Source: an uncultured Desulfobacterales bacterium
GTDB taxonomy: Bacteria > Desulfobacterota > Desulfobacteria > Desulfobacterales > UBA11574
Direction of reading: 5' to 3'
DNA: 37,248 nt
Assembly (NCBI GenBank): GCA_937998305.1
Contig: CALLDL010000215.1
Span: 1 to 37,248 of the forward strand
Shown here: piece after piece, positions 1-37,248 of the stretch
Numbering within the stretch: the first letter of the stretch is position 1
Layout: every line of letters begins with the position of its first letter
Program-made: the position numbers and the translations under genes
Notes under the pieces: generated by a model
The model's database searches: none
Told to the model about the DNA's origin: nothing
The model's input: the letters and a program-made list of their open reading frames with translations, nothing else

Positions 1-1
1 C

Positions 2-308
2 AAGAGTTTGAAGTGAGCTAAAGCCTGCCCTGGTGCGTGTCGTTCATATATAGATCTGACCTATGCACCATTACAGACATGGCTTTTTGAATATCAAGTG
101 TTGGTGATCGGTCTGGGCCAGGGTTAAAAAAGGTTGTGCCCGTCAGCCCGTTATGCCGGTTTGCCCGTAATTTAATACCGGCCAACTGGCTAACCGGTTA
201 ACCGGCTAACCAGAAATAGGCACTTTTAACTTGTACGGCCTTAAGTGAAAACAGCCCCTTCCAGAGGTTATATCAAAGCCGAGTCCTCAAGGCCCGGATT
301 CTTTACTC
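2..308. repeat. Intergenic repeat family A, copy A1
   Basis: This copy matches 12102-12310 in the same orientation. Both begin AAGAGTTTGAAGTGAGCTA and end GGATTCTTTACT, with about 88 percent identity by eye over 122-308. A1 carries about 100 extra bases (roughly 24-122) absent from A2. That extra piece starts with CCCTGG and ends with CCAGGG, an inverted pair. The centre is rich in GGCTAACC/GGTTAACC words that can fold. The last bases overlap the topA stop codon (303-305). No coding capacity is seen, and the element may continue left of the window. Confidence 0.8.
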
Positions 309-2582
309 GGACGTTGCCTTGAATTCGCAACCCTTGGTATTGCAGGCCAGAAAAGTTCCCTGTTTTTTCGTTGTTTTTTCCACCAGAAACTTGGCGCTGC
401 ACTCGGGACATTCTTTTGCCACAGGCTTGTCCCAGGTTGCAAAGGTGCAATCCGGAAAACGGCTGCATCCGTAAAAGATTTTTCCCCGTTTTGACGATCG
501 CTGAACAAGTTCTCCGTCACAGTCTTTTTCAGGACAATCTACCCCGGTTTTATTCTCGGGGCCGGTTGAATTTGTTGACTGGGTGTTTTTACAATCCGGA
601 TAACCGGAGCAGGCAAAGAATGTACCGTATCTTCCCTCTTTAATGAGCATGGGCTTGCCGCATTTATCACAAATTCTGTCAGATGGCTGATCAGAAGCCG
701 GTTCGATGGGATGAACGACCCCTTTTTCATCCCGGGTGTAGTTTCGGGTATAGGTGCATTCCGGATAATTGTTACACCCTAAAAACTGTCCGTTCCTGCC
801 CATTCGGATATGAAGCCGGTGATCACATGAAGGACAGGTGAGATCTGTTGGAAACCCGATGCCTTTTACACTGAGCATTCCTGTTGAAGCTGCTTCGAGT
901 TCCTTTTCAAACGCGTCGTAAAATTGTGTTAAAACTTCTGAATAATCCACCTCAGCGGCTTCAATGCGGTCAAGATCATTCTCCATATTGGCGGTAAATT
1001 CCACATCGAATACATCAGGGAAACTTTTCACCAGAAGATCGTTAACGATAAATCCCAGTTCATTCGGTTTGAAATATCCTTTTACGAGATCCACATAGCC
1101 TTTTTCCCTTATGGTAGACAGGATGGCGGCATAGGTGCTGGGTCGGCCAATGCCGTTTTCTTCGAGTTCTTTAACCAAAGATGCTTCTGAAAATCTCGGA
1201 GGGGGCATTGTAAAATGCTGTTTTGGCGCCAATTCATTGAGTTTTAAAATCCCCCCTTCGCTCAGTTCGGGAAACTCATCTTTTTTCTTTTGGCTGTCAC
1301 TTTCAATTTGATAATCAGTGGTCATATACAGCGTCATAAAACCGGGAAATGCCACCGATGAACCGCTTGCTGAAAAAAGATATGGACCGGCCGCAATAGA
1401 TATAGAGATCTTGTTCATAAGGGCTTGCTTCATCTGTGATGCAACAAAGCGTTTCCAGATAAGCTCGTATAGCGCAAACTGATCTTTTGAAAGGAAAGGT
1501 TTAATTTTTTCCGGTGTATTTAAGACCGATGTGGGACGTATGGCTTCATGGGCATCTTGAGCTTTTTTTCGGTTTTTGAAAAAACGCGGCTTTTGAAGTG
1601 CATACTCATCCCCAAATTTCTCCCGTATGAGTTCAAGGGCTTCCATTGCAGCTTCCTTGGAAATTCGGGTGGAATCTGTACGCATGTAGGTGATGAGTCC
1701 TTCAGGTTCACCAGGGGATAGCTCTATACCTTCATAGAGCTGCTGAGCCACAACCATGGTTTTTTTTGCGGAAAATCTAAGTTTCCGGATAGATTCCTGT
1801 TGTAGTTTGCTGGTGATAAACGGAGGGGATGGATTCCTTTTTACTGTTTTTTTCTGTATTTTTTCAACGATAAATTTTTCTTCGGACAGTTCCTCAATGA
1901 TAACATTTGATGTTTTTTCATCGGGGATTTTAATTTTTCCCCCATTTTTTTTGACCAGTTTTGCCGTAAACGGCGGGGGTGAATTGTCCTCGAGATGGGC
2001 GGTAATCGACCAGTATTCTTCAGATTCAAAGGCCTGGATGGCCCGCTCTCTATCACAAATGATTCGTACGGCAACAGACTGAACGCGCCCGGCACTGAGC
2101 CCCCCTTTTACTTTACGCCACAACAAAGGGGAGATTTGGTATCCCACCAGTCTGTCGAGAATCCTGCGTGCCTGTTGTGCTTCATACTTATTTTGATTGA
2201 GTTTGTCAGGCGATTTTATCGCTTCATGGATGGCATTTTTTGTGAGCTCATGAAAAAGTACCCTGTGAAATATTCTTCCCTTCTTTTTAAGTATTGCAGC
2301 TGTGTGCCATGCAATGGCTTCGCCCTCTCTGTCCGGGTCCGGCGCAAGGTATATGTCTGTCGTATCACCGGCGGCCTGTCTTAAAGATTTTATAACTTTT
2401 TGTTTGCCGGGGATATTCGTGTACTTGGGTTTGAACCCTTCTTCAATGTTGATTCCAATTTCCTTTGCCGGAAGGTCTTTTATATGGCCGACGGTGGCGG
2501 CGACGTTATATTGATTGCCGAGATATTTTTTAATGGTTCTTATTTTTGTGGGGGATTCCACGACTACAAGGGGTTTGTGCAC
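303..2582 (-). CDS. topA: DNA topoisomerase I
   Basis: Type IA topoisomerase that relaxes negative supercoils by cutting one strand through a 5'-phosphotyrosine. The 759 residues show the TOPRIM start VVVESPTK (6-13), the acidic DPDREGE motif (82-88) and the active-site tyrosine Y299 in ITYMRTDST. The C-terminal third has four CxxC-type zinc ribbons (two start CPSC and CDKC, the last CPEC), a full tail as in E. coli TopA. It is the last gene of the minus-strand run and begins 9 bases after the dprA stop. The dprA-topA neighbourhood is common in bacteria. Its stop codon lies inside repeat A1, so the last residues (ATSE) abut or include repeat sequence. Confidence 0.97.
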   Translation of the reverse strand: MHKPLVVVESPTKIRTIKKYLGNQYNVAATVGHIKDLPAKEIGINIEEGFKPKYTNIPGKQKVIKSLRQAAGDTTDIYLAPDPDREGEAIAWHTAAILKKKGRIFHRVLFHELTKNAIHEAIKSPDKLNQNKYEAQQARRILDRLVGYQISPLLWRKVKGGLSAGRVQSVAVRIICDRERAIQAFESEEYWSITAHLEDNSPPPFTAKLVKKNGGKIKIPDEKTSNVIIEELSEEKFIVEKIQKKTVKRNPSPPFITSKLQQESIRKLRFSAKKTMVVAQQLYEGIELSPGEPEGLITYMRTDSTRISKEAAMEALELIREKFGDEYALQKPRFFKNRKKAQDAHEAIRPTSVLNTPEKIKPFLSKDQFALYELIWKRFVASQMKQALMNKISISIAAGPYLFSASGSSVAFPGFMTLYMTTDYQIESDSQKKKDEFPELSEGGILKLNELAPKQHFTMPPPRFSEASLVKELEENGIGRPSTYAAILSTIREKGYVDLVKGYFKPNELGFIVNDLLVKSFPDVFDVEFTANMENDLDRIEAAEVDYSEVLTQFYDAFEKELEAASTGMLSVKGIGFPTDLTCPSCDHRLHIRMGRNGQFLGCNNYPECTYTRNYTRDEKGVVHPIEPASDQPSDRICDKCGKPMLIKEGRYGTFFACSGYPDCKNTQSTNSTGPENKTGVDCPEKDCDGELVQRSSKRGKIFYGCSRFPDCTFATWDKPVAKECPECSAKFLVEKTTKKQGTFLACNTKGCEFKATSE

Positions 2583-2591
2583 TATATTACC

Positions 2592-3701
2592 TCACTTTTT
2601 CTCTGTTGTGAAAAACAATTTGCCCGGCGATTGCTGTGCAATACCTTTGAGTTCAAGTTGCAACAGAATGCTCGAAAGCCTGCCGGCTTCAATGGAGAGC
2701 TTTCTGTCAATGTCATCGATGTGAACAGGATACGGTTCAAGAGATTCAAATACAAGCTTCTCATCGGGTGATAATCGTGATATTCTTTTTATTCTATTAT
2801 CGGCGGGTTTGTCTTTTCCAACAGGAATTTTTATCATATGTGAAAGTTCTTCCATAATATCCTGGGCATGTTCCACAAGTTTGGCGCCTTGTTTAATCAG
2901 TGTGTGGGTTCCGGTGCTTTTAAAGGACTGGATACTTCCAGGAACCGCAAATACATCCCGGTTCTGTTCCGCCGCCAGACGCGCTGTTATTAGTGATCCG
3001 CTTCGTTTTGTTGCTTCCACGACCACCGTGCCAAGGGACATACCGCTGATGATCCTGTTGCGCTTGGGGAAATTGTGAGCATCGGGCTCTGTTTTCAGTG
3101 GGAATTCCGAAATAACAGCACCGTTTTCGGCAATTTGATGAAAAAGTTTTCGGTTTTGTTCCGGATAAACCCTTTCAAGACCGCTTCCAAGAACAGCAAT
3201 GGTACTTCCTTTGCCCATGAGTGCCCCTTCGTGTGCAGCCGAATCAATACCCAAAGCCATGCCGCTGGCAATTGTCATTTTAAGCTTAACCAAGTCGTGA
3301 CAAAGCCGACGGGTTGTAGAGATTCCATAACGGGTTGCATTTCTGGAACCGACAACCGCTATGTTTCTAATGGAACCGTTGAGACGACCAAAAACATACA
3401 AAAAAGGCGGTGGATCAGGTATTTGAAGCAAGAGAGGGGGATACTCGGTATCTGTCATGGTGACAATTTTATATCTTTTTTGCATAACGAGATCGAGATC
3501 CTTTTTCACAGAATTACCAATTTTGCGCTGTTTTATTGCAGCGGCAAGACGAGGCGTAATACCTTCAACCTCGACAAGATCTTCCCGGGTTGCTTCAAGA
3601 ACAAGCTCCGGAGAATTAAAACGGTCTATAAGGCGCTTGAAAAGGAGATCCCCTATACCGGGGACATTTTTCAGGACAAACCATGGTAGAATATTATCCA
3701 C
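2592..3701 (-). CDS. dprA: DNA-processing protein DprA
   Basis: DprA binds incoming single-stranded DNA and loads RecA during transformation, and is also kept in many non-competent bacteria. The 369 residues show an N-terminal helix-hairpin-helix part (LKNVPGIGDLLFKRLI) and a Rossmann-like core with VVGSRNATRYG, SGMALGIDSAAHEGAL and LGSGLERVYPEQN. The C-terminal winged-helix part has the ELKGIAQQSPGKLF ending. Length is typical of the long DprA form. It starts 3 bases after secF stops and precedes topA by 9 bases, so co-transcription is very likely. Confidence 0.96.
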   Translation of the reverse strand: MDNILPWFVLKNVPGIGDLLFKRLIDRFNSPELVLEATREDLVEVEGITPRLAAAIKQRKIGNSVKKDLDLVMQKRYKIVTMTDTEYPPLLLQIPDPPPFLYVFGRLNGSIRNIAVVGSRNATRYGISTTRRLCHDLVKLKMTIASGMALGIDSAAHEGALMGKGSTIAVLGSGLERVYPEQNRKLFHQIAENGAVISEFPLKTEPDAHNFPKRNRIISGMSLGTVVVEATKRSGSLITARLAAEQNRDVFAVPGSIQSFKSTGTHTLIKQGAKLVEHAQDIMEELSHMIKIPVGKDKPADNRIKRISRLSPDEKLVFESLEPYPVHIDDIDRKLSIEAGRLSSILLQLELKGIAQQSPGKLFFTTEKK

Positions 3702-3704
3702 TTC

Positions 3705-4742
3705 TTATTTTTTTCCACGAACCTGCCAGGCAAGAAGTATGGGGCTTGCAACGTAAATTGAAGAGTAGGTCCCGACGACGATGCCCACAAGCAATGCGAA
3801 TGCGAAGTCATGAATAATTCCACCTCCCAAAACAAACAGAGCAACAACCACAACAAGGGTTGTCAGAGAGGTCAGTATCGTTCGGCTCAGGGTTTCATTT
3901 ACGCTTCTATTAATTATGATTTCCAAAGGATTCTTGTGATGTTTTCTTAAGTTTTCTCTGATTCTGTCAAAAACAATAATGGTATCGTTGAGTGAATATC
4001 CGATAATTGTGAGAAGAGCGGCGATAATCGGAAGGGTAAACTCCTTGTTAAATATGGAGAATATGCCGACAGTAATGGTAACGTCATGGATAAGCGCTAC
4101 AGTGGCACCCATAGCGTATTTCAACCCGAGAAACCAGAAAAGTGCAAGGCTTACAAGTAATGCCGCAGCTATGAGATAAGGAACACTGACGTTAAAAATA
4201 GAAAGAACATAAACTGCCCCCATGAGCACTCCGGCAATAACGCCGCTTAAAAGCCATTTGAGTTCAAACCGGCCGGATATATATATGGCGATAAAAAGTA
4301 GTGCGTAAAACATGGCAAACAGGGCTTTTTCCCGCAAATCCTTCCCCACCTGGGGGCCAACCATCTCAACTCGACGCACTGTTACGCCTTTTCCCGTTGA
4401 GGATTCAAGGGCCTGTTGCACCTTTAGGGAAAATCCTCCTGAGGTCATGACAGACCTGTCGGTGCGGATAAGATACTCGTTTTCGCTTTGCTCTCCGAAC
4501 CCTTGGACCGAAGATTTCTCGAGATCTATGGCGGCAAGACCGGATTTGATATTTTTCAAACTTACAGGTTCGTTAAATTTAACCTGAACCAGTGTTCCAC
4601 CGGCAAAATCGATACCGAATTTAGGTCCTCCGTGGATTACTAGAGAAGCGATGCTGATCAGGATCATTGCCAGAGAAATAGAGAAAGCGATTTTACTTTT
4701 ACCAATAAAATTGATATCAATATCAGGTTTTACGAACTGCAT
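3705..4742 (-). CDS. secF: Protein translocase subunit SecF
   Basis: Inner-membrane partner of SecD that uses the proton gradient to help pull exported proteins through SecYEG. The 345 residues have one N-terminal membrane helix, the SecF signature FGIDFAGGTLVQV near residue 40, a periplasmic domain, and five C-terminal helices. The second half contains GYSLNDTIIVFDRIREN, typical of RND-type SecD/F proteins. It lies 9 bases downstream of secD and 3 bases upstream of dprA in one tight run. Length is normal and nothing looks damaged. Confidence 0.97.
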   Translation of the reverse strand: MQFVKPDIDINFIGKSKIAFSISLAMILISIASLVIHGGPKFGIDFAGGTLVQVKFNEPVSLKNIKSGLAAIDLEKSSVQGFGEQSENEYLIRTDRSVMTSGGFSLKVQQALESSTGKGVTVRRVEMVGPQVGKDLREKALFAMFYALLFIAIYISGRFELKWLLSGVIAGVLMGAVYVLSIFNVSVPYLIAAALLVSLALFWFLGLKYAMGATVALIHDVTITVGIFSIFNKEFTLPIIAALLTIIGYSLNDTIIVFDRIRENLRKHHKNPLEIIINRSVNETLSRTILTSLTTLVVVVALFVLGGGIIHDFAFALLVGIVVGTYSSIYVASPILLAWQVRGKK

Positions 4743-4751
4743 GAATGACCC

Positions 4752-6329
4752 CTAAATGCTTAGACGCTTGGTTTTTCGTTTTATTAAGTAATAGTCAAAT
4801 ACCATCCGGGTAAGAATCAGGGCTGTAAACAGACTTGCAATGACCCCAAGGCTGAGTGTTACGGCAAATCCTTTGACAGGCCCGGTGCCGAACTGGAAGA
4901 GGACAAGTGCTGCGATCAGTGTCGTGACATTGGCATCAAGGATGGTAAGTGTCGCTCTGTCATAGCCGGAATCCACGGCTGCACGCGGTGTCTTACCAAT
5001 ACGCAGTTCTTCCCTGATCCGCTCAAATATAAGAACATTGGCATCCACAGCCATACCGATAGTGAGGATGATTCCTGCAATGCCCGGGAGTGTCAGGGTT
5101 GCCTGAAATCCGGCAAGACCTCCGGCAATCAGAAGAATATTGAGAATAAGTGCAAAGTCTGCAATGAGTCCCGCACCCCTGTAATATACAATCATGAACA
5201 GAATAACAAGGATGCCGCCGACACACATGGAAATGAGGCCTTTTCTTATGGAATCGGTTCCCAACGAAGGGCCGACTGTCCTTTCCTCAAGAATATTAAC
5301 CGGTGCCGGAAGGGCGCCTGCACGGAGTGCAATGGCGAGATCCCGCGCTTCTTCAGTGGTAAAGTTTCCTGTAACACGGGCCTTTCCGCCGGAGATCTTT
5401 TCCTGGATAACCGGGGCTGAATAAACCTTTTTGTCCAATACTATGGCCAGACGTTTTTTTACATTTTCTCCGGTGATTCTTGCAAAATCTCTTCCGCCCT
5501 TTTTGTCGAAATCGATTGAAACATAAGGCTCGTTATATTGAGAGTCGATTTGCACCCTTGCATCAGTAAGATTGGCGCCGGTCAAAAGGGTCCTTTTCTT
5601 TAAGAGATATGGGGTTTTATGAATACGCTTAGTGGTGGGGTCTTCCTTAACCCCATAAAGCACCTCACTTCCGGGAGGAACATTTCCTTTAAGAGCGTTA
5701 TCAAGGTCGTGGGTTTCATCCACAAGTTTGAATTCCAAAAGTGCTGTTTTGCCGATTAAGGCTTTGGCTCTCTTGGTATCTTTTATTCCAGGGAGTTGGA
5801 CGAGGATCCGTTTTTCACCCTGACGGCGGATATCTGGTTCGCTGACGCCAAACTGGTCGATCCGGTTTCTGATGGTTTCAAGAGCCTGATCAGCTGCCAA
5901 TTTTTTGATTTGATCGGTCTCTCTATCCGGAAGATCGATCTGCATGGTTAGGACGTCGCCATCCATTGATCTTGAAAGGATCCGCATATTTTGAAACTCC
6001 TTGTCGAGAGTCTTTTCGAATCCATCAATATATTTTTGTCCTTTTAGTTTGATCGATATCCGGTTTCCTTCTATGCGACTCAAAGCGGCATATCGTATAT
6101 GTTCTTTTTTTAAAGAACTCCGTATTTCCTGAATTATACGTTCAATGGTGCCTTCCACAGCTTTATCGGTATCGACTTCAAGGACCAGGTGCATGCCGCC
6201 TTGAAGATCAAGGCCAAGATTTATTTTTTTGTGCGGCCAAAAGGATGGTTCTATGGTGGGCAGAACATAAATAATCGCTGCAATCATAACTCCAAAAACA
6301 GCCAGAACTCGCCAAGAAAGATTATTCAA
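4752..6329 (-). CDS. secD: Protein translocase subunit SecD
   Basis: Large subunit of the SecDF export motor in the inner membrane. The 525 residues start with a membrane helix and the conserved LGLDLQGGMHLVLEVD (about 38-53). A large periplasmic P1 domain follows, then six C-terminal helices with GMAVDANVLIFERIREEL. The conserved Asp-Arg pairs of the proton path are visible in that motif. The order yajC-secD-secF is the standard bacterial arrangement. The gap to yajC is 34 bases and to secF 9 bases. Confidence 0.97.
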   Translation of the reverse strand: MNNLSWRVLAVFGVMIAAIIYVLPTIEPSFWPHKKINLGLDLQGGMHLVLEVDTDKAVEGTIERIIQEIRSSLKKEHIRYAALSRIEGNRISIKLKGQKYIDGFEKTLDKEFQNMRILSRSMDGDVLTMQIDLPDRETDQIKKLAADQALETIRNRIDQFGVSEPDIRRQGEKRILVQLPGIKDTKRAKALIGKTALLEFKLVDETHDLDNALKGNVPPGSEVLYGVKEDPTTKRIHKTPYLLKKRTLLTGANLTDARVQIDSQYNEPYVSIDFDKKGGRDFARITGENVKKRLAIVLDKKVYSAPVIQEKISGGKARVTGNFTTEEARDLAIALRAGALPAPVNILEERTVGPSLGTDSIRKGLISMCVGGILVILFMIVYYRGAGLIADFALILNILLIAGGLAGFQATLTLPGIAGIILTIGMAVDANVLIFERIREELRIGKTPRAAVDSGYDRATLTILDANVTTLIAALVLFQFGTGPVKGFAVTLSLGVIASLFTALILTRMVFDYYLIKRKTKRLSI

Positions 6330-6363
6330 TGATCTTTTCCTTATTGATGATTATGAATTTGTC

Positions 6364-6708
6364 TTACTTTTTTTTCTTATCCTGAGACGGTGACGAGGAT
6401 TGTGCCACCTTGGAAACATTTCCACGGTCAATCTTCACACGGACCCTGTCTGCAATTTCCACCGTCAATGTTGAGTCACTGACGGCTGTTACTCGACCAT
6501 GCAATCCGCCGCTGGTTACGATACGGTCCCCTTTTCTAACCTGACTGATCATTTCACGATGTTCCTTGGCCTTTTTTTGCTGGGGTCGGATAAGTAAAAA
6601 ATAGAATATGACGAACATGAGGACAATGGGGATAAGAGATGTAAATCCACCTGCCCCTTGTCCTGACGCAGCTCCGCCCTGGCCCATTGCATAAGCAGTA
6701 TTTATCAA
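6364..6708 (-). CDS. yajC: Preprotein translocase subunit YajC
   Basis: Small single-pass membrane protein that associates with SecDF. The 114 residues show one hydrophobic helix (SLIPIVLMFVIFYFLLI, about 24-40) followed at once by the family motif RPQQKKAKEHREM. A small basic cytoplasmic domain (KGDRIVTSGGLHGRV) comes next, with a Lys-rich end. The start at 6708 is supported by an AAGGAGG Shine-Dalgarno sequence on the minus strand just upstream. The 115-base gap before it shows no gene. Confidence 0.95.
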   Translation of the reverse strand: MINTAYAMGQGGAASGQGAGGFTSLIPIVLMFVIFYFLLIRPQQKKAKEHREMISQVRKGDRIVTSGGLHGRVTAVSDSTLTVEIADRVRVKIDRGNVSKVAQSSSPSQDKKKK

Positions 6709-6823
6709 TGTAAAACCTCCTTATTAGTTGTTTGGATTATATGTTTAACAGTTTGTCTATATACCTATAAATGATGAAAATGGGTTGATATACTGTAATT
6801 TGTCTCTCAGGTCAAATATTTCT

Positions 6824-7585
6824 TTAATTCGACGGCATCCAGAGCGTCTCGCCGTCGAATTGAATACGGTTTACATGTTTATAGTCAATGAGATCCAGAA
6901 ATGCAAAAATTTGATCCATATTATAGACGACAACTTTGGTCAAGGGAAAGATCAAATTAAGGTCAACATCAAGTTTATGTTCTCTGATGTTGTAGATGTT
7001 CACCGTATGCTCCGAGAATTTAAGAATCTTACCGATACCCGAACTGCTTCCTTTTTCAAGGGGTTCATCCGAAAGGGGTGACAGTTGGACACCTTTGTAA
7101 TCGAAATAATCTTTTAGAAAGGTAAAATGGATATTCCAGATATTTTCTCCAGGCCGGACCACGTGAATCCCGAATGATTCTATTTTTTCTTTTGTCGTCG
7201 CATCCTGTGATTTGATGTCTTTTTCAACGATATCACCACTTTTTAGACGAATCTTTTCCAAAATTTCCTGCATTGAAACCGTAGAATCGCCAATTTTAAT
7301 TGATTCATTGGATTTTGCAATAATATCAACCCCTTTATTAACTCCATATTCTGCTTTTCGCTGTTGCATTAGTGTCTTGAGTTCTTTGTCTTCTTCAATT
7401 TTGTTGTAATCAATAATCGGTTCCGTATTTGAAGGAATTTGAACTTTATCAGGTTTTTTTTGTGTTTCGGGCGTCGATTCTTGTTTCATCAGAAACCTAA
7501 AACCCGTAAATGCTCCAACAAGCACCATAGCGATGATAACAACTCCAATAACTCTATTTGTCTTTTTTACAGGTTTTCTTGGCAT
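6824..7585 (-). CDS. Membrane-anchored protein of unknown function with a LysM-like segment
   Basis: I do not recognise this 253-residue protein as a named family. It has a basic N-terminus, one membrane helix (about 12-32), then a charged helical stretch. A C-terminal part contains VVRPGENIWNIHF (142-154), which resembles the opening of a LysM domain (V-x-PGEN-W-I). The topology suggests a single anchor with the bulk in the periplasm. It lies between rng and yajC, 45 bases after rng, in the same operon. The LysM reading is an inference from one motif; the rest could be a lineage-specific fold. There is no sign of decay. Confidence 0.85.
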   Translation of the reverse strand: MPRKPVKKTNRVIGVVIIAMVLVGAFTGFRFLMKQESTPETQKKPDKVQIPSNTEPIIDYNKIEEDKELKTLMQQRKAEYGVNKGVDIIAKSNESIKIGDSTVSMQEILEKIRLKSGDIVEKDIKSQDATTKEKIESFGIHVVRPGENIWNIHFTFLKDYFDYKGVQLSPLSDEPLEKGSSSGIGKILKFSEHTVNIYNIREHKLDVDLNLIFPLTKVVVYNMDQIFAFLDLIDYKHVNRIQFDGETLWMPSN

Positions 7586-7630
7586 AACTATACCTTTGGA
7601 TACATGATAATGAATTGTATAAGATCAACT

Positions 7631-9109
7631 TTATTTTTCACAGTTAATTTCGCTCATGCCGGGAATAATTTTTGTATCCCCCTCAATGGTGATGGAAAGG
7701 CCTCTCCTGAGTTCCAGATCTAGAATTTCTTTGCGTTTTTTATTTAAAAGGTAATCGGCAACATCGTGCGGGACGATTCCTTTGACACTTGAAATTTCAG
7801 CTTTTATGGTTTCAAGGCGAAGTCGGCGGAGAAAGTCAAGTGCCAGCATTTCAGTAGAAGGGATCATTCCTTTTCCCTTGCAATGGCTGCAGGGCTCGAA
7901 ACTGCTGGATTCGATAGAGGGACGAATTCGCTGTCTCGACATTTCCATCAAGCCAAATTTTGAGATTTTACCGATATTTGTTTTGGCCTTATCCGATTTT
8001 ACGCAATTTTTAACGGCCTTTTCAACTTCTGATTTGTGTTTGGGGTCTTTCATGTCGATAAAATCGATGACAATAAGGCCGCCCAAGTCTCTGAGTCGTA
8101 ACTGGCGTGCAATTTCCTCGGCTGCTTCAATGTTGGTTTGAAGTGCGGTTTGTTCAATGGACTTTTTTTTGGTTGCCTTACCTGAATTAACGTCGATGGA
8201 GACGAGTGCTTCAGTCTGTGCTATTACAAGAGTGCCGCCGGATTTAAGTTTTACATGACTCGCGTAAATCGATGAAATCTGATCTTCAAGTTGGTATTTG
8301 GCGAATATAGGCCTGTCCCCTTTGTAATGTTTGACGATTTTTTTATGTTTCGGCGATATGATTTTAACAAAGTCTTTAACAACATGGTATACGGTATCAT
8401 CATCGATGAGGATTTCGGTTACATCGGGGGTGAAGTAATCGCGTATGGATCTTACGGCAAGGTTTTGCTCTTTATAAAGCAATACTGGTGCTTTTGCATT
8501 TGTCACATTTTTTTTGATGTTCTTCCACAGGCGCAAAAGATAGTTTGCATCTTTTGACATGCGTGATTTAGTGCTGTTTATACCTGCAGTGCGGACAATA
8601 ATACCGAATCCCTCCTGTATCTTAAGCTTGCCGACGATACTTTTTAGACGGTTACGCTCGTCTTCATCTTCTATTTTGCGTGAGATTCCACGGCTGTCGC
8701 TTCCAGGCATAAGCACTACGTATCGACCGGGCAAAGATATATAAGTTGTAAGCATGGCACCCTTTTTCATGAAGGGATCTTTGGTCACCTGCACCAAGAG
8801 CTCTTGGCCGCGCTTGACCATTTTTAATATGGATCTGTCTTTAGAGAGATTGTCCTGAAAATAATCGCTGTGGATTTCATGTTTTTGCAAAAAACCGTGA
8901 CGATCAGCGCCAAAATCTACGAATGCGGCCTGAAGACTTGGTTCAATGCGAGTGATGATGGCTTTGTAAATGTTGCCATGGATAATTTCTTTTCCTGAAC
9001 TTTCAATATGGAATTCTTCAAGCTTCAACTCCTTGACTTTTGCAATTCTGCATTCCTCAGGATCTATGGCATTGATAAGGATTTTATTACTCATAAAATG
9101 GTTGTCCAA
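7631..9109 (-). CDS. rng: Ribonuclease G
   Basis: Endoribonuclease of the RNase E/G family, which matures 16S rRNA and decays mRNAs, cutting single-stranded AU-rich sites near 5'-monophosphates. The 492-residue length fits RNase G, without the long E-type tail. Visible are the S1-domain stretch AAFVDFGADRHGFLQKHEI (about 59-77), the catalytic acidic motif VIDFIDMKDPKHK, and the zinc-link CSHCKGKGMI that joins protomers. It is first in the minus-strand run, with a good promoter candidate at 9219-9247. Some annotations call this family 'Rne/Rng'. Confidence 0.95.
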   Translation of the reverse strand: MDNHFMSNKILINAIDPEECRIAKVKELKLEEFHIESSGKEIIHGNIYKAIITRIEPSLQAAFVDFGADRHGFLQKHEIHSDYFQDNLSKDRSILKMVKRGQELLVQVTKDPFMKKGAMLTTYISLPGRYVVLMPGSDSRGISRKIEDEDERNRLKSIVGKLKIQEGFGIIVRTAGINSTKSRMSKDANYLLRLWKNIKKNVTNAKAPVLLYKEQNLAVRSIRDYFTPDVTEILIDDDTVYHVVKDFVKIISPKHKKIVKHYKGDRPIFAKYQLEDQISSIYASHVKLKSGGTLVIAQTEALVSIDVNSGKATKKKSIEQTALQTNIEAAEEIARQLRLRDLGGLIVIDFIDMKDPKHKSEVEKAVKNCVKSDKAKTNIGKISKFGLMEMSRQRIRPSIESSSFEPCSHCKGKGMIPSTEMLALDFLRRLRLETIKAEISSVKGIVPHDVADYLLNKKRKEILDLELRRGLSITIEGDTKIIPGMSEINCEK

Positions 9110-9218
9110 TTTTGATTAAAAACAATTTGAGTGAGACTTCCGGCTTTGGGCTCGCTAAATAATAAGGCTTGTTTATGTGCGAAAACAGGCTTTAATCTTA
9201 AGCACTTGTTCTTCTAAA

Positions 9219-9247
9219 TGAATATGAAATTGTCATGTACAAGTCAA
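9219..9247 (-). promoter_or_regulatory. Sigma70-type promoter for the rng-topA operon
   Basis: Read on the minus strand this is TTGACT, 17 bases, TATTCA. The -35 box occupies 9242-9247 and the -10 box 9219-9224. The initiation site would be about 100 bases before the rng start at 9109. Spacing is ideal and the -35 matches five of six consensus bases. Confidence 0.5.
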
Positions 9248-9347
9248 ACGATTTCTTGGCCGTGCAAAATTCAGGTCTTATGACTTGCTATTTGCATCGT
9301 GTTGTGGCATGAAACCTATTGTCATATTAGGATGATGTTCTTTTTTT

Positions 9348-9373
9348 CTCATCAATTTTCATGCAAGATTCAG
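9348..9373 (+). repeat. 26-base motif shared with 31648-31673, upstream of leuS
   Basis: The core AATTTTCATGCAAGATTCAG, preceded by CTCATC, recurs at 31648-31673 with one mismatch in 26. Here it ends 68 bases before the leuS start; there it ends 31 bases before fsa. It could be an operator, a promoter-proximal element or a repeat fragment; the sequence alone does not decide. Confidence 0.65.
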
Positions 9374-9441
9374 ATATTAAATTAGGATATTATAAGTATA
9401 ATTATTTGGATTACAATAATTTTCGAGGTTAATAATATAAA

Positions 9442-12033
9442 ATGGATGAACGATACGATCCCAGGAAAATAGAATCTAAATGGCAAAATTTCTGGGAAGA
9501 GGCAAAGCTTTTTAAAGTCAAAGAGGATCCGAATAAAGAAAAGTATTATCTGCTTGAGATGTTTCCTTATCCTTCCGGGAAAATCCATATGGGGCATGTG
9601 AGAAACTATACCATCGGAGATGTTGTTGCGAGATACAAAAAAATGCAAGGGTTTAATGTTCTTCATCCCATGGGCTGGGATGCATTTGGCATGCCGGCGG
9701 AAAACGCTGCAATTGCAAATAATAGTCACCCGGCCAAGTGGACTTATGAAAATATCGATGCCATGCGATTCCAGTTGAAGCGTCTGGGTTTTTCCTATGA
9801 TTGGGGTCGGGAAATCGCTACTTGCAGTCCTGAATATTATCAGTGGGAACAGTGGCTTTTTTTAAAAATGTATGAAAAGGGGATGGCCTATCGTAAGGAA
9901 TCCTTTGTGAACTGGTGTGAACACTGCCAGACAGTACTTGCCAACGAACAGGTAGAAGCCGGCCTGTGCTGGAGATGTGGCCAACAGGTTCAACAGAAAA
10001 AGCTCTGGCAATGGTTTTTCCGCATTACCGATTATGCCCAGGATCTTCTGTCGTATTGTGAAAAGCTGCCGGGTTGGCCTGAAAAAGTTCTCACGATGCA
10101 GAAAAATTGGATCGGAAAGAGTACGGGTGCAGAAATTCGGTTTCCCATAGAAAACTCGGATGAGCAAATACCGGTGTTTACAACACGGCAGGATACCGTA
10201 TATGGGGCGACGTTTATGTGCCTTGCACCGGAGCACCCGCTGGTGGTCAAACTGTCCAGAGGAACTCTTCAAGAAGTAGAAGTGTCCGAGTTTATCCATC
10301 GCATATCCTTACAGGATCGATCGGTTAAAGCCGTGGAAAGTTATGAAAAAGAGGGCGTTTATATAGGTGCATATTGTATCAATCCTTTAAGCGGTATTCG
10401 TATGCCGATCTATACAGCCAACTTTGCGCTTATGGAATATGGTACCGGGGCTGTTATGTCCGTTCCAGCGCATGATCAGCGAGATTTTGAATTTGCCCGT
10501 AAGTATGGTCTTGAAGTCATTGTGGTTGTAAAACCTCATGATGCCGATCTCGACCCCGCCAAAATGACCGAGGCCTTTACCGGTGAAGGTGTTATGATTA
10601 ATTCCGGTCGGTTCAATGGAATAGACAGTGTACAAGCGCTGGACGATATCGCTTCATATCTGGAAAAAAAGGGCCTCGGAAAGAAAACAACCAGCTTCAG
10701 GCTAAGGGACTGGGGGATTTCAAGACAGCGATACTGGGGTGCACCAATACCCATCATTCATTGTGAAAAATGCGGTATTGTTCCAGTCCCTGAAAAAGAC
10801 CTTCCCATTTTGCTTCCGGAAGATGCTGATCTTCTTGAAGGCGGTAAATCACCATTGTCGACCCTTGAATATTTTACAAAGACGCCTTGTCCGGCATGTG
10901 GCAGTTCCGAGGCTAGACGAGAAACCGATACAATGGATACGTTCGTAGAGTCTTCATGGTATTATGAGAGATATTGCAGTCCGAAATGTAAAACCGCCAT
11001 GTTTGACCGTAAAGCCGTAGATTACTGGATGCCTGTTGATCAGTATATCGGTGGTGTTGAACATGCGATTTTACATCTGCTCTATTCCAGATATTATACC
11101 CGCGTTCTATACGATTTTGACCTTGTTAAATATAAAGAGCCTTTTACACGGCTTTTGACCCAGGGAATGGTTTGTAAAGAGACGGTTTCCTGTCCTGAAC
11201 ACGGTTTTCTTCTCCCTGAAGAAATAAAAGGAGCCGGTGAAGAACGGCTGTGTAAACAATGCGGTCAGGAGACCATCGTCGGTCGCGTTGAAAAGATGTC
11301 CAAGTCAAAAAAGAACGTTATCGATCCCAATATCCTTTTAGAAAAATTTGGTTCAGATACCACAAGACTTTTCTGCCTTTTTGCAGCTCCGCCTGAAAGA
11401 GACCTGGAATGGAGCGAACAGGGCGTTGAGGGCGGTTATCGCTTTCTAAACCGTGTGTGGCGACTGGCTTTAAATTGGGAGAGCTTAATTCGTGACGCCA
11501 AGCCGTTTAATGGCAGTCCGGATCAGCTGGAGGGCGATTCTCGCGCGCTATTCAAAAAAAACCATGCAACGATAAAAAAGGTCACCAGGGATATCGAAGA
11601 CAGATTTCATTTCAATACCGCTATCAGTGCGGTAATGGAACTCGTAAATACAATGTACGGAATCGATTTTGATAAAAAGAACCCCCAAAAGATCGAGGTC
11701 ATGCGGCTATCCATGGAATCTGTTGCGCTTCTTTTATCACCCATTGTTCCTCATTTTGCCGAAGAATTATGGGAGGCGCTTGGATTTGATACCAGCATCC
11801 TACTGGCTTCATGGCCGTCATACAGAGAGGACGCTCTAACCAAAGATGAGTTCTTGATCGTGGTACAAGTCAACGGCAAACTTAGAAGCAAGTTCCACGT
11901 AGATGCAGATGCAGATGACGACACCCTAAAAGAAATGGCGCTTTCAGACGAAAGAGTCTTAAAATTCATCGATGGCAAACCCATTAAAAAAATTATTGTT
12001 GTCAAAGAGAAACTTGTCAATATCGTGGTATAA
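9442..12033 (+). CDS. leuS: Leucyl-tRNA synthetase
   Basis: Class I synthetase that charges tRNA-Leu in the cytoplasm. The 863 residues carry the HIGH-type motif HMGH (49-52) in [11 protein letters not shown] and the KMSKS motif (618-622). The CP1 editing domain lies in between ([12 protein letters not shown] about 250 and the [15 protein letters not shown] stretch). Zinc-binding cysteine pairs occur near 154-179. Length matches bacterial LeuRS. A GAGG lies 14 bases before the ATG. lptE follows about 280 bases downstream, a gene pair seen widely in proteobacteria. Confidence 0.98.
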
Positions 12034-12061
12034 TCTAACATTTAAATTCTGGTCCTCTGAG

Positions 12062-12090
12062 TCAGGTCAGAGATAATTGGCTCTGCCTGA
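12062..12090 (+). terminator. Hairpin downstream of leuS
   Basis: TCAGGTCAGAG pairs with CTCTGCCTGA across an 8-base loop, with one bulged T. There is no T-run after it, so it is a weak terminator or an RNA-stabilising hairpin. It lies 28 bases past the leuS stop, just before repeat A2. Confidence 0.4.
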
Positions 12091-12101
12091 AGAATCGCTG
12101 G

Positions 12102-12310
12102 AAGAGTTTGAAGTGAGCTATAGTTAAAAAAGGTTGTGCCCGTCGGCCCGTTATGCCGGTTTGCCCGTAATTTAATAACGGCCAACCGGCTAATCCCGCA
12201 TTGCGGGACTAACCAGAAATAGGCACTTTTAACTTGTACGGCTTTAAGAAAAACAGCCCCTTCCAGGGGTTATATCAAAGCCGGGTCCTCTGTGTCCGGA
12301 TTCTTTACTT
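12102..12310. repeat. Intergenic repeat family A, copy A2
   Basis: Second copy of the repeat at 2-308, lacking that copy's 100-base internal insertion. It contains the perfect hairpin TCCCGC-att-GCGGGA where A1 has a GGTTAACC run instead. It ends GGATTCTTTACT two bases before the lptE ATG at 12312, so it forms the whole leader of lptE. Its last 30 bases also resemble the bases just before folK (30816-30845). Confidence 0.8.
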
Positions 12311-12311
12311 T

Positions 12312-12851
12312 ATGAACTTTACAGCTATAAGAGACTTTTTTTATCATAAAAAGTATATCTGGGCGGTCATTTTTATCCCTTTGTTTTTTTCGGCTTGCGG
12401 TTATCGGTTTGCAGGGAGTGGAAATTTGCCGGGAGGAATACAGACGATTGCCATAGAAATTTTTGAAAACCGCACTCCGGAAACCGGGCTGGAAAATATC
12501 ATTACAAATGACCTGATATATGAATTTACCCGGAAGGGAAGGAGTGTTCGGAAAAACAGCAAGGAGGCTGACGGAGTCCTTACCGGTGTTATTGAATCCG
12601 AGCGCATCACGACAATTTCCCGTCAAGCGCAGCAAAGCCCTCTCGCAAGGCGGGTCGAAATTACCATCAATTTGAAATTAACAGATTCGGGTGGTGGGGT
12701 AAAATGGTCCGCATCACGCATTTCTGAATTCGAAGAATATGATGTGGAGACGGACAAACAGGCTACCGAGCTCAACAAGCGCCAAGCCATCGAAACCCTT
12801 TCTAAAAAACTTGCAGAAAAAGTCCACAATCGTTTAACAGACAATTTTTAA
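12312..12851 (+). CDS. lptE: LPS-assembly lipoprotein LptE
   Basis: Outer-membrane lipoprotein that plugs the LptD barrel and helps insert lipopolysaccharide. I chose the ATG at 12312 (179 residues): the longer reading would add 26 residues encoded by repeat A2, whereas this start gives a clean signal peptide. A basic stretch is followed by VIFIPLFFSAC with lipobox Cys at 29. The mature start CGYRFAG and later QQSPLARRVEITI fit the LptE/RlpB family (DUF4136/LptE-like). It follows leuS, as leuS-lptE does in many proteobacteria. It converges with rpsT over a shared terminator. Confidence 0.9.
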   Translation: MNFTAIRDFFYHKKYIWAVIFIPLFFSACGYRFAGSGNLPGGIQTIAIEIFENRTPETGLENIITNDLIYEFTRKGRSVRKNSKEADGVLTGVIESERITTISRQAQQSPLARRVEITINLKLTDSGGGVKWSASRISEFEEYDVETDKQATELNKRQAIETLSKKLAEKVHNRLTDNF

Positions 12852-12861
12852 AGAACTCAAC

Positions 12862-12918
12862 AAAAAAGCGCATCGTACAAAGAATGTAGAAATTTCATTT
12901 TGTACGTTGCGCTTTTTT
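12862..12918. terminator. Bidirectional terminator between lptE and rpsT
   Basis: AAAAAAGCGCA-t-CGTACAAA pairs with TTTGTACG-t-TGCGCTTTTTT around a loop of about 18 bases. The A-run on one side and the T-run on the other let it work in both directions, fitting the convergent genes. Confidence 0.9.
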
Positions 12919-12922
12919 CCGG

Positions 12923-13189
12923 TTAGGCGGAGATGGTGTTTACCAATTTCGATAGGCGTGAAATTTTGCGAGAAGCAGTCTTTTTGTGAAGCACACCTTT
13001 TTGGGCTGCCCTATCAATGTTCGTTTTCGCCATTTCGAGCTTTTCCAATGCTGCTTCTTTCGAGTTTTCGCTCACAGAAAGTCGTATATCTTTGACAATA
13101 CTTTTTACCCTTGTTTTAACGGCTTTATTACGCTTACGCCTGATCTCGTTCTGACGTGCGCGTTTAAGTGCTGATTTATGATTGGCCAA
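12923..13189 (-). CDS. rpsT: 30S ribosomal protein S20
   Basis: Primary 16S-binding protein of the small subunit. The 88 residues open MANHKSALKRARQNEIRRKRNK, the hallmark of S20, and end in the helical SRKISRLSKLVNTISA. The start codon is TTG (13187-13189), with AGGAG about 12 bases upstream. The UUG start is notable because E. coli rpsT also uses UUG, which there is tied to autoregulation. It is a single-gene unit with its own promoter (13230-13258) and a shared terminator. Confidence 0.97.
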   Translation of the reverse strand: MANHKSALKRARQNEIRRKRNKAVKTRVKSIVKDIRLSVSENSKEAALEKLEMAKTNIDRAAQKGVLHKKTASRKISRLSKLVNTISA

Positions 13190-13229
13190 TTTCTTAATAA
13201 ACTCCTTTCATTATTAATTTAAAAAGTGT

Positions 13230-13258
13230 AAATTATTAACTTATTAAATATATGTCAA
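13230..13258 (-). promoter_or_regulatory. Sigma70-type promoter for rpsT
   Basis: On the minus strand a perfect TTGACA (13253-13258) is followed after 17 bases by TAATTT (13230-13235). The very A/T-rich surroundings and the position about 40 bases before the start codon fit a strong ribosomal-protein promoter. Confidence 0.6.
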
Positions 13259-13299
13259 GATTTTTTTTGTAACACTTCAGCCTTTTGAAAACATTACCG

Positions 13300-13382
13300 C
13301 TTCAGGTATAACTAAATTTTTGCTGAAAGATCACGCCAAAGGCGGATAAAACTCGTGAATAAAGGCTCGTAATGAAAGAACC
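13300..13382. repeat. Intergenic repeat family C, partial copy C1
   Basis: The stretch CTGAAAGATCACGCCAAAGG and its flanks match the left part of the element at 24731-24947. About 83 bases match with few differences, from CTTCAG to AATGAAAGAA. Weak similarity extends about 20 bases further left in both. C1 lacks the right inverted end found in C2, so it is a fragment or a half element. It lies between the rpsT promoter and murJ. Confidence 0.7.
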
Positions 13383-13426
13383 TGCCCGGGCTATTAATAA
13401 AGATCTCTGTTTTAGCAGGGAGTTTC

Positions 13427-13449
13427 ATAAAATCGTTACACGATTTTAT
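13427..13449 (+). other. Perfect hairpin just before the murJ start
   Basis: ATAAAATCGT and ACGATTTTAT pair perfectly around a three-base loop. The hairpin ends 8 bases before the murJ ATG at 13458 and overlaps the alternative TTG start at 13449. It would lie where the ribosome binds, and no clear Shine-Dalgarno sequence follows it. A role in controlling murJ translation is possible but inferred. Confidence 0.6.
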
Positions 13450-13457
13450 TGCGAATC

Positions 13458-15056
13458 ATGAACCCTTCAAAAAAACAAACCGATCATGAAAATGACCGCG
13501 TAACAAAAGCCGCGGGAGTTGTTGGATCAGCGACACTATTGAGCCGTATTTTCGGATTGATACGAGATGTCGTCATTGCCTGGTTTTTCGGTGCCGGATT
13601 GAGCTCAGATGCATTCTTTGTGGCTTTCAGAATCCCAAACCTTTTAAGAAGGCTTTTTGCCGAGGGTTCTTTAAGCGTTGCATTTATCCCTGTATTTACC
13701 GACACGCTCATGAATCGAGGAAAAAATGAAGCCTTTGAAATGGCAAGATCCGCCATAAGACTGTTGTCGGTGCTGCTGGTTGTCGTTGCCATTGCAGGTA
13801 TTTTTTTGTCTCCACTTATCATTCGCATCATTGCACCCGGCTTTATCGATTCACCTGAAAAATTGTCCGTCACCATTTTTCTCACGCGAATCATGTTTCC
13901 GTATATCTTCTTTATCGGAATGGTTGCTCTTTCCATGGGAATCCTTAATGTTCTTGGACACTTCGCTGCACCGGCCCTTGCCCCTGTTTTATTGAACATC
14001 TCCATTATATGTTCCGTTTTATTTATTTCACCGCACATGACCGATCCTGTAACAGGCCTGGCGGTCGGTGTGGTGATCGGTGGTATTTTGCAGCTTGGGT
14101 TTCAGGTGCCGTTTTTGATTAAAAAAGGATTCTATTTTTGGCAGAAAGCAAAAATTTTCCATCCCGGCCTCAAGAAGATAGGCCTGTTGATGCTTCCCAC
14201 CATATTTGGCGCTGCTGTCTATCAAATCAATATCCTGGTGGGGACCATTTTGGCTTCACTGCTTTCCGAAGGGAGTGTTTCGTATCTATATTATGCCGAT
14301 CGTTTGGTGCAGTTTCCCCTTGGGATATTTGCAATAGCAACAGCAACCGCTGTTTTGCCGAGCATTTCAAGACAGGCCGCAAAAAAGGACTTGCAGGCGG
14401 TTCGGGATACCTTTGCATATGCTATGAGACTGGTTTTTTTTATTACCATTCCCTCGATGGTCGGTCTGATAGTTTTAAGAGAACCGATCGTTGCGTTATT
14501 ATTTAAAAGGGGTGCTTTTGATGCAAAGACCACACATTTGACTGCATATGCCCTTTTGTACTATAGTGTGGGATTATGGGCTTTTTCTGCCGTGAGGATT
14601 GTGGTTTCAACATTTTATGCACTGCAGGATACAAAAACTCCGGTACGAATAGCTGTCATATCTGTTTGTGCCAATATCATTCTTGGCGTCGTTCTCATGG
14701 GGCCACTGGGGCATGGAGGGCTTGCACTTGCTACCTCACTGGCTTCCATGTTAAACCTCGGACTTCTTGTCCGGTCTTTAAAGACAAAGCTCGGCATGCT
14801 GGGATTGAAAACGATTATGACGTCCGTTTATAAGACAATAATTTGTTCCATATCTATGGGTGCTGCTGTCTGGGCGGCTGCGCTATTCATTATTCCTTCT
14901 GAGGGCGGGGGTCTGATGGGCCTTTTCTTTGGACTTGTGGGAAGTATAATTATCGGCCTCGTGTTATATGGTTCTTTTTCTTTATTGCTTAAAAGTCGGG
15001 AGTTGGAAAAGGTTATGGCCATAGCCAGAAAGGGGAAGGGTAAAGCGTGGGTTTAA
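13458..15056 (+). CDS. murJ: Lipid II flippase MurJ (MviN)
   Basis: Moves lipid II, the peptidoglycan precursor, across the inner membrane. About 532 residues with roughly 14 membrane helices. The N-terminal GSATLLSRIFGLIRDVVIAWFFGAG and SDAFFVAFRIPNLLRRLFAEGSLSVAFIPVF are the MurJ signature with its conserved arginines. I prefer the ATG at 13458; a TTG at 13449 would add three residues. It overlaps the next gene by 10 bases, pointing to translational coupling with the FtsB-like gene. Length is typical. Confidence 0.97.
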   Translation: MNPSKKQTDHENDRVTKAAGVVGSATLLSRIFGLIRDVVIAWFFGAGLSSDAFFVAFRIPNLLRRLFAEGSLSVAFIPVFTDTLMNRGKNEAFEMARSAIRLLSVLLVVVAIAGIFLSPLIIRIIAPGFIDSPEKLSVTIFLTRIMFPYIFFIGMVALSMGILNVLGHFAAPALAPVLLNISIICSVLFISPHMTDPVTGLAVGVVIGGILQLGFQVPFLIKKGFYFWQKAKIFHPGLKKIGLLMLPTIFGAAVYQINILVGTILASLLSEGSVSYLYYADRLVQFPLGIFAIATATAVLPSISRQAAKKDLQAVRDTFAYAMRLVFFITIPSMVGLIVLREPIVALLFKRGAFDAKTTHLTAYALLYYSVGLWAFSAVRIVVSTFYALQDTKTPVRIAVISVCANIILGVVLMGPLGHGGLALATSLASMLNLGLLVRSLKTKLGMLGLKTIMTSVYKTIICSISMGAAVWAAALFIIPSEGGGLMGLFFGLVGSIIIGLVLYGSFSLLLKSRELEKVMAIARKGKGKAWV

Positions 15057-15367
15057 AGAAAAATATAATGCTTGTTTTAGCAATAATGACGATGTTTTTG
15101 ATGTTGTTGTTTATCGGGTTCGGTGAGAATGGCCTTACGGATCTGTATAAACTTAAAAAGGAAAAGGATAACTTGTCGAAAAAAACCGATGAGCTTAAAA
15201 AGGAAAATCTCTCTTTATATCGTGAAATAGAGCGGTTGAAGAATGATCCCAGATATGTTGAAGATGTGGCCAGAAAGGAGCTGGGTGTCATCGGCAAAGA
15301 CGAGGTAATCATCAAAGTAAAACCTAAACCGAGCGTTTCAAATAGTGACAGGGCTATAAAAAAGTAA
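15047..15367 (+). CDS. FtsB/DivIC-family septum formation protein
   Basis: Small bitopic cell-division protein. The 106 residues have a short cytoplasmic start, one membrane helix (about 6-24), a coiled coil (LYKLKKEKDNLSKKTDELKK onward), and the family's DPRYVEDVARKELGVIGKDEVI segment. It begins with GTG inside the end of murJ. The last 14 or so residues (from PKPS to the end) are encoded by a sequence repeated almost exactly at 22386-22426 in a non-coding place. This suggests that the tail was added or replaced by repeat DNA. I leave the symbol empty because FtsB and DivIC cannot be separated here. Confidence 0.88.
   Translation: MGLKKNIMLVLAIMTMFLMLLFIGFGENGLTDLYKLKKEKDNLSKKTDELKKENLSLYREIERLKNDPRYVEDVARKELGVIGKDEVIIKVKPKPSVSNSDRAIKK
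15323..15363 (+). repeat. 41-base repeat inside the FtsB-like gene end
   Basis: Matches 22386-22426 at 39 of 41 positions, with core GAGCGTTTCAAATAGTGAC. Here it encodes the C-terminal tail of the FtsB-like protein and sits 6 bases before repeat B1. At the other site it is non-coding, just upstream of hslV. Confidence 0.85.
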
Positions 15368-15369
15368 GG

Positions 15370-15640
15370 ATCATTCCCCAAAGAGTTGGTCGATTAATAA
15401 GGGGCCAAGGATTCAAGGATTCGAGTGAAAAAGCTTTAAAAACAAATTTTTAAAAAGATCGAGGAAAAAGGGCAGAAAAACTCCAATGTTAACGTCATCT
15501 CTCCGAACTGTATGCTCTACCCTCCGGCCTGTAAGCCCTACGGGCTGGAAGCGGAGCAGGAAGCTGAATCAACGCGTTTGCAATCACTTGACCCCTTGAA
15601 TCCTCGAGCCCTTTTCTCCAACTAATTTGGAGAAGAACCA
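15370..15640. repeat. Intergenic repeat family B, copy B1
   Basis: Starts 2 bases after the FtsB-like stop and fills the spacer to the TPR gene. It matches 22994-23270. Left arm words (CCAAGGATTCAAGGATTCGAG) face inverted right arm words (CCTTGAATCCTCGAG). The ends CCAAAGAGTTGG and CCAACTAATTTGG also form an inverted pair. B1 holds a 65-base insert (15501-15565) absent from B2. The insert is a GC-rich hairpin around AGCCC-tac-GGGCT with outer CTCCG/CGGAG. B1 lacks about 55 A/T-rich bases present in B2. Confidence 0.85.
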
Positions 15641-15663
15641 AAAAAAGAAAGGTCCAAAAAAAA

Positions 15664-15942
15664 TTGAGTAAAGACGATGTCTTTTATACCCGGACAATGG
15701 CAAAAGTTTATGCTGATCAGGGTAATTTATCAAAAGCCGCCGAAATTTACAGATACCTTCTAGAATGCGAACCCGAACGCCAGGACCTTATGGATTCACT
15801 TTCTGAAATTGAGAGGAAACTCAATGAAAAATCGCCGGATGATCTTATCAAACTGTTCAGCAGGTGGGTTGATCTTCTGCTTAAGTATCATAACGTTCAA
15901 AAACTTATGAGGTTTAGAAATTATTTCAGAGACAGCAAGTGA
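15664..15942 (+). CDS. Small TPR-repeat protein
   Basis: The 92 residues include one clear tetratricopeptide repeat (TRTMAKVYADQGNLSKAAEIY, about 10-30) followed by helices and a basic end (LMRFRNYFRDSK). No signal peptide or membrane helix is seen, so it is probably a cytoplasmic adaptor; the partner is unknown. The start is TTG at 15664 with AAGG about 10 bases upstream. The next ATG at 15697 is inside the TPR, so the TTG is the better choice. It lies between repeat B1 and a hairpin that begins 3 bases after its stop. Confidence 0.75.
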   Translation: MSKDDVFYTRTMAKVYADQGNLSKAAEIYRYLLECEPERQDLMDSLSEIERKLNEKSPDDLIKLFSRWVDLLLKYHNVQKLMRFRNYFRDSK

Positions 15943-15945
15943 ATG

Positions 15946-15983
15946 GTACGTGTTCACGGGGAAGCAAACCCCGTGAACAGTAC
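15946..15983. repeat. 38-base palindrome related to the element at 36952-37171
   Basis: GTACGTGTTCACGGGG pairs with CCCCGTGAACAGTAC around a 7-base loop. The arm shares the GTACGTGTTCA-GGGG core with the 25-base ends of the large palindromic element near the right edge. It looks like an internally deleted or solo form of it. It starts 3 bases after the TPR gene stop and has no T-run, so it is not a classical terminator. Confidence 0.75.
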
Positions 15984-16033
15984 AGTGAATGTATCGCCAA
16001 ATTTAAATCAATTTTTGGAGAAATGACAAACTC

Positions 16034-17230
16034 ATGAAAAGTATTATCGACAGCAAAAATATCGTTTTGGGAGTATCCGGAGGCATCGCAGCATATAAAA
16101 GCGTTGAGCTTTTAAGACTTTTTGTGAAAGAAGGTGCCAATGTCAGGGTCATTATGACAAAATACGCCCAAGCGTTTGTGGGTGCATTGACCTTTGAAGC
16201 CTTATCCGGTCAAGGGGTGTGCACGGATCTTTTTAAGAAAAGCGATGATGCATCCATAAGGCATATTGACTGGGCCGAACAAGCAGATGCCGTGGTGATT
16301 GCCCCGGCAACCGCCAACATTATCGGTAAGCTGGCCAACGGGATAGCCGATGACGCCTTAAGTACCTTCATGATGGCAGTAACGTGTCCTGTGGTTCTCT
16401 GCCCTTCAATGAACACGCATATGTTTGAAAGCAATGCCGTACAGAGAAATCTTGAAATACTCCGGTCTGATGGGTATTTTATCATAGACCCGGAGTCCGG
16501 GAGCCTGGCATGCGGAACTACAGGACCCGGTCGTCTTCCTGAACCTCATGACATATTGGACAGAACTATTTTTTATCTTACGCCCAAGGATCTGAAAGAT
16601 AAGAAAATACTTGTTACTGCCGGTCCCACCCGAGAACCTATCGATCCTGTCAGATTTGTCAGCAACCCTTCTTCCGGCAAAATGGGCTTTGCCGTTGCAA
16701 GGGCTGCCGAGTATAGAGGCGGCAAAGTTACTTTGATTACCGGGCCCACAAACCTTTTGGATCCCAACAATGTTGCCGTGATCAGAGTGAACACCGCCAA
16801 AGAGATGGCCCTTGCTGTATTTGAAAACATAAAACATTCCGATATCATTATCAAAACAGCTGCGGTTTCCGATTACCGACCTAAGGATCATGCAGAACAA
16901 AAACTCAAGAAAAAAAAGGATGAACTGGTTTTATCTCTGGAAAGAACCCAGGATATTCTTAAAGAAATCGGCAGGAATAAAAAAGAACAGATTCTCGTAG
17001 GATTTGCTGCGGAAACAGAACGCCTTGAACAACATGCAGAACAAAAACGGGCTAAAAAAAATCTCGACATCATTGTCGGGAATATCGTGGGTCATCCTGA
17101 TTCCGGTTTCGGTGCCGACACAAATAAGGTAACACTGTTTTATAAAGACGGCACAAAAGAAAATTTACCCGAAATGCCCAAAGATAATGTCGCAAATCTT
17201 TTGATGGATCGGATATTAAAAATATTATGA
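16034..17230 (+). CDS. coaBC: Bifunctional phosphopantothenoylcysteine decarboxylase/synthase CoaBC
   Basis: Makes 4'-phosphopantetheine from phosphopantothenate in two steps of coenzyme A synthesis. The 398 residues have an FMN-binding CoaC half with GVSGGIAAYK (13-22), catalytic His77 (HIDW), PSMNTHM (124-130) and the active Cys160 in SLACGTTGPGRLPEP. The CoaB half starts near 190 with ILVTAGPTREPIDPVRF and NPSSGKMG. Residue spacing agrees with E. coli Dfp. It overlaps the following UDG gene by 4 bases, so the two are probably translated together. TTTGGAG upstream serves as ribosome site. Confidence 0.97.
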   Translation: MKSIIDSKNIVLGVSGGIAAYKSVELLRLFVKEGANVRVIMTKYAQAFVGALTFEALSGQGVCTDLFKKSDDASIRHIDWAEQADAVVIAPATANIIGKLANGIADDALSTFMMAVTCPVVLCPSMNTHMFESNAVQRNLEILRSDGYFIIDPESGSLACGTTGPGRLPEPHDILDRTIFYLTPKDLKDKKILVTAGPTREPIDPVRFVSNPSSGKMGFAVARAAEYRGGKVTLITGPTNLLDPNNVAVIRVNTAKEMALAVFENIKHSDIIIKTAAVSDYRPKDHAEQKLKKKKDELVLSLERTQDILKEIGRNKKEQILVGFAAETERLEQHAEQKRAKKNLDIIVGNIVGHPDSGFGADTNKVTLFYKDGTKENLPEMPKDNVANLLMDRILKIL

Positions 17231-17952
17231 CATTTTTCGAATCCAATCCCCATTTATTAAAATCAGGGATTACCACTACACTTGAAGATATAAAGACTTT
17301 TTTCAGATTATTGTCTGAAAACGGATGTCAGGGGTTTGAATGTTCAGAGGAAAGCCTCAAAAAGATTAAAAACTGGGGACGTAAAGAAGGGTTTTCGTCA
17401 GAAACCCTTGAGGCAATTCGAACGGATCTGGGGGATTGCAGACGCTGTAGGCTTTCTGAAAAACGGAAAAACATTGTATTCGGCACCGGCGATCCTCATG
17501 CGAGGCTCATGTTTGTGGGTGAAGGACCGGGATATGATGAGGATCAAATGGGCGAACCCTTTGTCGGGGCTGCAGGAAGGCTTCTTACCAAAATCATCGA
17601 AGCGATAAATCATACGCGAGACCAGGTCTATATCTGTAATATCATTAAGTGTCGTCCTCCCGGAAACAGAAATCCAATGGCAGATGAGATCGAAGCATGC
17701 TTTCCTTTTTTAAAACGCCAGATTGCATCCATAAAACCGGATATTATTTGTGCACTGGGGACTTTTGCCGCTCAGACACTTCTTGAAACCAAATCGCCGA
17801 TTTCAAAACTCAGAGGAAGTTTTTACGATTATATGGGGGCAAAGGTGTTACCGACATATCATCCTGCATATTTGCTTCGTAATCCAAACAAGAAGCGGGA
17901 TGTTTGGGAGGATATGAAAAAAATAATCAAAGCCATGGGTGCTAATCAGTAA
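17227..17952 (+). CDS. Family 4 (iron-sulfur) uracil-DNA glycosylase
   Basis: Removes uracil from DNA to start base-excision repair. The 241 residues carry the [4Fe-4S] cysteines C71 and C74 (CRRC), C142 and C158 (16 apart, as in family 4). Also visible are motif GEGPGYDEDQMGEPFVGAAG (98-117), NIIKCRPPGNRNP, and the YHPAYLLRNP motif near the end. The first 60 residues are extra compared with the core and have no motif I recognise. It overlaps coaBC by 4 bases. A spacer with repeat D1 follows. Confidence 0.95.
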   Translation: MTFFESNPHLLKSGITTTLEDIKTFFRLLSENGCQGFECSEESLKKIKNWGRKEGFSSETLEAIRTDLGDCRRCRLSEKRKNIVFGTGDPHARLMFVGEGPGYDEDQMGEPFVGAAGRLLTKIIEAINHTRDQVYICNIIKCRPPGNRNPMADEIEACFPFLKRQIASIKPDIICALGTFAAQTLLETKSPISKLRGSFYDYMGAKVLPTYHPAYLLRNPNKKRDVWEDMKKIIKAMGANQ

Positions 17953-18014
17953 ATTAGATACTTGACATTATTTTATTTGCGAAACTTCTTGGTGATAAGG
18001 ATAGAAAAAGTGTT

Positions 18015-18137
18015 GAGTGCCTAAAGTGAACTAAAGTGAGCTAAAGTTAAGGTATTCTGGCAATTTATATTAGAATGTCAACGCGATAGCGTTTCCTCAA
18101 CTTTAGTCACTTTAGATCACTTTTAACTTTAGTCACT
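18015..18137. repeat. Intergenic repeat family D, copy D1
   Basis: The left arm has three imperfect words (CTAAAGTGA, CTAAAGTGAG, CTAAAGTTAAG). The right arm is their inverse (CAACTTTAGTCACTTTAG, then CTTTTAACTTTAGTCACT). A small hairpin ACGC-gata-GCGT sits in the middle. D2 (29733-29894) has the same arms with different filling. The spacer 17953-18192 contains no gene. Confidence 0.8.
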
Positions 18138-18216
18138 CTTGTAACGACTGTGATAGATTTTCCAGCAATATTATTTATGTCGAACAATTAATGTGCTTAT
18201 TAGTAAGACTTTTAAA

Positions 18217-19497
18217 ATGAAGAGAATAATTTTTATTATACCGGCTATGTTATTATTTTTGTTTTGCTTTCCCGGAAATAATTTGTCGGCCGAAAATGAA
18301 GTCTATATCATTGAAATTTCGGGCTCCATCAATCCCGCTGTGGCTGATTTTTTAAAAAAGGGAATTAACAAGGCTTCCGGGGATGGCGTTTCATGTATCA
18401 TTATTAAGATCGACACGCCCGGCGGCCTTGCTGAATCGATGCGTGAAATCGTCAAGGCAATCTTTGCAAGCAAGGTTCCGGTTGTGACTTATGTTGCACC
18501 AAGCGGCGCCAGAGCCGCTTCGGCAGGTGTCATGATTACCATCGCTGCGGACATTGCTGCCATGGCGCCGGGAACAAATATTGGTGCCGCACATCCGGTG
18601 GGAGCCGGCGGCAAGGATATCGGCGGGAAAATGTCTGAAAAAGTCACCAATGATATGGTTGCCCATGTCAAAAGTATAGCCCAGAAAAGGGGAAGGAACG
18701 TCCAATGGGTTGAAAAGGCGGTTCGCGAAAGCGTTTCCGTGACGGAGACCGAAGCCCTTAAGGCAAATGTCATCGATATTGTGGCAAAAGATCTGGATGA
18801 TTTGATACGTCAGATTAACGGCCGTAAAATTGAAAACAAAGGGGTTTTAAAACTTGATAATCCTAAAAAAACGATTATTGAGGAAAGCTTGCGGACCAAG
18901 GTTTTAAAGATCATCAGTGATCCGAATGTAGCGTATATTCTTATGATGATCGGCCTTGCCGGTCTCTATTTTGAACTGTCTCACCCCGGTGCTGTGCTTC
19001 CTGGAGTTGTCGGCGGGATATCGATTATTCTGGCATTTTTTGCATTTCAGACTATACCGGTCAACTATGCCGGATTTCTGCTTATTATTCTTGCCATTGT
19101 TTTTTTTATCATGGAGATGAAAATCGCGAGTTACGGTCTTTTGAGTATTGCCGGCATTACCTCACTTTTATTGGGCTCCTTGATGTTGTTTGAAAACAAC
19201 GGCACTGATATGAGATTGTCGTGGCAAGTGCTTATACCGACACTTACGGTCGTCTCCGGTTTTTTTGTCGTTATTTCAGGGCTGGTTTTTAAATCTCAGC
19301 TGTCAAAGCCAAAAACAGGTGCAAGGGGTCTTTTGGGTGAAATCGGGGTGGTTAAAGAACCCATATTGCAGGAAGGCAAGGTGTTTGTTCACGGAGAACT
19401 GTGGAAAGCGATTTCAAAAGATCCCATCGAAAAAGGGACCAAGGTCAGAGTTGTAAAAGTTGAGAACCTTGTTCTGGAAGTGGAACCTATAGAATAG
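18217..19497 (+). CDS. NfeD-family membrane serine protease (ClpP class)
   Basis: Long-form NfeD, a membrane-bound protease linked to SPFH proteins. I chose the ATG at 18217 (426 residues), which gives a normal signal peptide ending near residue 25. The ClpP-like domain has KIDTPGG (64-70) and the catalytic serine S102 in SGARAASAGVMIT. The general-base Lys is probably K142 or K152. Four or five membrane helices follow (about 240-350), then a C-terminal OB-fold NfeD domain (GEIGVVKEPILQEGKVFVHG). The slipin gene follows 15 bases later, the typical partner arrangement. Confidence 0.93.
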   Translation: MKRIIFIIPAMLLFLFCFPGNNLSAENEVYIIEISGSINPAVADFLKKGINKASGDGVSCIIIKIDTPGGLAESMREIVKAIFASKVPVVTYVAPSGARAASAGVMITIAADIAAMAPGTNIGAAHPVGAGGKDIGGKMSEKVTNDMVAHVKSIAQKRGRNVQWVEKAVRESVSVTETEALKANVIDIVAKDLDDLIRQINGRKIENKGVLKLDNPKKTIIEESLRTKVLKIISDPNVAYILMMIGLAGLYFELSHPGAVLPGVVGGISIILAFFAFQTIPVNYAGFLLIILAIVFFIMEMKIASYGLLSIAGITSLLLGSLMLFENNGTDMRLSWQVLIPTLTVVSGFFVVISGLVFKSQLSKPKTGARGLLGEIGVVKEPILQEGKVFVHGELWKAISKDPIEKGTKVRVVKVENLVLEVEPIE

Positions 19498-19512
19498 ATA
19501 AAGGAGAATAAA

Positions 19513-20280
19513 ATGTATACGTTAATTGTAGCCGTTGTATTGACGCTCTTTTTTCTCTCTGCAGCCATCCGCATTTTAAACGAATATGAACGAGGCGTTA
19601 TCTTCAGACTCGGCAGAGTGATAAAGGCAAAAGGACCGGGGCTCATCATACTGATTCCGCTGATAGACAAAATGGTAAAGGTCAGCATGCGCCTTGTGGC
19701 CATGGATGTTGACCCTCAGGATGTCATCACCAGGGACAATGTTTCCGTAAAGGTGAATGCGGTCATCTATTTTAGAGTCATTGAACCCATAAAAGCTGTT
19801 GTTGAAGTTGAAGATTACACGTATGCGATGTCCCAACTGGCCCAGACAACCTTGAGAAGTGTATGCGGTCAGGCGGAGCTTGATGAACTACTGTCTGCAA
19901 GGGAAAAAATCAATTCTCAACTCCAGGAAATTCTCGATACCCATACGGATCCGTGGGGAATAAAAGTCGCAACCGTAGAGCTTAAGCATATTGATTTGCC
20001 CCAGGAAATGCAGCGATCTATGGCCAAGCAGGCTGAAGCTGAGCGGGAGCGACGTGCAAAGATAATTAATGCTGAAGGTGAGTTCCAAGCTGCAACAAAG
20101 CTGGCTGAAGCCGCTGAAATTATTCGTGAACACCCCATGGCCCTGCAGCTAAGATATCTTCAGACCATGCGCGAAATGTCTGCCGAGCAGAGTACAACGA
20201 CAATCTTTCCGTTTCCTATTGATCTTTTCAAACCGTTTCTTGATGCTATGGGCAAAACAAAAAAAGAAGAAAAGGAATAA
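19513..20280 (+). CDS. Slipin, SPFH/Band 7 membrane protein
   Basis: Stomatin-like protein that forms membrane-bound oligomers, and in characterised cases is cleaved by its NfeD partner. The 255 residues show an N-terminal membrane hairpin (about 1-21), [13 protein letters not shown] (28-40), [12 protein letters not shown], and the Band 7 core. The coiled region [20 protein letters not shown] comes next, and the hydrophobic C-terminus ([15 protein letters not shown]) is the usual NfeD cleavage region. AAGGAG precedes the ATG by 8 bases. It is co-directional with nfeD, 15 bases apart. Confidence 0.95.
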
Positions 20281-20340
20281 CATTCATCTATTTATTGACA
20301 TCATTTAAAAAAATTGCTTAATTAAATTTTTTAATGATAA

Positions 20341-20349
20341 TGATATAAT
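20341..20349 (+). promoter_or_regulatory. Extended -10 promoter
   Basis: TGATATAAT contains a perfect TATAAT with the TG of an extended -10 element, in a very A/T-rich stretch. There is no good -35 at normal spacing (TTGACA at 20295 is too far). Transcription would start near 20356 and run into the hairpin at 20413-20449, then the Rho_N-like gene. Confidence 0.5.
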
Positions 20350-20412
20350 AATAGGTTTATAGCGTATTTTAAAAACTCATTTAAGCGGGTTCAAAACATT
20401 AAAAATTTAATC

Positions 20413-20449
20413 CACAGCGGGGGTATTACAGCCTCCGCTTGTGCTTTTT
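20413..20449 (+). terminator. Terminator-like hairpin ahead of the Rho_N-like gene
   Basis: AGCGGGGG pairs with CCTCCGCT (one G-T pair). The stem extends to CACA/TGTG around a bulge and is followed by CTTTTT. It lies between an extended -10 promoter and the gene at 20481. It could end slipin transcription, act as an attenuator, or close a small RNA of about 95 bases. Confidence 0.65.
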
Positions 20450-20480
20450 AACCATTGTTCAGAAAAGGAGACGTTGAAGC

Positions 20481-20807
20481 ATGGGTGTGAAGAAAAAGGA
20501 AGCCAAAGAAAAACCCCTGGAAAAAATGACAGCCAAAGAATTGAGAGAAGTTGGGAAGCAACTACCTGAAATAACAGGTGTTTATGGCATGAACAAAGCA
20601 GAGCTCGTCAGCGCCATTAAAAAAGCAAGGGGGATCACAGAAGATACCGCGACAACGCCTGATGCCTCAATTCGTGAAATTAAGAAGAAAATTATCTCAC
20701 TTAAGGCAAATCGCGAAAATGCTCTGAATGACAATGATAAAAAAATGGCGGATATTTATCGACGCCGTATTATAAAACTGAAGAAAAAGACTCGCAGGGC
20801 GGGCTAG
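20481..20807 (+). CDS. Small basic protein with a Rho_N/SAP-like domain
   Basis: The 108 residues are Lys-rich. Residues about 12-48 (EKMTAKELREVGKQLPEITG then MNKAELVSAIKKARGI) match the pattern of the Rho termination factor N-terminal (SAP-like) helix-extended-helix motif, which binds nucleic acid. The C-terminal half is a charged helix (REIKKKIISLKANRENAL onward) ending KKKTRRAG. No Rho ATPase is present, so it is not Rho itself. AAGGAG lies upstream. Role unknown; a nucleic-acid-binding role is inferred. Confidence 0.85.
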   Translation: MGVKKKEAKEKPLEKMTAKELREVGKQLPEITGVYGMNKAELVSAIKKARGITEDTATTPDASIREIKKKIISLKANRENALNDNDKKMADIYRRRIIKLKKKTRRAG

Positions 20808-20834
20808 CCGGCCAATCATCATTGGTAGGCAACA

Positions 20835-21422
20835 GTGATAAACCGTAAATTTATGATCGATCCATCTTCATTGGCTTTTGATATTGATGGTGTTCTTGCA
20901 GACACCATGACATTGTTTCTCGATATTGCACGGGAAGAATATAAAATTCGCGATGTCAAATACGAAGACATCACGTGTTATACATTGGAAGAATGTGTCG
21001 ATATTGATCCGGTTCTTATCGAGACTATTTTAACCCGGATAATGGATGGAACCCATAAAGTACCTTTGAAACCAATGCCAGGTGCCAGGAATGTCTTGAA
21101 CCGATTATGCCGACTGCACAGCCCGATTTTATTTGTGACCGCTCGATCGACCAGGGAACCCATATATGAATGGATACAAAGCGTATTGTCTTTTGATCCT
21201 GATTCGATAGAAGTTGTTGCAACAGGTTCATTTGACGCCAAGGTCGATGTGCTTTTAAACAGAGATATTTCTTATTTTGTGGAGGACAGACTTGAAACAT
21301 GTTATCCACTTTTCGAGGCGGGCGTTACACCTATTATTTTCAAGCAACCATGGAACAGAAAACGTCATCCTTTCGTGGAAGTCGGCACTTGGAAAGAGCT
21401 TGAGCCTTTGATTGAATTTTGA
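20835..21422 (+). CDS. HAD-superfamily phosphatase, 5'-nucleotidase-like
   Basis: The 195 residues carry the HAD nucleophile motif AFDIDGVLADT (about 14-24), motif II threonine in ILFVTARSTREP, and motif III/IV FVEDRLETCY. The small size and VEDRLET pattern resemble NT5C-type deoxyribonucleotidases. The substrate cannot be read from sequence. It begins with GTG at 20835; an ATG six codons later is possible. Its stop overlaps the xerC start by 4 bases (ATGA), so they are translationally coupled. Confidence 0.85.
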   Translation: MINRKFMIDPSSLAFDIDGVLADTMTLFLDIAREEYKIRDVKYEDITCYTLEECVDIDPVLIETILTRIMDGTHKVPLKPMPGARNVLNRLCRLHSPILFVTARSTREPIYEWIQSVLSFDPDSIEVVATGSFDAKVDVLLNRDISYFVEDRLETCYPLFEAGVTPIIFKQPWNRKRHPFVEVGTWKELEPLIEF

Positions 21423-22354
21423 TGATTTCACAATCTTTGAAAAATCAGATCAGATCCTTTATCGATTCCCTTCACTCTGAAAAGGGGTACGCTGCAAACA
21501 CGTGTCGTGCGTATTCGCACAATCTTAACGAGTTTATTTCATTTGTAAGTGAAAACTACTTTTCAAATGAAAATCAAAAGGGTGCTGATCTGTTAAAAGC
21601 CGATCAGATCACCAACCTGATGATAAGAGGTTATCTGGGGTTTTTACACAAGAAAAACAAAAAAGTTACCATAGCGAGAAAACTTTCGGCGGTTCGTTCT
21701 TTTTTCAGATTTCTTGTCAAGCATGGTGTTATACTGGACAACCCTTTGGATCTGATTTTAACACCGAAACAGAAAAAAGCAATTCCAGTATACCTCCCCG
21801 TCGATGACGTTTTTAGGCTGCTCGATTCGATAAAGACCGATACACTGGCCGGCATCAGAAACCGTGCTATTTTTGAAACACTTTACTCGAGCGGGGTCCG
21901 TGTTTCAGAACTCGAAGGTCTGGATGTCTTTGATGTGGATTTTAAAAAATGTTTGATTCGTGTCGTTGGGAAAGGAAACAAAGAAAGGATTGTCCCCATC
22001 GGCAAAAAGGCCATAGCTGCGATTAAAGAGTATAGAAAAAGATTGCAAGGGGAAGCGGGTACAGGAGAAGATGATAACACGCCACTCTTTTTAAACAAGG
22101 ACCATGGTCGCCTGACAAGCCGCTCCATAGCCCGAATTCTTGAAAAAACGGCAAGGGAATGTGGTCTCTTGATACCTGTTTCTCCCCATGCTCTGCGTCA
22201 TACATTTGCAACACATATGCTGGATGCCGGGGCGGATTTGAGGGTGGTCCAGGAGCTTTTGGGACATAAAAGTCTATCCACGACACAGAAATATACCCAC
22301 GTGAGCATTGACAGGTTGATGGAAACCTATGACAAGGCGCACCCGAGACGATGA
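21419..22354 (+). CDS. xerC: Tyrosine recombinase XerC
   Basis: Chromosome dimer resolution recombinase acting at dif with XerD. The 311 residues have a SAM-like N-terminal DNA-binding domain. The catalytic set is complete: R161, K185, H257, R260, H283 and nucleophile Y292, within SPHALRHTFATHMLD and LLGHKSLSTTQKYTHVS. Length fits XerC/XerD, and placement directly before hslVU matches the xerC-hslV-hslU order known in other bacteria (codV-clpQY). XerD cannot be excluded, but the context favours XerC. Confidence 0.94.
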   Translation: MMISQSLKNQIRSFIDSLHSEKGYAANTCRAYSHNLNEFISFVSENYFSNENQKGADLLKADQITNLMIRGYLGFLHKKNKKVTIARKLSAVRSFFRFLVKHGVILDNPLDLILTPKQKKAIPVYLPVDDVFRLLDSIKTDTLAGIRNRAIFETLYSSGVRVSELEGLDVFDVDFKKCLIRVVGKGNKERIVPIGKKAIAAIKEYRKRLQGEAGTGEDDNTPLFLNKDHGRLTSRSIARILEKTARECGLLIPVSPHALRHTFATHMLDAGADLRVVQELLGHKSLSTTQKYTHVSIDRLMETYDKAHPRR

Positions 22355-22385
22355 AGGCGGCGATGTGTTTCACTGCTAACATCGG

Positions 22386-22426
22386 CCTAAACTGAGCGTT
22401 TCAAATAGTGACGGGGCTATAAAAAA
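22386..22426 (+). repeat. 41-base repeat between xerC and hslV
   Basis: Matches 15323-15363 at 39 of 41 positions. In the other copy the next thing downstream is repeat B1. Here hslV intervenes and repeat B2 follows only after the hslV stop. The spacer also holds a GGCGATG/CATCGGCC hairpin just left of this copy. Confidence 0.85.
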
Positions 22427-22462
22427 TGTGGGTGCGAAACCCGAGGAAACAAGATTAAAACG

Positions 22463-22993
22463 ATGAAATTACATGGCACGACAATTCTAGCTGTCAGACA
22501 TAAGGGGAAAGTCGCTGTGGCCGGTGACGGTCAGGTTACATTGAACAATATCGTTATCAAGCATAAGGCCAAAAAGGTTCGGAGGATTTACAACGACAAA
22601 ATCATTGTGGGATTTGCCGGGGCCACAGCTGATGCCTTGAACCTTTCAGAACGTTTGGAAAAAAAGCTTGAGCGTTACAATGGAAACCTGATGCGTAGTG
22701 CCGTAGAATTGGCCCGGGATTGGCGAACCGACAAATACTTAAGACGTCTCGAAGCAATTATGATTGCCGTAGATGACAAAGACATGTTTGTTATTTCAGG
22801 AAATGGCGATGTGATTGAACCGGATGAAGGTGTCATGGGGATTGGATCAGGCGGCGCCGGAGCGCAGGCGGCGGCAACTGCTCTGATTAGAAATACGGAT
22901 ATGGATGCTGCTGGTATTGTTAAAGAAGCCATGAAAATAGCGGGTTCCATTTGTGTCTTTACAAATGATGTCATCACGATTGAAGAATTATGA
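22463..22993 (+). CDS. hslV: ATP-dependent protease subunit HslV
   Basis: Proteasome-like peptidase of the HslVU complex in the cytoplasm. The 176 residues begin [15 protein letters not shown]; the catalytic N-terminal threonine is T6, exposed after removal of a five-residue propeptide. [13 protein letters not shown] and [16 protein letters not shown] are family motifs, and [16 protein letters not shown] is near the end. Length is normal. The hslU gene follows after an unusually long 313-base spacer filled by repeat B2. Confidence 0.97.
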
Positions 22994-23270
22994 ATCATCT
23001 CCCAAAGAGCTGGTGGATTGATAAGGGGCCAAGGGTTCAAGGATTCAAGGGTTCGAGTGAAAAAGCTTTAAAAACAAATAAATAAAGATAATATCTTAAT
23101 CCTTGGAGTCACTTTCTTATAAGAACATATTTTTGAAAAGATCGATGAATAAGGGCAGAAAAAACTCCAATGTTAACGTCATCTGAATCAAAGCGTTTAC
23201 AATCACTTGATCCCTGGAATCCTTGAATCCTCGAATCCTTTTCTCCAAGTAATTTGGAGAGGAACCAAAA
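22994..23270. repeat. Intergenic repeat family B, copy B2
   Basis: Begins directly after the hslV stop codon and separates hslV from hslU. It matches B1 (15370-15640) over its arms. Left words are CAAGGGTTCAAGGATTCAAG and right words are CCTTGAATCCTCGAATCC, inverted to each other. It lacks the 65-base hairpin insert of B1 and has about 55 bases of A/T-rich sequence (about 23082-23138) missing in B1. Whether hslU is transcribed through it cannot be read from sequence. Confidence 0.85.
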
Positions 23271-23306
23271 TTATAAACTTTAAACCGATGGTGTAGAACT
23301 GATAAA

Positions 23307-24680
23307 ATGAGCAATCTTAAACCCAATGAAATTGTCGAAGAACTTGATAAATATATAATTGGCCAGCATAATGCCAAACGTTCAGTGGCCATTGCTTTGC
23401 GGAACCGTTGGCGCAGACAGCAGGTTCCGGAAGATCTCCGTGATGAAATTGTACCGAAGAATATCATACTCATCGGACCCACCGGCGTTGGAAAAACCGA
23501 GATAGCAAGAAGGCTTTCGAATCTGACCGATTCACCGTTTAACAAGGTTGAGGCATCCAAGTTTACAGAAGTGGGATATGTTGGCAGGGACGTTGAATCT
23601 ATGGTAAGAGACCTCCTGGAACTTACTGTAAACATGCTTAGAACAAGAGAACAGGAGGCTGTGAAGGAGAAAGGGCATCGGATTGCCGAAGAGAGGATGC
23701 TCGATCTATTACTCCCCAAAAGCGGATTAAAATCGACTCCTAAGCCAGAAGATGGAAGCGAACCGCAGTTTGAACTTGTTTCAGGCAGTACAGGAACATC
23801 TTTTTCTACAAGAGAGAAACTTCGAAAAATGCTCCGTGAAGGGAAAATGGACAATCGGTATGTTGATCTTGACGTTTCAGATCGGGCAATGCCTGTTGTT
23901 GAAATATTTTCCAATGTGGGTATGGAAGAAATGGGCATTAACTTTAAAGACATGATAGGAAATCTTCTACCCAAAAATACAAAACGACGAAAAGTAAAAG
24001 TGCCTGAAGCCATGGAAATGCTTTCTGCCGAAGAGGCTCAAAACTTGGTGGATATGGATAAGGTAGTAAAAGAAGCCATTAACAAAGTCGAACAATCAGG
24101 AATCATCTTTTTGGATGAGATTGATAAAATTGTCGGAAAGGACGGCACACAAGGCCCCGATGTATCCCGAGAAGGCGTTCAGAGAGATCTTCTTCCCATT
24201 GTGGAAGGTAGCACCGTAATGACAAAGTATGGCCCGATTAAGACGGACAACATTCTTTTTATTGCTGCAGGAGCATTTCACACCGTGAAGCCATCGGATA
24301 TGATTCCTGAGCTTCAGGGCCGGTTCCCCATCCGGGTGGGATTGGACTCACTTGGCAGGGAAGAGTTTGTGAGGATATTGACCGAACCGAAAAATGCACT
24401 TCTTCTTCAATATCTGGCGCTTTTAAAGACCGAAGATGTTGACGTTGTTTTTAAAAATGAAGCTGTTGAAGAAATCGCGAGAATTGCTGAAGAGGTCAAC
24501 AACATGACCGAAAATATAGGGGCCAGAAGGCTCTATACACTTATGGAGTGTCTGTTGGAAGACATTCTTTTCGAAGCTCCGGATATGGAAGAAAAACGGG
24601 TGGTTATTGACAAAACATTTGTGGAAGACAAACTAAAGGACATTAAAGACGACGAAGATCTAAGCCGGTATATTTTATAA
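23307..24680 (+). CDS. hslU: ATP-dependent protease ATPase subunit HslU
   Basis: AAA+ unfoldase that feeds substrates to HslV. The 457 residues show the Walker A motif GPTGVGKT (57-64), pore motif [16 protein letters not shown] (about 89-104), Walker [10 protein letters not shown], an intermediate I-domain (about 110-240), and the sensor-2 [13 protein letters not shown]. The last residues (DEDLSRYIL) match the conserved C-terminal tail that docks into HslV. Length is typical. Confidence 0.97.
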
Positions 24681-24730
24681 CTAGTGTCCATCCATAAATG
24701 GTAAGAGTATAGCTTCTTGAAAATCGATCG

Positions 24731-24947
24731 CTTCAGATAGAGTTAAATTTTTTCCTGAAAGATCACGCCAAAGGCGGATAAAACTCGTGGATAACGGCTC
24801 GTAATGAAAAAACCGGTCTTATCTTTTGATAAGGGTAGGTGGTCAAAGACAATATATTCGCGTAACCTCATATCGATGAGGGTTTTTTCAAAACGATCCC
24901 TAATCCACTCAAACAGCTTCCAGAAAAAAACTTAACTCTATCTGAAG
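24731..24947. repeat. Family C palindromic element (MITE-like), copy C2
   Basis: Left end CTTCAGATAGAGTTAA (24731 on, about 31 bases) is inverted at the right end (24917-24947, TTAACTCTATCTGAAG) with few mismatches. The left half matches C1 at 13300-13382. The interior holds ACGCC-aaa-GGCG and the terminator at 24866-24888. No ORF is inside. It fills most of the hslU-argD spacer (24681-24985). Confidence 0.8.
24866..24888 (+). terminator. Intrinsic terminator after hslU, inside repeat C2
   Basis: CCTCAT pairs with ATGAGG around ATCG, followed by GTTTTTT. The compact stem, tetraloop and T-run fit a Rho-independent terminator on the plus strand. It lies inside the C2 element, so the element may bring termination with it. 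Confidence 0.8.
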
Positions 24948-24985
24948 CTCCTTTAACATCAAGATATAAGATCAAGAGACCTGAA

Positions 24986-26167
24986 ATGAGCCGACATATA
25001 ATGAACAAAGCAGATAAGGTTATCGCAAAAACATATACAAGATTTCCTATTGTCATCACAAAAGGGAACGGGTGCAGTCTTTGGGATACCCAAGGCAAAA
25101 AGTATATGGATTTTGTCTCCGGCATTGCTGTTTGCAATCTGGGCCATGCCCATCCAAAGGTTTCAGAAGCATTATCAAAACAGGCTGATGTTCTTTTACA
25201 TGTATCTAATCTTTACTATACAGAGCCTCAGATAGAGCTGGCATATCGACTTACCCAAAACAGTTTTGCAGACCGGGTATTTTTCTGCAACAGTGGCGCT
25301 GAAGCGAATGAGGCCGCCATCAAACTGGCTCGGAAGTATTTCAATGACAAAGGTGAAAAAGAGCGGTACAGAATCGTTACCATGGAGAAGTCTTTTCATG
25401 GCAGGACAATGGCCACCCTTTCCGCCACCGGTCAGGAGAAAATCAGAAAGGGTTTTGAACCGGTGCTTGAGGGTTTCGATTATATACCGTTTAACGACAT
25501 TGATGCACTGCGAAAAAGCATCGGGCCATCTACTTGTGCTGTTTTACTAGAGCCCATCCAGGGTGAGGGCGGTGTTCGTTGTCCGGATCCGGATTACCTT
25601 AAAGCTGTAAGACGCCTATGTGACGAAACGGATGTTCTTTTGATTTTTGATGAAATCCAGACCGGAATGGGGCGAACAGGCAAGTTTTTTGCGTACGAAC
25701 ACTTTGGGATTGAACCGGACATCATGACCCTGGCAAAAGCCCTTGCCAATGGATTGCCCATAGGAGCCATGCTGGCCAGTGAAGAAGTTGCGGAAGCATT
25801 TGGACCGGGAGCCCATGCGTCAACGTTCGGAGGGACTCCCATTATCACCGCTGCTTCAGTCCAGGTTGTCAAGGTGCTTTTAGAAGAAAATCTCATTCAT
25901 CATTGTGCAACAATGGGTGCATATTTTAAAGAAAGGCTGTCAGAGTTGAAAGCCAAGCATGAATCGATTGTGGATGTTCGTGGAATGGGACTCCTTTTGG
26001 GGATGAAACTCAAAATAGACGGGGGTACCATTGTCAACTCATGCATGGAGAAAGGATTTTTGATAAACTGCATCCAGGGAAATGTCTTGCGGTTTATTCC
26101 TCCGCTCATCGTCGAAAAAGAAGAGATTGATGCGCTTGTGGCATGCCTGGATGAAATATTGGGCTAA
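24986..26167 (+). CDS. argD: Acetylornithine/N-succinyldiaminopimelate aminotransferase
   Basis: PLP enzyme of arginine synthesis that in many bacteria also serves the DapC step of lysine/diaminopimelate synthesis. The 393 residues show FFCNSGAEANEAAIKLAR (99-116), SFHGRTMATLSATGQ (136-150), the aspartate motif DEIQTGMGRTG (222-232) and the PLP lysine K251 in LAKALANGLPIG. Length is typical. Downstream lies the argF/argG remnant and intact argH. With those middle genes broken, its DapC role with lysA and dapF nearby may explain why it stays intact; this is inference. Confidence 0.94.
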   Translation: MSRHIMNKADKVIAKTYTRFPIVITKGNGCSLWDTQGKKYMDFVSGIAVCNLGHAHPKVSEALSKQADVLLHVSNLYYTEPQIELAYRLTQNSFADRVFFCNSGAEANEAAIKLARKYFNDKGEKERYRIVTMEKSFHGRTMATLSATGQEKIRKGFEPVLEGFDYIPFNDIDALRKSIGPSTCAVLLEPIQGEGGVRCPDPDYLKAVRRLCDETDVLLIFDEIQTGMGRTGKFFAYEHFGIEPDIMTLAKALANGLPIGAMLASEEVAEAFGPGAHASTFGGTPIITAASVQVVKVLLEENLIHHCATMGAYFKERLSELKAKHESIVDVRGMGLLLGMKLKIDGGTIVNSCMEKGFLINCIQGNVLRFIPPLIVEKEEIDALVACLDEILG

Positions 26168-26255
26168 AAAGGGTAATAGGTGATGGGTAAGTGGTAAGGG
26201 GCATAAGACCAAATATTGGCACGAAACTTTACCCATAACCCATAACCTTTTACCT
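26166..26255. repeat. Intergenic palindrome family F
   Basis: Left words GGGTAATAGG-TGATGGGTAAG (26171-26191) face inverted right words TTTACCCATAACCCATAACC (26228 on). The left arm begins within the argD stop codon. Only one copy is seen in this window. It shares the design of families B, D and G but not their sequence. Confidence 0.7.
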
Positions 26256-26272
26256 GTAGTAATGAGGTTACC

Positions 26273-26353
26273 GTGAAAAAAGACATTTTGACGCTTTTAG
26301 ATTTTACCAAAGAGGATTTTGACCTTCTCTTTGAACGGGTGGCACAGTGCTGA
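26273..26353 (+). pseudogene. argF: argF remnant: first ~24 codons only
   Basis: A GTG start preceded by GAGG opens a reading that translates as MKKDILTLLDFTKEDFDLLF, then ERVAQC and a stop at 26351-26353. The beginning is the hallmark N-terminus of ornithine carbamoyltransferase, normally about 300 residues. The carbamoyl-phosphate motif (STRT) and everything else is missing. The reading runs into argG sequence near 26338-26345 in the wrong frame. Promoter and ribosome site of the old gene seem preserved. Confidence 0.9.
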
Positions 26354-26706
26354 GGACAGCACATATGGCCATGGAGTCGATTACCATGGACAGAGAAGTC
26401 ATGCACTTGCGTGATTCACTGATTCCAAAGTATTCGGAACTGGTATATTATGGTTTCTGGTTTTCACCCGAGATGGAACTGCTTCAGAATATGGTTGACC
26501 AGACCCAAAAAAATGTTTCTGGAAAGGTACGCCTATAGCTTTATAAAGGTAGCTGCATGGTTCTCGGGCGTAAATCCGATTTGTCCATTTACAGCGAAGA
26601 TTTTGCCACGTTTGAAGACGATGCCGTATACCGGCAGAAAGATGCAGAAGGTTTTATACGTTTGAATGCACTAAGATTGAGAATTCAGAAGATGATGAAA
26701 AAATAA
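26338..26706 (+). pseudogene. argG: argG remnant: last ~120 codons, with an in-frame stop
   Basis: Read from GGT GGC ACA (26339 region, frame of 26347) this gives [20 protein letters not shown] and later [18 protein letters not shown], the C-terminal domain of argininosuccinate synthase. A TAG at 26536-26538 stands where a Lys codon is expected (VRL-stop-LYKG). The same frame then continues [20 protein letters not shown] to the normal end [13 protein letters not shown] at 26706. The ATP-binding N-terminal two thirds are gone. The stop needs only one base change from AAG, so decay went on after the deletion, or the stop is a sequencing error. Confidence 0.9.
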
Positions 26707-26740
26707 GATAAACGGCGATATGGAGTAAAGCGAGGTATCC

Positions 26741-28129
26741 ATGTCTGAAAAACTGTGGAGCGGCAGGTTTTCCGAAAAAACAAATAGAATGGTTGAAGAC
26801 TTTACATCTTCCATTGATGTCGATAAACGCTTATATTCTTATGATATTGAAGGAAGTATTGCCCACTGCCGCATGCTTGCAAAGGCTTCTATTATTTCAG
26901 ACGCAGATGCTTTGGCATTGATTGAAGGACTCGGTTTGATCAAGCGAGAGATTGAACGGGGAGAGTTCCGGTTTGATAAGGGCCTGGAGGATATTCACAT
27001 GCACATTGAGACCAGGCTTATCGAAAAAGTTGGAAAGGTCGCCCAGAAGCTTCATACTGCAAGAAGCCGAAATGACCAGATCGCATTGGATATGAGGATG
27101 TACTTAAGGGATGAGACCTTAAATACAGTAAAGCACCTTGTTATGCTTGCAAAGGTCATCGTGGACCTTGCAAAAAAATACATTGATGTTGTTCTGCCAG
27201 GCTATACACACCTGCAGAGGGCTCAACCGGTTCTTTTGTCCCATCATTTCATGGCATATTATGAGATGTTTTCAAGAGATATCGACAGATTCAATGACAG
27301 TTTAAAACGAATAAACGTTTTGCCCTTAGGAAGTGCGGCCATCGCCGGAACAACATATCCCATTGACAGGGAGTACACGGCACAGCTTCTCGACTTTCCC
27401 AAAGTATCGGCGAACAGTATCGATGCGGTTTCAGACAGAGATTTTATCATTGAATTTCTATCAGCTGCAAGTATCTGCATGATTCATTTAAGCCGCATGT
27501 CAGAAGAGCTTATTTTATGGTCTTCAACCGAATTTGGCTTTATTGAGCTTCCGGATTCCTTTACCACCGGAAGCAGCATTATGCCTCAAAAAAAGAATCC
27601 TGATGTGCCTGAACTGGTGCGAGGAAAGACAGGGCGTGTTTTCGGAGATCTGATTTCCCTTATGACGATGATGAAGGCATTGCCATTGTCCTATAATCGA
27701 GACATGCAGGAAGATAAAACCGCCTTGTTCCAAACCGTAGACATATTAAAAAAATGCATTGAAATTTATATAAAAATGCTTCCAAAACTGAAGATAAATC
27801 AGGAAACGATGGAGCGGGCGACATCCAAGGGATTTTTAAATGCAACCGATATGGCGGACTATCTTGTGGCCGGCGGTATGCCGTTTCGCCAGGCACATGG
27901 CTGTGTCGGGGGCGCGGTTGTATACGCTTCGAGTAAGAAAAAGGAGCTTCATGAACTCACTCTCAAAGAGTTAAAATCCTTTTCATCTCATATTAAAAAA
28001 GACATATTCAAAATTTTAACCACTGATCAAATGATCAACCGGAGAAAATCCATTGGAGGAACGGCCTTGAAATGTGTGAAGGCCGCAATAAAGGAGGCCG
28101 AGAGAAAGCTTAAGATAAAAATGGATTAA
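26741..28129 (+). CDS. argH: Argininosuccinate lyase
   Basis: Splits argininosuccinate into arginine and fumarate, the last step of arginine synthesis. The 462 residues begin KLWSGRFSEKTNRMVEDFTSS and show LHTARSRNDQIALDMR and the superfamily signature GSSIMPQKKNPD (277-288). No defects are seen. It lies 34 bases after the argG remnant. With argF and argG broken here, its substrate would have to come from copies elsewhere, or the gene is newly orphaned. The next gene, lptM, starts 3 bases after its stop. Confidence 0.96.
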   Translation: MSEKLWSGRFSEKTNRMVEDFTSSIDVDKRLYSYDIEGSIAHCRMLAKASIISDADALALIEGLGLIKREIERGEFRFDKGLEDIHMHIETRLIEKVGKVAQKLHTARSRNDQIALDMRMYLRDETLNTVKHLVMLAKVIVDLAKKYIDVVLPGYTHLQRAQPVLLSHHFMAYYEMFSRDIDRFNDSLKRINVLPLGSAAIAGTTYPIDREYTAQLLDFPKVSANSIDAVSDRDFIIEFLSAASICMIHLSRMSEELILWSSTEFGFIELPDSFTTGSSIMPQKKNPDVPELVRGKTGRVFGDLISLMTMMKALPLSYNRDMQEDKTALFQTVDILKKCIEIYIKMLPKLKINQETMERATSKGFLNATDMADYLVAGGMPFRQAHGCVGGAVVYASSKKKELHELTLKELKSFSSHIKKDIFKILTTDQMINRRKSIGGTALKCVKAAIKEAERKLKIKMD

Positions 28130-28132
28130 GGG

Positions 28133-28276
28133 ATGAAAAAAAAAATAAAAAAGGGTCTTGTTTTAATATGTTTTGTTGCTATTTTGCTGGCGCCTTTTAT
28201 TTCAGCATGCGGTAAAAAGGCGCCGCCCAAACCGCCTGTAAAAAATTCCGGGGATCAAAACATAAAGAAACCTTGA
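28133..28276 (+). CDS. lptM: Small LptM (YifL)-type lipoprotein
   Basis: A 47-residue ORF easily missed by size cut-offs. It starts MKKKIKKGLVLICFVAILLA and has the lipobox ISAC with Cys26. The mature part is CGKKAPPKPPVKNSGDQNIK, the short CG-x-K-G/A-P-x-x-P pattern of the YifL/LptM family. In E. coli yifL sits immediately upstream of dapF, and here it sits before lysA-dapF, which supports the call. LptM helps mature the LptD-LptE complex in E. coli, and lptE is also in this window. It starts 3 bases after argH. Confidence 0.85.
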   Translation: MKKKIKKGLVLICFVAILLAPFISACGKKAPPKPPVKNSGDQNIKKP

Positions 28277-28287
28277 CATTTAATGTT

Positions 28288-28315
28288 GATGAATTCGAAA
28301 AAAGTCGAATTCATC
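28288..28315. other. Perfect 11-bp hairpin after lptM
   Basis: GATGAATTCGA and TCGAATTCATC pair perfectly around AAAAAG, 11 bases after the lptM stop. No T-run follows at once. It may end or stabilise the argH-lptM transcript and directly adjoins palindrome G. Confidence 0.75.
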
Positions 28316-28316
28316 A

Positions 28317-28413
28317 AGTGTTTGGTGTTAAGTATTTCGTGTTTTATTAATAATATGTGCAGAAATACTATTTTATTAAATTGTCAAACACAAAACACTA
28401 AATACAAAACACT
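28317..28413. repeat. Intergenic palindrome family G
   Basis: Left words AGTGTTTGGTGTTAAGTATT (28317 on) face inverted right words CAAACACAAAACACTAAATA (28385 on), about 23 of 29 positions pairing. The words are imperfect repeats of a GTGTTT-like unit. It forms most of the lysA leader. I see no lysine riboswitch in 28277-28480. Confidence 0.7.
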
Positions 28414-28480
28414 CTCGGAGAAAAGTTCACTTTTTCAACTTTTTACAAGACCAAAAATCTTTGTTAACAAGCAGGTTATT

Positions 28481-29737
28481 ATGCATCATTTTAAATACCG
28501 CAACCATGAATTGTACTGTGAGGATGTTCCGGTCCGGAAAATAGCCGAACATATCGGTACGCCGTTTTATTTATATAGCCATGCGACGTTAAAACGCCAT
28601 TATCTAATATTTTACGAGGCTTTTGAGGGCCTGGACAGACTCATATGTTACTCTGCAAAGGCCAACACAAACCTGTCTGTTTTAAAGCTGTTTAAAAGCC
28701 TTGGCAGTGGACTTGATATTGTCTCGGGTGGAGAACTGTATCGCGGTTTAAAAGCAGGTTTTTCTCCGGATAAAATCGTCTATTCCGGTGTGGGTAAACG
28801 CGTCGACGAGATCGATTATGCGCTCGAATCAGGCATTTTAATGTTTAATGTAGAGTCTATCGAAGAACTCGGGCTTATTAATGAAAGGGCAGGTGTTTTA
28901 AAAACCAGGGCACCTGTGGCGATTCGGGTGAATCCTGACGTTGATCCAAAAACACATCCTTATATTTCAACCGGTCTTAAAAAAAACAAGTTTGGCATTG
29001 ATAAAGAGACAGCCATCGAAGGGTATAATGTTGCAAGACGGTTAGAGAACATTGATGTTGTGGGTATTGATTGCCATATCGGATCTCAGATTACCGATGC
29101 AAAACCTTTTGTCGAAGCTCTGAAAAGTATAAAAGATTTGATTGATGAACTCAAAAAAAATGGGGTCGAGATCCGATTCCTGGATATGGGGGGAGGCCTT
29201 GGCATAACCTATAACGATGAATCGCCGCCCCATCCCCGTGAATATGCCAAAGAAATCGTGGCGTCCCTTACAGGCTCTCAGCTAAAACTTATTCTGGAAC
29301 CCGGAAGGGTCATCGTCGGTAACGCCGGAATACTGGTTACTGAGGTTTTGTTCAGAAAGTCGGGCAAGGTCAAGGAGTTTATTATTGCTGATGCGGGGAT
29401 GAACGATCTGATGCGACCCACATTGTACAGTGCTTTTCATGCCATCGAACCGGTCGTAGATAATGAAGGTCGACAGATAACGGCAGATGTCGTGGGACCG
29501 ATCTGCGAGACCGGAGATTTTCTGGCATTGGACCGCCAAATTTCCGATGTGATAAAAGGCGATCTTCTTGCAGTGATGAGTGCGGGTGCTTATGGTTTTA
29601 CCATGTCTTCCAATTACTGTTCCAGGCCGAGGGTGGCCGAAGTTATGGTCAAAGATGACAGATTTTATGTTGTCAGGGATCGTGAGAGTTACGAGGATCT
29701 GGTGAATGGTGAATCGGCACCTCCGTTTTTAGAGTGA
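28481..29737 (+). CDS. lysA: Diaminopimelate decarboxylase
   Basis: PLP enzyme making lysine from meso-diaminopimelate. I chose the ATG at 28481 (418 residues, the usual length). An in-frame longer reading back to 28283 would run through hairpin and repeat DNA. Visible are the PLP lysine K60 in CYSAKANTNLSVL, the SGGELYRGLKAG loop, HIGSQITD, LEPGRVIVGNAG and the active cysteine in GPICETGDFLA. The stop codon at 29735-29737 lies inside repeat D2 (GAGTGAGCTAAAG). dapF follows 215 bases later. Confidence 0.96.
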   Translation: MHHFKYRNHELYCEDVPVRKIAEHIGTPFYLYSHATLKRHYLIFYEAFEGLDRLICYSAKANTNLSVLKLFKSLGSGLDIVSGGELYRGLKAGFSPDKIVYSGVGKRVDEIDYALESGILMFNVESIEELGLINERAGVLKTRAPVAIRVNPDVDPKTHPYISTGLKKNKFGIDKETAIEGYNVARRLENIDVVGIDCHIGSQITDAKPFVEALKSIKDLIDELKKNGVEIRFLDMGGGLGITYNDESPPHPREYAKEIVASLTGSQLKLILEPGRVIVGNAGILVTEVLFRKSGKVKEFIIADAGMNDLMRPTLYSAFHAIEPVVDNEGRQITADVVGPICETGDFLALDRQISDVIKGDLLAVMSAGAYGFTMSSNYCSRPRVAEVMVKDDRFYVVRDRESYEDLVNGESAPPFLE

Positions 29738-29894
29738 GCTAAAGTTGAAAGTGCCTAAAGTGAGCTAAAGCTCGACCTGGCCTCCGGCTCCGCTTCCAGC
29801 GCGATCAATTATAATTAAAATTGATAGAATACCTTAACTTCCCCGTTTAATACGGGATAAATAGGCGTTTTAGATCACTTTAAACTTTGGCACT
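29733..29894. repeat. Intergenic repeat family D, copy D2
   Basis: AGTGAGCTAAAG occurs twice in the left arm (29733-29744 and 29759-29770). The right arm (about 29869-29894, TTTAGATCACTTTAAACTTT) is inverted to it. The centre has CCCGT-ttaat-ACGGG and a GC-rich stretch with GCTCCGCTTCCAGC. That 14-base word also occurs, inverted, inside the B1 insert. The left arm overlaps and supplies the lysA stop codon. No gene lies in 29738-29952. Confidence 0.8.
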
Positions 29895-29952
29895 ATAGTA
29901 AGGGTTATGTTGAGCATCTAATTTATTTATTAGTAATTCCAAAATTGGCAAA

Positions 29953-30786
29953 ATGAAAAAAATTAATTTTTATAAAATGAGCGGCAGTGGTAACGATTTC
30001 ATTATCATTGACAACCGCAATAATATTGTTGATGAAAACGGCCTGTCAAATTTTATTGCCAAAGTGTGCCGCAGAAAGATGGCCGTGGGCGCGGACGGTA
30101 TTATCCTCGTAGAAAATACGGACCGTGCAGATTTCAAATGGCGGTTTTTTAATTCTGACGGCAGTGTTGCAGAGATGTGTGGAAACGGTGCCCGATGTGT
30201 TGCACGCTTTGCATATTTAAATGATATTGCAGGGTCGAATATGTCTTTTGAGACATTGGCCGGCCTTGTTAAGGCAGAGGTTATCGGTGAGTGTGTTAAA
30301 GTCAAAATGACAGATCCGTTGGAACTCAAGATCGATGATACCATCGAACTTAAAAACGGTTTGGTTTCCATCTCCAGTATCAACACTGGTGTTCCACATG
30401 TCGTGATTGTAAAGGACAGCATCGACGTTGTCGATATTGTTAAAATAGGAAGAGAGATCCGGTACCACGACCAGTTTTCGCCTGACGGCACCAATGTTAA
30501 TTTCGTTTGCCATATAAAAGACAATGCCATTGCCATCCGTACATATGAACGCGGCGTTGAAGATGAAACGCTGGCTTGTGGTACAGGCGCTGCTGCGGGT
30601 GCCATTGTTATGGCGAATAAAATGAAGTTAGACTCTCCGCTCTCTGTTCTGACACGAAGCGGTGGATATCTGAATATTTTTTTCAAAGAAAAAGAAGGTC
30701 AATATTACGACATTTATCTTGAGGGGGATGCTCGCATTATCTACAAGGCGCAACTCTGGGAAGATGCCTGGAAGGACGATTTGTAA
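29953..30786 (+). CDS. dapF: Diaminopimelate epimerase
   Basis: Converts LL- to meso-diaminopimelate for cell wall and lysine. The 277 residues carry both catalytic cysteines: C76 in MCGNGARCVARF and C209 in ACGTGAAAG. The N-terminal KMSGSGNDFIIID is a family hallmark. Length is typical. It follows lysA with repeat D2 between. A weak hairpin with a T-run follows its stop. Confidence 0.97.
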   Translation: MKKINFYKMSGSGNDFIIIDNRNNIVDENGLSNFIAKVCRRKMAVGADGIILVENTDRADFKWRFFNSDGSVAEMCGNGARCVARFAYLNDIAGSNMSFETLAGLVKAEVIGECVKVKMTDPLELKIDDTIELKNGLVSISSINTGVPHVVIVKDSIDVVDIVKIGREIRYHDQFSPDGTNVNFVCHIKDNAIAIRTYERGVEDETLACGTGAAAGAIVMANKMKLDSPLSVLTRSGGYLNIFFKEKEGQYYDIYLEGDARIIYKAQLWEDAWKDDL

Positions 30787-30809
30787 AATCGTATCATGAT
30801 TTTTTTACA
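30782..30809 (+). terminator. Probable terminator after dapF
   Basis: TGTAAAATC pairs with GATTTTTTTACA (unequal arms), leaving a T-rich right side. It overlaps the dapF stop codon. The stem is A/T-rich, so it is a weak call. Confidence 0.4.
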
Positions 30810-30815
30810 TTGAAA

Positions 30816-30845
30816 ACCTGGTCCTCTGGGCCAGGATTTTTACTG
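30816..30845 (+). repeat. Short motif before folK shared with family A ends
   Basis: CCTGG-TCCTCTGGG-CCAGG is a small hairpin, followed by ATTTTTACT just before the folK ATG. The pattern GGTCCTCTG, then GGATT-TTTACT, recurs at the ends of A1 and A2, and its first part follows leuS at 12049-12060. The AGGA in it may serve as the folK ribosome site. Confidence 0.6.
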
Positions 30846-30849
30846 AATA

Positions 30850-31347
30850 ATGAAAATTCATACTGCTTACATCGGGGCTGGTTCCAACATTGGGAACAAA
30901 CTTGTAAACTGTAAAAACGGAATTATCGCTCTATCAAGAGCCCAAAATACACAAATAAAGGAATGGTCACGATTTTACAAAACCGAACCCGTGGATTATA
31001 AAGATCAGGATTGGTTTATAAATGTCGTTATCAAGATCGAAACCGCTCTTGATCCTTTTCATTTGTTAAAAAAACTAAAATCCATCGAACATGATGCCGG
31101 ACGCATTGACGGTCCTGTGAGATTCGGGCCGAGGATTATCGATTTGGATATACTTTTGTTTGATGATGTTGTGACAAATTCATCTGGTCTGATTATTCCT
31201 CATCCCAGAATGCACAAAAGGCGTTTTGTGTTAAAACCGATCTGTGATATAGATCCAGCAATTGTTCATCCTGTTTTAAAAAAAGAAATGCGAGATCTAT
31301 TGGCTATTCTGGATGATAATGAGCAAAGGATTATCGAGTATAAATGA
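30850..31347 (+). CDS. folK: 2-amino-4-hydroxy-6-hydroxymethyldihydropteridine pyrophosphokinase
   Basis: Transfers pyrophosphate from ATP to the pterin in folate synthesis. The 165 residues start with AYIGAGSNIGNK, include FYKTEPVDYKDQDWFINVV, and carry the family signature GPRIIDLDILLFDD with its metal-binding aspartates, then HPRMHKRRFVLKPI. Length is typical. It overlaps the next gene by 4 bases (ATGA). No other folate gene is in the window. Confidence 0.96.
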   Translation: MKIHTAYIGAGSNIGNKLVNCKNGIIALSRAQNTQIKEWSRFYKTEPVDYKDQDWFINVVIKIETALDPFHLLKKLKSIEHDAGRIDGPVRFGPRIIDLDILLFDDVVTNSSGLIIPHPRMHKRRFVLKPICDIDPAIVHPVLKKEMRDLLAILDDNEQRIIEYK

Positions 31348-31604
31348 GATTATTAGTCTTTATGGGTCTTTTGTACCTGTGTTACAGGTTACTGAAGTCC
31401 TGGATGCTTAAAGATAAATCGTCGCAAAAAGCGGCGTTTGAGAATAAAACAGGCAAGATCGATGATGTCATGGTCAAAGATCCTTATTGTGAAATATATT
31501 TCGCTAAAAGAGATGGCGTGTCTTTAAATATTAAAGGAAAAGATGTATATTTCTGCAGTAAAGAATGCAAAGATAAGTTTTTAGAAAAAAATGTAAACAA
31601 ATAG
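31344..31604 (+). CDS. Membrane-anchored YHS/TRASH-type metal-binding protein
   Basis: The 86 residues have an N-terminal membrane helix (about 3-20). A short YHS-like domain follows: MVKDPYCEIYFAKRDGVSLN, then FCSKECKDKFLEK, with cysteines likely to bind a metal. It resembles the small 'PP0621-type' proteins. It is translated from a start overlapping the folK stop. Function unknown; metal sensing or handling is inferred from the cysteines. Confidence 0.8.
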   Translation: MRLLVFMGLLYLCYRLLKSWMLKDKSSQKAAFENKTGKIDDVMVKDPYCEIYFAKRDGVSLNIKGKDVYFCSKECKDKFLEKNVNK

Positions 31605-31647
31605 GAATCGATTCGACTATTACCCATAGGGGAATTACAAAAAGATT

Positions 31648-31673
31648 CTCATTAATTTTCATGCAAGATTCAG
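31648..31673 (+). repeat. 26-base motif upstream of fsa, shared with 9348-9373
   Basis: Differs from the copy before leuS at one base of 26. It ends 31 bases before the fsa start and 13 bases before its Shine-Dalgarno sequence (AGGAGGGAT region). Confidence 0.65.
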
Positions 31674-31704
31674 GTGCAAATATAATACACAGGAGGGATG
31701 GCGG

Positions 31705-32349
31705 ATGAAATTTTTTATAGACACTGCAAACATCAATGAAATTAAGGAAGCAAACGACATGGGGATGGTTGACGGCGTGACCACGAATCCCAGTTTGATT
31801 GCAAAAGAGGGTCGGGATTTCGAAGAGATTATAAAAGAGATTTGTGAAATAGTGGACGGCCCCATCAGTGCCGAGGTGGTTAGCACCGACACCGAAGGCA
31901 TGCTTGAAGAGGCCCGTAAACTATCAAAAATTCACGATAATATTGTTGTAAAAATCCCCATGTTGGTGGATGGTTTAAAAGCAACACGAAAACTTTCAGA
32001 AGAAGGGATAAAAACAAATGTAACACTGGTTTTTTCACCGCTTCAGGCCCTGATGGCTGCAAAAGCCGGGGCGACGTATGTAAGCCCTTTCATTGGCCGC
32101 TTAGATGACATATCCTTAGAAGGTCTTCTGCTGGTGGAACAGATTGTTGAAATTTACAGCAACTATGCCTTTGATACTGAAATCATCGTTGCAAGCATTC
32201 GCAATCCCATTCATGTTCTGGAATCTGCCTTAATGGGTGCCGACATTGCCACGATTCCATTTAATGTTCTCAGCAAATTGGCGGCCCACCCATTGACCGA
32301 TAAAGGTCTCAAGGCATTTTTGGATGACTGGAATAAAGCGAAAAAGTAG
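31705..32349 (+). CDS. Fructose-6-phosphate aldolase / transaldolase-like protein
   Basis: The 214-residue length and start [20 protein letters not shown] place it in the short transaldolase family (TalC/Fsa/MipB). The Schiff-base lysine is K83 in [19 protein letters not shown] (24-36) and [13 protein letters not shown] are family motifs. Whether it is a true transaldolase (pentose phosphate pathway) or a fructose-6-phosphate aldolase cannot be told from sequence. A strong AGGAGG lies upstream. It probably forms its own unit. Confidence 0.93.
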
Positions 32350-32441
32350 ATAACAAGCTAGTCTTCTTCGCTTATCTCGGTATATAGCGGGAGAATGATC
32401 AAACAATGGAGAAACTGTTTGTAGGAATTCCGAGACGATAA

Positions 32442-33032
32442 ATGATTAGGAATTTAATCAAGAAAATGTTTCCGAAGGGAAAAATTATAAACATATTGAG
32501 CAATCCCAATGGGTTGACGTTGTTCCGGGTTGCTGCATCGCCAATTATTGTGATTCTCCTTTTGTCCCCGAGCAGAACCAGGGCATTTATTGCCGCACTG
32601 ATTTTCAGCGCAGCTGCTATAACCGATTTTCTGGACGGCTTTTTTGCAAGACTTAAAGGGCTGGTGTCTAATTTCGGAAAAGTTATGGATCCCATTGCCG
32701 ATAAAGTTCTGACTTCAGCTTCTTTTATTATGCTGACCGCTTTAGGGTGGGTTCCTGCATGGATAGTTTGCATTATTATTGGAAGGGAAATTGCCGTAAC
32801 CGGTTTGAGAAATATTATCGCGCAAAAGGGCAGTGATTTATCTGCGTCCAGCCTTGGAAAATATAAAACCGGATTTCAAATTGCGGCCATCATTCCCCTG
32901 ATGATACATTTTCCCTATCTTAGCATTGATTTTCATGCAATAGGGACCATCTTTTTGTGGGTTGCGTTGACGTTAACGATTTGGTCGGGTGCAGCTTATT
33001 TTATCCGGTACAGAAGGTTTCTTCTGTTTTAA
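32442..33032 (+). CDS. pgsA: CDP-diacylglycerol--glycerol-3-phosphate 3-phosphatidyltransferase
   Basis: Inner-membrane enzyme for the committed step to phosphatidylglycerol. The 196 residues contain the CDP-alcohol phosphotransferase motif D-x2-DG-x2-AR-x8-G-x3-D-x3-D as DFLDGFFARLKGL through GKVMDPIAD. About four to five membrane helices are seen. GREIAVTGLRNIIAQKG is typical of PgsA. It ends 9 bases before the tRNA promoter. Confidence 0.95.
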   Translation: MIRNLIKKMFPKGKIINILSNPNGLTLFRVAASPIIVILLLSPSRTRAFIAALIFSAAAITDFLDGFFARLKGLVSNFGKVMDPIADKVLTSASFIMLTALGWVPAWIVCIIIGREIAVTGLRNIIAQKGSDLSASSLGKYKTGFQIAAIIPLMIHFPYLSIDFHAIGTIFLWVALTLTIWSGAAYFIRYRRFLLF

Positions 33033-33041
33033 AATTTTCTA

Positions 33042-33070
33042 TTGACAAAATCGGAAAATCTATTTATGAA
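33042..33070 (+). promoter_or_regulatory. Promoter for the tRNA-Gly/tRNA-Cys unit
   Basis: A perfect TTGACA (33042-33047) is followed after 17 bases by TATGAA (33065-33070). The first tRNA begins 14 bases after the -10 box. Spacing and position fit a strong stable-RNA promoter. Confidence 0.75.
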
Positions 33071-33084
33071 AACTTAACTATTGA

Positions 33085-33159
33085 GCGGGAATAACTCAGT
33101 GGTAGAGTGCGACCTTGCCAAGGTCGAAGTCGCGGGTTCAAATCCCGTTTCCCGCTCCA
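33085..33159 (+). tRNA. tRNA-Gly(GCC)
   Basis: 75 bases with encoded CCA. Acceptor GCGGGAA pairs with TTCCCGC. The anticodon arm CGACC-TTGCCAA-GGTCG gives anticodon GCC. The T arm is GCGGG-TTCAAAT-CCCGT. All arms pair well. Confidence 0.97.
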
Positions 33160-33168
33160 TTTTTTTTT

Positions 33169-33243
33169 GGCGGCATAGCCAAGTGGTAAGGCAGCGGTCT
33201 GCAAAACCGCTATTCACCAGTTCGAATCTGGTTGCCGCCTCCA
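33169..33243 (+). tRNA. tRNA-Cys(GCA)
   Basis: 75 bases with encoded CCA. Acceptor GGCGGCA pairs with TGCCGCC. The anticodon arm GCGGT-CTGCAAA-ACCGC gives anticodon GCA. The T arm is CCAG-TTCGAAT-CTGG. It lies 9 bases after tRNA-Gly on one transcript. Confidence 0.97.
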
Positions 33244-33251
33244 ATGATATC

Positions 33252-33288
33252 AAGAGGTTATGGTTCATACTGTAACCTCTTTTTTTTG
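33252..33288 (+). terminator. Intrinsic terminator of the tRNA unit
   Basis: AAGAGGTTA pairs with TAACCTCTT around a 12-base loop, followed by a run of T. It starts 8 bases after tRNA-Cys. Confidence 0.9.
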
Positions 33289-33813
33289 TTTTAAGTCAGG
33301 TGCAGTATCTAAGAAGGATAAAATTTCCGCAGGAGTTAAAACATTAAATTCTTTATCTTCATCATGTTCACTTTCTTCCTGAAGTTAATCCACGGGCAGG
33401 GACCAGAGACGTCCTTTTCAGCCGTACGCGCCTAGCCCGTGGGGTTGGTATTATGTAAAAATTTTCATAAATATTATGTAGTTTACCTCATATTTTCAGA
33501 TGGTTTAGTATGAATTAATACTATCAACCAGACCATTCAATCGATATAACCATCTAATTTTATTGCAATATAAATTGAAACACATCACAACCACCTGATT
33601 TTGCATGATTTTTGCATGATAAAATAAAACAATAGTTGTTTTTATTCTTCGAAATCGAGTAACGGAAAACTACTGGTCAAAAATCCTGCTGAACTTCTCC
33701 TAAGACATATCTCCTGCTGAAATGATACCTGGACTGCCGAGTGTGACATCATTAAAGTTACTTCAGATTTAATATAGCTTGTTTATGATTGAATTTGGCA
33801 AGGAGATGAAGAA
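33289..33813. other. Gene-poor stretch after the tRNAs
   Basis: About 525 bases with no convincing gene. On the minus strand 33290-33384 can be read as an acidic peptide ending (HDEDKEFNVLTPAEILSFL), possibly a broken gene end, but I cannot name it. A hairpin with arms CCACGGGC (33390-33397) and GCCCGTGG (33435-33442) follows; the minus-strand reading meets a stop codon right beside it. At 33600-33620 the word TTTGCATGAT is repeated in tandem, about 190 bases before the small PEP-CTERM gene. The rest is A/T-rich without recognisable structure. Confidence 0.5.
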
Positions 33814-34068
33814 ATGAAGATGATGAAGAAATTATTTATTTTTTTATGTATTGTGATTATGTTTTTTGGAATTGCAGGCTGCCCAGATAATAATGAACTG
33901 TTACCCTCGGGTACCACGTCAAACGTTGTTGATAGCCCACAAGTCGGTCTCGGTGACAATACTTCAGGTGGTAATGGCGCTTCTGCGGTCCCCGAGCCTG
34001 CTACACTTTTACTGCTTGGCTCTGGTTTGGTTGGTCTTGCAGTAATTGTAAAAAAACTTAAAAAATAA
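33814..34068 (+). CDS. Small lipoprotein with a C-terminal PEP-CTERM sorting tag
   Basis: The 84 residues combine two sorting signals. The N-terminus KKLFIFLCIVIMFFGIAGC has a lipobox with Cys23. The C-terminus AVPEPATLLLLGSGLVGLAV then KKLKK is a textbook PEP-CTERM tag (VPEP 59-62, helix, basic end). In between are only about 35 low-complexity residues (Gly, Asn, Ser, Asp). PEP-CTERM proteins are normally processed by an exosortase in bacteria that make exopolysaccharide. No exosortase is in this window. AGGAG precedes the ATG. Confidence 0.85.
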   Translation: MKMMKKLFIFLCIVIMFFGIAGCPDNNELLPSGTTSNVVDSPQVGLGDNTSGGNGASAVPEPATLLLLGSGLVGLAVIVKKLKK

Positions 34069-34230
34069 ACAAATTGTCAAAGAGCATTATCCCTATCAAT
34101 CATTCTGAAAATAGATTTGATTCTTTTAGCAATTGCCATAGGCTGGATTACAGTTTCCTTTTTGATCGCTTTTAATTCGATTTCTTTTTAATGGAGCAAT
34201 CTATAACCATTTGGCATTATTTTTAAGAGT

Positions 34231-34303
34231 GTTAGGCTACTTCATCTTAGCCTACCTCCTATAGCCCCTGGGTAAATGTAGCCCTAGGGGCTATATATTT
34301 TTC
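34231..34303 (+). terminator. Two tandem hairpins, the second terminator-like
   Basis: TAGGCTA (34233-34239) pairs with TAGCCTA (34248-34254). Then ATAGCCCCT (34261-34269) pairs with AGGGGCTAT (34286-34294), followed by ATATTTTT. The second is a plausible terminator for the PEP-CTERM gene, about 190 bases downstream of its stop. The stretch 34069-34230 holds no gene I can see. Confidence 0.6.
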
Positions 34304-34314
34304 CAGGACAAGCC

Positions 34315-34853
34315 CGAAAGTTCATCCTGGGCCTTGATGAGACGAATGCAATTGAAACGACTTACCTTCGAGCATAACTGCTCCAGGAACCCTATCGTAC
34401 AGAATTTCAGGATCTTTTACGTGAATATATAGATGCTCGAGCACAACTCCAGACAGACAGGATGGAGACAGTCCGACAGGTCATTGTAAAATCGGAAGAA
34501 TTACATAGCCGGCTCTGGTCAAAAGTAGTTGCGTTATCAGAAAATACTAGATACTCTGGTATCACAGCACTATTCATCAAATCTTTGAATGATGTGTTAG
34601 ACCTGCACGGAAAACGAAAAATGCCGGCTCGCGAAACCGCTACCTACTTTGTGACTTTTCTCTCTATCGCAATGCTGGGATACCAGGCCGGACTGACCGG
34701 AAAGCGAAGTCCCATAGCCAATTTGTGCTGATACTTACATTTTCAATCGTCTTGGCCCTGAGTGCCGATTTAGAGCGACCACGCCAAGAGATCTTCAGCG
34801 TAAGCCAACAGACCATGATCGATCTTAAGAGCAAAATCAGCCGAACATCTTGA
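34315..34853 (+). pseudogene. Decayed DUF4239 (bestrophin-like) membrane protein gene
   Basis: In the frame of the 34462 ATG, upstream codons read FILGLDETNAIETTYLRA, a TAA, then LLQEPYRTEFQDLLREYIDA. The family pattern continues (FIKSLNDVLDLHGKRKMPAR, then SIAMLGYQAGLTGKRSP). After residue 87 of the ATG reading the frame slips. The shifted frame gives VLILTFSIVLALSADLERPR and ends IDLKSKISRTS with a stop at 34851-34853. The N-terminal membrane helices are absent. So there are three lesions: 5' truncation, one stop (34375-34377) and one frameshift near 34728. The family name is from memory of its pattern. Confidence 0.8.
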
Positions 34854-34889
34854 TGTGACTATGGATACACCGTATCAAAGGAGGTAATC

Positions 34890-36833
34890 ATGAAAGGATG
34901 GAGATTTTTTCAACTGATTTCAATAACAGTAATAATGACTTTGGGACTAAGTCTGAGTGCATTTTCATCGGGAGGAGGGATTGTCACCGACGATGAGACA
35001 TCCTTGAGTGCTGCGGCAACAACAGAGCCTTATTCCCCTTATGCGCAGCGTACCTTCCCTACCATGCCACTGTGGGGTGATACCCATTTGCACACTGCAA
35101 TTTCATTTGATGCCGGCGCTTTTGGTGCCCGTCTGCTGCCGCCGGATGCCTATCGTTTTGCCAAGGGTGAAGAAGTGGTTTCATCGACTGGCCAACCGGT
35201 TAGGTTATCCCGCCCTCTTGATTTTCTGGTGGTTGCCGATCACTCGGACAACATGGGTTTCTTTCCAAAATTGCAGGCAGGCGCCCCCTATGTGATGGCA
35301 GATGAAAAGGGGCGCAGATGGCATGAATTGATTAAGGCGGGTGGCCAGGAAGGCGTGAAGGCTGCAGCCGAGATCATTGGTGCCTTTTCTCAGGGAAAGT
35401 TTCCTAAAACATTGGAATCCTTGCCTGGCACGAGCATCTATCGTTCCACCTGGGATGACACCATTAATGCTGCCGAAGAGGCGAATGACCCAGGTCATTT
35501 TACTGCTTTTATCGGTTATGAGTGGACGTCTCTGGTTAAGGGTAATAACTTGCACCGCGTTGTGATGTATCGTGATAATGCTGATCGTGCAAGATTGATG
35601 GAGCCTTATACTGCTTCTCCTCCAATAGGAAGCACCAACCCTGTCGATCTGTGGAAATGGATGGACAGCTATGAGACAAAAACGGCCGGACAGGTTTTGG
35701 CCATTGCGCATAACGGGAATCTGAGTAACGGTATCATGTTCCCGGAAATAAAAGCTTTTGGCCAAAAAATTAAAAAGAAATATGTCGAGACCCGCGCACG
35801 CTGGGAGCCGCTTTATGAAGTGACTCAGATCAAGGGTGACGGTGAGGCCCATCCCTTCCTCTCACCCAACGACGAATTTGCAGACTATGGCACCTGGGAT
35901 CAGGGCAATCTGGACTTGAGTGTGATGAAGAAAAACGAGATGCTGCAATTTGAGTATGCCCGCTCGGCTTTAAAAATAGGATTGCGGCTGGAAAATAAGC
36001 TGGGGACCAATCCCTATCAGTTTGGCCTGATTGGCTCCACCGACAGTCATACAGCGCTGGCAACGGCAGAAGAAGATAACTTTTTTGGCAAACATTCCGG
36101 TGGGGAGCCAAACAAGGATCGCTACAAGCACCCCATGGCCAAGATGGGAGATGTTGAATATAAAGGTTATTCACCGCTTGCATCGGGTTGGGCCGCGGTG
36201 TGGGCTGAACAAAATACCCGTGCATCCATTTTTGATGCGATGAAACGCAAGGAAACCTATGCCACCACCGGTAGCCGTATGATTGTGCGTTTCTTCGGTG
36301 GCTGGGAGTTTGACAGTAAAGACGCCAACAGCCGACTGCCCGCTCGAACAGGTTATGCCAAGGGTGTGCCCATGGGAGGTAATCTATCCGTGGCACCCAA
36401 AGGAAAGAAGGCGCCTACATTCCTCGTTGCTGCATTGAAGGATCCCATAGGTGGTAACCTGGATCGTATTCAGGTTATCAAAGGCTGGATGGATGGCAAA
36501 GACAAGCTGCATGAAAAGGTTTATAATGTAGCATGGTCTGATGATCGAAAATTGGATCCCAAAACCGGCAAGTTACCTCCTGTTGGTAACACCGTGGATG
36601 TTGCCAACGCCACCTGGACCAATACCATCGGCGACACCGAGCTTATCACCGTTTGGAAGGATCCCGACTTCGATGCCAAGCAGAGTGCCTTTTACTACGC
36701 GCGGGTGATTGAGATTCCAACACCACGATGGACAGCATTCGATGCCAAGTACTTTAAGGTGAATATGCCCAAGGAAGTTCCGATGACCACTACGGAACGT
36801 GCTTATACATCACCGATCTGGTATACGCCGTGA
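34890..36833 (+). CDS. Secreted DUF3604 (PHP-like metal hydrolase) protein
   Basis: The 647 residues begin with a signal peptide (about 1-27, cut near AFSSGG). PHP-superfamily metal motifs follow: GDTHLHTA with H66 and H68, VVADHSDNMGFFP with D117 and H118, FIGYEWTS, IAHNGNLSNG, and GSTDSHTALA. This arrangement marks the DUF3604 family, whose substrate I do not know; hydrolysis of a phosphate or sulfate ester is an inference from PHP relatives. A strong AAAGGAGGT precedes the ATG. It looks more GC-rich than the housekeeping genes, by eye. It may have been acquired. Confidence 0.88.
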   Translation: MKGWRFFQLISITVIMTLGLSLSAFSSGGGIVTDDETSLSAAATTEPYSPYAQRTFPTMPLWGDTHLHTAISFDAGAFGARLLPPDAYRFAKGEEVVSSTGQPVRLSRPLDFLVVADHSDNMGFFPKLQAGAPYVMADEKGRRWHELIKAGGQEGVKAAAEIIGAFSQGKFPKTLESLPGTSIYRSTWDDTINAAEEANDPGHFTAFIGYEWTSLVKGNNLHRVVMYRDNADRARLMEPYTASPPIGSTNPVDLWKWMDSYETKTAGQVLAIAHNGNLSNGIMFPEIKAFGQKIKKKYVETRARWEPLYEVTQIKGDGEAHPFLSPNDEFADYGTWDQGNLDLSVMKKNEMLQFEYARSALKIGLRLENKLGTNPYQFGLIGSTDSHTALATAEEDNFFGKHSGGEPNKDRYKHPMAKMGDVEYKGYSPLASGWAAVWAEQNTRASIFDAMKRKETYATTGSRMIVRFFGGWEFDSKDANSRLPARTGYAKGVPMGGNLSVAPKGKKAPTFLVAALKDPIGGNLDRIQVIKGWMDGKDKLHEKVYNVAWSDDRKLDPKTGKLPPVGNTVDVANATWTNTIGDTELITVWKDPDFDAKQSAFYYARVIEIPTPRWTAFDAKYFKVNMPKEVPMTTTERAYTSPIWYTP

Positions 36834-36951
36834 GGAAGGAGAATTAGAAAAACGAATATCTAATTAATTTCTGTATCAAAAAGCATTTCCGCTGAAATGA
36901 ACGTTATGCCCTATGAAGAGGCGGAAAGTATCATAAAAAAACAGTCAAAAA

Positions 36952-37171
36952 TTTGTACGTGTTCAGGGGGTGCACTCCACCGCTTCACTCCGGTGTCTAC
37001 GTGTCTGGTCATTTCAACAACTTAGCAGCGGTGCCATTCCTGCCCCCTCCGCGTTCTCCCGCGAAAAGCATGCGGGAGCCGCGGTCTCCTCCACTGCTAA
37101 ATCATTGAATTGACGAAGTCACTCCGCCAATATCGTTATTCGGGGAAGTGCACCCCCTGAACACGTACAAA
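36952..37171. mobile_element. 220-bp nested palindrome with perfect 25-bp inverted ends (MITE-like)
   Basis: The left end (36952-36976, beginning TTTGTACGTGTTCAGGGG) is exactly inverted at 37147-37171. Inside, a second imperfect pair (TTCAACAACTTAGCAGCGG against CCACTGCTAAATCATTGAA) surrounds a GC-rich core hairpin CTCCCGC-gaaaagcat-GCGGGAG flanked by CCGCG/CGCGG. No ORF is inside. The arm core recurs at 15946-15983. The flanks 36834-36951 and 37172-37248 hold no gene I can see. Confidence 0.8.
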
Positions 37172-37248
37172 AATTGTACTTGCTCCTTGTATATGCAGAA
37201 AAGAACAGAATATGGTCGGACACGGATGTGACAGACCGTTGGAAACAT

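Follow-up and report, generated by a model that had tools for sequence, protein, structure and literature searches.

The 214-bp palindrome at positions 36955 to 37168 (+ strand) of the window, by which we mean the whole 37,248-nt stretch of DNA that we analysed, adds a clear new case to a well-known class of genomic parasites. Based on sequence comparison, we consider it very probable (roughly 0.92) that this element is a MITE of IS66 type, moved in trans by an IS66-family transposase, and that its full copies later shrink to solo forms. We assign the element to this type because it shares a 16-base end with a complete IS66 element that has an 8-bp duplication. In this scheme, a DDE transposase of the IS66 family, provided in trans, would bind both ends and insert the element with an 8-bp stagger. 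Full copies, which span 214 to 246 bp, would later lose their interior to leave a solo form of 38 to 40 bp that still has its target duplication, a step that is supported at one site and presumed at the others; this loss would be possible because the long form has short direct repeats (CACGGGG) near both ends. Complementarity of the outer arms may be maintained by conversion between them, by template switching or otherwise, or by the need for both ends to fit a single transposase.

A first-pass annotation of the window had described a nested palindrome of 220 bp at 36952 to 37171 with perfect 25-base inverted ends. The palindrome is real: bases 36952 to 36976 and 37147 to 37171 are exact reverse complements, and the top entry in the list of inverted pairs of the window was a 40-nt pair (36943 to 36982 and 37141 to 37180) with 85% complementarity. 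Its outer limits, however, had been drawn too wide, as the boundaries of other copies set the element at 36955 to 37168, running from GTAC to GTAC (GTACGTGTTCAGGGGG...CCCCCTGAACACGTAC), and the outermost TTT and AAA of the 25-base ends are target bases outside the element. The inverted ends, the fold and matches elsewhere in the genome likewise mark this stretch as a full-length copy. The strand folds at -106.1 kcal/mol as compared with -60.8 kcal/mol (sd 4.3) in 200 dinucleotide shuffles (z = -10.5), none of which was as stable. The first 16 bases of the left outer arm (36955 to 36976, + strand) fit the IS66-type end GTACGTGTTCASGGGG, and the right outer arm (37147 to 37168, - strand) is complementary to the left and covaries with it among copies. 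Between them lies a GC-rich core hairpin (37049 to 37084, + strand) that is almost unchanged across genera in the alignment, where this helix (helix 5) is paired in 99.0% of cells.

Bacterial MITEs are shorter than 500 bp, have no transposase gene and end in terminal inverted repeats; the element, with its 214 bp and 22-base paired arms, agrees with this description in size and structure. It is also dispersed as such elements are. Its own genome is a 3.35-Mb MAG (239 contigs, 88.55% completeness). It holds 22 exact copies of GTACGTGTTCA as compared with 3 of a reversed control pattern, and blast with the element gave 45 matches, among them 15 in which 169 or more of the 215 query bases are covered. 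One of the full copies in this genome (L014) is orthologous to a copy in a related genome (L055, G003). In total, 18 of the 146 genomes subjected to blast had a match, own genome included (17 of the 145 others); 15 of these belong to the host's family and include every one of the 5 genomes of its genus, and the other 3 lie outside the family. Of the 22 stretches found by scanning named genomes with the core motif, 1 is labelled Actinomycetota and the other 21 come from MAGs that bear the label Desulfobacterales, Desulfobacteraceae or Deltaproteobacteria. The same motif had no match in the viral contigs scanned, and the whole element had none in the plasmid collection searched. We also compared 27 insertion points with open reading frames and found 8 within frames of 120 codons or longer, as compared with 16.3 expected, a result of little weight given that the controls are useless for short loci.

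The flanks of the copies carry target duplications of a fixed length. From 58 end pairs found in the loci we removed those that were nested or due to chance, those truncated at the end of a locus and one shorter than 118 bp, 14 in all, which left 44 copies. Flanking 8-bp repeats agreed at 8/8 in 16 of these and at 7/8 or better in 26; with shuffled partners, the mean was 0.6 and the maximum 6 (2000 shuffles). Exact flank matches were 8 bp long in 16 cases and 7 bp long in 2, with none at 4, 5, 6, 9 or 10 bp. The 214-bp copy itself is flanked by AAAAATTT (36947 to 36954) and AAAAATTG (37169 to 37176), which match at 7 of 8 bases. At the other extreme, 11 of the 44 copies match at 3/8 or less, including four of the five full copies examined from one genome (G124), the fifth being cut by a contig end. 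This genome is therefore not explained by the IS66-type account. The 16-base end occurs 80 times in its 2.3 Mb.

Empty sites were found for both insertions in the window, as is typical of bacterial MITEs along with the duplications. By comparison with relatives, the 214-bp copy interrupts the reading frame of a 4Fe-4S protein, which runs on the + strand from 36864 to 36954 (...MNVMPYEEAESIIKKQSKI) and resumes past the element at 37169 (KIVLAPCICRKEQNMVGHGCDRPLET) up to the contig end at 37248. The frame of the same kind of protein is uninterrupted in loci L276 to L279, and the L276 protein has Fer4 domains. About 170 N-terminal residues of this protein are absent from the window frame, so the target gene was already a fragment at the time of insertion or has since become one. 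The second insertion is a 38-bp palindrome at 15946 to 15983 (+ strand), found as the first-pass annotation had described it, with two ends and a 7-base centre. It lies between perfect 8-bp duplications (AGTGAATG at 15938 to 15945 and again at 15984 to 15991), and in genome G001 the flanks are joined over a single GGTGAATG. Most likely, this is the same kind of insertion as the 214-bp element, shrunk to its two ends.

To survey such short forms more widely, we scanned 24 genomes of the family with a short-form pattern and found 15 places. Two of them are ends of long copies, which leaves 13 free-standing forms. The free-standing forms had duplications of 8/8 in 6 cases, 7/8 in 3 and 6/8 in 4, raw figures obtained by trying 81 boundary offsets per site. 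Two of the 8/8 set (L217 and L218) are one orthologous insertion, and one form (L219) reaches 7/8 only with shifted bounds. At one orthologous site (L220/L021), genome G002 has a 39-bp short form with a 7/8 duplication, and our own genome (contig C221) retains the left 62 bp of a long element, the right end being gone along with some flank. The ancestor at this site most likely had the long form, since those 62 bp survive. The short form agrees with the suggestion that the 38-bp palindrome is a solo or internally deleted version, and at this one site there is direct support for shrinkage after insertion.

It is also conceivable that the 38-bp forms are a separate, self-moving miniature family and did not arise by deletion in place. 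The 13 free-standing forms, 6 of them with 8/8 duplications, would suit such a family, as would a 120-bp form whose junction is identical in L043 and L172, two separate sites in different genera. However, the arms and centre vary between short forms, the junction of the short form falls at the CACGGGG direct repeat of the long form, and the sister genome at the L220/L021 site kept the left part of a long element; we therefore consider a separate family unlikely. Shortened forms may be able to spread too. One further shortened form (L005) has another junction.

With regard to the transposase, 14 of the 389 genomes of the order contain the pattern GTACGTGTTCASGGGG, the 16-base end with C or G at base 12, and none contains its reversed control. 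Outside the host's family, four genomes carry one or two such ends each, five in all. One is on a complete IS66 element (G324), one is beside a C-terminal IS66 remnant (G037, L233), and in G110 the end lies upstream of an N-terminal remnant; the remaining two are in G286, where no IS66 protein was found within the 5 kb taken for each. The complete element (L260) has a single ORF and is 1565 bp long, with ends GTACGTGTTCACGGGG and GTAACCGTTCACGGGG, an 8/8 duplication (gtatcttt) and a protein with DDE_Tnp_IS66 (PF03050) and DUF6444 (PF20042) domains. One of its ends fits the pattern and is the same as that of the window copy except at base 12, and the other agrees at 13 of 16 bases. Among the 34 IS66 loci scanned, 8 had both ends together with an 8/8 duplication, and PMC3281130 lists 8-bp duplications for two IS66 elements, ISPpa5a and ISPpa7. 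In end sequence and in duplication length, then, the MITE resembles single-ORF members of the IS66 family. It differs from them in having no transposase and in arms that pair over 22 bases, whereas the ends of IS66 elements agree at 12 to 16 of 16 bases.

Closer to the host, a matching end pair was found in only one of 14 stretches with IS66 loci of nearer relatives. This element, in G018 of the host's family, is 1718 bp long, encodes a 462-residue protein (PF03050, PF20042), has ends GTACGTATTCAGGGGG and GTAATTGTTCAGGGGG and has no duplication (3/8). Because the G018 genome gave no blast hit to the MITE, the resemblance does not extend beyond the ends. Around the nearest relatives of the G018 protein (L124 to L127), RTTCASGGGG stands at both sides in all four and an 8/8 duplication in three.

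These observations uphold the proposal of a non-autonomous transposon moved by an unseen transposase, in that the element is multi-copy with fixed ends, 8-bp duplications and empty sites, and matching ends are found on IS66 elements elsewhere. A transposase with matching ends had been proposed as a check, and the search succeeded in other genomes but not in the host or its relatives of the same genus: the PF03050 profile had no match in our own genome (G000) and none in its four congeners, and it was present in 40 of the 96 genomes searched. A search for proteins like P0001 gave a match in 3 of 14 carrier genomes, the one in G014 being to a broken relative with 52% identity, and none in the other 11, which include G010 (97% complete) and G124. 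Repeated IS elements are often lost from MAG assemblies, and the absence of a transposase from carriers is therefore weak evidence. An IS66 transposase in the same genome is the usual companion of such a MITE and no strict requirement, since it may disappear once the copies are dispersed.

A mover from some other transposase family, whose ends look alike by chance, would account for the fact that no IS66 transposase was found in our own genome, its congeners, or G010, G019 and G124, each of which has many copies. Such a coincidence is hard to square with the 16-base end standing at a complete IS66 element and at a C-terminal and an N-terminal remnant in other families of the order, or with complete IS66 elements having the same 8-bp duplication length, and we give this reading a slim chance. 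The possibility that the sequence is merely a local palindrome without mobility is negligible. The first-pass annotation had said that a lack of other copies of the end, together with the lack of a transcript, would leave only this explanation; the 45 matches in our own genome, the target duplications and the empty sites refute it.

The other possibility raised was a structured RNA; in this reading, the sequence would be a structured or a regulatory RNA maintained for the sake of its fold. The very stable fold (z -10.5) is what such an RNA would show, as are paired changes in the outer helix, where 10 of 22 pairs have changes on both sides among 38 aligned copies (the divergent copies L063 and L064 were left out), a count that relatedness may inflate. 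Over the whole structure, 16 pairs are changed on both sides as compared with 7.7 in shuffles and 1 to 6 in slid controls, again with possible inflation by relatedness. In a second count, which kept 40 copies after removal of L130, L004 and some other pairs, the two arms of a copy matched at positions 12 to 22 in 400 out of 440 cells; shuffling the arms among copies gave 328 on average (sd 6, maximum 355). Paired changes in a DNA palindrome, however, need no selection on RNA. Moreover, Rfam searches of the window and the element yielded just two tRNAs, elsewhere in the window, no promoter-like or terminator-like site was found at the element, and insertion within a reading frame with precise target duplications speaks against an RNA gene. 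We consider an RNA kept for its fold very improbable.

The same paired changes bear on a further idea, that the end-to-end fold itself is under selection or repair. The IS66-type element would then have become a transposon that depends on its fold, and its palindrome would also be what reduces it to a solo pair of ends. Under this idea, outer arms beyond the transposase site would change in concert (G-C to C-G, C-G to T-A) because movement or copying passes through a folded single-strand or cruciform intermediate. A tree of the copies suggested repeated changes, 8 at pair 12 and 8 at pair 19, on a weak topology with 2 of 35 inner branches well supported, the interior being too short and conserved; a test with independent pairs gave one supported pair only. 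We hold the fold-dependent version to be distinctly unlikely.

Similar elements have been described in other hosts, and the likenesses below are of description, not sequence. According to the review PMC10969869, QMITE1 and QMITE2 of Coxiella burnetii, a different host, show a size series down to 39 bp in one family, a strong end-to-end fold and 7 to 9 bp duplications, and the Chunjie MITE of Geobacter uraniireducens is 178 to 235 bp long with dozens of copies, conserved ends and duplications. Within the limited literature searched, which included PMC9769881, PMC3281130, PMC10969869 and PMC3852290, we found no paper on an IS66-derived MITE. An orphan high-copy palindrome family, mostly in Desulfobacterales MAGs, can now be tied to a transposase family, and the exact bounds and duplications of the element are usable for annotation. 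The natural series of long, shortened, solo and empty states at orthologous sites lets the decay of a palindromic transposon be followed.

Several variants were seen among the copies. Three longer forms of 246 bp (L001:2382-2627, L007:1501-1746 and L174:207-452) have an extra GCCTGCCATGCAAGGCACGAGCGGGCAGG-like stretch, and a 343-bp form (L193:5731-6073) has a larger insert close to the same point. The divergent copies L063:1501-1715 (G021) and L064:1501-1714 (G128) have the same length and 8/8 duplications with another core hairpin. On contig C18 of our own genome, a 235-bp stretch (L004:1501-1735) has a similar left end, another interior (GTTCAAAGGTTCAGGGG...) and no duplication, and is perhaps a second family using related ends.

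The window holds other repeats. A second palindromic repeat (GGGGCCAAGGATTCAAGG...CTTGAATCCTCGA) has copies at 15399 to 15613 and 23020 to 23243 and is probably another mobile family; part of it (15500 to 15650) occurs in many places across the host's family. The stretch at 24730 to 24948 has 32-nt inverted ends (91%) 155 bp apart, shares 87 nt at 85% with 13314 to 13400, and looks like a further miniature element. Similar stretches (about 90%) lie 12 kb apart at 114 to 307 and 12114 to 12309. Finally, at 12862 to 12918, 20-nt arms that are 95% complementary stand 17 nt apart with a T run at the end, resembling a terminator.
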